64,000 bases of DNA from Maribacter cobaltidurans (GTDB lineage Bacteria > Bacteroidota > Bacteroidia > Flavobacteriales > Flavobacteriaceae), in NCBI RefSeq assembly GCF_002269385.1, contig NZ_CP022957.1:3959001-4023000 (forward strand). Reading direction: 5' to 3'. Positions 1-64,000 of the stretch are shown here, piece after piece; position 1 is the stretch's first letter, and the number at the start of each line of letters is the position of its first letter. The position numbers and the translations under genes were made by a program. Under the pieces are notes generated by a model that was given only the letters and a program-made list of their open reading frames with translations, ran no database searches and had not been told where the DNA came from.

Positions 1-953
1 ACTTGTTGGTTACCCGTTTTGCCAACAGTATTTTCGAGCCTTTATGGAACAGGAATTATATAGATCATATAGAGATTACCAATGCCGAAAGCGTAGGTGT
101 GGAAAAACGAGGCGGATATTATGATAAGTCCGGAGCTTTGCGGGATATGTTCCAAAACCATTTATTACAAATCGTATCCCTTATTGTAATGGAACCACCC
201 ATTGGTGATGGGGCAGAGGAGATACGAAATGAAAAGGTCAAGGCACTAAAATCGCTGCGTGTCATGAAAGATGAAAAGACCCTGCATGATCATACTATTA
301 GGGCCCAGTATATGGCCTCTGAAATAAATGGGGAAAAAGTAAAGGGTTACCGGGAGGAAGAAGGGGTAGACCCAGAGTCTACAACGGAAACCTATGCGGC
401 CATCAAATTTTTTGTGGACAATTGGAGATGGAAAGATGTTCCCTTTTATGTTAGAACGGCGAAAAGAATGCCTACTAAAGTGACAGAAGTGGTCATTCAC
501 TTCAAAACCCCACACCACCAAATATTTAAAGAATCAGGTATTCATAGTAAGGATAATAAATTGATTATCAGGATTCAACCTGATGAAGGAATCCTTATCA
601 AATTCGGTGTAAAAGTACCTGGTCAAGGGTTTAAAGTAGAACGGGCCAATTTGGATTTTTACTATTCCAGCTTAGTGGAAACCCGTGTTATGGAAGCTTA
701 TGAAAGGCTCTTGTTGGATGCTATGCAAGGTGATGCCACATTATATGCCAGGGCTGATGAGGTAGAAGCTGCATGGGAATTCGTAGATCCAATTTTGGAC
801 TATTGGCAGAAGGGAAAGGACGTTCGTATGTACGGCTACCCTTCTGGAACCTGGGGGCCGACGAATGCTGATGATTTAATAGAGGGTATTGGGTTTTGGA
901 GAAATCCGGGTGAAAACCTTACGGACGACGAGAATTATTGTGTGCTTTGCTAA
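1..953 (+). CDS. zwf: Glucose-6-phosphate 1-dehydrogenase, C-terminal part (cut by window edge)
   Basis: Oxidises glucose 6-phosphate to 6-phosphogluconolactone with NADP in the oxidative pentose phosphate pathway (cytosol). Only the last 316 codons are here; the Rossmann nucleotide-binding part and the catalytic His motif lie to the left of the window, so the apparent start near base 3 is not a real start. Family blocks visible are FANSIFEPLWN, GYYDKSGALRDM with QNHLLQ, and PFYVRTAKRM, in the usual order. The gene ends with a cysteine-containing tail (CVLC). pgl follows after 20 bases in the same direction, so the two consecutive pathway enzymes are probably co-transcribed. The identity is very secure. 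Confidence 0.97.
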   Translation, partial: LLVTRFANSIFEPLWNRNYIDHIEITNAESVGVEKRGGYYDKSGALRDMFQNHLLQIVSLIVMEPPIGDGAEEIRNEKVKALKSLRVMKDEKTLHDHTIRAQYMASEINGEKVKGYREEEGVDPESTTETYAAIKFFVDNWRWKDVPFYVRTAKRMPTKVTEVVIHFKTPHHQIFKESGIHSKDNKLIIRIQPDEGILIKFGVKVPGQGFKVERANLDFYYSSLVETRVMEAYERLLLDAMQGDATLYARADEVEAAWEFVDPILDYWQKGKDVRMYGYPSGTWGPTNADDLIEGIGFWRNPGENLTDDENYCVLC

Positions 954-973
954 GCAATTCATTTTGAATATTT

Positions 974-1690
974 ATGATGGAATTAAGGATATACAAAGAT
1001 AAAAAGGAAGTCGCGGTTCAATTCTCCAAATACTTGGTTGCGTTTATTGAAAAAAGAGAAGAGGTGCATATTGCATTATCCGGGGGAAGTACACCTAAAA
1101 TAGTTTTTGATGAATTGGCCGATGATTACGCAGAAGATATTGATTGGAAAAAAGTACATCTTTATTGGGGCGATGAACGATGCGTGCCACCAGAGGATGA
1201 CGAAAGCAATTATAAGATGACCGTGGAACATCTACTATCCAAAATAAATATTCCGGAAGGTAATGTACATCGGGTAAGGGGAGAGGATGAACCTTCAAAA
1301 GAAGCGGCACGATATGCTGAAGTTTTGGAAAAACGGCTACCCCAGGCCAATGACATTCCCCAATTTGATTTGGTATTATTGGGTATGGGGGATGATGGGC
1401 ATACCGCTTCCATTTTTCCACATGAAATCCATTTATGGGATTCCGATAAACTTTGTGAAGTTGCCATTCACCCTGAGTCCGGTCAACATAGGGTTACTAT
1501 TACGGGAGAAGTAATTAACAATGCGCAAGAAGTAGCTTTTTTGGTTACGGGAGCAAGTAAATCCGAGAAGGTGAGGATAATTACCCAAAATGAAAAAGAC
1601 AGTGAAGTGTATCCAGCATCCTTGGTACATCCAGAATCAGGAAAATTAGTATGGTTTTTAGACCAAGAGGCGGCATCGGAGATTTCCTAG
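974..1690 (+). CDS. pgl: 6-phosphogluconolactonase (DevB/Pgl type)
   Basis: Hydrolyses 6-phosphogluconolactone made by the upstream zwf product. It is a 238-residue cytosolic protein of normal family length. Diagnostic motifs are ALSGGSTPK near residue 36, YWGDERCVP near 63 and LLGMGDDGHTAS near 136, the last carrying the residues expected at the active site. Translation could start at 974 or at the next ATG (977); both leave the fold intact. Its stop codon overlaps that of the convergent thioesterase gene: the palindrome CTAG serves as part of both stops, so the two genes have no space between them for separate terminators. Confidence 0.95.
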   Translation: MMELRIYKDKKEVAVQFSKYLVAFIEKREEVHIALSGGSTPKIVFDELADDYAEDIDWKKVHLYWGDERCVPPEDDESNYKMTVEHLLSKINIPEGNVHRVRGEDEPSKEAARYAEVLEKRLPQANDIPQFDLVLLGMGDDGHTASIFPHEIHLWDSDKLCEVAIHPESGQHRVTITGEVINNAQEVAFLVTGASKSEKVRIITQNEKDSEVYPASLVHPESGKLVWFLDQEAASEIS

Positions 1691-2235
1691 AATTTTAGGT
1701 CAACCATACAGTTTTCATTCTCCAGTTCGTGTATGTACTGCTCTGGGTCAAATTTATACGATTCAAATTTGGTGTCCCGTTGCCGTGCTTCCAATTTTCG
1801 ATATTTGCTTCGGGCAAAACGGCGAATACCTTGTTTGTCCGTCACCAATAAACCTGGTACAGGAACACTTTTGCCGTTTTCATCTTTGGCTACCATGGTA
1901 AAATAGGAGGAATTGCAGTGCTTTTTTTCTCCTGTGGTAATATTTTCTGAATCAACACGGACTCCAACTACCATGGAGGTTTTCCCTGTATAATTTATAG
2001 AGGCTCTCAGGGTTACCAATTCGCCAACATCTATGGGATTTAAAAAATCGACACGATTTACGGAAGCGGTAACGCAATAGCGCTGTGAATGTTTGGAGGC
2101 ACATGCAAATGCAATCTGGTCCATTAAGTTTAAAATATGGCCTCCATGGACCTTTCCTCCAAAATTGGAGTGGGAGGGTAGCATAAGTTCCGTTATGGAA
2201 ACTTGGGAGTCCTTTACACCTTTGTATTGTTTCAT
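1687..2235 (-). CDS. Acyl-CoA thioesterase, hotdog fold (YciA/BACH type)
   Basis: Predicted cytosolic acyl-CoA hydrolase of 182 residues. One hotdog domain spans about residues 8-130, with the family signature FGGKVHGGHILNLMDQ near residue 25 and VDFLNPIDVGE near 65. The C-terminal 45 residues are charged and family-specific. Its ATG overlaps the stop of the upstream gene (TGATG, sharing one A), which suggests translational coupling with the small membrane protein gene. The substrate cannot be read from sequence; YciA-like enzymes act on a broad range of acyl-CoAs. Confidence 0.88.
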   Translation of the reverse strand: MKQYKGVKDSQVSITELMLPSHSNFGGKVHGGHILNLMDQIAFACASKHSQRYCVTASVNRVDFLNPIDVGELVTLRASINYTGKTSMVVGVRVDSENITTGEKKHCNSSYFTMVAKDENGKSVPVPGLLVTDKQGIRRFARSKYRKLEARQRDTKFESYKFDPEQYIHELENENCMVDLKF

Positions 2236-2600
2236 CAGTTTCTAAAATGTGGGGATTGTTCTTGCTCTACCTGCGTAATAAAATATTTGGTGTCTCCCAA
2301 CCAGAAAAATGTGGCATAGCGTTCCGTATAATTTACCTTGACATACTGTCCTTGGTAATCTTTAAGTTTCTGTATGACGTCCTCATCCTTGTCCAATACG
2401 GAAAATGAGAAGATTTGGGCTCCGGAAATCCCTTGGCTGATTTCGCCTTCCCAGGTTTTTACCAAAACGCCTTTTTTACTTATTTTGATCAACTCTCCCG
2501 ATCTAACCCCTTCGCTATAGGGTACGTAGTAGATAAAAGCATAGACCAGGGCAAACACAACCAAGCAACCGCCTAGAAATAAGAACAATATTCGCTTCAT
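2235..2600 (-). CDS. Conserved membrane-anchored protein, function unknown
   Basis: A 121-residue protein with one N-terminal membrane segment (about residues 4-26) followed by a periplasm-facing beta-rich domain of about 90 residues. I do not recognise a functional domain. Relatives in flavobacteria have this size and sit near zwf/pgl, and some database entries have been labelled 6-phosphogluconate dehydrogenase; the sequence has no NADP-binding or 6PGDH motif, so such a label would be wrong. It starts ten bases after rmuC ends in the same direction and is coupled to the thioesterase gene by a one-base overlap. Confidence 0.75.
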   Translation of the reverse strand: MKRILFLFLGGCLVVFALVYAFIYYVPYSEGVRSGELIKISKKGVLVKTWEGEISQGISGAQIFSFSVLDKDEDVIQKLKDYQGQYVKVNYTERYATFFWLGDTKYFITQVEQEQSPHFRN

Positions 2601-2610
2601 TTTTCTTTAA

Positions 2611-3963
2611 TTATAGTTTTATTTTAGGTTCTTCCTCTTCCTCAAAATCATCTTCCTTGGCACGTTTAAGAATGGGCTCTGGAAGGGATTTTTTGGCCTT
2701 GGCTCCCATTTTTTTTAATTTTTCGATACTGGTAATAATATTTCCGCGACCCTCGAACAATTTGTTCATTGCGCCTTTGTATTCCGTTTTGGCATCGTCC
2801 ATTTTTTTGCCCACTTTGGTCAAATCAGATACAAATCCTTCAAACTTGTCATAAAGTGCACCTGCTTGCTTCGCAATCTCTATGGCGTTACGTTGCTGTT
2901 TTTCATTGTTCCACATACTGTCTATAGTCCGTAAAGTAGCCAAGAGGGTGGAGGGTGTAACGATTACAATATTTTGTTCAAATGCCTTGTTGTACAAGGT
3001 ATTATCGTTGTTTATCGCAATGGCAAAAGCAGGTTCTATGGGTACGAACATGAGTACAAAATCAGGACTTTCCATTTCGTACAGATCCTCATATTTCTTG
3101 GCCGATAACTGGTCTACATGCCTACGGAGCGAGTTGATATGGTCTTTTAAGAATTTTTCTCGAAACTCCTCTTCTGCATTCACATAGCGTTCATAATCCG
3201 TAAGTGACACCTTGGAATCCACGATCATTTTCTTGCCGTCGGGCAGGTTTATGATGACATCGGGCAAGACACGTGATCCGTCTTCTCGGGTAAAGCTTTG
3301 TTGTACCGTGTATTCCCGATCTTTTTCCAGGCCGGATTTTTCCAATACGCGCTCCAAGACCAATTCCCCCCAATTCCCCTGCATTTTGCTGTCGCCTTTT
3401 AGGGCTTTGGTAAGGTTTTCCGCTTCTTGAGTTATTTTTAAATTTTGGGTCTGTAGATTCAGTAATTGCTCTTTTAAAGCCGAATGTATGCTAATGTTCT
3501 CTTTTTGACTTTCCTCCACCTTCTTTTCGAACAACTGTATCTTTTCGTTTAACGGGGTTAGGATGTTTTTTATATTCCTTTCGTTGCGCTCCGTGAACTT
3601 CAAACTTTTCTCTTCCAGAATTTTATTCGCCAGATTTTCGAATTCCTTGGTAAATTTTTCCTGAAGTTTTTCCACCTCCTCCTTTTGTTCCCTGTTTTTG
3701 GCTTGTAGGTTTTCCAAATCCGCTTGATATCGAACAATTTGATGGCCCAACTGTTCCTTTTCGGAACGGAGTTCCTCCCGCTCGTTTTCCAGAGTAAGGT
3801 TCCTGTTTTCCAGTTGATTTTTCAAGAGATCCAACTGTCTATTTTCCTCTTCGAGCGTACTCTGGCTGGATTTCGTTTTTAGGTTCTGGATGTAATTTCC
3901 TAAAACAAAGCCTATGGCCAATCCAAGTATGGAGATAATGATATAAAGTAGTGTCTCGTTCAT
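2611..3963 (-). CDS. rmuC: DNA recombination protein RmuC
   Basis: RmuC-family protein, 450 residues, thought to limit inversions at short repeats. An N-terminal membrane segment (about residues 4-22) is followed by a long charged coiled coil (about 30-190) and then the RmuC domain, a PD-(D/E)XK nuclease-like fold. Visible core elements are GNWGELVLERVLE near 195 and LPDV...MIVDSKVSL near 230-255, where the Asp, the second Asp and the Lys fit the nuclease-like centre. The tail is acidic and lysine rich. The ATG is the first in the frame and gives the membrane segment. It is probably the first gene of the leftward unit with the next two. Confidence 0.9.
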   Translation of the reverse strand: MNETLLYIIISILGLAIGFVLGNYIQNLKTKSSQSTLEEENRQLDLLKNQLENRNLTLENEREELRSEKEQLGHQIVRYQADLENLQAKNREQKEEVEKLQEKFTKEFENLANKILEEKSLKFTERNERNIKNILTPLNEKIQLFEKKVEESQKENISIHSALKEQLLNLQTQNLKITQEAENLTKALKGDSKMQGNWGELVLERVLEKSGLEKDREYTVQQSFTREDGSRVLPDVIINLPDGKKMIVDSKVSLTDYERYVNAEEEFREKFLKDHINSLRRHVDQLSAKKYEDLYEMESPDFVLMFVPIEPAFAIAINNDNTLYNKAFEQNIVIVTPSTLLATLRTIDSMWNNEKQQRNAIEIAKQAGALYDKFEGFVSDLTKVGKKMDDAKTEYKGAMNKLFEGRGNIITSIEKLKKMGAKAKKSLPEPILKRAKEDDFEEEEEPKIKL

Positions 3964-3992
3964 GTTATTTAATACTCAAGTAAAGATACACG

Positions 3993-4784
3993 TTACTTCT
4001 GAATACAGAAAGTACCCGTAGTGGCATCAAAGCGGATTGTATCTAATGGAAACAAGCGTTCAAAAGCTTTGTTTTCAATAAGTTTGCAAGGTTCGTCAAA
4101 GGGATTTTTATCACCCTCTAAAATTAAGATTTTATCACATAATTGAATAGCTATCTCTATTTCATGGCTAGTGAATAGCACGGTTTTTTTTGTTTGATGC
4201 GCAATCGATTTTAGAAGTTTGAGTATCTGTACCTTATGAAAAAGATCTAGATGCGTGGTAGGCTCATCCAATAATATAATGTCCGTATCTTGGGCCAACG
4301 CCCTGGCAATCATGACCCGTTGCAATTGTCCATCACTTAACTCATAACATTTCGTGTCGGCCAAGTGGTTCAATTCTAGCATACTAATAGCTTCGGATAT
4401 TTTTTTGATGTCCATTTCCCCAAGACTGCCCATCCAATTGGTATAGGGCTGCCTACCCAAGGCAATGAGTTCCTTTACCGTCATGTTTTTGGAGGCTATG
4501 GGTTCGGTAAGTACAAGGCTCAGCCGTTTGGCCAAATTGTTCATGCTCATTTGCGAAATCAATGTGCCATCAATTCTAATGGTTCCGCCCAATGCCGGCT
4601 GTAAATGGCCGATAGTTCTTAACAATGTAGATTTACCGATACCGTTGACACCCACAATTGCGGCACATTCCCCTCTTTTTACCGCAAATGAAATAGCACT
4701 GCATACCTTTTTATTTTCATACCCTATGGTAAGATTATCGATTTCAAGAATGGTATGTTCCTTTTCGGGGTTTGTAATATCCAT
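3993..4784 (-). CDS. btuD: ABC transporter ATP-binding protein, cobalamin/iron-chelate type
   Basis: Cytoplasmic ATPase of a vitamin B12 or siderophore importer, 263 residues. It has Walker A GVNGIGKST near residue 44, the signature LSDGQLQRV (Asp for the usual second Gly) near 145, Walker B IILLDEP near 168 and the switch His in FTSHE near 200. It follows the permease gene by three bases and the binding-protein gene precedes both, giving the order binding protein, permease, ATPase. The B12 assignment rests on the neighbouring cobalamin riboswitch and btuB; by sequence alone an iron-chelate role would be possible. Confidence 0.85.
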   Translation of the reverse strand: MDITNPEKEHTILEIDNLTIGYENKKVCSAISFAVKRGECAAIVGVNGIGKSTLLRTIGHLQPALGGTIRIDGTLISQMSMNNLAKRLSLVLTEPIASKNMTVKELIALGRQPYTNWMGSLGEMDIKKISEAISMLELNHLADTKCYELSDGQLQRVMIARALAQDTDIILLDEPTTHLDLFHKVQILKLLKSIAHQTKKTVLFTSHEIEIAIQLCDKILILEGDKNPFDEPCKLIENKAFERLFPLDTIRFDATTGTFCIQK

Positions 4785-4787
4785 AGG

Positions 4788-5819
4788 TTAAAAAATCATC
4801 TTTCTTTTTCGCATTAAAAGCCATATAACTACGGGAGCCCCAATAAGGCTAGTTATGGCGTTGATAGGCAGGACTTCTGCTTGCCCTGGTAATTGGGCCA
4901 CAATATCGCACAACAAAAGGGTGATGCTTCCATACATCAATACCGCAGGAACCAAAATTTTATGGTCGGTGGTATTGAATATTTGTCGGGTTAGGTGGGG
5001 CACGGCCAAACCAATAAACGCTATAGGTCCGGCAAAAGCCGTTATGCTTCCGGCTAAAATCCCGGTCGCTATAATTATTAAAAAACGTGATTTTTTAAGG
5101 TGAATACCCAAACTTTGAGCATAGTGCTCTCCCAACAGATATCCATTCAGGGGCTTAATGGAAAAAATACTTATCCCAATTCCAACCAGAATCGCTATGC
5201 CCAAAATCCCCAGTTGATTCCATGACAAATCTCCAAGACTTCCAAAAGTCCAATAAACATACTGTTGTAGTTTTTCGGCGTTGGTAAAATACGACAGAAC
5301 ACTTACCACTGCAGCCGTAATACTTCCAAACATCAAACCGATAATAAGCAGGGCCATGGTATCCTTAATTTTGGTCGCCACGCCAATGACAAGGAACAAA
5401 ACAAGAAAACTTCCCATGCTGGATGCTAATGCCAAGGAAACGTCGGTCACCATGCTTGCCGATAAAATTCCGGAGAACAATGAAAGCCCCATAATCAAAA
5501 TCGCAGCTCCCAAACTCGCCCCGGAACTTATGCCCAGTACGAATGGACCCGCTAAAGGGTTTCTGAATAGGGTCTGCATCAACAGCCCGCTTAGGGCTAA
5601 ACCAGCACCAGACATAATAGCTGTAAAGGCTTTGGGAATCCGATAATTCCAAATAATGTAGGTCAAGGATTTGTTTTGGATTTCAGCTCCAAAAATGGCT
5701 TTTAAGGTATCTGTAAATGAAATGGAAACCGACCCTAGACTAATATTGAGTAATAGGCAGCCACAAAGAGCAACCATTAGGATTCCAAATCGTAAAGTGT
5801 ATGTTCCTTTAGGTCTCAA
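4788..5819 (-). CDS. btuC: ABC transporter permease, FecCD/BtuC family
   Basis: Inner-membrane permease of 343 residues with about ten hydrophobic segments, the usual length and topology of BtuC/FhuB/FecCD proteins. Family motifs include SGAGLALSGLLMQ near residue 70, NPLAGPFVLGIS near 88 and the cytoplasmic loop GPIAFIGLAVPH near 270, which contacts the ATPase. The start codon follows directly on the stop of the binding-protein gene with no spacing, so it is certainly in the same operon. The likely cargo is cobalamin, from the nearby B12 riboswitch. Confidence 0.88.
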   Translation of the reverse strand: MRPKGTYTLRFGILMVALCGCLLLNISLGSVSISFTDTLKAIFGAEIQNKSLTYIIWNYRIPKAFTAIMSGAGLALSGLLMQTLFRNPLAGPFVLGISSGASLGAAILIMGLSLFSGILSASMVTDVSLALASSMGSFLVLFLVIGVATKIKDTMALLIIGLMFGSITAAVVSVLSYFTNAEKLQQYVYWTFGSLGDLSWNQLGILGIAILVGIGISIFSIKPLNGYLLGEHYAQSLGIHLKKSRFLIIIATGILAGSITAFAGPIAFIGLAVPHLTRQIFNTTDHKILVPAVLMYGSITLLLCDIVAQLPGQAEVLPINAITSLIGAPVVIWLLMRKRKMIF

Positions 5820-6995
5820 TTATTCCAGGGGCTTAAAGAAGTGAGGGTCGTAATCCAGTAGTAAGTTAGGGTGAAAAATATGGATTAGGTCTTGCAGCAC
5901 CCAATCTGGACGTTGTGGTGCCAATTCATAATATAAGAGACCGCCAGATTCACCTTTTTTGCTCGCATAGGTAAATATATTCCGATTTTTAAAGGCATCA
6001 AATTGTTTGTAATGTTCACTAGCATTGCCCAGACCTTTATAGGAGGTAAACTGGGAAGGAGCAATCCAATATTCTGCATTTTTGCCCTTTTGAAGTACGC
6101 TTTCCCAGCTTAACGAAAGGCTTCCGGATTCCTGGGTTTCTGCCCACATATAATGGGCATTGGCATCTTTAATAAATTGTGCGGCCCAGCTTTTGCCCCC
6201 GGGAAGGTACCAAACATCCTTGTACATGGCCCCACTAATTACAGTAGGGGATGTGGGGGCTTGGGCAGCAATTTCCTTGGCATTATTGTAATTAAGGACA
6301 ATTTCGGAAAATAGGTTTTCCGCCTCTTTTTCTTTATTGAAAAAAGGAGCAAAGAACTTGATCCATTCAGCCTTGCCCAAGGGGGTTTCCTCGGTCCAAT
6401 CACCATTGTATACAACAGGGATACGGGAGCGTTCTAGGGTGTTATATGCTTTGTTCTGGGCATTTATGCTGAAACCAACTACTAGTTCTGGCTGCAATGC
6501 TATGACCATTTCCGTATTAAGGGTTTCATTGCTTCCCAATTCTTTTATTTGTCCTTCTTCAATTCGGTTTCTGGCAGCTTTGGAGGATATGTATTTTGTT
6601 TCTGGAAAACCCACAAGCTTATCCAGTATCCCCAGCCCTTCCAGAGCTGGAATATGCGTGGTCGAAGTAACTACCACACTTTCTACCGGGGTACCAATGA
6701 TGGCGTCATATGCATTTCTATCGAGTGTAACGGCCGGTAATTTATCTTTTGGCACAAGAGCGTAGGTATAGGCAGATTTGGCATTGGGCCAGGGAGAGGT
6801 AATTTTAACTAGGGTAATGTCCGGTCCGGATTTCTCTATTGTAAATCCTTTTGCATATTCAATTTTTCCAGTTTTGGAATGGGATACAGGGAAAGACTCT
6901 TTTTTATTGGTCTTGCAACCAAAAAAACAAAGAAAAAGAACTATGTAGAAAAAAGACTTCGAGAACTTCAAGCGTAGTTTGGTTTTGATGTTCAT
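5820..6995 (-). CDS. btuF: ABC transporter substrate-binding lipoprotein, BtuF-like
   Basis: Periplasmic-side binding protein of a B12-type importer, 391 residues from the chosen ATG. The frame is open to 7022, but starting at 6995 gives a compact signal peptide with a lipobox ending in FFGC near residue 27, so the mature protein is lipid-anchored. The two-lobed class III binding-protein fold is indicated by SVVVTSTTHIPALEGLG near residue 110 and VALQPELVVGF near 165. First gene of the btuF-btuC-btuD unit. No cobalamin riboswitch is seen on its own strand upstream, so its control may differ from that of btuB. Confidence 0.82.
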   Translation of the reverse strand: MNIKTKLRLKFSKSFFYIVLFLCFFGCKTNKKESFPVSHSKTGKIEYAKGFTIEKSGPDITLVKITSPWPNAKSAYTYALVPKDKLPAVTLDRNAYDAIIGTPVESVVVTSTTHIPALEGLGILDKLVGFPETKYISSKAARNRIEEGQIKELGSNETLNTEMVIALQPELVVGFSINAQNKAYNTLERSRIPVVYNGDWTEETPLGKAEWIKFFAPFFNKEKEAENLFSEIVLNYNNAKEIAAQAPTSPTVISGAMYKDVWYLPGGKSWAAQFIKDANAHYMWAETQESGSLSLSWESVLQKGKNAEYWIAPSQFTSYKGLGNASEHYKQFDAFKNRNIFTYASKKGESGGLLYYELAPQRPDWVLQDLIHIFHPNLLLDYDPHFFKPLE

Positions 6996-7058
6996 AATTT
7001 TCTGCAAGGTAACAAAAGTCACATTCTATTTGTGGACAAGACCATAACTTTGGTCAAA

Positions 7059-7181
7059 ATGCAAATTATGAGAGGAGGTTCAAACACTGTAATATATATC
7101 GTTGCTGGCATTATTCTTCTTCATTTTATCGTTGGATTTGTTTGGTTGATGGTAAAAATGTCTAAGAAAAGGAAGGATTAA
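7059..7181 (+). CDS. Small single-span membrane protein, 40 residues
   Basis: An unlisted short ORF with ATG at 7059 and a second in-frame ATG at 7068. It encodes 40 residues: a short polar start, one strongly hydrophobic segment (about residues 11-32, VIYIVAGIILLHF...) and a basic tail ending KMSKKRKD, giving a cytoplasm-in C terminus by the positive-inside rule. It lies 63 bases from the divergent btuF start and just before the riboswitch-btuB transcript. The coding shape (hydrophobic then Lys-rich) and clean start/stop make it a credible gene, but I cannot name a family. It could assist the B12 transporter or simply be a neighbour. Confidence 0.5.
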   Translation: MQIMRGGSNTVIYIVAGIILLHFIVGFVWLMVKMSKKRKD

Positions 7182-7195
7182 CAGGAAATTAATTT

Positions 7196-7203
7196 TATTT
7201 TCG
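7196..7203 (+). promoter_or_regulatory. Possible -7 box for the riboswitch-btuB transcript
   Basis: TATTTTCG, one mismatch from the Bacteroidota -7 consensus TANNTTTG, placed so that transcription would begin near 7210, just ahead of the riboswitch. No TTG is seen at the expected -33 spacing. Confidence 0.35.
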
Positions 7204-7224
7204 CACCCGAATTTTGGTTCAATA

Positions 7225-7402
7225 CAACTGCTTTTAAGTCGTATTGATTAAAAGGGAATCCGGTGAAAATCCGGAGCTGTTCCCGCAACTGTAAGCTAAG
7301 CCGATTCGTCGGTACCTATCGTACACTTCTAAAACCACTGTCCAAATAGCGCTATAAGGACGGGAAGGTCCACGATAGGATGCAAGTCAGGAGACCTGCC
7401 AA
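7225..7402 (+). ncRNA. Cobalamin (AdoCbl) riboswitch
   Basis: The conserved blocks occur in order: GGGAATCCGGTGAAAATCC near 7250, the core CCCGCAACTGTAAG near 7287, CCACTG near 7336, GACGGGAAGGTC near 7359, and the B12 box AAGTCAGGAGACCTGCC at 7384-7400. Peripheral stems pair visibly (CCTATCGT with ACGATAGG). It lies in the leader of the TonB receptor gene that follows 85 bases later, so high cobalamin should reduce receptor synthesis. A further hairpin (stem TAAACTTT/AAGGTTTA at 7420-7442) lies between the aptamer and the gene and may belong to the expression platform. The exact 5' limit is approximate. Confidence 0.95.
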
Positions 7403-7487
7403 ATTCAAACAACTATTGTTAAACTTTCGGGATAAAGGTTTACGTATGGTGACAGACATACTATTCGCTCGAACAAGAGATTAAAAA

Positions 7488-9389
7488 ATGTACAAAAATT
7501 TGGTAAACTTTGGTGCCATGGCCTTGCTATGCACTAATGCGATTGCCCAAGAGGGGCAATCTTTAGACTCCGTCAAGGACGAAAAACAGGATTCTTTTCA
7601 ACTTCAGCAATTGGATGAAGTGATAGTGAGTGACTCCCGTTTTTCCTTAAAACGAGAAAACTCAGGAAAAACAGTCATTAAAATTTCAGCAAAAGAACTG
7701 GAAAGAAATCAAGGCCGTACCCTGGCCGAAATTATTAACACGAAAAGTGGGCTCGAAATCAATGGTAGCCGAAGTTATGCGGGGCAAAATATTTCCGTGT
7801 TCGCTCGGGGAGGTAACAATCGTCAAGTTTTGGTGATCATAGACGGTATTCAAGTTTCGGATCCTTCAAATGTAAATGCAGAGTATGATCTACGTTTGTT
7901 GAACATTGCCCAGATCGAGACCATTGAGATTATAAAAGGGGCTTCCAGTACACTGTATGGTAATTCTGCCGCGACCGCAGTAATCAATATTATCACAAAA
8001 AAAGCGAAAGCTGACGGTTTGGCTTTGGAAGCTATTTCCAATTGGGGAACGAACCAGTCCCAAGATGACCAAAACTATTCTATATCGGATATTTCCAATA
8101 ATGTTACCGTTACGGGAAAAAAGAATGGCCTTACCTTTTTGGCCTCTGGGGGAAATCAGTTTACGGACGGTCTTTCAGCGGCCATTGGTGAAGAGGAGGA
8201 TGCATTTTCCAGAATTGACGGGAACCTGAAGTTAGGCTATAAATTTTCCAAACGATTTAATATGGAAGCCTTGGCCTTTTATAACAAATTGAATTCCGAT
8301 TATGATAACGGCTTTCCAATTTCCGATGCTGATTTTCATTTTAAAAGTGAACAATCCCGTTTTGGCCTTACCAATACGTATTCCTATAAAAACGGGTCGG
8401 TACACCTTAATACCGCTTTTAACCAGATAACCAGGGATTTTCTTTCAAACGCTCCAAGCTTCTATGATTCTGAATCCTTTGTATTGGATGTTTTCAATAA
8501 GTATGCAATCAACGAGACTATTTATACTATTGTAGGTCTAAACGTTGTAAACGGAAGGACTTTATTTACCGAAACAAGGGATGCCAACAATGTAGATCCT
8601 TACCTCAATTTTGTTTATGTGAGCGATTTTGGACTTAACATAAATGCAGGATCCCGTTGGAACAACCATAGCGAATATGGTAGCAACTGGATTTATAATT
8701 TTAATCCGTCCTATAGGATTAAGGTCAATAAGGGATACCTGAAATTGTTCGGTTCCTATGCTATTTCCTATGTAGCTCCCAATCTTTCACAGCTTTATGG
8801 TCCATTTGGGGCAAATCCAGATTTGCAACCGGAAGAAGATACAACTGTGGAAGGCGGTCTGGAGTTTCAATTTTCAGATAGGTTAAGGTTCAGTGCGGTC
8901 TATTTTGATAGAAAGGAAGAAAATAGAATAAATTATGTAACCATTGACCCCGATACTTTTGAAAGCCAATATAGAAACATTAGCGATGAGGTTACACTTT
9001 CAGGAGTTGAGGTGGAACTCAGGGCTATTCCAATCGATAATTTTGAGCTTACCGCAAACTATACCTTTACGGATTCCAAAAGTGGATTGGCCTTGCGAAT
9101 TCCAAAGAACAAGGTAAATGCGGGAATTTCATATCTGTTAAAAGAGACATCTTATTTTTCTTTAAGCTACCAATATGTTTCTGAGCGGTTGGATACCGAT
9201 TTTAATACATTTTCCAATGTGGATTTAGACTCTTTTGGACTATTGAATTTTTACTTTAAACAAGATATATGCGATCAATTCAGCATTTTTGCTTCGGTAG
9301 ACAACTTGTTGAATGAAGATTACGTTGAGATATTGAACTACACGACCAAAGGAAGAAACTTTAGGTTGGGTATGCGTTTAAGACTTTAG
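7488..9389 (+). CDS. btuB: TonB-dependent outer-membrane receptor for cobalamin, BtuB-like
   Basis: Outer-membrane beta-barrel receptor of 633 residues. It has a signal peptide (residues 1-20, ending AIAQ), a TonB-box-like LDEVIVSDS near residue 43, and a plug domain (about 55-165) with IINTKSGLEI, GGNNRQVLVIIDG and KGASSTLYG blocks. The barrel fills the rest, with the usual C-terminal strand signature NLLNEDYVEI...GRNFRLG. It ends in Leu rather than the common aromatic residue. The cobalamin riboswitch directly upstream supports B12 as substrate, working with the divergent btuFCD importer. It ends at a bidirectional terminator shared with the S41 peptidase gene. Confidence 0.9.
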   Translation: MYKNLVNFGAMALLCTNAIAQEGQSLDSVKDEKQDSFQLQQLDEVIVSDSRFSLKRENSGKTVIKISAKELERNQGRTLAEIINTKSGLEINGSRSYAGQNISVFARGGNNRQVLVIIDGIQVSDPSNVNAEYDLRLLNIAQIETIEIIKGASSTLYGNSAATAVINIITKKAKADGLALEAISNWGTNQSQDDQNYSISDISNNVTVTGKKNGLTFLASGGNQFTDGLSAAIGEEEDAFSRIDGNLKLGYKFSKRFNMEALAFYNKLNSDYDNGFPISDADFHFKSEQSRFGLTNTYSYKNGSVHLNTAFNQITRDFLSNAPSFYDSESFVLDVFNKYAINETIYTIVGLNVVNGRTLFTETRDANNVDPYLNFVYVSDFGLNINAGSRWNNHSEYGSNWIYNFNPSYRIKVNKGYLKLFGSYAISYVAPNLSQLYGPFGANPDLQPEEDTTVEGGLEFQFSDRLRFSAVYFDRKEENRINYVTIDPDTFESQYRNISDEVTLSGVEVELRAIPIDNFELTANYTFTDSKSGLALRIPKNKVNAGISYLLKETSYFSLSYQYVSERLDTDFNTFSNVDLDSFGLLNFYFKQDICDQFSIFASVDNLLNEDYVEILNYTTKGRNFRLGMRLRL

Positions 9390-9393
9390 GAGT

Positions 9394-9426
9394 AAAAAAA
9401 GGCGACCAGATAGGTCGCCTTTTTTA
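9394..9426. terminator. Bidirectional terminator between btuB and S41 gene
   Basis: A hairpin AGGCGACC...GGTCGCCT with an A run before and a T run after, so it works as an intrinsic terminator for both convergent genes. Confidence 0.85.
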
Positions 9427-9438
9427 TAATGTTATATT

Positions 9439-10905
9439 TTATTGGAGTGATAGCTCCATATCGTATACGGTATCGTCTATCATTTTATCCTTAAATGGAC
9501 CAAACATTTTAGAACTTGAAAGAATCTCGATAGGATTTTCAACCGTAAAACTTCTTTTTCCCGTTACACCTGTAATTTCTTGTATGGCCCTGGCCAATAA
9601 AGGTTCATTTAAATCCCCTAAAATTCCAAGATTACCGTAATCTTCCTTCAATGTGATATCAGGAACCAATCCGTCCGTGTATTCATAAAATCCGTCTGCA
9701 TTTTCATTTCTTCCCAACAAAGGCTGTATGGCCCATTGGTTATTTGACTTTATTTTGTTGACTCTTGTGGGTGTATATAGATAGGAATTTTCCCTATCGT
9801 CCACAAGTGTGGTGGAAAATTCGTTTTTTCCACGGGTAACATCCCCAATTTGAATTACATCTATATAGGGTTCCAGACTATTAATAAGCAGTTCACTTGC
9901 TGATGCGGAACTTCCCGTAGTTAATACGTACAGCTTAGTCAAACCCAATGGGTCTATGGTATTGCTACCGACTCTATCCGTAAAATATACTTCTAATTGG
10001 CTTTCCGTTAACTGGTCCTGTATTTTATCGTTATACCGCTTTTTAAGGAATAAATTATCCGTGTTGGTATCATAGATCATACTGGCCAAAGCACGTGTGG
10101 TATTTACGGACCCACCGGGATTGTAACGTAAATCCACTATCAACTCTGTTATACCCAAGTTTTTTAGTCCCAAAATAGCCTCATAGAGGTCATCATCGTA
10201 CTCGTTCGTGAATTGATTGTACATCAAATATCCAATAGTAATACCATTGATTTCAAATGATTTAGAGATAAAAACTGGATTTTCCGCAAGTGCTGCCTCC
10301 TTGGTAAGGCTCACCTCCCTGTCATTTTGTACCACGTCCCCGTTGGAAAAGTCTGCCATGTTCAAAACATATGTATTGTTTTCGCCGAACAATAAATCCA
10401 CATAATTATTTATGGTCAGGGTAACTCCGTTGACACCTGTAAACAGGTCTCCACGTTCAATATCTTTAGTCGCCGCATCGGAGTTGGGAATAATGTACCT
10501 TACATATCCAAACACTTCCGTGCTATTCGCTTTTTGGACCAAACCGAATTCAAGACCGTTACTCCTGGAAATACCTGCCAAAGAGTTGGTCAATTCCCTA
10601 TAATCTGAATTATAGAAGCTAAATCTATCTTGGATATACAATAATTTATTATCAAAGAAAGCACCAGGGTCTTCTTCTGATTGCAAAAACTCCGTGTAGC
10701 TTTCAGAATCCGTAAAACGGTCATCTGCCAAATCTTTTACGTCGGATTGCCAGAAATACCAGAAATTCATCGCCTTCCACATAAAATCCTGTACAGGTAC
10801 GTTGGCTGAGGGTAGCGGGGCTATTGTTTTTGGTACAGATAATTCCTCGTCCTTGGAACAGGAAACAACTACCAATGCTAATGTAAGGGCTAATATTTTT
10901 CTCAT
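9439..10905 (-). CDS. S41 family C-terminal processing peptidase, lipoprotein
   Basis: A 488-residue secreted serine protease with a lipoprotein signal peptide (VVSC near residue 16). After a helical N-terminal domain with a tryptophan-rich stretch (MWKAMNFWYFW) comes a PDZ-like region (about 115-190) and the S41 core (about 215-400). The catalytic Ser lies in SASASELL near residue 332 and the Lys in TRGKNEF near 360, giving the Ser-Lys dyad of this family. It is paralogous to the next gene upstream, 27 bases away, and the two are probably one operon. The substrate is unknown; a role in envelope protein processing is an inference from the family. Confidence 0.85.
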   Translation of the reverse strand: MRKILALTLALVVVSCSKDEELSVPKTIAPLPSANVPVQDFMWKAMNFWYFWQSDVKDLADDRFTDSESYTEFLQSEEDPGAFFDNKLLYIQDRFSFYNSDYRELTNSLAGISRSNGLEFGLVQKANSTEVFGYVRYIIPNSDAATKDIERGDLFTGVNGVTLTINNYVDLLFGENNTYVLNMADFSNGDVVQNDREVSLTKEAALAENPVFISKSFEINGITIGYLMYNQFTNEYDDDLYEAILGLKNLGITELIVDLRYNPGGSVNTTRALASMIYDTNTDNLFLKKRYNDKIQDQLTESQLEVYFTDRVGSNTIDPLGLTKLYVLTTGSSASASELLINSLEPYIDVIQIGDVTRGKNEFSTTLVDDRENSYLYTPTRVNKIKSNNQWAIQPLLGRNENADGFYEYTDGLVPDITLKEDYGNLGILGDLNEPLLARAIQEITGVTGKRSFTVENPIEILSSSKMFGPFKDKMIDDTVYDMELSLQ

Positions 10906-10932
10906 AGTAGGTATAACTTGTAACGTCTAAAT

Positions 10933-12462
10933 TTATTTTATTAGATCGTAGCGTGTAATTTCCCTGAAAGGTTTCATTCTATTTGAACTTGTTATAGTTT
11001 TTATTTGGTAGTTATCAGGTATGTCAATTTGTAATGATTTCGCACTGATACCTGTAATTTGCTCTATGGCCAAATCCAATAGTGGCTCTCCTGGCTCCCC
11101 TAATTGCCCAAGGTTGCCCAGACTTTCATTTAAGGGAAAATCGGGCTCAAGCCCATTGGTGAATTCACCGAAGCCGTCTGCATTCACGTTGGTGCCTACT
11201 AACGGCTGCATAGCATATTTATGTCTTGGGTTTGAATTTTCAACCGTGTTAAATTCCCCCCCGAGTACTATGTAAGGAACAGGAAAAGGCGGCTGGCCTG
11301 TTTGTTCTATAGCTTGTACTGGATTATCCACTAAAGTAACAGAAAACTCATTTTTTCCTCTTGTAACTCCTCCAACATGAAATACGTCAATGTAGGGACT
11401 TAGACTATTTATTGTCAGTTCACTGGCAGAAGCGCTATCATCTGTGGCGATAATATAAACGGAATTGAGGTTTAGGCTATTTATAGGATCACCATCAATA
11501 GCATCCACAAAATTATTGTCCTGCCCCAAATATGGCTGCCATTTTGCGTTCCATTGCTCCCTCGAAAAAAGTTCACCATTAAATTGCCCGGTAATCATAC
11601 TGGACAATCTAGTTGCAGATAGCACAGAACCACCTAAGTTATATCTTAAGTCCAGGATAAGTTCTGTAACACCACTATTTTTTAACTCTGCAAAAGCGGT
11701 ATTTAAATCATTGTCAAAATTAGCAGTGAAGCTGTTGTACATGACATACCCAATCTTGGTTCCATTTATTTCCAAAATCTTTGAAATATGAATGGGATTT
11801 TCGATAATCTCCGTTTTTATAAGTTCAATGTTTACTCCGTTGGACACAAGACCACTTTCGGTAAGTTCTGCAAAGTTTAGAGTAAAAACATCCGGATTTA
11901 ACAGGTCCAAATTACTGGATACAATATTTCCTTCTTCATCTGTTTCGGCAATAAGTTCTACTCCATTGACGGCATAAAATATATCTCCTCTCTTTATATT
12001 TTTATCCGCTCCATCGGAACCATTTATTACGTATCTTACCACTCCTACTACTTTATTTCCTCCCTCCGGAGGTCTAGTAAGTACATATTCAACACCGTTG
12101 GTGGTATAGACACCAGCGAAGGCATTGAAAAGAATATCATAATCATCAACAATTACACTGAATCTATCCTTTGGGGACTGGAGGGTTTGAAAAAGTCCTC
12201 TAGGAGTTTGGAAACCATTTAAAAAAGTATAATAATCGTTAGTTGTGGCAAATCGGTCATCCCCTAACTCCAAAACTTCATCCTGCCATAAGTACCAGCT
12301 GTTTAAGGCACTCCATACAAAATCATTTACCTCACTCTTAAGCTGTACGTCTTCTTCAACGATTTCCTCCTGTTCTTCTTCCACAATTGGGGTGTCGTCA
12401 TTCTTGTTGCAGGATTGGGTGATGGTTCCAATAAAAAGGAATAAAAGCAAATATTTTTTCAT
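10933..12462 (-). CDS. S41 family C-terminal processing peptidase, lipoprotein (paralogue)
   Basis: A 509-residue lipoprotein protease (lipobox TQSC near residue 18), with an acidic linker of Glu/Asp after the anchor. Architecture matches the downstream copy: N-terminal helical domain with WSALNSWYLWQ, PDZ-like part, then the S41 core with Ser in SASASELT near residue 342 and Lys in TRGKNEF near 368. A proline-rich insertion (GQPPFPVPY) follows the Lys and is absent from the other copy. The pair arose by tandem duplication with clear divergence. It is divergent from the ECF sigma factor gene across a 210-base intergenic region. Confidence 0.85.
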   Translation of the reverse strand: MKKYLLLFLFIGTITQSCNKNDDTPIVEEEQEEIVEEDVQLKSEVNDFVWSALNSWYLWQDEVLELGDDRFATTNDYYTFLNGFQTPRGLFQTLQSPKDRFSVIVDDYDILFNAFAGVYTTNGVEYVLTRPPEGGNKVVGVVRYVINGSDGADKNIKRGDIFYAVNGVELIAETDEEGNIVSSNLDLLNPDVFTLNFAELTESGLVSNGVNIELIKTEIIENPIHISKILEINGTKIGYVMYNSFTANFDNDLNTAFAELKNSGVTELILDLRYNLGGSVLSATRLSSMITGQFNGELFSREQWNAKWQPYLGQDNNFVDAIDGDPINSLNLNSVYIIATDDSASASELTINSLSPYIDVFHVGGVTRGKNEFSVTLVDNPVQAIEQTGQPPFPVPYIVLGGEFNTVENSNPRHKYAMQPLVGTNVNADGFGEFTNGLEPDFPLNESLGNLGQLGEPGEPLLDLAIEQITGISAKSLQIDIPDNYQIKTITSSNRMKPFREITRYDLIK

Positions 12463-12602
12463 AGCTAATTTTTAATCATCCCCTCTACAATTACCATACC
12501 AACCATTGAAATACAGGGGATGTAGGTTTTTCTTTTAGTTACGTAATAAACTAATATTTAGATGTTAAATTTACTTACACCGAATTGAATAAAAAATTAA
12601 TT

Positions 12603-12627
12603 GTAACAAAATTCGTTGAATATCGTC
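12603..12627 (+). promoter_or_regulatory. Possible ECF-type promoter of the sigma factor operon
   Basis: GTAAC at 12603-12607 and CGTC at 12624-12627, separated by 16 bases, resemble the -35 (GAAC/TAAC core) and -10 (CGTC) parts of ECF sigma promoters. Transcription would start about 40 bases before the sigma gene, as expected if it drives its own expression. Short motifs in AT-rich DNA can occur by chance. Confidence 0.35.
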
Positions 12628-12672
12628 TTCCTTATATAAACCCCTAATAAGGTTTCAACAACTAAACCAGAA

Positions 12673-13185
12673 ATGAATCAAGCTGAATTTTTAAATGTGG
12701 TATTGCCCTTTAAGGATAAGTTGTACCGATTGGCCAAACGGCTTTTGGTTTCCAACGAAGAGGCCGAGGATGCTACTCAAGAGATTTTGCTGAAATTATG
12801 GTCCAAGAAAAAGGCGATGGAATCTTATAATAATGTAGAAGCATTTGCCATGACCATGACCAAGAACTTTTGCCTGGACCGATTAAAATCCAAACAGGCG
12901 AGCAATTTAAAATTGGTCCACAGTAATTATGGGGATGAAGGGAGTTCATCCCTTCAAAAACAAGTGGAGGCCAAGGACAGCATCGATTGGGTAGAAAAAA
13001 TAATGGATGAACTGCCGGAACAACAAAAAATGGTTCTGCAATTGCGTGATGTGGAACAGTATGAATATGAGGAAATAGAAGAGCTTTTGGGAATGAAGCC
13101 CACCGCCATTCGTGTGGCACTTTCCAGAGCGAGAAAAACAGTTAGAGAAAAATTAATGCAAAAACATAGTTATGGAATTGGATAA
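12673..13185 (+). CDS. RNA polymerase sigma factor, ECF subfamily
   Basis: A 170-residue sigma-70 family protein with region 2 (about residues 10-75; EEAEDATQEILLKLW is the core-binding and -10 recognition helix area) and region 4 (about 110-165; LPEQQKMVLQLRDVE followed by a helix-turn-helix ending ALSRARKTVREKL). There is no region 1 or 3, as in ECF factors. The next gene overlaps by 14 bases and encodes a membrane-anchored protein in the position of an anti-sigma factor, followed by three DUF4252 genes. The trigger and regulon are unknown. Confidence 0.92.
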   Translation: MNQAEFLNVVLPFKDKLYRLAKRLLVSNEEAEDATQEILLKLWSKKKAMESYNNVEAFAMTMTKNFCLDRLKSKQASNLKLVHSNYGDEGSSSLQKQVEAKDSIDWVEKIMDELPEQQKMVLQLRDVEQYEYEEIEELLGMKPTAIRVALSRARKTVREKLMQKHSYGIG

Positions 13186-13606
13186 AATTGAAAAATTACT
13201 GGAAAAGTATTTTGATGCGACCACCACGGTTGCAGAAGAAGAAATACTAAGGGAATATTTTTCAAATGAAAATATACCGGCTCATCTTGAACAATATGCT
13301 CCTATGTTTCAATACTTTTCCTTTGCCAAGGAGGAACGTTTTACGAAACAACTTCCTTTAAAAACCAGAAATACTTTTTATAAATGGGCATCTGTTGCGG
13401 CCGTGGCTGTATTTATGATAGGATTTTATTTTTACGATCCAAGTCCCGAGCCCGTTTCTTTGGCGGATCAATATACTGAAGAGGAGATTGCATCTGCACA
13501 GGAAGCCTTGGCCTTATTGGCAATGAACTTTAACAAGGGTACAGAACAGTTGTACCACTTGGAAGAATTTGAAAGGAATACCAATAAATTTTTGACAAAG
13601 GAATAG
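13172..13606 (+). CDS. Membrane-anchored protein, probable anti-sigma partner
   Basis: A 144-residue protein with a cytoplasmic N-terminal part (residues 1-70), one membrane segment (about 74-90, WASVAAVAVFMIGFYF) and a short outer C-terminal part. It overlaps the sigma gene by 14 bases, so the two are translationally coupled. This topology and position fit an anti-sigma factor, although I see no zinc-binding HXXXCXXC motif, so it would not be a ZAS-type anti-sigma. The identification is by context. Confidence 0.65.
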   Translation: MELDKIEKLLEKYFDATTTVAEEEILREYFSNENIPAHLEQYAPMFQYFSFAKEERFTKQLPLKTRNTFYKWASVAAVAVFMIGFYFYDPSPEPVSLADQYTEEEIASAQEALALLAMNFNKGTEQLYHLEEFERNTNKFLTKE

Positions 13607-13681
13607 AAACACTCAAATTGAACCGAAATTTTAACCCTTTAGGTTTTAAGTCTTAATTAAAAAATGATAAAACAAAAAAAT

Positions 13682-14236
13682 ATGAAAAAGCTATTAATTA
13701 TATGTGTCATGGCCCTAGCGCCCTTTGTATCCAAAGCACAGGATATTTTTGACAAGTACGAGGACAACGATAAGGTAACTTTTGTGGCCATGCAGCCCAA
13801 AATGTTCCAAATGTTAGGAAAAATGAGTGTGAACTCAGATGATCCGGAAGCCAAGGAGTTCTTTGAATTGGTAAATTCCATTACCAGCTTTAAAGTTATC
13901 ACTACCGATGATGCTTCAATATCCAAGGACGTGAACAGTTGGGTATCCAATAGATTAAAAAGTTCTTCTTTTGAAGAATTAATGAGGGTAAGGGACGGTG
14001 ATAGCAATGTGAAGTTCTATGTAAAGGAAGGAAAAGACGACGACCACGTAAAGGAGCTATTGATGTTCGTTACCGGAATTAAAGAAATGGATATAGACAT
14101 CAACGGTAGAAAATTGGAAACAGTTTTACTTTCTCTTACGGGAGACATTAATTTAAGATCGGTCTCAAAACTTACCGATAAAATGGACTTACCAGGTGGA
14201 GATCAACTTGGTAAGGCAAGCAAAAAAAGTAATTAA
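13682..14236 (+). CDS. DUF4252 domain protein, secreted
   Basis: A 184-residue exported protein from the ATG at 13682; an earlier ATG at 13664 would add six residues before the signal peptide and is less likely. The signal peptide covers about residues 1-19 (ending SKAQ). The rest is one DUF4252 domain of unknown function, opening with DIFDKYEDND and containing KFYVKEGKDDDHVKELLMFV and GRKLETVLLSLTG. It is closely similar to the next gene, evidently a tandem duplicate. Confidence 0.8.
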   Translation: MKKLLIICVMALAPFVSKAQDIFDKYEDNDKVTFVAMQPKMFQMLGKMSVNSDDPEAKEFFELVNSITSFKVITTDDASISKDVNSWVSNRLKSSSFEELMRVRDGDSNVKFYVKEGKDDDHVKELLMFVTGIKEMDIDINGRKLETVLLSLTGDINLRSVSKLTDKMDLPGGDQLGKASKKSN

Positions 14237-14280
14237 TTAAAAATCAATAATTCATCATAAACAATCAAAAAACAACAATC

Positions 14281-14826
14281 ATGAGAAAATTAGCAGTAGT
14301 ATTATTAGCAGCCGTTTTACCTTCAATAGGCTTTTCACAGTCCATCTTTGACAAGTATGAGGATATGGACAATGTGGGGTCCGTAATCGTAAACAAAGGA
14401 ATGATAGACTTGGTTTCCAAAATAGGGGAATTTGATGATGACGAGGAAACAAGAGAGTTTGTTGAGGTAGCCAAAGGTCTACAAGGCGTAAAAGTATTTA
14501 TGACCGAGGACGAAGGGGTATCCATGGATATGTCCAAAACTGTAAAGCAATACCTAAAGAGTTCAAAATTGGAGGAACTGATGAGGGTAAAGGACAAGGA
14601 CGTCAATGTGAAATTTTATGTTAGAAACGGCAGGAATAAGGATCATGTAACGGAATTACTAATGTTCGTTTCGGGTATGGAAAATGTTGAAATTGGACAT
14701 AACGGGCGCAAACTAGAAACCGTATTGGTAAGTTTAACAGGAGATATAGACCTGAATAAGATTGGCTCTATAACCAATAAAATGGACCTTCCAAAAGACT
14801 TGAAGAAAGCAGGCGGAAGTAGATAA
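14281..14826 (+). CDS. DUF4252 domain protein, secreted (paralogue)
   Basis: An exported 181-residue protein; signal peptide about residues 1-19 (ending GFSQ), then a DUF4252 domain. The opening SIFDKYEDMDN and the blocks KDHVTELLMFVSG and GRKLETVLVSLTG match the preceding gene nearly position for position. Sitting 44 bases downstream in the sigma factor unit, it is probably an envelope protein made in response to whatever activates the ECF factor. Confidence 0.8.
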   Translation: MRKLAVVLLAAVLPSIGFSQSIFDKYEDMDNVGSVIVNKGMIDLVSKIGEFDDDEETREFVEVAKGLQGVKVFMTEDEGVSMDMSKTVKQYLKSSKLEELMRVKDKDVNVKFYVRNGRNKDHVTELLMFVSGMENVEIGHNGRKLETVLVSLTGDIDLNKIGSITNKMDLPKDLKKAGGSR

Positions 14827-14851
14827 CAAAATAAAAAAAATAGAAGAACAC

Positions 14852-14873
14852 AGGCGGACTTTTTGGTCCGCCT
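14852..14873 (+). terminator. Hairpin after second DUF4252 gene (terminator or attenuator)
   Basis: An 8-bp stem AGGCGGAC/GTCCGCCT with a T-rich loop. The following T tract is poor, so it may only partly terminate and could set the ratio between the upstream genes and the third DUF4252 gene. Confidence 0.5.
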
Positions 14874-14894
14874 ATACTTCTTAAAGAAAATGAT

Positions 14895-15428
14895 ATGAAA
14901 CTAAATAGTTTAGCAATCTTACTTGTACTTGTTTTAAGTGCCTGTTCTTCCAAACAGAGTTTACAGGAGTATTATATCGATAATACGGAGAATCCAAATT
15001 TCCTACATTTAGATGTGCCGACAAGCATATTGAATCTGGAAGAGGTAGATCTTACAGAAGTCCAAAGGACAGCTTTGTCATCCTTGAGAAAGTTAAACAT
15101 TCTTGCTTTTAAAAAGACCGAGGAAAACACTCCGGAGTATAAAGTTCAAAAGCAGCAGGTAAAGACAATTCTTTCCAATGACAATTATTCGGAACTAATA
15201 AAAATGAATACGGAATTTGGCCGTGCTACCGTTAAATATTTGGGCGATGATGACGCTATAGATGAGGTAATCATCTATGGGGACAATGACGATAAAGGAT
15301 TCGCCATAATTCGTGTCCTGGGTGATGATATGAACCCCGCTCATTTTGTTCAGCTATTGCAGGCCATTCAAAAATCAAACTTTAAAGGGGAAGGTCTTGG
15401 TGAACTCGGAGATTTTCTTAAAGGTTAA
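14895..15428 (+). CDS. DUF4252 domain lipoprotein
   Basis: The third DUF4252-type protein of the cluster, 177 residues, diverged from the first two. It has a lipoprotein signal peptide with lipobox LSAC near residue 17, so it is lipid-anchored rather than free. The domain is recognisable by length, by the helical middle part and by the C-terminal block with HFVQLLQAIQKSNFKGEG. It is separated from the preceding gene by the hairpin at 14852-14873, so its level may be lower than that of its paralogues. Function unknown. Confidence 0.7.
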   Translation: MKLNSLAILLVLVLSACSSKQSLQEYYIDNTENPNFLHLDVPTSILNLEEVDLTEVQRTALSSLRKLNILAFKKTEENTPEYKVQKQQVKTILSNDNYSELIKMNTEFGRATVKYLGDDDAIDEVIIYGDNDDKGFAIIRVLGDDMNPAHFVQLLQAIQKSNFKGEGLGELGDFLKG

Positions 15429-15446
15429 GGAATCTATTTTAAATGA

Positions 15447-15490
15447 AAAGAGTCCGGTCTAGGCATAGCTTAAACTGGACTTTACTTTTT
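15447..15490 (+). terminator. Terminator of the sigma/DUF4252 unit
   Basis: Stem AGTCCGGT/ACTGGACT (one G-U pair) with a 15-base loop, followed by TTTACTTTTT. Confidence 0.6.
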
Positions 15491-15585
15491 GTACCCCATG
15501 GTTACTAAAAAATAAATTGTGACCTTATGTGTATATTCGGGTCATATTAAAAGTAGAATATTAACCATTAAACCTGAAAACTAGT

Positions 15586-16389
15586 ATGGAAAATTTATCT
15601 ATGGATGCTATCATGGGTTATATAGAGACTTATGGAGTTCCAATTTTAACTGCAATCTTAACGTACATTATTGGATCGTGGATAATTAAAAAAATAATCA
15701 AGGCCTTAAGAAAGGTAATGGCCAAGGGTACCTACGACGAGTCCCTCCAAAAGTTCCTAATGAATTTGATTTCTTGGGCACTAAAGATATTTTTAGTCCT
15801 ATTGGTTATTTCCCAATTAGGAGTAGACGTTACTACATTTGCTGCGGTAATCGCAGCTGCCGGTTTGGCCGTTGGCCTGGCCTTACAGGGATCCTTATCC
15901 AATTTTGCGGGAGGGGTTCTTATTATGATTTTTAAACCTTATAAAATAGGGGATCTTATTGAGGCACAAGGTGTTTTGGGTTCCGTGAAGGAAATTGAAA
16001 TATTTACCACAAAACTTATAACACCTCAAAATAAGTTGGCAATCGTTCCAAATGGGGCTATGGCCAATGGGAATATCATCAACTTTACCGCCGAAGGTAA
16101 AATGCGTGTGGACACTGTAGTTGGGGTCGATTATGGTTCCGATATTAAAAAGACCAAAGAAGTCTTGTTGGAAATGCTAAAAGCAAACCCGAAGGTTTTA
16201 CAAGATCCGGCACCTTCCGTAAATGTTGAGGAATTGGCAGATAGTTCTGTAAATCTCGCGGTAAGGCCATATTGCAAACCAGAGGATTATTGGGATGTCT
16301 ATTTTGGTACTATCGAAGGCACTAAAGAAGCTCTGGATAAAGCAGGAATAGAGATTCCGTATCCGCACGAAGTACAGATTAACAAATAA
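15586..16389 (+). CDS. mscS: Small-conductance mechanosensitive channel (MscS family)
   Basis: A 267-residue inner-membrane channel that releases osmolytes on hypo-osmotic shock. Three membrane segments are visible (about residues 15-37, 58-80 and 86-112); the third is the Gly/Ala-rich pore helix (AAAGLAVGLALQGSLSNF). It is followed by the beta domain with FKPYKIGDLIE and a soluble alpha/beta C-terminal domain. The length and order are those of the basic MscS type. It is monocistronic, with a terminator shared with the convergent purB. Confidence 0.93.
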   Translation: MENLSMDAIMGYIETYGVPILTAILTYIIGSWIIKKIIKALRKVMAKGTYDESLQKFLMNLISWALKIFLVLLVISQLGVDVTTFAAVIAAAGLAVGLALQGSLSNFAGGVLIMIFKPYKIGDLIEAQGVLGSVKEIEIFTTKLITPQNKLAIVPNGAMANGNIINFTAEGKMRVDTVVGVDYGSDIKKTKEVLLEMLKANPKVLQDPAPSVNVEELADSSVNLAVRPYCKPEDYWDVYFGTIEGTKEALDKAGIEIPYPHEVQINK

Positions 16390-16390
16390 G

Positions 16391-16420
16391 AAAAAGGGCC
16401 GATTGATATCGGCCTTTTTG
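16391..16420. terminator. Bidirectional terminator between mscS and purB
   Basis: Hairpin AAAAAGGCCGAT-like stem (AGGGCCGAT...ATCGGCCTTTTT) with T runs in both directions. Confidence 0.85.
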
Positions 16421-16422
16421 TT

Positions 16423-17766
16423 TTAAACCCCAGTGTAATTGCTTGGGGTAATTTGTTTTAATTCCTGTTTTATTTCGCCGGACACATCCAAAGTTTCAAT
16501 AAAGGAAGCTATGGATTGTTGATTTATTCTTTCATTGGTCCTGGTAAGTCCCTTTAAAGCTTCATATGGATTGGGATATCCTTCCCTTCTTAAAATTGTT
16601 TGAATCGCCTCGGCTACAACGGCCCAGTTGTTTTCCAGGTCCTGCTCAAATTTCTCTTTGTTCAATAACAATTTATTAAGGCCTTTGAGTGTTGAAAGAA
16701 AAGCTATTATCGTATGTGCAAAGGGTACACCCACATTTCTGAGAACGGTACTATCCGTTAAATCACGCTGTAATCTGGATACCGGTAGTTTGGCGGATAA
16801 ATGTTCAAAAAGTGCATTTGCAATGCCCAGATTACCTTCGGAGTTCTCAAAGTCAATTGGATTTACTTTATGGGGCATGGCAGAGGAACCTACTTCCCCA
16901 GCTTTTATTTTTTGCTTGAAATAATCCATGGAAACGTAGGTCCAAAAGTCTCTGTCCAAATCCAGGATTATGGTATTGATGCGCTTTAAGGTATCGAACA
17001 ATGCGGCCATATGGTCGTAGTGTTCGATCTGTGTGGTGGGGAAAGAATGATGGAGCCCCAACTTTTCTTGAACGAATTTTTCACCGAATGCTTTCCAGTC
17101 TATGTTTGGATAGGCAACTTTATGCGCATTGTAATTGCCCGTGGCACCGCCAAATTTAGCAGCACTGGGAATATCGTTCAACAGGTTGAACTGTTCCTTG
17201 AGTCTTACCACAAAAACCTCAATTTCTTTACCTAATCGGGTAGGTGAGGCAGGTTGGCCATGTGTTCTGGCCAACATTGGGATATCTTTCCATTCTTCGG
17301 CCAAGTCTTCCAACTTTTTTAGGACATTGAAATATTCGGGAACGTACACATCGTTCATGGCTTCTTTTATGGAGAGCGGAATAGCGGTGTTGTTTATGTC
17401 CTGTGAGGTAAGACCAAAGTGAATAAACTCTTTATGCTCAGAGATGCCAAGTTTATCAAATGCTTTTTTGATGAAATATTCCACCGCTTTGACATCATGG
17501 TTGGTGGTTTTTTCAATTTCCTTTATTTCCAACGCATCCTGCTCATCAAAATTCAGGTAAATATTCCGAAGGACTGTAAACTTTGATGTATCGAAAGAAG
17601 AAAGCTGAGGTAAAGGAATTTCACAAAGTGCAATAAAATATTCTATTTCGACCCGAACCCTATATTTTATTAAAGCTTCCTCGGAAAAATAAGCAGCTAA
17701 GGGTTCAGCTTTGTTTCTGTATCGACCATCTATAGGGGAGATGGCATTCAATGCATTTAGGGCCAT
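16423..17766 (-). CDS. purB: Adenylosuccinate lyase
   Basis: Splits adenylosuccinate to AMP and fumarate, and SAICAR to AICAR, in purine synthesis. The 447-residue protein shows the fumarase-superfamily signature SSAMPHKVNPIDFEN near residue 290, ARTHGQPASPTRLGKE near 165 and the N-terminal ISPIDGRYRNKAEPL typical of the longer PurB branch. A TATCTTTA element, one base off the -7 consensus, lies at 17791-17798. The HEAT-like gene behind it points the same way after a 112-base gap. Confidence 0.96.
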   Translation of the reverse strand: MALNALNAISPIDGRYRNKAEPLAAYFSEEALIKYRVRVEIEYFIALCEIPLPQLSSFDTSKFTVLRNIYLNFDEQDALEIKEIEKTTNHDVKAVEYFIKKAFDKLGISEHKEFIHFGLTSQDINNTAIPLSIKEAMNDVYVPEYFNVLKKLEDLAEEWKDIPMLARTHGQPASPTRLGKEIEVFVVRLKEQFNLLNDIPSAAKFGGATGNYNAHKVAYPNIDWKAFGEKFVQEKLGLHHSFPTTQIEHYDHMAALFDTLKRINTIILDLDRDFWTYVSMDYFKQKIKAGEVGSSAMPHKVNPIDFENSEGNLGIANALFEHLSAKLPVSRLQRDLTDSTVLRNVGVPFAHTIIAFLSTLKGLNKLLLNKEKFEQDLENNWAVVAEAIQTILRREGYPNPYEALKGLTRTNERINQQSIASFIETLDVSGEIKQELKQITPSNYTGV

Positions 17767-17878
17767 AATGGTTATCTAATTTAAAAGCGGTAAAGATACC
17801 TAATAGAACTAGAGTTTAAAACAGTTCTTTTAACTAAAATTTTGATCCTGATTGCTATGGATTTAGAGGCCAACCTTT

Positions 17879-18439
17879 TCAATTTAATTTTTTAAGAACC
17901 ATTCTGGCCCTGGCCTTATAAGCGGCACTTCCCTTCGGATAATTTTGTTCCAATATCATTTTCAATTCGGGATGTATCCATCCAAACTTTTGCCCCAATA
18001 AAAATAAACTTGTCATGGAATAAGCCTTGGCTGCCACCTTATGTTCTCCAATCAGCCAATCAAAGCATGCAGTAGTTATTGTATTCAGGTGACTTTCTTT
18101 GATATATTTTTGACCTTCACTGGGCTTTTTGGAAAAATAGGATTGTACTAGAAGTTCGCAAATTTTGGCCAGGGGACGAACAGAGGAATCTAAATTGACT
18201 TTAGTAATTATTTTTGTAAAATTGTCCAAATAAGGATAAAGTATGGAACTACGTTTTTTAAATGCAAATTCTAGGATCCAGCTAGCTTTACAGGAAATAG
18301 GGTCTTCTTCAAGATGTATTATTTCAATTAAAGAAGGTATTAAATCTTCATTGGATAGGACAACCTCTGCCATTTCCGATCTTTTTTTACGGGAACTATC
18401 TACATAATTTAACGCTTTGTATAAATCACTTTTAGTCAT
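17879..18439 (-). CDS. HEAT-like helical repeat protein, function unknown
   Basis: A 186-residue all-helical protein. The spacing of hydrophobic residues and blocks such as SCKASWILEFAF and SVRPLAKICELLV suggest HEAT/ARM-type repeats across residues 20-150. There is no signal peptide, membrane segment or catalytic motif. In flavobacteria such proteins lie beside purB and have sometimes inherited the adenylosuccinate lyase label; the sequence has none of the lyase motifs. It may be a protein-binding scaffold, but that is only a structural guess. Confidence 0.65.
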   Translation of the reverse strand: MTKSDLYKALNYVDSSRKKRSEMAEVVLSNEDLIPSLIEIIHLEEDPISCKASWILEFAFKKRSSILYPYLDNFTKIITKVNLDSSVRPLAKICELLVQSYFSKKPSEGQKYIKESHLNTITTACFDWLIGEHKVAAKAYSMTSLFLLGQKFGWIHPELKMILEQNYPKGSAAYKARARMVLKKLN

Positions 18440-18474
18440 ACCATAGTAAATTTAGAAATAAATCAAATCAGCAA

Positions 18475-18948
18475 ATGAAAACTCTTAAAAAAGTAATGAT
18501 AGGTCTTTTGGTAATCTTCATAGCCACTCAATTTTACAGGCCGGAAAAGAATATTTCAAAGGAAAACCATACCGCTGCATTTATGGAGGAAACCAATCCG
18601 CCAAACGAGGTGAAAGCCATTCTGAAAAATGCCTGCTTTGATTGTCATAGCAATAATACGGTATATCCGTGGTACAACAACATTGCACCCGTTTCTTTCT
18701 GGTTGGCAGATCATGTAGAGGAAGGTAAATCCGAATTGAATTTTTCCGAATGGTCAAGTTATTCGGATAAAAAAAAGGACCATAAGCTGGAGGAGCTTTA
18801 TGAAGAAACCGAAAAGAGGGCAATGCCACTTAAGGAATACACCTGGACACACCATGAGGCAAGGCTTACACAAGATCAAATTGATGCCGTAGTGAAATGG
18901 GCCAAAGATACTAGGTCGCTTTATCAATTAGGGAATCAACCAAAATAG
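18475..18948 (+). CDS. Haem-binding domain protein (CXXCH), membrane-anchored
   Basis: A 157-residue protein with an N-terminal hydrophobic anchor (about residues 5-20) and a haem-binding domain of the Haem_bd type. CFDCHS near residue 54 is a c-type haem attachment motif (CXXCH), followed by NTVYPWYNNIAP and WTHHEARLTQDQ, which contains further His/Met ligand candidates. It would act on the periplasmic side. The partner redox enzyme is not evident nearby. Its 3' end overlaps the convergent sirtuin gene by 38 bases. Confidence 0.82.
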   Translation: MKTLKKVMIGLLVIFIATQFYRPEKNISKENHTAAFMEETNPPNEVKAILKNACFDCHSNNTVYPWYNNIAPVSFWLADHVEEGKSELNFSEWSSYSDKKKDHKLEELYEETEKRAMPLKEYTWTHHEARLTQDQIDAVVKWAKDTRSLYQLGNQPK

Positions 18949-19603
18949 GAACACCTTCTACAGCTGTTTTGGGGATTATCTTGAGGTTTTGAATGCGACC
19001 TTCTTGAATGGAAGGTCTAGGGTCAATAAAATAAATGGGAGTGCCATCATTGATAAAATTGATGAGGCTAGCCGCCGGATATACTTGCATGGAGGTTCCA
19101 ATAATAATTAAAATATCGGCATTTTGAGTGATGTTAATGGCCCTGTCCAACATGGGAACCGGTTCCCCGAACCAAACAATGTGTGGTCTTAGCTGATATC
19201 CTTTTTCGCAAAGATCTCCTAGTAAAATATCTTCCCTGCGTATGCTGATAGTTGATTCGTTGCCAACACTCCTTGCCTTTAAAAGTTCTCCATGTAGGTG
19301 CAAAACATGGTTACTTCCTGCCCTTTCATGCAGGTCGTCCACATTTTGGGTGACAATTTGTACGCGGTAATGCTCTTCTAATTTTGCCAAAGCCCTATGG
19401 GCATCATTGGGTTCAACGGTCAATAATTGTCTTCTACGCTGATTATAAAATTCCAGAACCAGTTCGGGATTTCGTTCAAAAGCCTCAGGGCTGGCTACTT
19501 CCATAACATCATGTCCTTCCCATAATCCATCTGCATCCCTAAAGGTTTTTAATCCACTTTCGGCACTCATCCCTGCACCCGTCAATACCACAATGTTCTT
19601 CAT
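18911..19603 (-). CDS. cobB: NAD-dependent protein deacylase, Sir2 family (CobB-like, without zinc ribbon)
   Basis: A 230-residue sirtuin that removes acyl groups from lysine using NAD. The NAD site GAGMSAESGLKTFRD (residues 8-22), TQNVDDLHERAG and the catalytic His in HLHGELL near 104 are intact. A Y-x-x-R pair in FYNQRRR near residues 53-56 matches the acyl-carboxylate binding pair of desuccinylases such as E. coli CobB and SIRT5. Only one Cys remains in the region that holds the four zinc-binding Cys in most sirtuins, so the structural zinc is probably absent. The ORF opens close behind a -7 box. Confidence 0.9.
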   Translation of the reverse strand: MKNIVVLTGAGMSAESGLKTFRDADGLWEGHDVMEVASPEAFERNPELVLEFYNQRRRQLLTVEPNDAHRALAKLEEHYRVQIVTQNVDDLHERAGSNHVLHLHGELLKARSVGNESTISIRREDILLGDLCEKGYQLRPHIVWFGEPVPMLDRAINITQNADILIIIGTSMQVYPAASLINFINDGTPIYFIDPRPSIQEGRIQNLKIIPKTAVEGVPILVDSLIDKAT

Positions 19604-19618
19604 ATGCTTGCTTTATTT

Positions 19619-19626
19619 CAAAAATA
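19619..19626 (-). promoter_or_regulatory. -7 box upstream of the sirtuin gene
   Basis: TATTTTTG on the minus strand, a full match to TANNTTTG, 16 bases before the start codon; the leader would be about ten bases. No TTG at -33 spacing. Confidence 0.4.
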
Positions 19627-19657
19627 TAGATTTTATTATCTTGGTTAAATGGGAGGA

Positions 19658-20305
19658 ATGGAACTTTTAAATTATTTGGAAAATTTTATTTCCGAAGAAA
19701 GAAGGGAGCGATTTATATCGATTTTGGAAAACCGAACAAACTTTATTACGGTTGCTATCGAGGATGTATATCAAATGCACAATACCAGTGCCGTAATTCG
19801 CAGTTGTGAATCTTTTGGGGTTCAGAAAGCACACCTTATAGAAGGTAGGTTTGGTAAGCGTTTGGATAAAAAAATTGCCATGGGTGCACAGCAATGGGTT
19901 GATTTACATAGGTATTCCTATTCTTCGGAGGCCATTTCCAAATTAAGAAATCAAGGGTATAAAATCGTAGCGACCAGTCCACATGCAGATAGTTCACTTT
20001 TGATCGATTTTCAAATGGATTCCCCTATTGCCCTGTTCTTTGGTACCGAAAAGGAAGGTCTAAGTAAGGAGGTCATGGATAAGGCGGATATGTTCCTGAA
20101 AATACCCATGGTTGGTTTTACCGAAAGTCTTAATATTTCAGTTTCAGCAGCGATAATTCTGCAAGATTTGACCACAAAGCTTAGGAACAGCAATTTGCCT
20201 TGGCGGTTGTCCGACGAAGAAATCCTTGAAAAAAGATTGGATTGGACCAAAAAATCAATAAAGAGTATCGAGGAAATTCTGATAAGATTTAACCTGCAAA
20301 AGTAG
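19658..20305 (+). CDS. trmH: SpoU/TrmH family RNA 2'-O-methyltransferase
   Basis: SAM-dependent RNA ribose methyltransferase of the SPOUT class, 215 residues from the ATG at 19658 (an earlier ATG at 19649 would add MGG). The three family motifs are present: NTSAVIRSCESFG near residue 45 (motif 1), LFFGTEKEGLS near 130 (motif 2) and SLNISVSAAIIL near 155 (motif 3, knot). Length and the lack of an extra N-terminal domain fit TrmH, which methylates G18 of tRNA, better than RlmB. The rRNA alternative cannot be excluded. Confidence 0.85.
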   Translation: MELLNYLENFISEERRERFISILENRTNFITVAIEDVYQMHNTSAVIRSCESFGVQKAHLIEGRFGKRLDKKIAMGAQQWVDLHRYSYSSEAISKLRNQGYKIVATSPHADSSLLIDFQMDSPIALFFGTEKEGLSKEVMDKADMFLKIPMVGFTESLNISVSAAIILQDLTTKLRNSNLPWRLSDEEILEKRLDWTKKSIKSIEEILIRFNLQK

Positions 20306-20349
20306 ATTTTTTACTATTTTAGAGTATCAACTAACTAATTGAATAACAA

Positions 20350-20877
20350 ATGACGACTGTAATTTATATCCTGGCCGCCATTATAGTCCTTATCATTTTT
20401 CTTGCGGTAATTGCACCAAAAACCTATGATGTTTCAAGAAGTATTGAAATCAATAGTTCGAAAGAAAAAATTTGGCCCTATCTAAAGTTTTTGGAAAAAC
20501 AACGGGAATGGTCACCATGGTCCAAAAAAGACCCTGATATGAATACCAAACTTACCGGTACCGATGGGGAAGTTGGAGCTGTTAGTTATTGGAACGGAAA
20601 CAAGGAAGTAGGGGAAGGCGAACAGGAAATTACCAAGATAGTGGAGGGGGAGAGAGCCGAAGGTGAACTAAGATTTTTCAAACCTATGAAATCGGAATCC
20701 GATTGTTACCTTGTTCTTGAGGAAAACACCCCTGAAAAAAGTAAGGTTACTTGGGGCTTTCAGGGTAAAAGTGCATTCCCCTTTAGTATAATGCTGCTTT
20801 TCATGAGTATGGATAAAATGGTGGGAAAGGATTTTGAAGAGGGACTACAGATGTTAAAGACCAAAATGGAAAGCTAG
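20350..20877 (+). CDS. SRPBCC (polyketide cyclase/START-like) family protein, membrane-anchored
   Basis: A 175-residue protein with an N-terminal membrane segment (about residues 4-22) and one SRPBCC ligand-binding domain (about 30-170). EWSPWSKKDPDM near residue 57 and VGAVSYWNGNKEVGEGEQEI near 78 are typical of this subfamily. The ligand is unknown. It lies 44 bases after the methyltransferase gene in the same direction and converges on the metallophosphoesterase gene. Confidence 0.82.
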   Translation: MTTVIYILAAIIVLIIFLAVIAPKTYDVSRSIEINSSKEKIWPYLKFLEKQREWSPWSKKDPDMNTKLTGTDGEVGAVSYWNGNKEVGEGEQEITKIVEGERAEGELRFFKPMKSESDCYLVLEENTPEKSKVTWGFQGKSAFPFSIMLLFMSMDKMVGKDFEEGLQMLKTKMES

Positions 20878-20886
20878 GCACTTCAC

Positions 20887-21708
20887 TTATACAAGGAAAA
20901 CGGATGCTTCTGCCCGTGCCCAAAACCTAATGGGTAAAATGGTGGTCCCGATTCCTTTTGACACATACATGGGAATGTCACCCGTTTTGTACCATCCTTT
21001 GAGGTACCTGCCGCTCCCACCGGGTTTATAAAGCTCCTTTCCAAAAAATGTAATCTGACCGCCATGGGTGTGTCCGGACAGGATGCATTTTAAATTGATT
21101 TTGAATGAGGCGTTTAGCTGTGCAATAGTATCACTGTATTCCGGACAATGATTCAAAACTATGGTGTCGATATTTTCATCATCGATTGTTGATATGGCAT
21201 GTACAAAGTCCGCATTACCACCTATGAAATCATCGATTCCCAAAAACTGTAAAGTCCTATTTCCTTTTCTTAATCTATAACTTTCATTAATCAATAGAAT
21301 TCCGCCGTGTTTATTAACAAGCTGTTTGAATTCATCAATGGGTACATGACCACTGTGTTCTTTGTTGCCGTAGATGAAGATTTTAGGTATGGAGTCATCA
21401 AAGTGGTTTAAATATTCATCCAACAGGTCCAAACGTGTTTTTCTCGTAATGGTATCTCCCGTAAATAGAATGACATCTGGTTTTAGTTCATCTACTTTTT
21501 CCGCTACAGAGATAAGACCCGAGTGCAAATCTCTTAGATGTAAATCCGTAAGCTGTACCAATTTGATTTTTTCTTCGTTGCCATTTGAAAGGTCAAAATC
21601 CGTCCACTGGATGATGTATTTTTCAAACCAAAAAGCGTCCAATGCCATCAGACCTCCCAAACCTAAAACAGATGTAAGCAGTCTTTTGAAAAACGTCCTT
21701 CTCCTCAT
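20887..21708 (-). CDS. Metallophosphoesterase, YkuE/YaeI-like
   Basis: A 273-residue calcineurin-like phosphoesterase. An N-terminal RRRTFFKRL followed by a hydrophobic stretch resembles a twin-arginine signal or a signal anchor, so it probably acts outside the inner membrane. Metal-site motifs are LTDLHLRD near residue 52, LFTGDTI near 80, YGNKEH near 113, VLNHCPEY near 184 and LSGHTHGGQ near 211, the usual order of two-metal phosphoesterases. The family member YkuE is a membrane-peripheral esterase and relatives include UDP-diacylglucosamine hydrolases; the substrate here is not known. Confidence 0.85.
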   Translation of the reverse strand: MRRRTFFKRLLTSVLGLGGLMALDAFWFEKYIIQWTDFDLSNGNEEKIKLVQLTDLHLRDLHSGLISVAEKVDELKPDVILFTGDTITRKTRLDLLDEYLNHFDDSIPKIFIYGNKEHSGHVPIDEFKQLVNKHGGILLINESYRLRKGNRTLQFLGIDDFIGGNADFVHAISTIDDENIDTIVLNHCPEYSDTIAQLNASFKINLKCILSGHTHGGQITFFGKELYKPGGSGRYLKGWYKTGDIPMYVSKGIGTTILPIRFWARAEASVFLV

Positions 21709-21741
21709 TTAAATCCTCTTCCTTCCTTTTAATTTTCTGAA

Positions 21742-23436
21742 CTAAAGCTCCTTCAATTCCAGCAGTGCTATGTCATGGTCATTGTCCAAAACTATTTTTC
21801 CATTTTGTACGGTAACCTCCGTTTGGGAGTAGGCATCGAACAGTTTTGTGCCATCACCAAAAAAACCTTTTACCCATATAGATTTTTTACCCTCTGGCAA
21901 GTCCAAGGCAATGACCACCTTATCCTTAATATCCCCGTTCATGTACGTTCTGCCAAAAGTGTATGGGGATTTTGCCAATCTCCTATGTCTACCAGCTCCA
22001 ATGGCTAGGTGTTTTCTTCTAAACTGCCCTAATTTTCTCCAGTGTTCCAAGATATCTTTGGTCGCCTCCTTATCCAAATCCTCCCAGTTCATGAACGAAC
22101 GCAAGGTCGCATCACCCTGGGTGCTGTCTATAACCAAACTCCTGGCCGTTTCATCACCGTAATAAATTTGAGAGGCGCCTGGCGTGAGTAAGAGCACGTT
22201 GGCCGCTCTTTTAGGTTCGTTTCTATCCTTGTCAAACGGACTTCCATCGTCATGAGATGTTAGATAGTTAAGTACGCTTTTACCCTTTAATTTAGTTCTT
22301 AAAAGTTTGCTATATTTTGAAAAAATGGAATCATACTCCTTGGATGCATCATTCTTTAATTCAAAATTGATGAGGCTTTTGAAACCATTGTCGAAATAGT
22401 CCACTTTTTTGTCTCCAAAATCGTATTCCCTTCCACCTGAAATACCATACCCATACACTTCGCCTACCATATAAAAAGGGGTATCGTCTAGAATGTCGTT
22501 AGGATGTTTTCTTTTCCAGGTCTCAAAGGCATACGATGCTTCCTTCTGCAGCTCTGCCCAGGCATTTTCGTTCACGTGCTTTACAGTGTCTACCCTAAAA
22601 CCATCGATGCCCAGCTCATGAATATAATCCGTAAGCCATTTTATTATATAAAACCTTGGTGCTCTGGGATACCCTGTCCTTTCGAAAAATAACTGAAGCT
22701 CGTCCAACTCGGTGCTTAACCTTCCCTCTTTTTTCCATTTGGCCAATAAATGGTCGGGTAATTCCACAGGCTCATCAGAATCGGTGATAACGTCCGGAAG
22801 ATTACGTACCAAGGTGCAGTGGGTCGTATTTTCATAATTGGTAAATTCACAAATAGGTTCCGTAATCACCCATTCCTCTGGCCAGACAGGGTCTTCTTCC
22901 GTTACGGGGCCGGTGTGGTTGAGCACTACGTCCATCAAAATCCTAATTCCATGTTGGTGTGCCGTCTTCACCAAATTGGCCAAATCCTCTTTTGTTCCAA
23001 AATTAGGGTCTAGGGCCGTCCAGTCCTTCGCCCAATATCCATGATAACCATAACTGTTTCCGGTACCCTCATCCGTATCGCCATGAATTTGCTCCACGAC
23101 TGGGGTGAACCAAATGGCATTAATACCCAATTCATCAAAATATCCGTCCATTATTTTTTCTGAAATGCCTTGAATATCACCGCCCATGAAACCCCTTAAT
23201 TTTCCAGTTGGGTTGTCCCTATTGAAATTAACATCGTTATCAGGATTTGCATTATTGAACCTATCGGTTAACAAAAAGTAAATGTTGGCCCCTTCCCAAG
23301 CAAAGGGTAATTCTTTACTGGAAATACTATTGTTGGTTACTTTCGGTTCAAGGGTTTCTTGCTTGGTTTCCCTCTTACAAGATAGTAGGGATAGCAATAA
23401 AAAGGCTAAAGCAAAACATGTATATTTCATTTGCAT
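21742..23436 (-). CDS. Alpha-amylase family glycosidase (GH13), lipoprotein
   Basis: A 564-residue GH13 enzyme with a lipoprotein signal peptide (LLSC near residue 20), placing it on the envelope. The catalytic barrel shows the nucleophile Asp in FRVDTVKH near residue 281, the acid/base Glu in MVGEVYG near 323 and the third Asp in TSHDDG near 395; MDVVLNHTG near 165 is the first conserved region. A beta-sandwich C domain follows. Substrate is probably starch- or glycogen-derived glucan. An alternative ATG two codons later would not change the signal peptide. No susC/susD-like genes adjoin it, so this is not a typical polysaccharide utilisation locus. Confidence 0.88.
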   Translation of the reverse strand: MQMKYTCFALAFLLLSLLSCKRETKQETLEPKVTNNSISSKELPFAWEGANIYFLLTDRFNNANPDNDVNFNRDNPTGKLRGFMGGDIQGISEKIMDGYFDELGINAIWFTPVVEQIHGDTDEGTGNSYGYHGYWAKDWTALDPNFGTKEDLANLVKTAHQHGIRILMDVVLNHTGPVTEEDPVWPEEWVITEPICEFTNYENTTHCTLVRNLPDVITDSDEPVELPDHLLAKWKKEGRLSTELDELQLFFERTGYPRAPRFYIIKWLTDYIHELGIDGFRVDTVKHVNENAWAELQKEASYAFETWKRKHPNDILDDTPFYMVGEVYGYGISGGREYDFGDKKVDYFDNGFKSLINFELKNDASKEYDSIFSKYSKLLRTKLKGKSVLNYLTSHDDGSPFDKDRNEPKRAANVLLLTPGASQIYYGDETARSLVIDSTQGDATLRSFMNWEDLDKEATKDILEHWRKLGQFRRKHLAIGAGRHRRLAKSPYTFGRTYMNGDIKDKVVIALDLPEGKKSIWVKGFFGDGTKLFDAYSQTEVTVQNGKIVLDNDHDIALLELKEL

Positions 23437-23480
23437 TTTAGTTTTGTTAAAGCTATTAAATGCAGATGGAAGGCTAAAAT

Positions 23481-24251
23481 TTATTTTTTTCTATTTAAGA
23501 CCTTGAATTCTTCGTAGCAACTACTTATGGCATCCAGGATTTGTAGGTCGTTCGCCGTAGTAATAAAGGATTGTGAATAATTACAGTTATTGAGTATATC
23601 CTGAATATCCATTTTGTCCAATTGCAAAAGCTCCATCAATGTTTCCCTATCGAATTTGGACGCTAGCAAATCACGTATTTGGTCATCTTCCTTCATCTGC
23701 CTAAGTTTTCGCATTTGATTAGGCCTTTTTCCGAATAAGTTCCTTAATAAATCTGCTGGGTTGAGGATTGCGCCTAGGACCTTGGTGACGGCGCTAGGGT
23801 TTTTATTTCCTCCTTCATAACCCACGGAAAGACCGGATATGCTATATTGATATGCATTATTGATTGGTAGGTTTTTTACATCGATTTCCAAATAACCCGT
23901 CAATTGGTAAGGTCTTACAATGACTTCTTCTAGGGCATAGGCCAATTCTGTTAGGGAAATTTCCGTATTCTCAAACTTGAACATATCGTTCGTTACCCTC
24001 ACCTTTTGAGATTTAAAACCTAAATAAGAGAAGTATAGGGTATCATTGACCGCAGCGGAAATCGCAAATTCCCCGTTATCATTGGTGATGGTGCCCACTA
24101 CCTGATTAAGGTTGACCACATGCACACTTTCCATGGGAGTACCGGTTTGTGCGTTTTTTACGACCGCTTTGATTGTTTCAAGTCCAGAATCATCTTGTGC
24201 CCAGCCCAAAAGGCTGAAAAGACAAAATACCCCGACAATAAAAATGCGCAT
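23481..24251 (-). CDS. Carboxypeptidase-like regulatory domain protein, exported
   Basis: A 256-residue exported protein. The frame is open to 24326, but the ATG at 24251 gives a clean signal peptide (ending LLGWAQ near residue 18), so the longer form is unlikely. Residues about 25-105 are a carboxypeptidase regulatory-like beta-sandwich (ETIKAVVKNAQTG... YLGFKSQKVRV), the module also seen at the N terminus of TonB receptors. The C-terminal half is unrecognised, helical and charged (RNLFGKRPNQMRKL). Envelope function unknown. Confidence 0.75.
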   Translation of the reverse strand: MRIFIVGVFCLFSLLGWAQDDSGLETIKAVVKNAQTGTPMESVHVVNLNQVVGTITNDNGEFAISAAVNDTLYFSYLGFKSQKVRVTNDMFKFENTEISLTELAYALEEVIVRPYQLTGYLEIDVKNLPINNAYQYSISGLSVGYEGGNKNPSAVTKVLGAILNPADLLRNLFGKRPNQMRKLRQMKEDDQIRDLLASKFDRETLMELLQLDKMDIQDILNNCNYSQSFITTANDLQILDAISSCYEEFKVLNRKK

Positions 24252-24330
24252 AAACCTAAATTCTGTAAAAATTAAAGGTACAAACAAAATAAAAAAATAC
24301 GCCGAAGCGTATTTTTTAATATACAATTAA

Positions 24331-26118
24331 CTAAAAGAAATCACCTTTTCGTTTTTTGCTTCTTCTCTTTCCGGAGTTGGGACTGCTGGAATTTCCTCGA
24401 TCCCTACCCTTGCCACGGCCCTTGTCCTCGCCTTTAAAACTGTTTCTTCTTTTTCCTTTGTCCTTACCGCCTTTACCACGACGTTTACCTCCTCCGCCTC
24501 CGCCTCCGGGGTTTTTGGAGACTTCAACATTAACAAAACGGCCATCTACCTTAAATTCGGTAAATGTGCTAAGAATTTGTTCGGTAACCGATGCTTCTGT
24601 ATTGAAGAAGGAAAAACTTTCCTTTACATCCACCTTGTATACATCTTCCTTTCCTAGGCCTACGGTATCACGGATAAAGTCCTTAAGGGACATCCAATCA
24701 TAACCATCCTTCTCCCCAACATTGATAAAATAGCGGACCGAGCCATTTCCATTGTCCGAATAGGAAACCCTACCGTCATCATTGGACCTTTCCGGGGAAG
24801 AGTTTAAATCTTTGGTCTTATTATAGTAATTGAAGAACCTAGTGAATTCTACGGAAACAATTTTCTTGATAAGCTCTTCCCGGTCAATTCCTTTTAAAAC
24901 ATCATTAATTGCAGGTAAATAGCTATCTACCTCAGGGTTTATTTTGGTATCCTTGATTTTATTGGCAAGGTGATACAACTGTATCTCACATATTTCTATA
25001 CCTGTGGGAATATTTTTCTGGATGAAATCCTGTTTTATCTTATTTTCAATAGCCTTTATTTTGCGCAATTCACTACGCGTAATGATGACCATTGAAATTC
25101 CGGATTTTCCAGCTCTACCTGTTCTACCACTTCTGTGTGTATAGGTCTCTATTTCATCCGGGAGTTGATAATTGATGACATGGGTAATGTCATCAACATC
25201 GATACCTCTTGCTGCGACATCCGTTGCTACCAACATTTGAATTTGCTTCTTTCGGAAGGCGTTCATGACCAAATCTCGTTGGTTCTGGCTGAGGTCCCCG
25301 TGCAAAGCACCGGCATTATACCCATCCTCGATCAATTTTTCGGCTACTTTTTGTGTGTCCCTCTTGGTTCTACAGAAAATCACTGAAAATATATCCGGAT
25401 TGGTATCTGCAAGTCTTTTTAAGGCTGGGTAACGATCCCTGCCACTTACTACATAATACTCATGCTGCACGGTTGAGGCTCCGGAATTTTTGGTTCCCAC
25501 GGTAATTTCCTGTGGGGAATGCATAAACTTTTTGGCAATGACCGACACTTCTTTTGGCATAGTAGCCGAAAACAACCAAGTGGATTTTTCATTGGGTGTA
25601 TTGGAGAGAATATCCTGAATATCTTCAAAGAAGCCCATATTCAGCATTTCGTCGGCCTCATCAAGTACACAATAGTCAATTTTGGTAATATCCACCAAAC
25701 CTCTACTGATCATGTCTTTCATTCTCCCTGGCGTTGCCACCACAATTTGGGCTCCTCGTTTTATCTGTCTAGCCTGCTCCGTGATGCTGGCACCACCGTA
25801 AATGGCCACCACGCTAATATTCTTTTCATATTTGGAATATAGCTGTAGTTCATTGGTAATCTGCAAGCAAAGTTCTCTCGTTGGGGAGAGAATCAACCCT
25901 TGGGTCGTGCGGCTGTTACCATCAATTTTTTGAATTAGGGGAAACCCGAAAGCAGCTGTTTTTCCTGTACCTGTTTGGGCCAGGGCCACTAGGTCCGTGT
26001 CACTTTCCAATAAAATGGGGATTGCTTTTTCCTGTACTTCGGATGGGGATTCAAATCCCATGTCCGACACAGCATTCAATAAGGACTGGTTTAGTCCCAA
26101 TGCTTCAAACTTTGTCAT
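24331..26118 (-). CDS. deaD: DEAD-box ATP-dependent RNA helicase with DbpA-type RNA-binding domain
   Basis: A 595-residue RNA helicase. Motifs: Q motif region at the N terminus, AQTGTGKT near residue 46, VLDEADEM near 150, FSATMP near 182, then the second RecA domain with ARGIDV and HRSGRTGRAG. A DbpA/CsdA-like RNA-binding domain lies about residues 480-555, and the tail (about 555-595) is a Gly/Lys/Arg-rich disordered segment. This layout fits CsdA/DeaD helicases of ribosome assembly and cold adaptation. The long leader upstream hints at RNA-level control. Confidence 0.92.
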   Translation of the reverse strand: MTKFEALGLNQSLLNAVSDMGFESPSEVQEKAIPILLESDTDLVALAQTGTGKTAAFGFPLIQKIDGNSRTTQGLILSPTRELCLQITNELQLYSKYEKNISVVAIYGGASITEQARQIKRGAQIVVATPGRMKDMISRGLVDITKIDYCVLDEADEMLNMGFFEDIQDILSNTPNEKSTWLFSATMPKEVSVIAKKFMHSPQEITVGTKNSGASTVQHEYYVVSGRDRYPALKRLADTNPDIFSVIFCRTKRDTQKVAEKLIEDGYNAGALHGDLSQNQRDLVMNAFRKKQIQMLVATDVAARGIDVDDITHVINYQLPDEIETYTHRSGRTGRAGKSGISMVIITRSELRKIKAIENKIKQDFIQKNIPTGIEICEIQLYHLANKIKDTKINPEVDSYLPAINDVLKGIDREELIKKIVSVEFTRFFNYYNKTKDLNSSPERSNDDGRVSYSDNGNGSVRYFINVGEKDGYDWMSLKDFIRDTVGLGKEDVYKVDVKESFSFFNTEASVTEQILSTFTEFKVDGRFVNVEVSKNPGGGGGGGKRRGKGGKDKGKRRNSFKGEDKGRGKGRDRGNSSSPNSGKRRSKKRKGDFF

Positions 26119-26230
26119 AATATGTTATATACTTAATCGCAAATAAGAATGCTGCTTAGAGGGATTATCCTATATAACCTATTTAGACTCGGCGCAACAC
26201 ATGCTATACTAGCGGCGTTTATTAAAGCGG

Positions 26231-26238
26231 CAAAGGTA
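26231..26238 (-). promoter_or_regulatory. -7 box of the DEAD-box helicase gene, with long leader
   Basis: TACCTTTG on the minus strand matches TANNTTTG. It lies 113 bases before the start codon, so the transcript would carry a leader of about 105 bases, much longer than at most genes here. Confidence 0.4.
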
Positions 26239-26279
26239 CTGCTAATTAATGAGATGGAATAATTATTATTTGATTTGGT

Positions 26280-26924
26280 TTAAGGTGCGAGAGTGTACCC
26301 ATAAATGGATAATAAAGTACCAATGATTCCGGAAATTATCATACATACTATGAAGGTCTTCTGCAACAATGGATTGTCATAAATGATGATACAAACGGCA
26401 CCTAAAACAATACTTATTTGGAAGAAGAGCATGCCCAAATCAAATTTTTTGGTTGCAAAGTCATATTCATCGGCAAGGGCTTCCCACTCGTTGATTCCAA
26501 CAATTTTACCCATTTCACCATCCAAGTCCTGGGCCCAGGATTCTTGGGGAATATTGGCAGAGCCTATTAGGATTTCGTTTTTTTCGGAAGCGTATTTTTC
26601 TATTTGAAGCTTTACATTATCTACTTTTTCCTGAATGCCTTTTACTTTGTCCTCAACCACCACGCCGCTTTCCAAAAGTGCCTGCAGATAGTCCAGTTCA
26701 CTCTCCTTTAAGCTTTCCTTTATGCTTTTGGACTGGTACCAACTGGAATAATTGACAACTTTATTATGGGCAATCATCATTTCTTCCTCCAGTTCCCCGT
26801 TGATCATTTGTGAAATGGCCATAAATGCAGCAAAAAAGGCAATCAGGACACCTCCAACGGCTTCAGCTCTTTCGGAAGCAACGGAGACCTCGACCATCTC
26901 CTGGCTTTTTTTAGATTGTAACAT
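26280..26924 (-). CDS. DUF4337 family membrane protein
   Basis: A 214-residue membrane protein with one N-terminal membrane segment (about residues 22-42), a long hydrophilic helical stretch (about 45-150, with [19 protein letters not shown] typical of DUF4337) and two C-terminal membrane segments (about 160-180 and 186-208). Function unknown in the family. It overlaps the 3' end of rdgB by 14 bases in the same direction, so both are likely one transcript. Confidence 0.75.
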
Positions 26925-27498
26925 GGTATATCTTTAAATAGGTAATAAGCTTTGAAAAGGCTTTTCCCCTGTGTCCTATTTCATTTTTTATTTCCAGTGG
27001 AAGTTCTGCAAACGTTTCCGTATAACCATCCGGTTTAAAAATGGGATCATAGCCAAATCCCTGGCTTCCTTTTTTGGAACCTATGATTTCCCCTTGAACG
27101 GAACCTTCAAAAAATTGGGTTTCCCCGTCCAAATTCAATGCGATTACGGTTGTGAAGCATGCAGAGCGATCCTCTTTGTCCTTAAGGTTTCTTAATAATT
27201 TATCCATGTTGGCATCCGCATCATTCTGTGCTCCTGCATATCTGGCCGAATAAACGCCCGGCTCACCGTTTAATGCTTGGACAATCAAACCTGTATCATC
27301 CGCAAAACAGGGTAACCGGTATTTATCATACACGAAATCCGATTTAAGTTTTGCATTCCCCTCTAAAGTTTCCGCTGTTTCGGGAATGTCTTCCGTACAT
27401 CCTAGATCATTTAATGAGACCAATTCTATTTTTTTGGGTAATAGCTGCTGAACTTCCCTTAGTTTATTTTGGTTATGCGTGGCAAAAACAAGTTTCAT
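26911..27498 (-). CDS. rdgB: Non-canonical purine NTP pyrophosphatase (ITPase)
   Basis: Removes ITP, dITP and XTP from the nucleotide pool by pyrophosphate hydrolysis. It has 195 residues, the family length. The N-terminal [12 protein letters not shown] (residues 4-15), [15 protein letters not shown] near 65 (metal and catalytic Asp), SARYAG near 83, and GFGYDPIF near 150 are diagnostic, and the C-terminal HRGKAFSKL closes the site. Confidence 0.95.
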
Positions 27499-27561
27499 TC
27501 TTGTCTATTTATTTACCTTCGTTTATAATTCCATGAACGCCAAAAATAGTAATTTTATCAC

Positions 27562-28014
27562 ATGGAGTTAAAGTTGCCCCCGGTTCTGATTTTTTTCTTT
27601 TTTGCGTTGATAATGTATTTGGTCGGTGAGTTTTTGCCGGTTGGTTTTTTTGACTTCTTTGGCCGATTTCTTTTGGCGGAGATATTGATGGGCTTAGCAG
27701 GTCTTATTGGTTTGGTTTCTCTGATTCAATTTTTTAGATCCAAGACTTCAGTAGATCCTATTAAACCCCAAAAAGCGAGTCGGTTGGTAACATCAGGACT
27801 GTACAATTATTCAAGAAACCCTATGTACTTGGCCCTGTTGATGATTTTGCTCGGTTTTGGACTTTTCCTGGGAAACGCTTTCAACACTTTGGTCGCAGCC
27901 GGGTTTGTTGGATATATGAATCGTTTTCAGATTATACCTGAGGAAAAGATTCTTCTGGACAAATTTGGGAAGGATTATAAGGCTTATATTACAGCTACAA
28001 GAAGGTGGTTTTAA
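27562..28014 (+). CDS. Isoprenylcysteine/phospholipid methyltransferase-like membrane protein
   Basis: A 150-residue integral membrane protein with about four membrane segments and the C-terminal ICMT/PEMT-like core: VTSGLYNYSRNPMYLAL near residue 75-90 and the closing block EEKILLDKFGKDYKAYITATRRWF. This fold uses SAM to methylate membrane-associated substrates. The bacterial members mostly lack a known substrate. Transcribed divergently from rdgB. Confidence 0.8.
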   Translation: MELKLPPVLIFFFFALIMYLVGEFLPVGFFDFFGRFLLAEILMGLAGLIGLVSLIQFFRSKTSVDPIKPQKASRLVTSGLYNYSRNPMYLALLMILLGFGLFLGNAFNTLVAAGFVGYMNRFQIIPEEKILLDKFGKDYKAYITATRRWF

Positions 28015-28105
28015 GAAGATTCACATATTACCTCCATGATTAATATTCTAAAATATTATCTATTTAGCTTATAATTTAATATATTAGCTTTTTAAATAAT
28101 ACATT

Positions 28106-28711
28106 ATGATTGCAATTATTACCGGAGATATCATAAATTCCGAAAATCACCATTCTTCTGAGTGGATGGATATTCTAAAGGACTACTTCTCACGTTTTGG
28201 TCCATCTCCCATGAATTGGGAGATATATAGAGGTGATGAGTTTCAATTAAAGGTAACGCAGGAGAATGCCCTGTTAACTGCCATTAGAATAAAAGCGCTG
28301 TTAAAATCAATCAAGGATTTAGATGTAAGAATGGGAATTGGAATAGGATTGGAAACCTATATTGGTTCGGGTGTAAGTGAATCCAATGGGCCGGCCTATC
28401 AACGTTCAGGACGTAAATTGGAATCCATAAAGGATGGTAAAGTGAACCTAAGTATAGCAACAGGGAATGAATTCTATGATAGAACCTTGAACTTAATGCT
28501 ACAATTGGCCTCTGATTTTATGGATAGCTGGAGTATGGTCTCTGCGGAAATTATGGCATTGGTCTTGGATGATCCAAAGGCATCCCAAAAAGAGATAGCC
28601 CAAAAATTGGGAATTAAACAATCGGCGGTTAGTCAACGATTAAAAAGGGCCAGGTTGGATTTGGTAATGGATTTATTGGGGTATTATGATTTGGTAATTA
28701 AGGAAATTTGA
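28106..28711 (+). CDS. SatD family protein with C-terminal helix-turn-helix
   Basis: A 201-residue protein of the SatD family. The N-terminal part (MIAIITGDIINS... IYRGDEFQLKV) is the SatD core of unknown function, with a nucleotide-cyclase-like beta arrangement suggested by GDEFQ and RMGIGIG. Residues about 160-190 form a helix-turn-helix (QKEIAQKLGIKQSAVSQRL) like sigma region 4 or small regulators. It is followed after two bases by a DUF3307 gene. A role as regulator of the following membrane protein is an inference. Confidence 0.78.
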   Translation: MIAIITGDIINSENHHSSEWMDILKDYFSRFGPSPMNWEIYRGDEFQLKVTQENALLTAIRIKALLKSIKDLDVRMGIGIGLETYIGSGVSESNGPAYQRSGRKLESIKDGKVNLSIATGNEFYDRTLNLMLQLASDFMDSWSMVSAEIMALVLDDPKASQKEIAQKLGIKQSAVSQRLKRARLDLVMDLLGYYDLVIKEI

Positions 28712-28713
28712 TC

Positions 28714-29418
28714 ATGCAGCTATTCGTAAAACTTTTACTAGCCCATCTTCTGGGGGATTTTATGTTACAACCTACCAAATGGGTCATACATAAAGAGGCG
28801 AACAAGGGTACTTCAATATATCTCTATTTGCATGTACTTATCCATTTTGTCCTATATATGTTGATTCTATGGGACTTGGAAAAGTGGGGTATAGCCCTGA
28901 TTTTAGCTATAAGCCATTTGATTATAGATATGGCCAAACTCTATGCGAACCCATTGTTTAAAAATAAAGGCATCCCATTTTTCATAGACCAAGTATTGCA
29001 TCTTATGGCCATATACATTTGCGTTTATTATTCAAATCTGTACGGGCATACAATGGCCCTATTTACGGAGTTGGATTGGCCACTTGTTTTGGCTATCGTA
29101 TTTGTAACTTCACCATCTGCCATTATCATGGGAAAATTGTTGGAAGGTATGTCCAACCAAATAAACACGGACCATAAGTCACTGCCAAATGCCGGAAAAT
29201 ATATTGGTATTATAGAAAGATTGTTCGTTTTGACCTTTATAATTATCGGTAGGTGGGAGGCGATAGGTCTTTTGATAACGGCAAAATCCGTTTTTAGGTT
29301 TAATGACCTAAAGGAAAGCAATAGTAGAAAGCTCACGGAATACATATTAATTGGTACATTAGTAAGCTTTGGACTGGCAATAATTGCCGGAATCCTATAT
29401 GTTCATTACAACCCATGA
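28714..29418 (+). CDS. DUF3307 family integral membrane protein
   Basis: A 234-residue membrane protein, start at ATG 28714 (the TTG at 28708 inside the SatD frame is a less likely start). Six or more hydrophobic segments are visible, opening with LLLAHLLGDFMLQPTKWV, the DUF3307 signature. Function unknown; SatD and DUF3307 proteins are commonly adjacent, which supports a shared role. Its stop overlaps the ATG of the hydrolase gene (ATGA), so translation is coupled. Confidence 0.8.
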   Translation: MQLFVKLLLAHLLGDFMLQPTKWVIHKEANKGTSIYLYLHVLIHFVLYMLILWDLEKWGIALILAISHLIIDMAKLYANPLFKNKGIPFFIDQVLHLMAIYICVYYSNLYGHTMALFTELDWPLVLAIVFVTSPSAIIMGKLLEGMSNQINTDHKSLPNAGKYIGIIERLFVLTFIIIGRWEAIGLLITAKSVFRFNDLKESNSRKLTEYILIGTLVSFGLAIIAGILYVHYNP

Positions 29419-30212
29419 CCCATGATACTATGAAAATCTTTGCCGCTCTTTTTTGTACGATGTTCTTCATGACCAATACAGGTTTTGCCCAGCAAAATTA
29501 TTTTCGGTCGTTTGATGGGGTAAAAATCACCTATACGGACGAAGGTTTTGGGGAACCTGTGTTGCTTCTGCATGGATTTTTAAACTCTGGGAAATCTTGG
29601 GATAATACCGAGCTAAAAAAAGACCTGTTGAATAAGGGATACAGGGTTATTATTCCTGATTTAAGAGGCTGTGGTCAGTCAGATAAGCCCCAAGAGGAAT
29701 CCTCCTATCAGGATAATGCGGAGGTGAAAGATATAAAATTGCTAATGACCCATTTGCATGCCAAAAATTATAATGCCATTGGCTATTCTAGGGGCAGTAT
29801 TGTTTTGGCGGAACTCCTAACGGAGGACCCAAGAATCAAGAAAGCTGTTTTTGGAGGTATGGGTATCGACTTTACAAATCCAAAATGGGATAGAAGATTG
29901 GCGTTTGCAAAAGCTTTTAATGGGGAAGTATCAGAAATGACAAAAGGAGCCTTAGATTACGCTAGATCAATCAATGCCGACTTTAGGTCACTTTATTTGC
30001 AACAAAAATATCAACCTGCTACTCCCAAAGAAGAGCTTAGTCAATTGAACGTAAAAATATTGGTAATCGCAGGGAACGAGGATTTGGACAATGGTGATCC
30101 CGAAGCCCTAAAAAAGATATTGAAAAAATCAAAACTCGTGATTGTGCCTGGAGACCATAATGGAACCTGGAAAACAAAAGCGTTTTCCAAGGAAATCCTT
30201 CGTTTTTTATAA
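29415..30212 (+). CDS. Alpha/beta hydrolase, exported
   Basis: A 265-residue hydrolase with a signal peptide (starting at MKIFAAL, residue 6; ATG 29430 is an alternative start) ending near FAQQ. The alpha/beta fold is shown by LLLHGFLNSG (oxyanion loop) near residue 52, the nucleophile Ser in GYSRGS near 123, an Asp after the sixth strand (NEDLDNGD) and the His in PGDHNG near 253. The third gene of the SatD unit by overlap. Substrate unknown; a carboxylesterase role is the broad family expectation. Confidence 0.83.
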   Translation: MTHDTMKIFAALFCTMFFMTNTGFAQQNYFRSFDGVKITYTDEGFGEPVLLLHGFLNSGKSWDNTELKKDLLNKGYRVIIPDLRGCGQSDKPQEESSYQDNAEVKDIKLLMTHLHAKNYNAIGYSRGSIVLAELLTEDPRIKKAVFGGMGIDFTNPKWDRRLAFAKAFNGEVSEMTKGALDYARSINADFRSLYLQQKYQPATPKEELSQLNVKILVIAGNEDLDNGDPEALKKILKKSKLVIVPGDHNGTWKTKAFSKEILRFL

Positions 30213-30312
30213 TAAGACTGGACTTTTAGCATGCATAGTTTTACAATTGGCTCAATCCGCTCTCTTTTTGTTTAATTTTGACCTTGAATTAAAATTCAAC
30301 CGATTTAATTTT

Positions 30313-30320
30313 TAATTTTG
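30313..30320 (+). promoter_or_regulatory. -7 box of the serine synthesis fusion gene
   Basis: TAATTTTG, a full match to TANNTTTG, 47 bases before the start codon. A second copy of the same octamer stands at 30273-30280. No -33 TTG at normal spacing. Confidence 0.35.
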
Positions 30321-30366
30321 CCGCTTGATTTTAATTACTCCTTAATAGCTGAGAAAGCTTATAAAA

Positions 30367-32259
30367 ATGGTTGCATCGGGAAGAAAATATGTTTTTGATT
30401 TTGACAGTACCCTCACCAGAGTTGAGGCTTTGGATGTGCTGGCGGAGATGACCTTGGAAGGGAAATCCAATAGGGAGGATATCGTGAACGAGATACAGCG
30501 TATTACCAATTTGGGTATCGACGGTGACATTTCCTTTACCGAATCCTTGGAGCGTAGAATAAAGCTCCTGAATGCCCATAAAGACGATTTGGAGAAGCTA
30601 GTGGAGGAATTAAGACAAAAGATTTCCAAATCCATAGCCTCCAATAAGGAGTTTTTTGAAAAATATGCCGAGGATATCTATGTGATTTCCTGTGGATTCA
30701 AGGAGTTTATAGACCCTATAGTTAAGGATTACAATATACCTTCGGAAAGAGTATATGCCAATACCTTTAGGTTTGATGCCGATGGAAATATCATTGGTTT
30801 TGATGAGAATAACGTACTTTCCCAACACAACGGAAAAATAGAATGCCTTAAACAAATGAATCTGGACGGAGAGGTTCAGGTCATTGGTGACGGTTATAGT
30901 GATTATGTAATGAGGGAAGCTGGGATAGCGGATAAGTTTTTTGCCTATACGGAAAATGTCCACCGGGAAAAAGCCGCTAGAAACGCTGACCATATTACAC
31001 CTAATTTAGATGAATTTTTATTTGTGAACGATTTGCCAAGAAATATCTCTTACCCAAAGAACAGAATTAAGATCCTTTTATTGGAAAATGTGCATACCGC
31101 TGCCTTTGATAGCCTTTCAAGCGAAGGGTTTTCGGTAGAACTCTTAAAGCACAGCCTATCAGAAGAAGAACTGATTGAAAAAATTAAGGATGTGCATGTA
31201 TTGGGCATCCGCTCCAAAACCCAAGTAACCCAGAAAGTTTTGGATGCCGCCGAAAAACTATTGGTGGTAGGTGCATTTTGTATCGGTACCACCCAAATAG
31301 ACCTGGACTACGCCAAGAGAAAAGGAGTGGTAGTGTTCAACGCTCCATACAGTAATACACGTTCCGTAGTAGAATTGGCCATTGGTGAAATCATTATGTT
31401 GATGCGTAGTGTTTTTGCCAGAAGTTCTGAGATTCATTCTGGTCAATGGCAGAAAACTGCCGCTGGCTCAAGGGAAGTGCGTGGTAAGAACCTCGGTATA
31501 GTCGGTTATGGAAATATAGGTAAGCAGTTATCTGTATTGGCAGAGGCTATGGGTATGAAGGTGTATTACTATGATGTAAATGACCAATTGGCTCTTGGAA
31601 ATGCCATTAAATGTAGCACGTTGGAGGATTTATTGAGTATCTCGGATGTAGTCACGCTTCACGTTGATGATAATAAGGCCAATAAAAACTTCATTGGGCA
31701 ACGGGAAATTAACCAAATGAAGAAAGGGGCCATGCTTATAAATCTTTCTAGAGGTTTTGTCGTGGATATAGATGCCTTGGCAGAAGGTTTGGAAAGTGGT
31801 AAAATAGGAGGAGCGGCAGTGGATGTGTATCCTGAGGAACCCAGTAGCAACGGTGATTTTAAAACGAAGCTGCAAGGTTTTCCTAATGTAATCCTTACTC
31901 CTCATGTAGGTGGTAGCACAGAGGAGGCCCAAAGGGACATTGCGGATTTTGTGCCCAACAAAATTATGGACTACATCAATTCTGGGAATACTGTGGATGC
32001 GGTGAACTTTCCAAATATCAGGCTACCGAAGCAAAAAAATGTTCATCGGTTTTTACATATCCATAAGAACGTACCTGGAATCATGGCCAAAATCAACAAA
32101 GTTTTGGCCAAATACGAACTTAACATCTCCAGCCAATATTTATCCACGGATAGTGAGGTGGGTTATGTTATTACCGATTTGGACAAGGAATACAATAAGG
32201 ATGTAATTAAGGCCCTAAAAAAGGTGGAGAACACCATTAAATTCAGGGTTCTTTATTAA
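30367..32259 (+). CDS. Phosphoserine phosphatase / D-3-phosphoglycerate dehydrogenase fusion (SerB-SerA)
   Basis: A 630-residue bifunctional protein for the first and last steps of serine synthesis. Residues about 1-225 are a HAD phosphatase: nucleophile motif DFDST at 10-14, SCGF near 118 and GDGYSD near 172. Residues about 235-540 are the SerA dehydrogenase with the NAD motif GYGNIGKQ near 380, the SRG arginine near 461 and the catalytic His in LTPHVGG near 511. The last 80 residues form an ACT domain, so serine feedback is plausible. The middle step (SerC) is not in the window. It is monocistronic, ending before convergent rlmH. Confidence 0.88.
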   Translation: MVASGRKYVFDFDSTLTRVEALDVLAEMTLEGKSNREDIVNEIQRITNLGIDGDISFTESLERRIKLLNAHKDDLEKLVEELRQKISKSIASNKEFFEKYAEDIYVISCGFKEFIDPIVKDYNIPSERVYANTFRFDADGNIIGFDENNVLSQHNGKIECLKQMNLDGEVQVIGDGYSDYVMREAGIADKFFAYTENVHREKAARNADHITPNLDEFLFVNDLPRNISYPKNRIKILLLENVHTAAFDSLSSEGFSVELLKHSLSEEELIEKIKDVHVLGIRSKTQVTQKVLDAAEKLLVVGAFCIGTTQIDLDYAKRKGVVVFNAPYSNTRSVVELAIGEIIMLMRSVFARSSEIHSGQWQKTAAGSREVRGKNLGIVGYGNIGKQLSVLAEAMGMKVYYYDVNDQLALGNAIKCSTLEDLLSISDVVTLHVDDNKANKNFIGQREINQMKKGAMLINLSRGFVVDIDALAEGLESGKIGGAAVDVYPEEPSSNGDFKTKLQGFPNVILTPHVGGSTEEAQRDIADFVPNKIMDYINSGNTVDAVNFPNIRLPKQKNVHRFLHIHKNVPGIMAKINKVLAKYELNISSQYLSTDSEVGYVITDLDKEYNKDVIKALKKVENTIKFRVLY

Positions 32260-32274
32260 GGTCCATTTTTTAGA

Positions 32275-32748
32275 CTATTGATGATGGTACGGTTCGTTTC
32301 TGAGAATCGTAAAGGCTCTATATAGCTGTTCTACAATGAACAAGCGTACCATCTGATGGGAAAAGGTCATCTTGGAGAGACTAATTTTTCCGGAGGCCTT
32401 TTTATAGATTTCTTCGCTAAATCCATAGGGACCACCTATCAAAAAGACCAGTTGTTTCATACCTGAGTTCATTTTCTTCTGTAAATAATTGGAAAATTCT
32501 ACAGAGGAATATTGCTTTCCGTTTTCGTCCAATAGAATCAAGACATCGGTACTGGAGAGTGATTTTAGAATAAGTCCCCCTTCCTTTATTTTTTGCTGGT
32601 CCTCGGATAGATTTTTGGTTTTTTTGAGATCGGGGATGATTTCCAGTTGAAATTTAATATAATGGTCCAGACGTTGTTGGTAGATAGAGATTAGTTTTTG
32701 CAGTTCTTTGCTATCGGTTTTTCCTATGGCCAGAAGTTTTATCGTCAT
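32275..32748 (-). CDS. rlmH: 23S rRNA (pseudouridine-1915-N3)-methyltransferase
   Basis: A small SPOUT methyltransferase of 157 residues that methylates pseudouridine 1915 of 23S rRNA. The SAM loop FLIGGPYGFSEEI near residue 103 and the C-terminal LSKMTFSHQMVRLFIVEQL with RNEPYHH are diagnostic. A perfect -7 box lies only five bases before its start, so its transcript could be leaderless. Confidence 0.95.
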   Translation of the reverse strand: MTIKLLAIGKTDSKELQKLISIYQQRLDHYIKFQLEIIPDLKKTKNLSEDQQKIKEGGLILKSLSSTDVLILLDENGKQYSSVEFSNYLQKKMNSGMKQLVFLIGGPYGFSEEIYKKASGKISLSKMTFSHQMVRLFIVEQLYRAFTILRNEPYHHQ

Positions 32749-32752
32749 ATTT

Positions 32753-32760
32753 CAAAAGTA
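32753..32760 (-). promoter_or_regulatory. -7 box abutting rlmH start
   Basis: TACTTTTG on the minus strand (TANNTTTG match), ending five bases upstream of the rlmH ATG. If used, the RNA would start at or inside the first codon. Confidence 0.35.
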
Positions 32761-32811
32761 AATCAATTTCCCAAAATGGATTCGTATTTTAGCATCAAGC
32801 AATACATATAA

Positions 32812-33669
32812 ATGATTTCAAAAGAGCAGTTCGACCAAGAATTAAAAGGAATAATAGCCAATGCCATAAGGGAAGATGTTGGTGATGGGGACCATAGTTC
32901 CTTGGCCTGTATTCCTGTAGGAGCCAAAGGTAAAGCCAAATTGTTGGTCAAGGACGAGGGTATTATCGCGGGAATTGACTTCGCAAATATGGTATTTGAT
33001 TATGTGGATAAGGATATGGTATTTGAAAAAGTACTGAAGGATGGAGCAAAAGTAAAATATGGTGATATTGCCTTTTATGTGGAAGGAAGTTCGCGTAGTA
33101 TATTAATGGCGGAGCGGCTAGTCTTAAATTCCATGCAACGCATGAGCGCCATCGCCACCAAGACAAGATCCTATGTGGATTTATTGGAAGGTACAAAGAC
33201 CAAAATCCTGGATACCCGGAAAACTACCCCTGGAATAAGGGCTTTAGAAAAGTGGGCCGTTAAGATTGGGGGAGGGGAAAATCACCGATTTGCCCTATAC
33301 GACATGATTATGCTCAAAGATAATCATATTGACTTCGCAGGAGGAATTACCAAGGCGATTGATATGACCAAGGCCTATTTGAAAGAAACCGGCAAAGATC
33401 TAAAAATAATAGTAGAAGCGAGGAATTTGAATGAAATAAGGGAAATTCTAAAATCCGATGGCGTCTACCGCATACTTATCGATAATTTTAATTATGAGGA
33501 TACCCGGGAAGCGGTGCGGTTAATAGGTGATAAGTGCCTAACAGAGTCCTCTGGAGGAATAACGGAAGCTACCATTCGGAAATATGCAGAATGTGGCGTG
33601 GATTATATATCCTCTGGTGCCTTGACGCATTCTGTGTACAACATGGACCTTAGTTTAAAAGCCGTGTAA
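32812..33669 (+). CDS. nadC: Nicotinate-nucleotide pyrophosphorylase (quinolinate phosphoribosyltransferase)
   Basis: Makes nicotinate mononucleotide from quinolinate and PRPP, in NAD synthesis. At 285 residues it is full length. Diagnostic: EDVGDGDHSS near residue 22, NSMQRMSAIAT near 105, LDTRKTTPGIRALEKWA near 135 and MIMLKDNHI near 168 with the substrate-binding Lys. The yihY gene starts on the base after its stop, so it forms a unit with yihY, the DUF2147 gene and priA. Confidence 0.96.
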   Translation: MISKEQFDQELKGIIANAIREDVGDGDHSSLACIPVGAKGKAKLLVKDEGIIAGIDFANMVFDYVDKDMVFEKVLKDGAKVKYGDIAFYVEGSSRSILMAERLVLNSMQRMSAIATKTRSYVDLLEGTKTKILDTRKTTPGIRALEKWAVKIGGGENHRFALYDMIMLKDNHIDFAGGITKAIDMTKAYLKETGKDLKIIVEARNLNEIREILKSDGVYRILIDNFNYEDTREAVRLIGDKCLTESSGGITEATIRKYAECGVDYISSGALTHSVYNMDLSLKAV

Positions 33670-34638
33670 ATGTCTTTAGAGGTAGAGGAAAGACTTGAAA
33701 AGATTCCAGTTATCAATAAGGTAGTTAGGTTGTTGAAGACCATTAAATTACCTGGCCTTGAAGGACTTTCCCTTTACGATCTTTTGGAAATGTATGTTAA
33801 TGGGATAGTGCAGGGTGCACTGTCCTCTAGGGCGAGTGCCATTTCCTTTAGTCTTTTTATGGCCCTGTTTCCGCTATTGATTTTTATGGTTACCCTAGTG
33901 CCGTTCTTGGTGGATTATATTAGTATCCAAAATGAAAATTTTGAATTACAGTTTCAGCTTTTTTTGGAATCTTTTTTGCCAAATGCCACGGGAGATTACT
34001 TTGGGGATATATTTAGACAGATAAAGGACCAAAAAAGAGGAGGATTATTGTCCTCTGCTTTTTTACTTTCCATTTTTTTGGTTGCCAATGGGGTCAATTC
34101 CATTTTTGGAGGTTTTGAGACTAGTTATCATATTGAACTTAAGCGCAATTTTTTTAGACAATATTTATATGCGCTTATGGTAGGTCTTATTTTGGCCATT
34201 CTTATTATTGTGGGCTTTGTGGCCTATATCTATTTTGAGTTTTATGTCTTGGGTTATTTGACGGAGTTTGCCGCCAGACAGGGTGGTTATGTGCTCGACG
34301 AAGATGAGATTATTGGTGTACAAATAGCCAAAGTATTGTTTTTTATACTACTGTCTTATTTCACCACGGCAATTCTGTATTATTTTGGGACAAGGGAGGG
34401 GAAACAGGCACGATTTTTTTCAATTGGGGCATTGGTTACGACAGTTTTGTTTTTATTGACTTCTTACCTGTTCGGAATTTATGTGGAAAAATTTGCAAGA
34501 TATAACGAACTCTATGGTGCCTTGGGGGGATTATTGATATTAATGGTTTATATATGGTTAAATTCCAATATCTTGCTCCTTGGGTTTGAACTCAATGCAT
34601 CCCTAAATTCCTTACGCAAAATAAGCAAGCAAGAATGA
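33670..34638 (+). CDS. YihY/virulence factor BrkB family membrane protein
   Basis: A 322-residue inner-membrane protein with six membrane segments (first at about residues 60-85, last near 290). The N-terminal block SSRASAISFSLFMALFPLLIF is the family hallmark. Older labels call this ribonuclease BN; the sequence has no nuclease motif and the true RNase BN is a different protein, so that name should be avoided. Its stop overlaps the next start by four bases (ATGA). Confidence 0.88.
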   Translation: MSLEVEERLEKIPVINKVVRLLKTIKLPGLEGLSLYDLLEMYVNGIVQGALSSRASAISFSLFMALFPLLIFMVTLVPFLVDYISIQNENFELQFQLFLESFLPNATGDYFGDIFRQIKDQKRGGLLSSAFLLSIFLVANGVNSIFGGFETSYHIELKRNFFRQYLYALMVGLILAILIIVGFVAYIYFEFYVLGYLTEFAARQGGYVLDEDEIIGVQIAKVLFFILLSYFTTAILYYFGTREGKQARFFSIGALVTTVLFLLTSYLFGIYVEKFARYNELYGALGGLLILMVYIWLNSNILLLGFELNASLNSLRKISKQE

Positions 34639-35075
34639 TACAACATAAAACAGTCCTTTTTTTATTTTTCTTATTTTTTGGAATGGTCTTCGTTTCTGCA
34701 CAGTCGGTTTTTGGAAGATGGAAAACTATCGATGACCGTACGGGGAAACCTAAGGGAATCATCAATATATACAAGAAAGACGGTCAAATGTACGGCTATG
34801 TAGAAAAAATTCTGGAGGAAGGAAAAGAGGATGCAGTCTGTATTAAATGCGAAGGAGAGCTAAAGGACGAGCCCATTGTGGGCATGGAAATAATAAAAGG
34901 TGGGAAGAAGCATGATGACGGGGAATGGAAGGGCAAACATCTTTTTGATCCTGAACAGGCAATGACCTTCAGGTTTAAAATTTGGCTCAACCCTGATAAC
35001 AAGAATGAGTTAAAAGTACGAGGATATTTGGCTTTTCTTTATAGGACACAAACTTGGCTAAGGGTGGAAGGGTAA
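34635..35075 (+). CDS. DUF2147 domain protein, exported
   Basis: A 146-residue protein with a signal peptide (about residues 1-22, ending VSAQ) followed by one DUF2147 beta-barrel-like domain: GRWKTIDDRTGKPKG, then MYGYVEKIL, two Cys (CIKCEG) and GMEIIKG. The domain is lipocalin-like in shape and occurs widely in Proteobacteria and Bacteroidota with no proven function. Located between yihY and priA with overlap to the first and five bases to the second. Confidence 0.82.
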   Translation: MIQHKTVLFLFFLFFGMVFVSAQSVFGRWKTIDDRTGKPKGIINIYKKDGQMYGYVEKILEEGKEDAVCIKCEGELKDEPIVGMEIIKGGKKHDDGEWKGKHLFDPEQAMTFRFKIWLNPDNKNELKVRGYLAFLYRTQTWLRVEG

Positions 35076-35080
35076 GAAAT

Positions 35081-37534
35081 ATGGAGTATTTTGTCAATGT
35101 TATTTTGCCCATTCCCTTAGAGCGGCACTTTACCTACAGCGTAACTCCAGAAGAAGCCAAAGTACTAGAGCCGGGTATGCGCGTGTCCGTTCCCTTTGGT
35201 AAATCAAAAATCTATACGGCCCTAGTGCTTAAAGTACACAACAATCCACCTGAAGTGTACGAGGCAAAGGAGATTGACCAAATATTGGACGAGTTCCCCA
35301 TTGTAAATTCAATTCAGTTACAGCATTGGGAATGGATTGCCAATTATTATATGTGCACATTGGGGGAAGTTATGAGAAGTGCACTTCCATCCGCATTTTT
35401 GTTGGAAAGTGAGACCTTGATTCTTAGAAACTCGGAGGCCGATGTTGATGAAAATCAGTTAAAGGATGATGAGTTTTTGGTGTATGAGGCCTTACAGCAC
35501 CAATCAATACTCAAGGTACATGAGGTATCGGCCATTGTGGAAAGAAAAAATGTACTTCCGGTGCTAAACCGACTTCTGGATAAAAATATTATTTACCTAA
35601 AAGAGGAAGTCTATGAGCAATACAAGCCTAAACTTGTAAAATATGTAAAGTTAGGCAAAGAGTATTTGTCCGATCAAGCCTTGGAAGCTTTACTGGAAAC
35701 GCTATCCAGGGCACCAAAACAAAGTCAGGTGGTACTTTCCTTATTTCAATTACAGGGTAATAATAAGAAACCGATTTCCGTAGCAGATCTGGAAAAGTAT
35801 AGCAATAGCTCAAAGGCTGTTATTGGAGCTTTGGTTGAAAAAGGTATTTTGGAGGAATATTATATCCAAAAAGACCGAATTAATTATGAAGGAGGCGAAA
35901 ATTCGGAAATAAAAAAGCTAAACGAATATCAATTACAGGCTTTGGCAGATATTCAAAGTTCCTTTAAGAATGATAAGGTGACCCTTTTAAAGGGTGTCAC
36001 ATCCTCGGGAAAAACAGAAGTATATGTAAAGTTAATCAGTGACTATATTGATAAAGGGAAACAGATTCTCTACTTACTCCCTGAAATTGCACTTACCACA
36101 CAGTTGATTTCGCGATTACAGGATTATTTTGGGGAACGGATATCGGTATTTCATTCCAAATATAATATTCAGGAACGGGTAGAGGTGTGGAACAATGTTT
36201 TGAAGGAAGCCCCAAAAGCCCAAATTGTAATAGGCGCGCGGTCATCCTTGTTTTTGCCATTTAACAATTTGGGGTTGATTATTGTGGATGAGGAACATGA
36301 AGGTTCCTTTAAGCAGTTTGATCCGGCACCAAGATACCATGCGAGGGATGCGGCCATAGTTCTGGCGAATTTGCATAAGTCGCAGATTCTTTTAGGTTCC
36401 GCTACACCCAGTATTGAAAGTTATTATAATGCACGGCAAGGTAAGTATGGCTATGCCGAAATAAATAGACGTTTTGGTAATGTGCTTATGCCCGATATGG
36501 AGTTGGTGGATTTCAAGGAGGCACTTCGTAAAAAACGGGTAAAAGGTCATTTTTCCGAAAGATTATTGGAAGAAATTGAAGAAAGTCTGGGCAATGGTGA
36601 GCAAATCATACTTTTTCAGAACAGACGAGGGTTTGCTCCGGTATTGGAATGTCTTACCTGTGGTCATACGCCACAGTGCTCCAACTGTGACGTTACACTG
36701 ACGTACCATCAATACAAGAAACAACTTCGATGTCATTATTGCGGTTATCATACTGCGTTGCCCGAAAGCTGTGAGGCATGCGGTAGTCCGGAACTGGATA
36801 CTAAGGGATTTGGAACGGAACAAGTAGAGGGGGAGGTGAATAAACTTTTTCCCGAGGCCAAAGTAGGGCGTATGGATTTGGATACGACAAGGGGAAAACA
36901 TGCCTATGAAAAAATAATCACGGCTTTTGAACAACAGGAAATGGATATTTTGGTGGGTACACAGATGCTTACCAAAGGGCTGGATTTTAGGAATGTAAGT
37001 TTAGTAGGGGTCATGAACGCTGATTCACTTTTGAATTTTCCGGATTATAGAGCTCATGAAAGAACATTTCAAATGTTGACCCAGGTATCAGGTCGGGCAG
37101 GACGTACCCAAAAAAGAGGCAAGGTTATCATTCAAACCTATAATCCTTACCATCAAATTCTAAAACAAGTGACTACCGGGGATTATGAAACCATGTTCAT
37201 GGAACAGGTATATGAAAGAGAACAGTATAAATACCCACCTTTAAACCGAATAATCAAAATAACCTTTAAACACAAGAATTATAATACACTAAATGAAGCC
37301 GCTGAGTGGTTCAGCGGGGCCCTAAGAACTCATTTTGGAGGTACGGTTTTGGGACCGGAGTTCCCGCCCATTTCAAGAATTAGGAATCAGTACTTAAAAA
37401 ATATACTGGTCAAGATAGATAAGAGTGAATCTCTAGGAAAAACAAAGAGAAATATAAGAAGGATAGAGAAATCCTTCAATTCCATTTCAATGTACCGGAG
37501 CGTTCGTGTTATTTACAATGTAGACCATATTTAA
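35081..37534 (+). CDS. priA: Primosomal protein N' (replication restart helicase)
   Basis: Restarts stalled replication forks. The ATG at 35081 gives 817 residues; the frame extends to 35054 but that would overlap the DUF2147 gene. Features: N-terminal 3'-DNA-binding domain, Walker A TSSGKT near residue 306, DEEH box near 403, the zinc-binding Cys cluster CLTCGHTPQCSNCDVT with CHYCG and CEACG (about 524-568), and helicase motif VSGRAGRTQKRG. It ends at a strong hairpin terminator. Confidence 0.95.
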   Translation: MEYFVNVILPIPLERHFTYSVTPEEAKVLEPGMRVSVPFGKSKIYTALVLKVHNNPPEVYEAKEIDQILDEFPIVNSIQLQHWEWIANYYMCTLGEVMRSALPSAFLLESETLILRNSEADVDENQLKDDEFLVYEALQHQSILKVHEVSAIVERKNVLPVLNRLLDKNIIYLKEEVYEQYKPKLVKYVKLGKEYLSDQALEALLETLSRAPKQSQVVLSLFQLQGNNKKPISVADLEKYSNSSKAVIGALVEKGILEEYYIQKDRINYEGGENSEIKKLNEYQLQALADIQSSFKNDKVTLLKGVTSSGKTEVYVKLISDYIDKGKQILYLLPEIALTTQLISRLQDYFGERISVFHSKYNIQERVEVWNNVLKEAPKAQIVIGARSSLFLPFNNLGLIIVDEEHEGSFKQFDPAPRYHARDAAIVLANLHKSQILLGSATPSIESYYNARQGKYGYAEINRRFGNVLMPDMELVDFKEALRKKRVKGHFSERLLEEIEESLGNGEQIILFQNRRGFAPVLECLTCGHTPQCSNCDVTLTYHQYKKQLRCHYCGYHTALPESCEACGSPELDTKGFGTEQVEGEVNKLFPEAKVGRMDLDTTRGKHAYEKIITAFEQQEMDILVGTQMLTKGLDFRNVSLVGVMNADSLLNFPDYRAHERTFQMLTQVSGRAGRTQKRGKVIIQTYNPYHQILKQVTTGDYETMFMEQVYEREQYKYPPLNRIIKITFKHKNYNTLNEAAEWFSGALRTHFGGTVLGPEFPPISRIRNQYLKNILVKIDKSESLGKTKRNIRRIEKSFNSISMYRSVRVIYNVDHI

Positions 37535-37537
37535 AAA

Positions 37538-37563
37538 CAAAAACCGCCTTTTGGCGGTTTTTA
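37538..37563. terminator. Terminator after priA (and convergent LytTR gene)
   Basis: AAAACCGCC TTTT GGCGGTTTTT hairpin with T run on one side and A run on the other. Confidence 0.85.
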
Positions 37564-37591
37564 ATAAGTAATCGTATTCCATAAGCAACTT

Positions 37592-38284
37592 TTATACATT
37601 GCTCAAGGCTTCGGCCAATTCCGTTTTCTTGTTCCTACTTAAAGGAATAGAACGGCCACTTACCTCTACGTTTTTACTGTTGAATTTTTCCACTTTTTCC
37701 AAGTTCACTATATAGGACTTGTGAATTCTTAGGAATTTATCTTCCGGCAATTGTTTTTCGAAAGATTTCATTGTTGATAAAATTACGATGTTGGCCTCGT
37801 CGGTTACTAATTTAATGTAATCTCCCAGTGCCTCGATCCATTTAATATCGTTCAGGATAACCTTCCTTTTCTTAAGGTTACTTTTAACGAAGATGTGCTC
37901 CTCGTCCTCATGCACCCTATTCATTTGCTCGTATTTGGCTACAGCTCTCTTAACAGAGGCATCAAAGCGAGCCATTGTAATAGGCTTGTGTAGGTAATCT
38001 GTTACATCGTAATCAAATGCTTTTAGAGCATAATCCGGTTTACCTGTAATTAAAATGACTTGAGGACTGTTATCCAAGGATTCAAGTAGGTCGAATCCTG
38101 TAATGATTGGCATCTCAACATCTAAAAAAATCAAATCGATTTCGTTGTTCTTGATACCGTTTTTAGCTTCAATGGCATTACTGTACTCTGCCACCATAGC
38201 TAGGTTCGGGTGGTTGTTTACCAACTTGGCGACTGCCATGCGCTGCATGGACGAATCGTCAACGATAATACTTCTTAACTTCAT
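37592..38284 (-). CDS. LytTR family DNA-binding response regulator
   Basis: A 230-residue regulator with a receiver domain (residues 3-120; acidic pair in VDDSS at 8-9, phospho-acceptor Asp in FLDVEMP near 54, Lys in ITGKPDY near 80) and a LytTR DNA-binding domain (about 130-228, with SNLKKRKVILNDIKWIEALGDY and RIHKSYIVNLEKVEKF). No histidine kinase adjoins it, so it is an orphan; LytTR kinases are usually LytS-type proteins elsewhere. Targets unknown. Confidence 0.92.
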   Translation of the reverse strand: MKLRSIIVDDSSMQRMAVAKLVNNHPNLAMVAEYSNAIEAKNGIKNNEIDLIFLDVEMPIITGFDLLESLDNSPQVILITGKPDYALKAFDYDVTDYLHKPITMARFDASVKRAVAKYEQMNRVHEDEEHIFVKSNLKKRKVILNDIKWIEALGDYIKLVTDEANIVILSTMKSFEKQLPEDKFLRIHKSYIVNLEKVEKFNSKNVEVSGRSIPLSRNKKTELAEALSNV

Positions 38285-38488
38285 AAGGGCTGATTTGTGG
38301 GGTTAAATCATCGACAAATTACCGAAAAAACACGTTCAACTGCAACAAAAGATGTAAACAATGCTTTCCTTATTGTATAGATGGCAATGATCATAGGTTA
38401 TTAAGATTTGGTTTTACGTTTTTAAATATTTCTTCCTAGCTATAACGAAGAATTTCTTCATTTCTTATATTTATTTTAAAATAATGGC

Positions 38489-38496
38489 TATTTTTG
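38489..38496 (+). promoter_or_regulatory. -7 box of the rpsF operon
   Basis: TATTTTTG, a full match to TANNTTTG, 24 bases before the chosen rpsF start. The position also argues that the ATG at 38484 inside it is not the translation start. Confidence 0.5.
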
Positions 38497-38520
38497 CACT
38501 CCTTAAAATAAAATATAATA

Positions 38521-38861
38521 TGAACCATTACGAAACTGTTTTCATTTTGAATCCCGTTCTATCTGATGTTCAGATAGAGGAAACAGTTAAGAAATTTGAG
38601 GATTTCTTAATTAACAATGGCGCCAAAATGGTTGCCAAGGAGAACTGGGGGCTAAAGAAATTGGCCTATCCTATCCAAAACAAAAAAAGTGGTTTTTACC
38701 ACTTGTTCGAATTCACTAGCACTGGTGAGGTAGTAATGCCTTACGAACAGGAGTTTAGAAGAGATGAGCGCGTTATGCGATTTTTGACCGTTAAATTGGA
38801 CAAACATGCAATTGCGTGGGCAGAAAAGAGAAGAGCAAGAAACAAAACCGCTAAAGCTTAA
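38521..38861 (+). CDS. rpsF: 30S ribosomal protein S6
   Basis: A 113-residue ribosomal protein. The frame opens at 38484, but those codons overlap the promoter and bacterial S6 begins MNHYETVFI, so the ATG at 38521 is the start. Core motif [20 protein letters not shown] and a Lys/Arg-rich tail ([12 protein letters not shown]). First gene of the rpsF-rpsR-rplI operon; rpsR follows after five bases. S6 and S18 bind each other on the 30S platform. Confidence 0.97.
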
Positions 38862-38866
38862 GAACT

Positions 38867-39163
38867 ATGGCAACATTACAACAACAGGCAAAAGGTAAAA
38901 AAGATGGGGAGATCAGGTATCTAACCCCATTGAACATTGAAACCAACACCAAGAAAAAGTACTGTAGATTCAAAAAATCAGGTATCAAATACATTGATTA
39001 CAAGGATGCAGACTTTTTAATGAAATTGGTGAACGAGCAAGGCAAATTATTACCAAGAAGACTTACGGGGACTTCCTTGAAGTATCAAAGGAAGGTGGCC
39101 CAAGCGGTAAAGAGGGCTCGTCATTTGGCACTGATGCCATATGTAGGTGATTTATTAAAATAA
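38867..39163 (+). CDS. rpsR: 30S ribosomal protein S18
   Basis: A 98-residue S18 with the conserved [17 protein letters not shown] block and the C-terminal [20 protein letters not shown] and RHLALMPYV. The N-terminal 20 residues are a charged, variable tail of the Bacteroidota type. Middle gene of the operon, 12 bases before rplI. Confidence 0.97.
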
Positions 39164-39175
39164 AAGAAAAGAATC

Positions 39176-39628
39176 ATGGAGCTTATATTAAAGGAAGACG
39201 TAGAGAACTTAGGTTTTAAAGACGATTTGGTGAGCGTTAAGAACGGATACGGTAGAAATTACCTTATACCTCAAGGCTTGGCGACCATGGCAACTCCATC
39301 GGCTAAAAAGGTTTTGGCCGAAAACCTAAAGCAAAGAGCCCACAAGGAGAAAAAAGTTGTGGACACTGCCAATAAAATTGCAGATGCCTTAAAGGCACTT
39401 GAATTGAAAATTACTGCTAAAACAGGTTCTGCCGATAAATTATTCGGTTCTGTTACCAACGGTGATTTGGCAGATGCAATAGCAAAAGAAGGTCATACTA
39501 TCGAGAAGAAGTTCATTAGCATTCAAGGAGGTTCCGTTAAAAGGACCGGACCTTATAATGCGCAGATCAGACTTCACAGAGAGGTAGTGGTAGACTTTCC
39601 TTTTGAAGTTATTGCCGAGCAAAATTAA
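39176..39628 (+). CDS. rplI: 50S ribosomal protein L9
   Basis: A 150-residue L9 with the N-terminal rRNA-binding domain (LILKEDVENLGFKDDLVSVKNGYGRNYLIPQG, given here in part as GYGRNYLIPQG), a connecting helix and the C-terminal domain. Last gene of the operon; a hairpin terminator follows within 25 bases of the stop. Confidence 0.97.
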   Translation: MELILKEDVENLGFKDDLVSVKNGYGRNYLIPQGLATMATPSAKKVLAENLKQRAHKEKKVVDTANKIADALKALELKITAKTGSADKLFGSVTNGDLADAIAKEGHTIEKKFISIQGGSVKRTGPYNAQIRLHREVVVDFPFEVIAEQN

Positions 39629-39648
39629 ATTGATATTTAAAGACTGTA

Positions 39649-39680
39649 TAAGCCTTTCAGGAAACTGAAGGGCTTATTTG
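39649..39680 (+). terminator. Terminator of the rpsF operon
   Basis: Stem TAAGCCTTTCAG / CTGAAGGGCTTA with a GAAA loop (one G-U pair), followed by TTTG. The T tract is short. Confidence 0.7.
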
Positions 39681-39711
39681 TTTATAATGGTCAAATACTA
39701 AAATTAGACTT

Positions 39712-40188
39712 TTGAAATACGAAAGACTTACAAAGGAACAGTTAGAGGAATTACACCCGGAATTCATCAATTTCCTGGCTACCCAGTCCATAGACAAGGC
39801 AGAATGGGATGACATAAAACAGAACAAGCCCAAAGTGGCCGAAGAGGAATTGGACATATTCAGCGATTTGGTTTGGGAAGGAGTACTGACCAAAGTGGAA
39901 TATTTGGAAAATATTTCTGCCCAGCAGATGCATCTTTTTTATTTGACAGAAAAGGAAATGAAACTCATCGCAGTGAAAATTATGAATCCGGAAATAGATT
40001 TGACCACGAAAGTAGGTTTCGATTGGTTCAGGAAAAACTGGCAATCCGATTTTGTGGAATATATGACTGCTGCCAAAGCCTATTCCGAGGAGCCTAACCA
40101 GGATAAGTTTGAATTGATTAAACAAGGGGCTGTAATCACCAAAGGAGAATTATATCAGTGGTTTGATAAAGTAATCGTAGCCCCCTGA
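39712..40188 (+). CDS. DUF6495-like conserved protein
   Basis: A 158-residue soluble protein that starts with TTG, the only start that keeps the conserved opening MKYERLTKEQLEELHPEF. It is acidic and helical, with QSIDKAEWDDIKQNKP and VAEEELDIFSDLVWEG. The residues DLVWEGVL and the C-terminal VITKGELYQWFDKV are typical of this flavobacterial family as I recall it. No catalytic motif; function unknown. It sits between the rplI terminator and the palindromic repeat. Confidence 0.65.
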   Translation: MKYERLTKEQLEELHPEFINFLATQSIDKAEWDDIKQNKPKVAEEELDIFSDLVWEGVLTKVEYLENISAQQMHLFYLTEKEMKLIAVKIMNPEIDLTTKVGFDWFRKNWQSDFVEYMTAAKAYSEEPNQDKFELIKQGAVITKGELYQWFDKVIVAP

Positions 40189-40256
40189 ACCCCCAAAGAG
40201 GAAACAAGATTCTAAGATAGTGTCTCCGCTCCTTTGGAGGGGATTAAGGGGAGGCT
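40182..40256. repeat. Imperfect palindromic intergenic repeat
   Basis: Left arm GCCCCCTGAACCCCCAAAGAGG-type sequence (40181-40202) and right arm CCTTTGGAGGGGATTAAGGGGAGGC (40231-40255, first part CCTTTGGAGGGG) form an imperfect inverted repeat around a central 28 bases. C-run/G-run arms of this kind occur as dispersed palindromes in flavobacterial genomes; only this copy is in the window. No ORF or transposase is attached. The right arm supplies a TTTG that fits the -33 element of hisS. Confidence 0.6.
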
Positions 40257-40264
40257 TATATTTG
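40233..40264 (+). promoter_or_regulatory. hisS promoter (TTTG - 20 - TATATTTG)
   Basis: TTTG at 40233-40236 and TATATTTG at 40257-40264 with a 20-base spacer match the Bacteroidota housekeeping consensus (TTG, N17-23, TANNTTTG). The start codon at 40282 is only 17 bases after the box, so the leader is about ten bases. The -33 element lies in the repeat arm. Confidence 0.6.
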
Positions 40265-40281
40265 CACTTCATAAAATATTC

Positions 40282-42027
40282 ATGGCACAAAAACCATCCA
40301 TACCCAAAGGAACCCGCGATTTTACACCTTCAGAGGTCGTGAAGCGAAACTATATTTTTGATATCGTCAAAAAGCATTTTCAGACTTTTGGTTTTCAGCC
40401 TATAGAAACGCCATCATTTGAGAACTCGGAAACCTTAATGGGTAAGTATGGAGATGAAGGAGACCGACTGATTTTTAAGATTTTGAATTCTGGTGATTAT
40501 TTTGAAAAATTTGCTAGGGATATTATGGAATCTGGTGATTTAAGAAATATTCTCAATGAAAAACTTCAATCATTTTGTTCAGATATAGATTTGCAACTTG
40601 GAGAGAAAATTAGACAAAAGGTTTTAAAGTTTAGTGATTATAATAACAATCAATTTGTAAGTAATACTTATGACTTACATTTTAATTTTTTTACTGAAAA
40701 TTTGAATTCTCGTTTCCAGAATGTTTATTCAATTGCAACTAATGAGTATAAGCATCATTTAATTTCTTGGTCATTTACAGCAATTCGTCAGGGCAGATTA
40801 AGAAATGAAAACATTTCGAATTTTGTTTCTGATGATGTTTTCAATTTTGATTTATCCGATTTTCCTTTTGATGCATTATATGTTGAAACAGTTAAAAAAC
40901 TAATATCAAAACAATTAACGCCCGAAATATCCGAAAAAGCCCTACGATATGATTTAACCGTACCTTTTGCCCGATATGTGGTGATGCACCAAAACGAACT
41001 TGATTTCCCATTTAAGCGCTATCAGATACAGCCTGTCTGGCGTGCGGATAGGCCTCAAAAGGGACGATTTAGGGAATTTTATCAGTGTGATGCCGATGTG
41101 GTAGGTTCCGATTCCTTATTACAGGAAGTAGAACTTATTCAATTGTATGATACCGTATTCACTGATTTAAAATTGGAAGGGGTTACCATAAAATTGAACA
41201 ACCGTAAAATTTTGGCCGGTATTGCCGAAGTTATTGGGGCCAAGGATTTGCTGATTGATTTCACGGTGGCCTTGGATAAATTGGATAAGATAGGGGAGGA
41301 CGGTGTTAAGAAAGAAATGCTATCCAAGGGTATTTCTGAGTCCGCCATTGAAAAAGCATCGCCTTTATTTAATTTGAGCGGCAGTAATGCAGACCAATTG
41401 GAAAGATTGGAAGAGCTGCTCAAAGATTCTGAAGAGGGCAGCAAAGGTGTATCAGAGCTTCGGTTTATTATGGAGACCATTACTAGCCTAGGATTGCAAT
41501 CAGCCAAATTGGTTATTGATGTTACTTTGGCCAGAGGTCTTAACTATTATACTGGTGCTATTTTTGAGGTTGGTGCTCCAGAAGGAGTTTCTATGGGGTC
41601 CATTGGAGGTGGTGGTAGATATGACGACCTTACCGGAATATTCGGACTACCCAATGTAAGCGGGGTAGGTATTTCCTTTGGCTTGGACAGAATTTATTTG
41701 GTATTGGAAGAACTAGGTCTTTTTCCAGAGGCTATAGACCGCTCATTGGATGTCCTTTGCCTTAATTTTGGAACCAAGGAAGGCCTGGCGGCCTTAAAGT
41801 TGACTACGGTCCTAAGAAAGCATGGAGTAAAGGCGGATTTGTATCCTTCGGATGCCAAGCTCAACAAACAGTTCAAGTATGCGAACAATCGCAATGTCCC
41901 TTATGTGATTCTATTGGGAACGGAAGAGTTGAACAACAACTCTTTCGTGGTAAAACATATGGAGAGCGGTAAACAAACTACATTTGCGCTTTCTGAAGTG
42001 GAAACGTTCATAGGAGGTTTACGCTAA
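40282..42027 (+). CDS. hisS: Histidyl-tRNA synthetase with a large in-frame insertion
   Basis: Charges tRNA-His. The frame is open from 40234 but [14 protein letters not shown] at 40282 is the family start; this gives 581 residues, against about 455-470 for related flavobacterial enzymes. Standard parts are present: motif 1 region near residue 40, motif 2 ([21 protein letters not shown], here [10 protein letters not shown]) near 255, HisA motif [13 protein letters not shown] near 415 and the anticodon-binding domain from about 475. Residues about 74-211 replace a loop normally some 20 residues long. The insertion is about 26% G+C by hand count, while the flanks are about 40-43%. The last nine bases overlap the convergent NUDIX gene. 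Confidence 0.93.
40501..40914 (+). other. AT-rich foreign-looking insertion within hisS
   Basis: A 138-codon stretch between the conserved NSGDY and [14 protein letters not shown] blocks. It is Asn/Phe/Ser-rich, stop-free and in frame, with codon choice strongly biased to AT-ending codons unlike the rest of the gene. It contains no intein splice residues and no recognised domain. It falls in the loop between two strands of the class II catalytic fold, just before the LRYDLT strand that borders the active site. Confidence 0.8.
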
Positions 42028-42567
42028 CTTTTTAACTTCAGCTAAGATAGTTTTGTAATAGTCCGATGAATGGGGTACGTACTTTTTTGATTTCTCCTCG
42101 TTGCCCAACTCCTCTTCAAATTGGGTGATGGAAACTAGTTTTAAATCCTCCACTTCACTTTCCTGTTTGGTAAGGTTTTCCAAAGACACTCGTAATTCGA
42201 CTAGAAATGTATGATGAAATTCACAGTCGATAAGTGATTCTGAATGCTTTTGAACCGATTTAAATATTCCAATTTTATGTAAATCAGAAGGTTTTATTTT
42301 TAGACCTATTTCCTCTTCTATTTCTCGGACTGCGGATATTTTAATGTTCTCACCGGCCCCAACATGTCCGGCAACGGAAACGTCCCAAAGCAGGGGGTAG
42401 GTATCTTTGTCCTTGCCTCTTTGTTGGATTAGGATTTGGCCATTGGGAGTATAAAACCATACATGCACAGTAGGATGGAATAAACCCTTTTGATGTGCCT
42501 GGGATTTCATAAGGGAAATACCTTTGTACTTCCCTTCTTCGTCCAAAATGTCTACAAGCTCGTCCAT
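42019..42567 (-). CDS. NUDIX hydrolase
   Basis: A 182-residue hydrolase. The NUDIX box is seen as [23 protein letters not shown] near residue 67-89 (G-x5-E-x7-REVEEE-G pattern; quoted part [18 protein letters not shown]), and the N-terminal part ([15 protein letters not shown]) resembles isopentenyl-diphosphate isomerase-like or YfcD-like NUDIX proteins. The exact substrate is not clear. It converges on hisS with a nine-base overlap. Confidence 0.85.
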
Positions 42568-42576
42568 ATAAAAAAT

Positions 42577-42598
42577 AAACCCGCCAATGGGCGGGTTT
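42577..42598 (-). terminator. Terminator after the M42 peptidase gene
   Basis: Stem AAACCCGCC/GGCGGGTTT with loop of four; followed on the minus strand by TATTTTTTAT. It separates the peptidase gene from the NUDIX gene. Confidence 0.8.
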
Positions 42599-42607
42599 TA
42601 CTATTAG

Positions 42608-43696
42608 TTAATCAAAATAACTGAAGGTTTCACCTTCCTTAATATTTAAAAGTGTTTCGTAAATCAATCGGATTACGTTTTCAACATCATCCTTATGAAC
42701 CATTTCCACAGTGGTGTGCATATAACGTAAGGGCAGGGAAATCAAGGCAGAGGCTACACCTCCGTTGCTATAGGCAAAGGCATCGGTATCAGTCCCTGTC
42801 ATCCTTGAAGCCGCCATTCGTTGGAAGGGTATTTTTTTCGCTTCCGCAGTTTCTATGATTCGTTCCCTAAGTTTATTCTGTACTGCAGGAGCATAGGAAA
42901 TTACCGGTCCGGCCCCAATTTCGGTATGGCCCTGAGTCTTTTTCTCGATCATTGGAGTGGTGGTATCGTGGCAAACATCCGTTACAATGGCAATATTCGG
43001 TTTAATGGTCTGGGTAATCATTTCCGCACCACGCAAGCCAATTTCCTCCTGTACGGAGTTGGTAATGTAAAGTCCAAAGGGTAATTTCTTCTTGTTTTCA
43101 TGTAAAAGTCGCGCTACTTCTGCAACCATAAATCCACCGGCCCGGTTATCAATGGCCCTACAGACGAACTTATCACCGTTCAGCACCTGAAACGTATCTG
43201 GATAGGTGATGACGCAGCCCACATGGACACCCATTTTTTCTACCTCTTCCTTATCCTTTGCACCTATATCAATAAAGATATTATCCAATTTTGGCGATTC
43301 TTCCTTGTCGTTCTTTCGGGTATGAATAGCTGGCCATCCAAATACACCTTTTACAATACCTTTTTTGGTGTGGATATTCACCCATTTACTCGGTGCGATT
43401 TGATGGTCACTGCCTCCGTTCCTGATGACATAAAGAAGTCCGTTGTCCGTTATATAATTTACATACCAAGATATTTCGTCGGAATGTCCTTCTATAACTA
43501 CTTTATATTTTGCATCTGGATTTATGACCCCAACGGCAGTACCATAGGTATCCGTAATAAAGGTATCTACATAGGGCTTTAGATATTCCATCCAAAGCTT
43601 TTGTCCTTCCCATTCATAACCTGTGGGAGCGGCATTGTTCAGGTATTTTTCAAAAAAATCCAATGATTTTTTGGTAATGATCGTTTTGTTCGCCAT
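42608..43696 (-). CDS. M42 family metallopeptidase (glutamyl aminopeptidase-like)
   Basis: A 362-residue cytosolic aminopeptidase with two metal ions. Metal and catalytic residues are His in VIEGHSDEISW near residue 70, Asp in CRAIDNRAGGF near 190, Glu-Glu in SVQEEIGLRGAE near 225 and Asp in VTDVCHD near 248; the last metal His is in RYMHTTVEMVH near 335. M42 enzymes form dodecameric tetrahedral particles and trim short peptides. No membrane or signal segment. Confidence 0.92.
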   Translation of the reverse strand: MANKTIITKKSLDFFEKYLNNAAPTGYEWEGQKLWMEYLKPYVDTFITDTYGTAVGVINPDAKYKVVIEGHSDEISWYVNYITDNGLLYVIRNGGSDHQIAPSKWVNIHTKKGIVKGVFGWPAIHTRKNDKEESPKLDNIFIDIGAKDKEEVEKMGVHVGCVITYPDTFQVLNGDKFVCRAIDNRAGGFMVAEVARLLHENKKKLPFGLYITNSVQEEIGLRGAEMITQTIKPNIAIVTDVCHDTTTPMIEKKTQGHTEIGAGPVISYAPAVQNKLRERIIETAEAKKIPFQRMAASRMTGTDTDAFAYSNGGVASALISLPLRYMHTTVEMVHKDDVENVIRLIYETLLNIKEGETFSYFD

Positions 43697-43857
43697 GTAT
43701 AATTTTTTTAACTCGATTATCGAGATTCAAACTTTCAAAGTCCCGTAAAAATTTCTAATGAAGTCTTTGAAATTATTCGCAAGTCTTACTTTTTAAAGTT
43801 GTTTGCAAACTTAGCAATATTCACTTGTTTTTAATAATATGCTGAATCAATTATCGT

Positions 43858-43865
43858 TAATTTTG
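43858..43865 (+). promoter_or_regulatory. -7 box of the DUF4294 gene
   Basis: TAATTTTG, a full match to TANNTTTG, 26 bases before the start codon. No -33 TTG at usual spacing. Confidence 0.35.
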
Positions 43866-43891
43866 GCAAGGCTTTTGTACAAATTAGTACT

Positions 43892-44590
43892 ATGATAAGG
43901 AATAGTGTTTTGATGTTGGTTTTTCTAATGTCCTTATTTAAATCAATAGGACAGGTGGAAGAACAGGAACTGGATTCGATTTCCGAAAAAATGATCATCA
44001 TTTCGGGGGATTCCATTGTCCAAAATTCCATTTCTCTGGAAGAGGCCTACGTTTTTGGTAAGTTACAGTTTTCTTCCTATGATGATAAGCTCCGATATTA
44101 TATTTTAAGGCGCAAGACCCACAAAGTGTATCCTTATGCCAAATTGGCCGCGGAACGTTTGGTAGAACTCAATGATAGCCTGACCAAAATCACCAAAAAC
44201 AGAAAACGAAGAAAATATACGCGTAAAGTGCAAAAATATATCGAGGAGGAATTCTCTGAAGAACTAAAAAAGCTGACCAGGACTGAGGGACAAATTTTGG
44301 TGAAGCTCATTTATAGGCAAACAGGAACTACAGCCTTTGACTTGGTTAAGGAACTCAGGAACGGCTGGAGGGCCTTTTGGTATAACACCACGGCGAAGTT
44401 CTTTAAAATAAGTATAAAGGAAGAATTTCATCCCGATGAAATTGAGGAGGATTATCTCATAGAGGACATTCTACAACGGGCCTTTGCGGCGGGTCAATTG
44501 GAGCGTCAAGAAACGGTTTTGGATTACGACTATAACAAGCTTTATAATAAGTGGAAAAAGCCGGCACAAAAAAATCACCCTGGCAATTAG
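43892..44590 (+). CDS. DUF4294 domain protein, exported
   Basis: A 232-residue protein with a signal peptide (residues about 1-20, ending SIGQ) and one DUF4294 domain (about 60-200), recognised by YYILRRKTHKVYPYAKLAAERL and GQILVKLIYRQTGTTAFDLVKELRNGWRAFW (quoted part YRQTGTTAFDLVKEL). Very basic in the middle. The family is restricted largely to Bacteroidota and its function is unknown. Its 3' end overlaps the convergent DUF6095 gene by four bases. Confidence 0.82.
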   Translation: MIRNSVLMLVFLMSLFKSIGQVEEQELDSISEKMIIISGDSIVQNSISLEEAYVFGKLQFSSYDDKLRYYILRRKTHKVYPYAKLAAERLVELNDSLTKITKNRKRRKYTRKVQKYIEEEFSEELKKLTRTEGQILVKLIYRQTGTTAFDLVKELRNGWRAFWYNTTAKFFKISIKEEFHPDEIEEDYLIEDILQRAFAAGQLERQETVLDYDYNKLYNKWKKPAQKNHPGN

Positions 44591-44826
44591 TCCCTTTTTC
44601 TGCTATTACCTCCAAAAAGGGCATCCACAATGATCTGAATACCTTTAAAACCAGAATATATGGCATAAATAGCCAATATTAGGCCAATTACTAGAACCGG
44701 CCAATAAAATGGATGCCCCTCATTTTTGAAGGCCTGCCAAATAACTACTGGGGCTAAAAACATCAATAAAATTGTAAAGGCCAACTTTTTAATGCCCTTT
44801 ACCATCATTTCTTTATCTGTTCTCAT
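44587..44826 (-). CDS. DUF6095-like small membrane protein
   Basis: A 79-residue protein with two membrane segments (about residues 12-30 and 42-62) and basic tails. GIKKLAFTILLMFLAPVV and IYSGFKGIQIIVDALFG fit the flavobacterial DUF6095 family as I recall it. It overlaps the DUF4249 gene by four bases and is the last gene of the leftward unit with that gene and the TonB receptor. Function unknown. Confidence 0.65.
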   Translation of the reverse strand: MRTDKEMMVKGIKKLAFTILLMFLAPVVIWQAFKNEGHPFYWPVLVIGLILAIYAIYSGFKGIQIIVDALFGGNSRKRD

Positions 44827-45680
44827 TCAATTGTAATGTTGCTTTGATACTCTTGCACTACGGCAAAGTAGCCTAAAGCAAAGTTATTGGAACGTTCTAC
44901 ATTATCAAATACCTCAATATTGTCCAAGCCTGTTACGTTAAACACATTTCCACGAACAGTGGCCGCTGGAGTCTGAAAGGGACCCTGATCACCACCCGAT
45001 TGTACAATCACTTGGTTCATATAATTAAAGAAGCCTTCATCAGCACCTAACAAACTTATGTTCAATTTCGTACCAGCCTCTAGGCCATCCTCATAGAAAT
45101 AGGAAAACTCAAAGGTTTGTCCTTGATAAAACTCGTCTTCCGTGACCAGAAATTCATTAAATCCAAAATCGAAAACGTAAAAATCATTTCTATTCCCTAG
45201 ATCTGTATAGGAGACAATAATTTCCGTTTCATCTTCTGAAAATAAGGTCTCGGTTCCTTGGCGTAATGAATCAATTGGAACACTGGGGACAAACGAGGTA
45301 CCTGCATAGAATCGTTCGTCGTTATAATTCACATATAAATCCAAACGGCCCTCGGTGAAAAACCTTGTACTTTTTCCTCCTTCGTATATTCCGGGTTCTA
45401 CTTCTGCCAAATTAATGAAATTACCTTCGCCAGCTATTTCTGGCTCATATAGTACATTTTGAATTCGTACCAAATCTGCTGAAACTGGGGTGTTCGGGTC
45501 AAAAAAAGAGCTACTTGTACTAATCTTAATTCTGGCAGTGGTAAATGCTTCCGAAGTATCGATGCGTATAATACCATCTACAACTAACCTGGGAGACTCG
45601 CTAGGTGTATCTACTTCAATCACATCCTCACAAGAGGCAAACGATATTAAGACTAAAAATATGGTAATAATCCTTTTCAT
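44823..45680 (-). CDS. DUF4249 domain lipoprotein
   Basis: A 285-residue outer-membrane-associated lipoprotein (lipobox FASC near residue 17). The mature protein is beta-rich: PRLVVDGIIRID, then immunoglobulin-like strands (VSADLVRIQN, YYNDERFYAG-type repeats) and a closing YQSNITIE. DUF4249 lipoproteins are encoded next to TonB receptors with a carboxypeptidase-like N domain, as here with three bases between the genes, and probably act as surface partners of the receptor. Cargo unknown. Confidence 0.85.
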   Translation of the reverse strand: MKRIITIFLVLISFASCEDVIEVDTPSESPRLVVDGIIRIDTSEAFTTARIKISTSSSFFDPNTPVSADLVRIQNVLYEPEIAGEGNFINLAEVEPGIYEGGKSTRFFTEGRLDLYVNYNDERFYAGTSFVPSVPIDSLRQGTETLFSEDETEIIVSYTDLGNRNDFYVFDFGFNEFLVTEDEFYQGQTFEFSYFYEDGLEAGTKLNISLLGADEGFFNYMNQVIVQSGGDQGPFQTPAATVRGNVFNVTGLDNIEVFDNVERSNNFALGYFAVVQEYQSNITIE

Positions 45681-45683
45681 GCC

Positions 45684-48083
45684 CTATAGTTTAAAGTTGT
45701 AAGTAACGGCCGGGACAATTCCGAAAATGGAAGTTCTTACCGCTTCATTTGCACCGGTATCATCATTTCTTCTAAAATTTATAGATGCTGCATTTCTTCT
45801 ATTGTAAAGGTTATAAATGCTAAAAATCCATTCCCCTTTTATTTTTCTGTTTTTATTTTTTCTCGGAGTAAGTGTAGCGGATATATCCAATCGGTTATAA
45901 GCCGGTAAGCGTTGCTTGTTTCGTAGTCCGTAATAGGGAATGGTCAATCCTTGAAATTCAAATTGCCCAATGGGGTAGTTGGTGGGCTGCCCGGTCTGAT
46001 AGACGAAGTTACTACTAAAGCTCCATTTTTCATTTAAATTATAACTAAGGAAAAGGGATATATCGTGGGTTTTATCATAAGGAGTGTTATACCAGTTTCC
46101 GTTATTGATACCTGTTTCTAAATTGCTGCGTCCGTTGTCAAAATCTAGATTTCTACCTGGTGTCCGCTGTTCGGATTTTGAAAGCGTGTATGCCAACCAT
46201 CCTTGAAAATCTCCTTCATTTTTGCGTAACAGCAGTTCTAGTCCATAGGCCCTGGCCTCGCCGTTGAGAATTACCTGTTCAATAGCATCATTCGCTATAA
46301 GATTAGCTCCGTCTATATAATCAATTCTGTTTTGTACTTCCTTGTAAAAAATCTCACTTTCAATAACATAATCCCCATTATTGATATTCCGGAAATATCC
46401 CAAGGCATATTGATCTAATAACTGAGGTTTCACGAAAGGTCCGCTCGGAGTCCAAACATCCAATGGGGTAGGGGAACTTGTATTGGAAAGCAAGTGTAAG
46501 TACTGTGCTAAACGGGTATAACTTGCCTTTACGGAACTTTTTTCATTCAAGGTATAGGATAGGGACGCCCTTGGTTCCAAATTATTAAAGGTAGCAAGCC
46601 GACCCTTACGTCCTGGCGTTGACCTTCCTATTGGTTCTGCTTCTTGATAAATTAATAAAAATGGATCAAAAACGACGGGATTATCATTGGCATAGGTGAA
46701 AACCTCATCCTGACCTAAACGCACGAACTGACTGAACCTAAGGCCGTAACCAAGGCTGAGATTGTTTGTAATTTGATGTTCTACATCAACATAAGCTGCA
46801 AATTCATTTGCATATTTTTGGGTTAATTGATCTTCTAAGATTCCGGATTCATCGTTACTAGGTTCTATTTTACCCGGATTGAACTGGTAGTAAATGTTAT
46901 TTATTCCGTAGTTCAACTGAAACTTATCGCTCAGATAGTGTTTGAAATCATATTTAAGGTTGAAATTACGAATGCCCGAATTCCAATTGAATCCTACAAA
47001 ATCCAATTTTAAGCCATAGTAATAATCGGAATAAATTAAGGAAAGGTTTGAAAAGAGCTTATCCGAGAATAGATGGTTCCATCTGAAGTTTCCCACCGCA
47101 TTTCCATAGGTGTTTACAAAGCTTTCACTAATCCCAAAGACATCCCTTCCAAAATAACCTGAGAGAAATACGTTGTTATTTTCATTGATTTTGTAGTTGA
47201 TTTTGGTATTTAAGTCGTAAAAATAAGCTGTATTGTCAACATCGAACAAGGGAAGGAATAAATGGGCGTAGGAGGCACGGCCTCCAATTAAAAAAGCGGC
47301 ACGGTCTTTCTTTATTGGGCCTTCTAGCAATAATCTACTGGCAACTGCACCTATACCGCCATTCATTTTAAATTCCTTGCTGTTCCCTTCTTTTTGAAAA
47401 ATATCCAATACCGAAGAAACTCGTCCACCGTAACGGGCCGGAATACCGCCCTTATATAGTTTTATATCTTTGATAGCATCTGGATTGAAAACTGAAAAGA
47501 ATCCAAAAAGATGCGAGGAATTGAATATTATCGCTTCATCTAAAAGTATAAGATTTTGGTCCGCAGCACCGCCCCTAACATTAAAACCGGAAGCACCCTC
47601 ACCAGCATTGGTGACTCCCGGTAACAACAAAATGGACTTGATGACATCTGCTTCCCCCAAAATAACAGGTATCTTTTTTATGGTGGCGGCAGAAAGCGTA
47701 TTGACACTCATTTGGGGTTTTCTAATATCCAACTTTTCCGAATCATCCGTAACGACAACCTCATCCAGTTGTTCGGCCTCTTCGGAGAGCTGAAAATCCA
47801 ATTTGGTATCCTTATCAAGTATGATATTTTGAACAATATCACTAAACCCCAAATAGCTTACGATAACCTGATATTCGCCTTTAGGTAAGGTTATGGAATA
47901 AAATCCATATTCATTCGTAGTTACGCCACTTCCCAGACTGGGAAATGCAATGGTTACACCAATTAATGTTTCGTTACTGGAATCCTCGGTAATAACTCCG
48001 CTTAAGGTATATTTTTCCTGCGCTTTCGCGACTATGGAAAAACAAACTAGAAGGATAGGAAATAGCCAATGAGGCTTTTTCAT
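45684..48083 (-). CDS. TonB-dependent receptor with carboxypeptidase-like N-terminal domain
   Basis: A 799-residue outer-membrane receptor. Signal peptide about residues 1-21 (ending AKAQ), a carboxypeptidase-regulatory-like domain (about 23-105; YTLSGVITEDSSNETLIG), the TonB-box-like LDEVVVTDD near 112, the plug (about 120-225; FNVRGGAADQNLILLDE) and the beta-barrel, ending YNFKL. It is the first gene of the unit with the DUF4249 lipoprotein. The receptor/DUF4249 pair is different from SusC/SusD, and its substrate is unknown. Confidence 0.88.
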   Translation of the reverse strand: MKKPHWLFPILLVCFSIVAKAQEKYTLSGVITEDSSNETLIGVTIAFPSLGSGVTTNEYGFYSITLPKGEYQVIVSYLGFSDIVQNIILDKDTKLDFQLSEEAEQLDEVVVTDDSEKLDIRKPQMSVNTLSAATIKKIPVILGEADVIKSILLLPGVTNAGEGASGFNVRGGAADQNLILLDEAIIFNSSHLFGFFSVFNPDAIKDIKLYKGGIPARYGGRVSSVLDIFQKEGNSKEFKMNGGIGAVASRLLLEGPIKKDRAAFLIGGRASYAHLFLPLFDVDNTAYFYDLNTKINYKINENNNVFLSGYFGRDVFGISESFVNTYGNAVGNFRWNHLFSDKLFSNLSLIYSDYYYGLKLDFVGFNWNSGIRNFNLKYDFKHYLSDKFQLNYGINNIYYQFNPGKIEPSNDESGILEDQLTQKYANEFAAYVDVEHQITNNLSLGYGLRFSQFVRLGQDEVFTYANDNPVVFDPFLLIYQEAEPIGRSTPGRKGRLATFNNLEPRASLSYTLNEKSSVKASYTRLAQYLHLLSNTSSPTPLDVWTPSGPFVKPQLLDQYALGYFRNINNGDYVIESEIFYKEVQNRIDYIDGANLIANDAIEQVILNGEARAYGLELLLRKNEGDFQGWLAYTLSKSEQRTPGRNLDFDNGRSNLETGINNGNWYNTPYDKTHDISLFLSYNLNEKWSFSSNFVYQTGQPTNYPIGQFEFQGLTIPYYGLRNKQRLPAYNRLDISATLTPRKNKNRKIKGEWIFSIYNLYNRRNAASINFRRNDDTGANEAVRTSIFGIVPAVTYNFKL

Positions 48084-48150
48084 TTGAATTTTTTTTAAAA
48101 ATAATGAGAAATACCTGAAGTATTCAACGCTTAACGATATTTTAAACTAA

Positions 48151-48177
48151 AAAAAAGCCCCAGAGATGGGGCTTTTG
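48151..48177 (-). terminator. Terminator of icd
   Basis: Stem AAAAGCCCC/GGGGCTTTT with a short loop and, on the minus strand, a run of eight T after it. Confidence 0.85.
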
Positions 48178-48195
48178 TATGATAGTTATATAATC

Positions 48196-50433
<2,238 letters not shown>

Positions 50434-50444
50434 TTAAAGCGGTG

Positions 50445-50452
50445 CAAATATA
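50445..50452 (-). promoter_or_regulatory. -7 box of icd
   Basis: TATATTTG on the minus strand, a full match to TANNTTTG, 30 bases before the start codon. A -33 TTG is not evident. Confidence 0.45.
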
Positions 50453-50522
50453 CAATTTTATCCAGCCTTATTGGAGTGGTGTAGCCTTAATATTTTAGGC
50501 TTTTGGGAAGATTCATAAAATA

Positions 50523-50568
50523 ACAAAAGCCATATCAATGTACAAATACCTTGATATGGCTTTTTAGA
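50523..50568 (-). terminator. Strong hairpin terminator without an associated gene
   Basis: Stem AAAAGCCATATCA/TGATATGGCTTTT, 13 bp, with a 15-base loop and T-rich flanks in both directions (stronger tail on the plus strand, TTTTT; minus tail TTTTGTTATTTT). It lies upstream of the icd promoter and 500 bases downstream of the rplS terminator on the minus strand, so no called gene needs it. Confidence 0.75.
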
Positions 50569-51028
50569 AATAGCTTACAGACGTGTTGTTTTAAAGTTAA
50601 TTAAAACTGCAACCCTTGATTGCCTCTGCGTCACTAAATCAACGTTTGAAATGTATCCTAAACTCAATTCTGTAATTGAACCTTAAATCTACACCTCATT
50701 TTTGTCGTCTTAACAATTTTCTTTCAAGTTTTGGGTAACTTCCCATCTTTATGAAAAATGATTGCCCACAATACTTTTAAAAGCGACAGCCTTTAACGGT
50801 TAAAGCTCATCGTTTTAAACAATTCCCTAGAAAATGCTTAATTACCGATTAAACAACAATGTAAAGAACGTAAACCTCACAGTGACTTAAAAGTTACCAC
50901 AATTTTACCTCGGTGAACTTTTTTAATCACACCTAAATTTAATAAAAAAAATTTATAAAACGAGAGTTTTGTATATAATTAATAATGAACAGTTTATGAA
51001 CTTATGTTTTTAACAATTGTTCATAAAA
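50569..51028 (-). ncRNA. Gene-free stretch, possible unannotated RNA
   Basis: About 460 bases with no ORF longer than some 16 codons (the longest small frame of note begins ATG GGA AGT TAC CCA on the minus strand). It lies between two strong terminators. On the minus strand a near-consensus -7 box TAAATTTA stands close to 50935-50940, which would allow an RNA of about 400 bases ending at the hairpin 50523-50568. Small stems such as GTTTTAA/TTAAAAC occur near its 3' end. No tmRNA, RNase P, SRP RNA or tRNA signature is seen. The strand is inferred from the terminators only. Confidence 0.3.
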
Positions 51029-51058
51029 AAGCACCGATAAAATCGGTGCTTTTTTTAT
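51029..51058. terminator. Terminator of rplS
   Basis: Stem GCACCGAT/ATCGGTGC flanked by A6 and T7, functional in either direction; it lies just behind the rplS stop on the minus strand. Confidence 0.85.
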
Positions 51059-51074
51059 TAGGAGAGGTTGTCGT

Positions 51075-51425
51075 TTATGATCTCACCTCTTTAATTCTTG
51101 CTTTCTTACCGGTCAAGCCTCTGAAATAGTAAATTCTTGATCTACGAACCTTACCTTTTTTATTAACTTCAATTTTTTGAAGAGCTGGAAGATTAATTGG
51201 AAAAATACGTTCAACTCCCACAGTTCCGGACATTTTGCGAATGGTAAATGTTTCGGTTGCACCAGTACCTCTTCTTTGGATAACCACCCCTTTAAAGAAC
51301 TGTGTACGTGTTTTTTCACCTTCCTTAATTTCATAATATACAGTGATAGTGTCACCTGCAGAAAATTTTGGGAATTCTTTTTTTGCTACGAATTCGTCCT
51401 GTACAAACTTAATTAATGATTCCAT
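51075..51425 (-). CDS. rplS: 50S ribosomal protein L19
   Basis: A 116-residue L19 with the conserved FKGVVIQRRGTGATETFTIRK and GVERIFPINLPAL blocks and the C-terminal KVRRSRIYYFRGLTGKKARI (quoted as RSRIYYFRGLTGKKAR). It has its own promoter (both -33 and -7 visible) about 70 bases upstream and its own terminator, so in this genome it is separate from trmD, which follows on the same strand behind an intergenic gap upstream. Confidence 0.97.
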   Translation of the reverse strand: MESLIKFVQDEFVAKKEFPKFSAGDTITVYYEIKEGEKTRTQFFKGVVIQRRGTGATETFTIRKMSGTVGVERIFPINLPALQKIEVNKKGKVRRSRIYYFRGLTGKKARIKEVRS

Positions 51426-51496
51426 TTTAGATTTAATGTTGGAATTAGATTAAAACAACGTTCACGATTTTCGTCAGAGGTTGATTTAACAGGGTG

Positions 51497-51527
51497 CAAA
51501 AATACTTGTAAAATTAATATCTACAAA
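51497..51527 (-). promoter_or_regulatory. rplS promoter (TTTG - 19 - TATTTTTG)
   Basis: On the minus strand TTTG (51524-51527), a 19-base spacer and TATTTTTG (51497-51504) match the Bacteroidota consensus perfectly. The leader would be about 65 bases, long enough to hold a regulatory site for L19. Confidence 0.65.
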
Positions 51528-51557
51528 TATTTTGAAGTTTTTATTTTGATTCTTGTT

Positions 51558-52232
51558 TTATTGTAGTAAGTCCGGTCTTAGCTTTTCTGTCCTTTCCTGT
51601 GCTTTCTCCTCTCGCCATTGTTCTATTTTACCGAAATTTCCACTCAAAAGTACCTCAGGAACCTTTATCCCTTTATATTCCGCTGGTCTTGTGTACACGG
51701 GCGGAGCCAATAAACCGTCTTGAAAACTATCTGTCAGGGCCGATGTTTCATCATTAAGTACGCCTGGCAGAAGTCTAATTATAGTATCGCAAAGGACTGC
51801 AGCGCCCAATTCCCCACCGGAGAGCACATAGTCTCCAATCGAGATCTCCTTGGTAATGAACATATCCCTTACGCGTTGATCAACCCCTTTATAATGACCA
51901 CATAGAATAATGATATTTTCCAAGAGAGACAGACTATTGGCAATTTTCTGGTTCAATGTTTTCCCATCAGGGGTCATATAGATAATCTCATCATAATTTC
52001 TTTGCGCTTTGAGTCCCGAAATACATTTATCTATCGGTTCTATCATCATTACCATTCCCGCACCACCGCCAAACTGATAATCATCCACTTGATTATAGCT
52101 ATTATCCGTGTAATCTCTTAAGTTATGAAAATGAACTTCGACCAATCCTTTTTCTATGGCTCTCTTTAAAATCGAGGCTTCGAACGGGCTTTTTAGTAGT
52201 TCCGGTAAAACAGTGATGATATCAATTCGCAT
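51558..52232 (-). CDS. trmD: tRNA (guanine-N1)-methyltransferase
   Basis: Methylates G37 of tRNA to prevent frameshifting. The open frame runs to 52298, but [13 protein letters not shown] at 52232 is the conserved start; the longer form would overlap the GNAT gene. The 224-residue SPOUT protein has [11 protein letters not shown] near residue 55, [13 protein letters not shown] near 113 and the knot [13 protein letters not shown] near 135 with LPGVL following. It is preceded by the GNAT gene at 17 bases. Confidence 0.96.
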
Positions 52233-52249
52233 GCGATTGGAATAACTAA

Positions 52250-52690
52250 TTATTGGGCAGACCAAAAGTAGTGAAAACAGTGGGAATCTTTCTCCCAACC
52301 TAATTTTTCATAGAGTTTTTGGGCGGGATTGTCAATGGCGGTCTCCAAGGATAACCCTTTATAATTATATTTTTCGCAAAAGTCCTGTGCACTTTTCAAA
52401 AGTAATGTGCCAATACCTTGGCCCCTATATTTAGGGAGTACAAAAAGGTCGTTTAGTATCAGTGTAGGTTCAAGGTAAACAGAAGAAAATGAGAAATAGA
52501 GTTGTGTAAAGCCAATCATTTGATTTTCCATGGAGGCAACCAATATTATGGATTCCTTATTTTCAAAGCGCTCCTTAAGAAATGCCTCGGCCTGAATCAA
52601 ATTAGTTGATTGACCATAGAAAACCCTATATTGGTCAAATAATGGAACTATTTCTTTAAGGTTCGTTATAGTAGCTTGGGTAATAACCAT
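52250..52690 (-). CDS. GNAT family N-acetyltransferase
   Basis: A 146-residue acetyltransferase with the acetyl-CoA binding motif [13 protein letters not shown] (R-G-x-G-I-G) near residue 90 and the family strand [11 protein letters not shown] before it. The C-terminal [21 protein letters not shown] is the usual closing motif of GNAT proteins. The substrate is unknown. Same direction as trmD and 17 bases upstream of its start, so they share a transcript. Confidence 0.88.
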
Positions 52691-52694
52691 TTTT

Positions 52695-52722
52695 TATAAA
52701 AAAAGCTCCAATAAAGGAGCTT
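52695..52722 (-). terminator. Terminator of the coiled-coil protein gene
   Basis: Stem AAGCTCC/GGAGCTT with loop TTTATT; on the minus strand it is followed by TTTTTTTAT. Confidence 0.8.
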
Positions 52723-52726
52723 CCAT

Positions 52727-53347
52727 TTATTTCGCTTTCTTTTGTTTATTTAGCTCATCCTGTAATTTTCTGCTAATCTTTTGCTCCCGCTCCAAGGCCC
52801 GTCTTCGATGGTCTTCATATTCCACTTCCAGTTCTGCTAGATTTTGTTTTGCCTCTTGGGTTAGAATATTACTGTTTCTGAATTTATAGATGAAAGTCCC
52901 TAAAAGAATAAATAGCCCGGCTATTATGGTCCATAATATTAAGTTATAGGTCGTCTTGGATACCAAAATACCCAAAAAGGACATACTGTCTTTTTCCTCT
53001 GTGACCGCTTCCAGGTTCGTAGTTGTTTCCTCTAATTTTTTATTTAAGGATGTAATAGTTGTTTCGTGCTCGGAAATGGTTGAATTCAGTTCACTGGTCT
53101 TTTTATTGAAAGCCGCAATGGAATCCAAAACGTTCCCCCTTAATTTATATAGGTTGGCTTCCTTGACGACCTCGTACCGTACACCATCGGCACGATAATT
53201 GCCGGATTTTTTAGCAACATAATCGAACTGGCTGCTAATAGGGCCACTTTCCAATGAAAGTGTCTCCTCACCTTCTGACTCCTGTGAGTATCCTAAACCT
53301 GCCGTAAGTAGGACTGCAAGTAAAAATAGTATTCTTGAAATTTTCAT
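52727..53347 (-). CDS. Exported coiled-coil membrane protein, function unknown
   Basis: A 206-residue protein with a signal peptide (about residues 1-21, ending GYSQ), a predicted coiled coil (about 75-118, KKTSELNSTISEHETT), one membrane segment (about 130-150) and a second charged helix (about 160-205, with DHRRRALEREQKI). Flavobacterial relatives beside trmD have been called tRNA (guanine-N1)-methyltransferase; it has no methyltransferase motif, so that name is a neighbour-based error. The two-helix, one-span shape suggests a scaffold at the inner membrane. Confidence 0.7.
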   Translation of the reverse strand: MKISRILFLLAVLLTAGLGYSQESEGEETLSLESGPISSQFDYVAKKSGNYRADGVRYEVVKEANLYKLRGNVLDSIAAFNKKTSELNSTISEHETTITSLNKKLEETTTNLEAVTEEKDSMSFLGILVSKTTYNLILWTIIAGLFILLGTFIYKFRNSNILTQEAKQNLAELEVEYEDHRRRALEREQKISRKLQDELNKQKKAK

Positions 53348-53484
53348 TCGTATTTGAATTTCCGTTAAAAATAGATTTAGAGGGTACTAAAGTAATTGAA
53401 TATAATCAAACGATGAAAAACCCTTATCTCTAAATAAAATGTACGTAAAAACTTCCAATAAGGATGTTTTGTACCTGCCCTAAA

Positions 53485-54932
53485 TTAATAATAAGTATAA
53501 CGTCGTACTTTGGCAATATATTTTGCGAGCCTAATGACTTGTTGGGAATATCCAAATTCGTTATCATACCAAATATAGAGTATCAAATTCTTACCGTTGT
53601 CCGAAACTATGGTCGCCTCACTATCATAAACAGCTGGAGCTACAGATCCTATAATATCCGTTGAGACCAGCTCCTTGCTAAGGCTATACTTTATTTGTTC
53701 TACCAAATCCCCTTCCAGTGCGTATTTTTTTATGATGGTATTTATGCCCTCCAAGGAAGTTTTGTTCTTGATATCCAAATTAAGAATTGCCAACGATCCA
53801 TTGGGCACCGGTACTCTTATGGCATTGGAGGTCAATTTTCCTTTCAGTCCGGGTAGTGCCTTGGCAACGGCCTGTCCTGCTCCTGTTTCGGTTATTACCA
53901 TGTTCAGGTTCGCTGCCCTTCCCCTTCTGTATTTGGGATGCATATTATCCACAAGATTCTGATCATTGGTGTAGGCATGGATGGTTTCCAAATGGCCCTT
54001 TTTAATCCCAACGGAATCCTCAATAACTTTTAAAATTGGGGTTATCGCATTTGTGGTACATGATGCGGCCGAGAATATATGCGTGGTATCTGGATCATAG
54101 TCAAAATGGTTTACCCCATGAACTATATTTGGCACCCCTTTACCGGACGCGGTCAATAGAACTTTGGATACACCTTTGGCCTTTAGGTGTCTGGACAATT
54201 GGTTTTGGTCCCTAAACGCTCCCGTATTGTCTATGACCAGGGCATTTGATATTTCGTACTCCGTATAGTCTATTTCCTCAGGTGTATTTGCGCTAATGAT
54301 TTGCACCGTGGTTCCGTTGATCAACAACGTGTTGTCTACTGCGTTAACGGTCACGGTTCCCGTGAAATTTCCATGGACGGAATCTGTTCGAAGAAGACAG
54401 GCCCTTTTTTCCAGTATTTCCGTATTCAAGGTGCCCCTTACCACAATGGCACGAAGGCGCATCTGAGTACCTTTTCCGGTTTTTGACATAAGTTCCCTGG
54501 CCAATAACCGTCCAATACGACCAAAACCATAGAGTACTACATCCTTTGGTTTTATGGCTTTGTATTCGGTTGCTGATTTGAGCTTATCAATAACAAACGC
54601 CTTTACATTGTTGAAGTTATTGTCATCGGAATGATATTCATAGGTTAGTTTACCAATATCCAATTTGGCCGGAGGCAATTTTAAATCATTAATGGCCCTA
54701 AGGATTTCAACGGAATCGAAGATTGAAATGGGTTTTTGAACAAATTCTCCAGCATATTCATGTAGCTGAATGATATCGCTTACATTTCGGTCTATTAGTG
54801 GATTTTTAAATAAGACAATCTCTATGGATTTATCATACCATAAATCGCTGATTATTTTTATGAATTCCGTGGTAGCTTTTCGCCTATCCGCCTGGAACGC
54901 TAATTTTTTTCAAAGGATATCTTTCGTGACAT
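53485..54932 (-). CDS. gap: Glyceraldehyde-3-phosphate dehydrogenase, long type; frameshifted near the start
   Basis: The long (about 482-residue) GAPDH form of Bacteroidota. An ATG at 54932 opens the family N terminus (MSRKISFEKN) but meets a TAG after ten codons. Reading continues in the next frame from the base after the A7 run (AFQADRRKATTEF...) without a stop to the end. Adding one A restores 482 residues exactly. The dehydrogenase core follows: Rossmann motif LYGFGRIGRLLAREL and the catalytic Cys in SAASCTTNAITP. The apparent ORF 53485-54678 starts at a TTG inside the gene and lacks about 85 residues. The N-terminal 85 residues are conserved in the family and not just a leader. The state of the gene (pseudogene, error or slippage) is unresolved. 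Confidence 0.85.
54902..54911 (-). other. A7 frameshift site in the GAPDH gene
   Basis: On the minus strand the sequence reads TTT GAA AAA AAT TAG CG: seven A where eight are needed, with TAG directly after. The run could undergo ribosomal -1 slippage or polymerase slippage that would restore the frame in some transcripts. Confidence 0.75.
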
Positions 54933-55001
54933 ATTAGGTGGTTGTTATAAATATTATCAAAATTAAACATTCTGAAAACTATTATAACATACAAATAAAT
55001 C

Positions 55002-55033
55002 AAAGAAGCATCCGTTTTTATGGATGCTTCTTT
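55002..55033 (-). terminator. Terminator of the htrA gene
   Basis: A 12-bp stem AAAGAAGCATCC/GGATGCTTCTTT; the tails are only moderately T-rich. Confidence 0.7.
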
Positions 55034-55048
55034 TAAATGTATTATGAT

Positions 55049-56446
55049 TTATTGAAAAATTAAGCGTTCTCGTTCGCCTTTTTCGTTGAGCATGGTAATG
55101 ATGGTCTTTCCATATCGTGATATCGACCCAAAAGCAGTGTCTGCATCGGATATATTATTTATTTCCTTATCATCTACCTGTACAATGACCTTTCCTTCCA
55201 AGCCATAGCCTCGATATAGTTCAGGCACGCCCGTTATTTTAACCCCTTTCTTGGTCCTAAACCTTTTTTGATCCTCCTTGGTAAGATTTTTTACTTCCAT
55301 TCCCATAGCGGGAACTATTAATTGTTGACGTTCTCTCAGTATCACCGGTAGGGTTAGCAATTCCTCATTTCTTTCTATAGTCACATTAATTGTGTCATTG
55401 GGCCTTTTGGTGCCCAAATATCCTGAAAGATCTGGATATTTGTGTATTTCGATTTGATCTATTTTTTTTATAATATCGCCTAATTGCAATCCAGCTTCCT
55501 CGGCACCTGATTCCTCTTCAATATCTTCTATATAAACCCCGTCAATATCATTGATTCCTCTTTTTATAGCATCCCTTGTATTCACGGGTGCAGGTGTTAT
55601 TCCCATAAAGGCTTTGTGAACGTTGCCGTACTCCATAATATCATTTACGACCTTTTTGGCAATATTGCTGGGAACGGCAAAGGAATATCCAACATAGGAA
55701 CCGGTTTGGGATGAAATAGCCGTATTGATTCCTATTAAATCCCCATTGGTATTGACCAAGGCACCTCCTGAATTCCCCGGATTTACTGCGGCATCGGTTT
55801 GTATGAAAGATTGGTTTGAACGCGTGTCCAAACTTCTGGCTTTGGCACTAACGATACCCGCTGTGACCGTAGAAGTAAGGTTAAAAGGGTTTCCGACCGC
55901 CAAAACCCATTCCCCAATCTTAGTGTTGTCCGAGTCTCCAAACGCCAAATAAGGTAATTTGTCATCGGTGTCAATCTTAATTAGGGCAATATCTGAATTT
56001 GGATCCGTACCTACCAATTCCGCTTCGAAGGTCTTATTATTGTTTAAGGTAACCTGTAACTGAGTGGCGTTGGCGATTACATGGTTGTTCGTTACAATAT
56101 ATCCATCCTGTGAAATGATTACCCCAGATCCTGTACCTACTTGTGGGGTAACGGTACCTCCCGAACCATAAAAGAAGTCAAAAACACTATTTCTTCTGGT
56201 GTTCAGGGTAAGGTTTTTAACGTGGACCACTGAATTTACGGTACGTTCCGCCGCATTGGTGAAATCTACTTCGTTAATACCAGCGCCCAAAGCCGAAGTA
56301 GGGGTGTAGTTCGTACTGAATAAAGGCTGCGAATCGTTTGAGGAGACAATTGCATAATTGGGCTTCTCAAAAAGAAGTTTATAGGCACCCAAGGTAATTG
56401 CTCCTGCACAGATGGAAACGAGTAAAAGTCCTCCAATTTTCTTCAT
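55049..56446 (-). CDS. degP: Periplasmic serine protease HtrA/DegP family (Do-like)
   Basis: A 465-residue envelope protease/chaperone with an N-terminal signal or anchor (residues 3-22), a trypsin-like domain (His in TNNHVI near 120, Asp in NSDIALIK near 153, Ser in GNSGGAL near 228) and two PDZ domains (about 280-365 and 385-465). The linker before the protease domain includes VHVKNLTL, typical of Do-type HtrA. It degrades misfolded periplasmic proteins. The upstream region to dapF is 127 bases with TAATTTTA, one base off the -7 consensus, nearby. Confidence 0.94.
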   Translation of the reverse strand: MKKIGGLLLVSICAGAITLGAYKLLFEKPNYAIVSSNDSQPLFSTNYTPTSALGAGINEVDFTNAAERTVNSVVHVKNLTLNTRRNSVFDFFYGSGGTVTPQVGTGSGVIISQDGYIVTNNHVIANATQLQVTLNNNKTFEAELVGTDPNSDIALIKIDTDDKLPYLAFGDSDNTKIGEWVLAVGNPFNLTSTVTAGIVSAKARSLDTRSNQSFIQTDAAVNPGNSGGALVNTNGDLIGINTAISSQTGSYVGYSFAVPSNIAKKVVNDIMEYGNVHKAFMGITPAPVNTRDAIKRGINDIDGVYIEDIEEESGAEEAGLQLGDIIKKIDQIEIHKYPDLSGYLGTKRPNDTINVTIERNEELLTLPVILRERQQLIVPAMGMEVKNLTKEDQKRFRTKKGVKITGVPELYRGYGLEGKVIVQVDDKEINNISDADTAFGSISRYGKTIITMLNEKGERERLIFQ

Positions 56447-56549
56447 AATCTATACTGTTTTAACCATTTAAGGGTAAAATTACATCATTTCCATTTTTAT
56501 GGTAGTGGTTTAACGACTTTTTAACTGCAATGATGCCTTGAATAAATCA

Positions 56550-56557
56550 TATCTTTG
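56550..56557 (+). promoter_or_regulatory. -7 box of dapF
   Basis: TATCTTTG, a full match to TANNTTTG, 16 bases before the ATG at 56574. The leader would be about ten bases. Confidence 0.45.
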
Positions 56558-56573
56558 TGTTTTAACACTTAGT

Positions 56574-57350
56574 ATGACCGCTACATTTTTTAAATATCAA
56601 GGCACGGGAAACGACTTTGTAATGATCGATAATAGGACATTGTTTTTTCCAAAAGAGGACAATGGGCTCGTTGCCTTTTTATGCCATAGAAGATTTGGAA
56701 TTGGTGCGGATGGACTTATTCTTCTTGAAAACGATGAATCCCATGATTTTAGGATGGTATATTATAATGCTGATGGTAGAGAGGGAAGTATGTGCGGAAA
56801 TGGTGGAAGATGTATAGTGGCATTTGCAAAGTTTTTAGGCATCATTGAAAGAAAAGCAAAATTCATCGCTGTGGATGGACCTCATACTGCTACAGTTGAC
56901 GGAGATATCGTCAGTCTTAAAATGCAAGACGTTACCGAAATTAAAAGAAAACCCAGCGCCTTGTATCTGAATACCGGATCTCCGCACCATGTACAATTGG
57001 TTTCCAAACTAAGTACGTTCAATGTAGCCAAGGAAGGCGCTAAATTAAGGTACGGCATTTATGGGGAGGTGGGAAGCAATATTAATTTTGTAGAGCAAGA
57101 GTCAGAGGATACTTTCAATGTAAGGACCTACGAAAGAGGGGTCGAGGACGAGACACTTTCTTGTGGTACAGGCGTTACGGCTGTGGCTTTGGCCATGCAT
57201 GAATTAGGAAAAATAAAAAGTAACTATGCCCACATCAATGCGGTTGGTGGTAAGTTAAAGATTGAATTTGAATTTAGTGAAGGAAGCTATGGTCAAATTC
57301 ACTTAATAGGGGAGGCCAAGCAAGTTTTTAAAGGAGAAATTACATGGTAA
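56574..57350 (+). CDS. dapF: Diaminopimelate epimerase
   Basis: Interconverts LL- and meso-diaminopimelate for lysine and peptidoglycan synthesis. The frame opens at 56538, but MTATFFKYQGTGNDFVM at 56574 is the conserved start, preceded by a -7 box. With 258 residues it is normal length. The two catalytic Cys sit in GSMCGNGGRC near residue 75 and LSCGTGVTAVAL near 205. The next gene overlaps by seven bases. Confidence 0.96.
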   Translation: MTATFFKYQGTGNDFVMIDNRTLFFPKEDNGLVAFLCHRRFGIGADGLILLENDESHDFRMVYYNADGREGSMCGNGGRCIVAFAKFLGIIERKAKFIAVDGPHTATVDGDIVSLKMQDVTEIKRKPSALYLNTGSPHHVQLVSKLSTFNVAKEGAKLRYGIYGEVGSNINFVEQESEDTFNVRTYERGVEDETLSCGTGVTAVALAMHELGKIKSNYAHINAVGGKLKIEFEFSEGSYGQIHLIGEAKQVFKGEITW

Positions 57351-57868
57351 GTCTCCAAGGAAATAAAGTTAAGCTAAGGGCCCTTGAAAAAGAAGATTTG
57401 GATTTGCTTTTTGAATTGGAGAATAATCCATCAGTTTGGGAAATTAGCGGAACAATAACACCGTATTCCAGGGATGTCCTAAAATTGTATTTGGACAATG
57501 CACATAGGGATATTTATGACGTCAAACAGTTACGATTAGTTATTTGTACCTTAAATAATGAGTCCTTGGGATTAATAGACCTTTTTGATTTCGATCCAAA
57601 AAATAAAAGAGCGGGGATAGGTGTTTTAATAAATGATAAAGGAGATAGAAATAAAGGAATTGGCACCGAATCCCTTGAAATACTATGTAAGTATGCTTTT
57701 AAGACCTTACAATTAAAACAACTTTATGCTAATATTCTGGAAGAAAACGAAAGAAGTATCCACCTTTTTAAAAAATTAGGTTTTGAATTGGTAGGTACCA
57801 AAAAGAATTGGATTTTCAGCGAAGGTGTTTTTAAAAACGAATTATTGTTTCAAAAGATTTTTTATTAA
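57344..57868 (+). CDS. GNAT family N-acetyltransferase (RimJ-like)
   Basis: A 174-residue acetyltransferase in the RimJ/RimL style: VKLRALEKEDLDLLFELEN at the start, the acetyl-CoA loop DRNKGIGTESLEIL near residue 104 and ENERSIHLFKKLGFELVG near 140. The substrate may be protein, spermidine or sugar, so no name is given. Lies between dapF and mltG in an overlapping chain, hence co-transcribed. Confidence 0.88.
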   Translation: MVSLQGNKVKLRALEKEDLDLLFELENNPSVWEISGTITPYSRDVLKLYLDNAHRDIYDVKQLRLVICTLNNESLGLIDLFDFDPKNKRAGIGVLINDKGDRNKGIGTESLEILCKYAFKTLQLKQLYANILEENERSIHLFKKLGFELVGTKKNWIFSEGVFKNELLFQKIFY

Positions 57869-58911
57869 TGTATATCAAAAAAATATTGTTAGCTATTTTA
57901 CTCTTAGGCTTAATTGCCGGAGGAGTATTCGCTTATATGGTCTATAATACCTTTTTTACGCCCAATACCAATTTTAATAATGAAGAGGCCTTTGTATACA
58001 TTGGTTCCAATGATTCCTTTGCCGATGTCAAAGAGCAAATGGCACCCCTTTTGCATAATGTGGAAGCTTTTCAAAAGGCTGCGGAGAGAAAAGGGTATGC
58101 CTCAAATATTAAAGGGGGTAAATATCGTATTTCCAAGGGAATGAACAATAATGATATCATTAACAACTTAAGGGTCAATAATATTCCCGTGAAAGTTTCT
58201 TTTAACAATCAGGAAAGCACGGCAAGTTTGGCCGGTAGGATTGCGGAACAAATCGAAGCTGATAGCCTAAGCTTGCTTATTAGCTTTAACGATAGTGAAT
58301 TTCTTCAACAAAACGGATTTAATGAAGACAATAAGCTTTCCCTTTTTATACCCAATAGTTATGAGTTTTTTTGGAATACTTCTGCAGAGCAGTTTAGGGA
58401 ACGTATGTTAAAAGAGTACAAAAGATTTTGGAATGCGGACAGAATTGCAAAGGCCAAGGCCCAAAATATGACACCTAATGAGGTTGTGGCATTGGCATCC
58501 ATTGTGCAAAAGGAAACGGCCAAGGTGGATGAACGGCCAAAAGTTGCAGGTTTGTATCTTAATAGATTAAGAAATGGTATGTTGTTGCAGGCGGATCCCA
58601 CTGTTATATATGCGATAAAAAAAGAGACAGGTAATTTCGATACAATTATAAAAAGAGTTCTTTATAAGGACCTTGAAATTAATTCCCCATACAATACATA
58701 TAAAAATACCGGGGTTCCGCCCGGACCTATTACAATGCCCGATATTAGCTCGGTAGATGCCATTTTAAACCCTGAAACTCATAGGTATTTGTACATGGTG
58801 GCCAATGTCGAGAACTTCGGTTATCATATGTTTGCAGAGGATATGGCGCAACACAACCGAAATAAGGAACAGTATATCCGTTGGCTTAACAAACAGAAAA
58901 TCAACAGATAG
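57868..58911 (+). CDS. mltG: Endolytic transglycosylase MltG
   Basis: Cuts nascent peptidoglycan glycan strands and so limits their length. A 347-residue inner-membrane protein with one N-terminal segment (about residues 4-24), a LysM-like part and the YceG core. The catalytic Glu lies in SIVQKETAK near residue 216 and the closing TGVPPGPITMPDISS is conserved. Start ATG shares its A with the stop of the previous gene (TAATG). Fits with dapF, since both serve cell-wall synthesis. Confidence 0.94.
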   Translation: MYIKKILLAILLLGLIAGGVFAYMVYNTFFTPNTNFNNEEAFVYIGSNDSFADVKEQMAPLLHNVEAFQKAAERKGYASNIKGGKYRISKGMNNNDIINNLRVNNIPVKVSFNNQESTASLAGRIAEQIEADSLSLLISFNDSEFLQQNGFNEDNKLSLFIPNSYEFFWNTSAEQFRERMLKEYKRFWNADRIAKAKAQNMTPNEVVALASIVQKETAKVDERPKVAGLYLNRLRNGMLLQADPTVIYAIKKETGNFDTIIKRVLYKDLEINSPYNTYKNTGVPPGPITMPDISSVDAILNPETHRYLYMVANVENFGYHMFAEDMAQHNRNKEQYIRWLNKQKINR

Positions 58912-58993
58912 GAGGTTGTCGTAATTTTAAGACATCTTAACTAATAGGGTGTATTTTTAACAAATCCTTCCCAATTTACATTTTTAACATATG

Positions 58994-59001
58994 TAACTTT
59001 G
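58994..59001 (+). promoter_or_regulatory. -7 box of the lysozyme-like gene
   Basis: TAACTTTG, a full match to TANNTTTG, 57 bases before the start codon, giving a leader of about 50 bases. Confidence 0.4.
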
Positions 59002-59058
59002 CCCCGAGAAATTTAAGCAAGCATTTTTTTGTGCCATAAGTCTTAAGAAAAACACAGT

Positions 59059-59688
59059 ATGAAAAGATGGATATTAATAACTTGTCCTCTTATCGCTATT
59101 TTTATTTTGTCGAGTTTCAGCTTTAGTATTTTTAATGTTGAAGTTCCAGAAGCTCTCAAGGTAAAAGAACCCTCCCCGTTTTTGTTCCCCCAGGACAAAG
59201 CAGTATTCGAAAAAATTAATGTACAGCCACCCTTTTTGGGCAGTAAATATATAGGCTTTAAAGAGGCCTTGGCTTTCAAGGAGTCACAAGGAAACTATGC
59301 TGCAGTAAATTCTTTTGGATATATGGGAAAATACCAATTTGGTATTAATACTTTGGCCTTGGTGGGTGTGCGTGATTCCATACATTTTTTGGAAAACCCC
59401 GCATTGCAAGAGGAGGTATTCGAAAAGAATATAGCTCGTAACAAATGGATTTTAAGAAAGGATATCGCAAGATTTGTGGGAAAACGTATCAATGGTATTG
59501 AAATTACGGAATCCGGTATTCTGGCAGCGGCTCACTTGGCAGGTCCTGGCAATGTGAAACAATATTTGCGTTCCTTTGGAAAAACGGATGTCATGGATGG
59601 TTATGGTACCACAATTGCCACGTATCTAAAGAAGTTTTCAGGTTATGATATTACCTTGATCAAGCCTATTAAAAACGCTAGGATTTAA
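59059..59688 (+). CDS. Lysozyme-like (lytic transglycosylase-type) exported protein
   Basis: A 209-residue protein with a signal or anchor segment (about residues 5-24) and a lysozyme-like fold in the rest. FKEALAFKESQGNYAAVN near residue 75 has the Glu expected as catalytic acid, followed by SFGYMGKYQFG and LAAAHLAGPGNVKQYL, the helix and Gly-rich turn pattern of SLT-type transglycosylases. Enzymatic activity is likely but not certain. Downstream of mltG with its own promoter and terminator. Confidence 0.75.
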   Translation: MKRWILITCPLIAIFILSSFSFSIFNVEVPEALKVKEPSPFLFPQDKAVFEKINVQPPFLGSKYIGFKEALAFKESQGNYAAVNSFGYMGKYQFGINTLALVGVRDSIHFLENPALQEEVFEKNIARNKWILRKDIARFVGKRINGIEITESGILAAAHLAGPGNVKQYLRSFGKTDVMDGYGTTIATYLKKFSGYDITLIKPIKNARI

Positions 59689-59710
59689 AGTTTTTTAAAT
59701 ATGAAAATGG

Positions 59711-59742
59711 GAAAGCCTTGGCAGATATGTCAAGGTTTTTTT
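59711..59742 (+). terminator. Terminator of the lysozyme-like gene
   Basis: Stem CCTTGGC/GTCAAGG (one G-U pair) followed by seven T. Confidence 0.7.
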
Positions 59743-60463
59743 ATGCCTGAATTATAAAGATTGTTGGGCGTTTGTGCAAGTCAACATGTTCATTTTTCCA
59801 TTGAGAAGCAGTTTTTGTTCTAATGAACTCGTTATTCAAGGTAATATCGCAGGCCACACAGATTTGTGTGCTTCCTGATACGGTTTTGACCAATTCTTCC
59901 AAAAGTTTATTGTTGCGATAGGGTGTTTCTATGAATAGTTGTGATTGGTTTTCTTCTTTGGATTTTCTTTCCAATTTCTTAATTTCTTTCCTTCGCTCCG
60001 CATTATCTATGGGAAGATATCCATTAAAGGCAAAATTCTGGCCGTTTAAACCACTGGCCATTAAGGCCAATACAACGGAGGATGGCCCCACCAAAGGTAC
60101 TACCTGAATATTTTTTTCGTGGGCAATTTTTACCACCGCGGCACCGGGGTCTGCAATACCTGGACAACCAGCTTCCGAAAGTATACCCACATTCAACCCT
60201 TCCAGACAAGGATTTAAAAAACTCGGTATTTCAGAGACTTCGGTAAACTTGTTAAGGGCTTGTAGCACTAGGGATGGCTGTGATTTTCTAGGTGAAATTT
60301 TTTTGATGAAGTGTCTCGCCGTCTTTTCATTTTCAACAATATATATATTGATATCCTCAATGGCCCTTTTTATGGAAATGGGCAATACCTCAAGAGGGGG
60401 AATGTCTCCCAAGGTTGTAGGAATTAAGTAAAGTTTACCTTTTTTAGAATCTTGGTCCATCAT
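59741..60463 (-). CDS. SAM-dependent methyltransferase, RsmI/tetrapyrrole-methylase family
   Basis: A 240-residue protein of the tetrapyrrole methylase fold. GILSEAGCPGIADPGAAVV near residue 91 and PLVGPSSVVLALMASGLNG near 118 are the RsmI-type motifs. It is shorter than E. coli RsmI, which methylates C1402 of 16S rRNA, because it lacks the C-terminal part. Bacteroidota carry this short type in addition to or instead of the full one, so the rRNA target is only likely. The LMW phosphatase gene precedes it by three bases. Confidence 0.85.
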   Translation of the reverse strand: MMDQDSKKGKLYLIPTTLGDIPPLEVLPISIKRAIEDINIYIVENEKTARHFIKKISPRKSQPSLVLQALNKFTEVSEIPSFLNPCLEGLNVGILSEAGCPGIADPGAAVVKIAHEKNIQVVPLVGPSSVVLALMASGLNGQNFAFNGYLPIDNAERRKEIKKLERKSKEENQSQLFIETPYRNNKLLEELVKTVSGSTQICVACDITLNNEFIRTKTASQWKNEHVDLHKRPTIFIIQA

Positions 60464-60466
60464 AGA

Positions 60467-60919
60467 TTAAGATAGTTTTTTGGCAATTTCCTCACAGGCC
60501 TTGTCAATGAGTTGATAGACCTTTTCAAAACCATCGACTGAATCATAATAGGGATCAGGAACCTCATTTTCCTTGATGCTTGCCTCACTGAGCAATAACT
60601 TGACCTTGGCCACTTGACCCTTATTTCTACTTAAGCTAATGATGTTGGCATAATTGCTTTTATCCATGGCATAAATAACATCAAACTCCTCTAAATCTGA
60701 ATAAGAAAGCTTTCTACAAACTTGTTGACTTATGTCGATCCCATACTTTTTGGCTACTGCTATAGATCTAGGGTCTGGAGGATTTCCTATATGGTAGCCA
60801 CCCGTTCCTGCCGAGTCTACCCATACAGCATCTGTATCTATCTTGCTTTTTAGAATACCCTCTGCCAATGGCGACCTACAGATATTCCCTAGGCATACCA
60901 TTAAAACTTTGGTCTTCAT
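60467..60919 (-). CDS. Low-molecular-weight protein tyrosine phosphatase
   Basis: A 150-residue phosphatase with the active loop VCLGNICRSP (Cys 9, Arg 15, C-x5-R-S) and the general acid Asp in VPDPYYDSVDGF near residue 120. It is the bacterial LMW-PTP fold. It lies between dnaA and rsmI with five- and three-base gaps, so it is in one unit with dnaA upstream. Physiological substrate unknown; exopolysaccharide-linked kinases are common partners but none is seen here. Confidence 0.93.
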   Translation of the reverse strand: MKTKVLMVCLGNICRSPLAEGILKSKIDTDAVWVDSAGTGGYHIGNPPDPRSIAVAKKYGIDISQQVCRKLSYSDLEEFDVIYAMDKSNYANIISLSRNKGQVAKVKLLLSEASIKENEVPDPYYDSVDGFEKVYQLIDKACEEIAKKLS

Positions 60920-60924
60920 CTGGA

Positions 60925-62349
60925 TTAGGAGAATTTTTTGGTCAGGTCTTCTATATATTTTCGGAACTGTTTGTCCGTTTCAGCCAAGTTGTCTACGGTT
61001 TTGCAAGCATGCAGTACTGTAGCGTGATCTCTCTTACCAATCTGGGATCCTATGCTCGCCAAAGAGGCCTTGGTGAATTTTTTTGCAAAGAACATGGCCA
61101 ACTGTCGGGCTTGTACGATATGCCTTTTCCTTGTTTTTGATTGTAGGGTGGCAACATCCATTTCAAAGTAGTCTGATACCACCTTCTGAATGTAATCTAT
61201 GGATACTTCCCTTTTGGTGTTCTTCACGAATTTTTCTACCACTTGCTGGGCCAATTCAATGGTAACCTCGCGTTTGTTTAAAGTAGATTGCGCAATTAAG
61301 GAAATAATGGCACCTTCCAATTCCCGTATATTGGTCTTGATGTGTTTGGCCACGTAATCGATAATATCATCGGGCATTTCCACACCATCCCTATACAATT
61401 TGTTTTTTAGTATGGAAATACGGGTTTCGTAATCTGGACTCTGGAGTTCAGCAGAAAGTCCCCATTTGAAGCGGGATAGTAGTCGTTGTTCAAAATCCTG
61501 CATGTCCACCGGAGCCTTGTCCGAGGTTAACACAACCTGTTTTCCGTTTTGATGCAGATGATTGAAAATGTGGAAGAAAACATCCTGTGTTCCAGACTTA
61601 CCGGAAAGGAACTGCACATCGTCAATAATCAGTACATCTATCAATTGGTAGAAATGGATGAAATCATTTCTGGTATTCTTCTTTACGGACTCAATATATT
61701 GCTGAGTAAATTTTTCAGCGGAAATATAAAGTACGGTACGCTCTGGATATTTGTCCTTTATTTCCACCCCAATAGCATGCGCCAAGTGTGTCTTTCCCAA
61801 ACCAACGCCACCAAAAACTAAAAGGGGGTTAAAGGATGTACCTCCTGGTTTATTGGCTACGGCCATGCCCGCGGAACGTGCAAGCCTGTTGGAATCCCCT
61901 TCTAAAAAATTATCAAAATTATAATTTGGGTTTAATTGGGATTCAATCTTTATGTTTCTGATTCCAGGGATAACAAAAGGATTCCGTAATTCTGGATTTT
62001 TTGACTTTATGGGAACGTCCATTTCCTGCGGACTCATATTGCCCCTATTGGAACTTGGTATTTTCTCCGTAAAAGGTTCCTTGTTGCCATAGGTGTTTTC
62101 CATTCTAATGATGTACACCAATTTTGCAGTTTCTCCAAGCTGCTTTGTCAAAGCCACTTTAAGAAGCTTGACATAATGCTCTTCTAGCCACTCATAGAAA
62201 AATTTACTGGGAACTTGTATGCTCAAGGCATTGTCAGAGAGTTTGATAGGTTTGATAGGCTCAAACCAAGTTTTGAATGCCTGCGGTTGGATATTATCTT
62301 TGATAAACACCAAACAATTTTTCCATACGGAATCGGCAGTAACATTCAT
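60925..62349 (-). CDS. dnaA: Chromosomal replication initiator protein DnaA
   Basis: A 474-residue initiator. Domain I at the N terminus (SVWKNCLVFIKDNIQPQAF), a short linker, AAA+ domain with Walker A GGVGLGKTHL near residue 178 and Walker B VLIIDDVQFLS near 240, and the DnaA-box binding domain IV (about 370-474) with GKRDHATVLHACKTV. No DnaA boxes are seen in the adjacent intergenic regions, so the origin is probably elsewhere, as is common in Bacteroidota. Confidence 0.97.
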   Translation of the reverse strand: MNVTADSVWKNCLVFIKDNIQPQAFKTWFEPIKPIKLSDNALSIQVPSKFFYEWLEEHYVKLLKVALTKQLGETAKLVYIIRMENTYGNKEPFTEKIPSSNRGNMSPQEMDVPIKSKNPELRNPFVIPGIRNIKIESQLNPNYNFDNFLEGDSNRLARSAGMAVANKPGGTSFNPLLVFGGVGLGKTHLAHAIGVEIKDKYPERTVLYISAEKFTQQYIESVKKNTRNDFIHFYQLIDVLIIDDVQFLSGKSGTQDVFFHIFNHLHQNGKQVVLTSDKAPVDMQDFEQRLLSRFKWGLSAELQSPDYETRISILKNKLYRDGVEMPDDIIDYVAKHIKTNIRELEGAIISLIAQSTLNKREVTIELAQQVVEKFVKNTKREVSIDYIQKVVSDYFEMDVATLQSKTRKRHIVQARQLAMFFAKKFTKASLASIGSQIGKRDHATVLHACKTVDNLAETDKQFRKYIEDLTKKFS

Positions 62350-62554
62350 AATAAAAAAGGCTCTTGTTATTGGTTAGTTAAAAGTGATCAAAACAAAAAT
62401 TAGAGACAAATATTTTAGCTCTGTAAGGTGGACAAATATGTGAACAAAAATTCTAAAAAAAAAATCAATACCTATTGAATTTGACCTTTTTTTTTCTCAT
62501 GTTCGCCACCAAACATCGGGGGACTTTAAATATATAGTTTTTAATCAAAAATCA

Positions 62555-62950
62555 ATGGAATTTAACGAAATTTCTTTTCGCGTAAGATATGCCGAAACAG
62601 ACCAAATGGGAATTGTGTATTATGGCAATTATGCCCAATACTTGGAGATGGGTAGGGTAGAGTGGCTAAGATCCCTTGGGGTTTCCTATAAATGGATGGA
62701 AGAAAACGGTGTTATGCTTCCAGTAATCTCACTAAAGGTGGATTATAAAAATTCTGCCAGGTATGATGACCTTATCACCGTGAGGACCCAACTAAAAAAA
62801 TTGCCCTCAGTTCGTATAGAATTTGACTATTCCATTTTTAATGAAGATGGTGAAATTTTAATCGAGGCCAATACCGTTTTGGTGTTCATGGACTCCCATA
62901 GGAAAAAGCCTATAAAATGTCCAGAATATATTTTGGAAAAATTAACCTGA
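62555..62950 (+). CDS. Acyl-CoA thioesterase, 4HBT/YbgC type
   Basis: A 131-residue single hotdog protein. RYAETDQMGIVYYGNYAQYLEMGRVEWLR near residue 10 (quoted core AETDQMGIVYYGNY) holds the catalytic Asp of the 4-hydroxybenzoyl-CoA thioesterase family. Transcribed divergently from dnaA across 205 bases. YbgC-like enzymes act on short- to medium-chain acyl-CoA; the substrate here is not determined. Confidence 0.9.
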   Translation: MEFNEISFRVRYAETDQMGIVYYGNYAQYLEMGRVEWLRSLGVSYKWMEENGVMLPVISLKVDYKNSARYDDLITVRTQLKKLPSVRIEFDYSIFNEDGEILIEANTVLVFMDSHRKKPIKCPEYILEKLT

Positions 62951-62961
62951 TTCTTTTAAAA

Positions 62962-63582
62962 TTAAGAAAGGACTTTTATTTCTAATTTGTGATGTGCTTT
63001 CAACTTGGACAATATATCTCTAAAATGATTTTTTGGCACCGAAATAATGATTTTACAATTGAGATGTAACTCCTGTGAATCAATTTCCAATTGATGCTTT
63101 TTTATAAATCGCATCACCGTATCCATTTCTTCATAATCAAATGTTATTTGAAGTTGTCCCTTTAATACCCTTTCTTCAATTCTCGAATTTTCCAAAGCTA
63201 TTTTGGCTGCTTCCCTGTAGGCAGAAATCAACCCGCCGACGCCTAGTTTTGTGCCACCAAATATCCTGGCTACGGCTATCAGTATGTTAGTTACCTCAAA
63301 AGATTGAATTTGACCATATATGGGCATTCCTGCAGAGTTGTTAGGTTCCCCATCGTCATTTGCTCTATAGGAGATATCCGTTACGCCCAATTGCCAAGCA
63401 TAGCAAACATGGTTTGCGGTAGGATGCTTTTTTTTAAGTTCTTCAATGATGGATTTTACTTCTTCCTCACTTTGTACTGGAAAGGCATATCCATAAAACT
63501 TGCTTTTCCGCTCCTTATAAAGTATTTCCTCGGAGGGTTGTGTAATGGTTCTATATGTAGCGCTTTCCTTTTCCATTGCCAA
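62962..63582 (-). CDS. YigZ/IMPACT family protein
   Basis: A 206-residue protein with the IMPACT N-terminal domain (about residues 20-130): GYAFPVQSEEEVKSIIEEL, HVCYAWQLG and DDGEPNNSAGMPIYGQI, plus GGTKLGVGGLISAYREAA near 110. The C-terminal part is the DUF1949-like EF-G fold. The family is linked to translation control in eukaryotes (GCN2 inhibition), but the bacterial role is unknown. Converges with the thioesterase gene, 11 bases apart. Confidence 0.9.
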   Translation of the reverse strand: MAMEKESATYRTITQPSEEILYKERKSKFYGYAFPVQSEEEVKSIIEELKKKHPTANHVCYAWQLGVTDISYRANDDGEPNNSAGMPIYGQIQSFEVTNILIAVARIFGGTKLGVGGLISAYREAAKIALENSRIEERVLKGQLQITFDYEEMDTVMRFIKKHQLEIDSQELHLNCKIIISVPKNHFRDILSKLKAHHKLEIKVLS

Positions 63583-63583
63583 T

Positions 63584-64000
63584 TTAGTTGATCAATGTGT
63601 TTAGGTTATAGCCCCCAAGAGCGACCAAAACAATACTTAGTACGGCCAGCCCTATCCCGATCCAATTTTTGGCACTTATGCGTTCTTTGAACAAAACGAT
63701 ACCTACTAACGTAGAAAGCATAACGATGGCAACATTGTTAATTGTAAATATTGAAGCACTATTTAAAATAGAGTTGTCTAAAGACTTCATTAAAAAGTAT
63801 ATAGAAAAATAATTTGGAACTCCTAAACAGCATCCTCCAATGATGTCCCTTAGGCTGATTCGCAAAGGTTTTTTAATCGATTTGACGGTAAGGAAAAGAA
63901 TACCAACGCTGGCAGCTGAACCAAAAACCAAGGCGGAGAATAAGGAAAATTCTTGCTCCGGCACATAAAATGCCTGTGCATATTTAATGCATGTATCTAT
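63584..64000 (-). CDS. EamA/DMT family transporter, C-terminal part (cut by window edge)
   Basis: The C-terminal 139 residues of a drug/metabolite transporter. The frame stays open to base 64000, so the GTG at 63964 is not the start and the gene continues beyond the window. Five membrane segments are visible (about 20 residues each), with the second EamA repeat pattern: SLFSALVFGSAASVGILFL, then IIGGCCLGVPNYFSIYFL and NWIGIGLAVLSIVLVALGG. A full protein would be near 290-300 residues with ten segments. Substrate unknown. One base separates its stop from the YigZ start. Confidence 0.85.
   Translation of the reverse strand: MDTCIKYAQAFYVPEQEFSLFSALVFGSAASVGILFLTVKSIKKPLRISLRDIIGGCCLGVPNYFSIYFLMKSLDNSILNSASIFTINNVAIVMLSTLVGIVLFKERISAKNWIGIGLAVLSIVLVALGGYNLNTLIN

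Follow-up and report, generated by a model that had tools for sequence, protein, structure and literature searches.

Aminoacyl-tRNA synthetases with insertion or appended domains carry extra in-frame domains inside or on the synthetase core. The synthetase insertion domains known to us are conserved within a lineage, loop insertions are common among synthetases in general, and housekeeping synthetases are regarded as slowly changing core genes. A second system of related layout is found in type I restriction specificity subunits, where target-recognition-domain shuffling exchanges variable cassettes between conserved flanks. The gene for histidyl-tRNA synthetase (HisRS), hisS, in Maribacter cobaltidurans resembles the first system in holding an extra in-frame domain within a synthetase core and the second in setting exchangeable variable cassettes between conserved flanks. 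It differs from synthetase insertion domains in that, in close relatives, unrelated-looking domains take each other's place within a single loop, some having moved between species, and from restriction shuffling in its carrier, an essential translation enzyme, and in a target that is only putative. We know of no swappable hypervariable insertion domain in a synthetase, and the literature searched, which consisted of the opening parts of abstracts and held few subscription journals or preprints, mentions no HisRS insert of this kind. Since synthetase insertion domains are already known, the new part is the swappable hypervariable system and not the single insert.

The gene lies in the window, by which we mean the whole 64-kb stretch of DNA analysed here, and is made up as follows:

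40282..42027, + strand: hisS, histidyl-tRNA synthetase, 581 aa; sole match in the genome, with PF13393 and PF03129
40282..40500, + strand: residues 1-73, forming the N-terminal section of the catalytic core, up to and including its last 11 aligned residues (alignment with 17 relatives)
40501..40914, + strand: hypervariable AT-rich in-frame insert, residues 74-211, insert family F2, a predicted helical domain (alignment, G+C, model)
40915..42027, + strand: remaining catalytic core, from its first 15 aligned residues, and anticodon-binding domain (alignment, Pfam)

The preliminary description of this DNA had reported a stop-free, AT-rich in-frame insertion inside hisS, and this observation is confirmed. 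A single open frame of 581 codons runs from the ATG at 40282 to the stop at 42027 with no stop inside, and it is matched once in the M. cobaltidurans genome (4.64 Mb, one contig). The product scores 124.2 bits against PF13393 (cut-off 25) and 54.5 bits against PF03129 (cut-off 21), identifying it as HisRS by both its catalytic and its anticodon-binding domain, and within residues 74-211 the search returned nothing except the edge of another synthetase model, below the cut-off of that model. Between NSGDY and the 14-residue stretch on the far side of the insert there are 138 codons, compared to 16 residues in 17 insert-free proteins, which makes the enzyme 581 aa long versus the usual ~459 aa. 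The G+C content of 40501-40914 (counted with the next four codons) is 0.26, compared to 0.38 in the preceding 200 bases and 0.43 in the following 1000 bases, and GC3 is 0.16 in the insert versus 0.42 in the core. Among the 42 stop-to-stop frames of at least 200 aa within the window, this is the strongest internal G+C dip (-0.163, runner-up -0.103). The second strongest dip lies in the frame at 24334-26124 on the minus strand (0.342 versus 0.445). The best PDB sequence match to the window HisRS is 6nhi, a short-loop HisRS with the same loop position; unlike the window enzyme it has no room for a domain there, its matched chain residues being 9-90 and 93-454.

Across HisRS sequences, this loop exists in nearly two states. 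Of 178 insert-free records (157 distinct proteins), most of which belong to near relatives of the window organism, 174 share a loop length of exactly 21 residues with the consensus KVDDxxYxSKxS, and carriers have 104-159 residues in its place (79 distinct inserts from 94 records, which include repeats of the same gene). Because the short loop is almost always 21 residues long and keeps its consensus, it suggests a role of its own. Intermediate loops are rare, with 35 residues in two homologues (P0096, P0110) and about 50 residues, between both usual states, in one further gene (locus L050, genome G395). Low G+C is a general property of the inserts: all 67 with available DNA are AT-richer than their own core (mean G+C 0.251 versus 0.379, the core reference being the first 900 bases after the insert), and GC3 is below that of the core in 61 of 65, with a weak correlation to core GC3 (rho 0.45). 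In amino acid composition they favour residues with AT-rich codons, and their net charge is near neutral; some sequence rows begin with M, apparently a TTG read as a start.

Conservation across the lineage, as expected of a synthetase insertion domain, was not found in the genus or the order. A hisS match was present in 58 of 60 genomes, the window's own included, and among the 33 other genomes of the same genus with a match only two carry an insert (G009, locus L052, and G032, locus L053, both read from DNA), one of family F2 and one of family F9; one genome of the genus with a partial match (G035) was left out of the judgement. The match at L052 (G009:C1:1991191-1992931) is divided between two frames with stops near the C-terminus, possibly by an assembly error, in a genome that is 81% complete. 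Carriers number five of 134 matched genomes in an order-wide sample and two of 143 in a phylum-wide sample, the window's own counted in each; in the genus, order and phylum samples non-carriers were judged by frame length, and of the long frames only some, in the order and phylum samples the longest, were read. Of the long frames read, that of G464 holds an insert of 110 residues, those of G495, G499, G491, G628, G596, G620 and G509 are insert-free, and G559 and G581 encode another HisRS type with a short hairpin; frames of about 490-501 aa (e.g. G540 and G476) were left out of the reading. In a sample of the family, 386 of 397 genomes matched and at least 19 carry an insert of this size by DNA reading, a minimum among the 386 since carriers were picked as overlong frames among the best matches listed. 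Among the 120 best homologues listed, 13 also have an insert at this site. A degenerate two-flank DNA pattern run over GTDB species genomes returned 54 stretches, all 54 of them in-frame carriers, 52 ranked as Flavobacteriaceae and two without a family rank; the pattern is limited to inserts of about 102-122 aa and to certain codons in the flanks, making the 54 loci a lower bound and their lengths a biased list.

The domains occupying this loop are diverse. At a BLAST criterion of E < 1e-4 over at least 50 residues, the 79 distinct inserts form 25 families, among them F0 with 19 members, F1 with 18 and F2, the window's family, with 8, and 16 inserts are singletons; under looser settings, 75 inserts sorted into 18 families, with F2 and F5 merged. 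When F0, F1, F2, F3 and F5 were compared by profile in six pairings, hhalign probabilities stayed below 1%, except for F2 against F5 (15.6%, E 0.0017), an alignment limited to the C-terminal part and its shared boundary. No clear kinship among these five families was seen at the level of profiles. In F0 (19 rows), columns with at least 70% conservation hold hydrophobic or aromatic residues in the domain interior, and conserved Lys, Asp, Ser and Lys occur only at the ends adjoining the enzyme, a pattern that looks more like a scaffold than like an enzyme or active site. F1 resembles F0 but shows an Asp in the interior in 15 of its 18 rows, so an activity may be possible there. Neither F1 nor F2, the families searched, has, in the genomes searched, the further genomic copies expected of silent cassettes or a diversity-generating system. 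An F1 profile search of 22 genomes, 16 of them F1 carriers, placed each full match in a frame of hisS length; each of the 16 carriers has one full F1 match, and one of these carriers has an extra fragment at E 0.035. The window's own genome has one F2-profile match up to E 10 and no second copy. With one F1 copy per genome and one F2 in the window genome, silent cassettes are not the source there.

We placed these inserts on a tree of 133 HisRS cores (a quick LG+G4 tree that includes partial rows L074 and L109 and a suspicious long-branch join of L058 with L064). Insert presence and absence requires 27 changes, a number reached by none of 500 label shuffles, indicating that part of the pattern is inherited by lineage; this clustering is partly due to insert-free rows having been drawn mostly from near relatives of the window. 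Single families hardly cluster: F1 needs 15 changes for 18 rows, F0 16 for 19 and F2 7 for 8, and equally low numbers arise from shuffled labels in 34, 43 and 84 of 500 trials, respectively. Nearly identical enzymes occur in both states, as in Cellulophaga baltica, where the cores of L041 (F1) and P0093 (empty) are 99.2% identical, and in Zobellia, where the cores of P0118 and P0070, one with an insert and one without, are 98.9% identical. These pairs bear on the idea that the domain alters the enzyme itself, through dimer contact, tRNA-His recognition or adaptation to temperature or salt. Its position between both parts of the catalytic core would suit such a role, but cores that are about 99% identical with and without the insert indicate that the core needs no property of it, and we consider this explanation decidedly improbable.

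The window insert probably entered its lineage recently, as the preliminary description had proposed from base composition. The nearest core on the tree (L054 in G029, 95% identical) has an empty site, as do most close relatives, and the most similar insert lies in a more distant core. In a comparison of core and insert identities that dropped pairs with fewer than 150 aligned core residues, the window insert was 87% identical to that of P0003, compared to 79% for the C-terminal core, and only 46% identical to that of P0002, compared to 97% for the core; P0007, with an empty site, has a core 96% identical to the window's. Synonymous divergence indicates that some inserts have passed from species to species independently of the core. 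The insert shared by Flavobacterium urumqiense and F. xueshanense has dS 0.12, compared to 1.25 for the core, and their similar tract comprises the insert and about 90 bases before it. Among five pairs subjected to a separate-transfer test, the result was clear for this Flavobacterium pair, L069/L070 (synonymous differences at 7.0 of 62.0 sites in the insert versus 133.9 of 220.3 in the core, Fisher p=1.4e-12) and for two Cellulophaga species, L041/L080 (17.5 of 67.3 versus 159.5 of 232.5, p=6.4e-10), marginal for L079/L090 (p=0.039) and negative for L001/L002 (p=0.13) and L048/L049 (p=0.39). With three of the five pairs marginal or negative, the data point to recent transfer in some lineages and not to a general property of the DNA. 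Many sequence families in one loop, some exchanged between species, are what the preliminary description had missed.

Judged from their codons, related inserts are under purifying selection, and they diverge more between relatives than the enzyme does. Of 30 pairs listed from within families, 23 have a finite dS; in these, insert dN/dS was 0.09-0.39, above that of most cores, with most of the 23 pairs near synonymous saturation; pairwise dN/dS below 1 gave no sign of codon-level positive selection. These values weigh on the proposal that a permissive loop simply tolerates the inserts, which would be nearly neutral elaborations, drifting fast and spreading through ordinary recombination. The general frequency of synthetase loop insertions, the lean of the inserts to residues with AT-rich codons and the partial clustering of presence by lineage would all fit such drift. 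We nevertheless think it unlikely, given dN/dS below 1, loop lengths that are nearly two-state with a conserved short state, and the difficulty of explaining many families in one loop and recent transfer between species without selection.

Structure prediction supports a separately folding domain within the core, a possibility for which the preliminary description had suggested modelling. The full-length AlphaFold model of the window HisRS (19 sequences, mean pLDDT 69.5) reached block means of 89-92 at residues 91-130 and 84-90 at residues 151-170; elsewhere in the insert they were 53-78, and the core was too poor to place the loop relative to the tRNA or to the active site, next to which the preliminary description had put it. 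Modelled alone with short flanks (7 sequences), the insert reached a mean pLDDT of 84.1 and a pTM of 0.78, with predicted helices at residues about 70-111, 117-121, 124-134, 143-155, 157-170 and 196-206. No significant match to this fold was found in the PDB or in viral model libraries; a Foldseek hit to AbiV (E 3.3, probability 0.04) is noise, and a PDB profile match of the insert to hemagglutinin HA2 (E 0.02) was taken as chance.

The window insert has no match in Pfam, PADLOC or PHROG, and the matches of the other 66 inserts are weak. Across all 67 inserts, PADLOC gave 19 families (all 19 listed), each matched by one insert, with a best value of 5.4e-5 and none from the window insert. Among the matches listed (the best 25 of 43 Pfam, all PADLOC and the best 25 of 45 PHROG families), only phrog_2371, a family of unknown function, has matches from several inserts (three, best E 0.0033), and inspection of nine F0 inserts did not reveal which three they are. 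A search for standalone homologues of the insert gave 28 candidates, none at E 1, and a search with the insert region found four HisRS and missed P0002 and P0008 of the same family, showing that it was not exhaustive. Viral contigs yielded no stretch with the pattern for inserts of about 102-122 aa and, for the window's family, 78 pattern stretches with no relative among them, and the window insert was not matched in phage and plasmid records. Seventeen phage records gave HisRS matches, every one with an identity under 60% and none reaching 80% coverage. One unannotated faecal 'Bacteriophage sp.' record (MT836900.1), possibly bacterial DNA, holds a HisRS-like frame 55% identical to the window's. 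The preliminary description had also entertained a parasitic open element. That part of its interpretation finds no support in these searches of databases and of viral, phage and plasmid collections, in the single F2 match in the genome or in the constraint on related inserts; a real, in-frame, probably recent insert, predicted to be a folded domain, is what stands of it.

The main rival to the shield or decoy reading set out below is a sensor or regulatory role, in which the inserts would be sensor, regulatory or defence modules fused to HisRS that bind a ligand or invader protein, throttle charging or act alone, and are swapped like immune modules. The predicted fold of the window's family, the dN/dS constraint, the exchange in some lineages, the AT-richness and the many versions are all compatible with it. 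The interior of F0, however, has no enzyme-like conserved residues, and the window insert has neither a match in the Pfam, PADLOC and PHROG searches nor a homologue outside HisRS in the searches made, unlike most shared immune domains. We regard this role as somewhat unlikely.

An in-frame stretch within an essential gene could also be an intervening sequence removed from the RNA or protein, such as an intron, an excised RNA or an intein. No Rfam intron family matched within 1 kb up to E 1, the window's insert contains no RNA family, and the RNA folds no better than its shuffles (z 0.09), giving no indication of a structured intron or excised RNA of a known family. Inteins begin with Cys or Ser, end with His-Asn and are followed by Cys, Ser or Thr; the insert begins FEKF and neither this nor its last ten residues are intein-type ends. 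Related inserts show coding constraint, and the segment replaces the loop and is not simply added to it. Removal of the segment is scarcely credible on these grounds.

The explanation we prefer, with a probability of roughly 0.4, is that a single HisRS loop carries a swappable, hypervariable accessory domain, of which the window insert is one allele, and that conflict keeps this domain as a shield or decoy. Few exceptions aside, the loop holds either the conserved 21 residues or one of many domains of about 104-159 residues, and alleles would be exchanged through homologous recombination within the stretches of conserved enzyme codons that flank it. From the observed two-state loop, many families and exchange, we infer a function: patterns of this kind are characteristic of loci engaged in conflict with parasites or rivals, which leads us to read the loop as a contact surface for a harmful intracellular factor. 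The conserved short loop could be the docking point of such a factor, for example a phage protein, a toxin of a rival or the product of a mobile element, and a bulky, often changed domain in its place may hide or alter the docking surface and let histidine charging continue. Rare alleles would be favoured, so that many versions and the empty state persist side by side. A HisRS-binding partner, toxin or phage protein is not known to us, and the literature searched, abstract openings and few subscription journals or preprints, contains none.

More tentatively, Flavobacteriaceae HisRS may be a hidden battleground on which a widespread intracellular attacker docks on the KVDDxxYxSKxS loop and whole unrelated domains are swapped in for escape. 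That one loop holds many unrelated-looking, partly transferred domains suggests that HisRS is under strong selection of an unrecognised kind, perhaps from a new class of inhibitors of histidine charging made by phages or rivals. The natural pairs with and without an insert in C. baltica and Zobellia make this idea testable. If it is true, the family would carry, inside an essential enzyme, an allele system comparable to serotype variation on cell surfaces.
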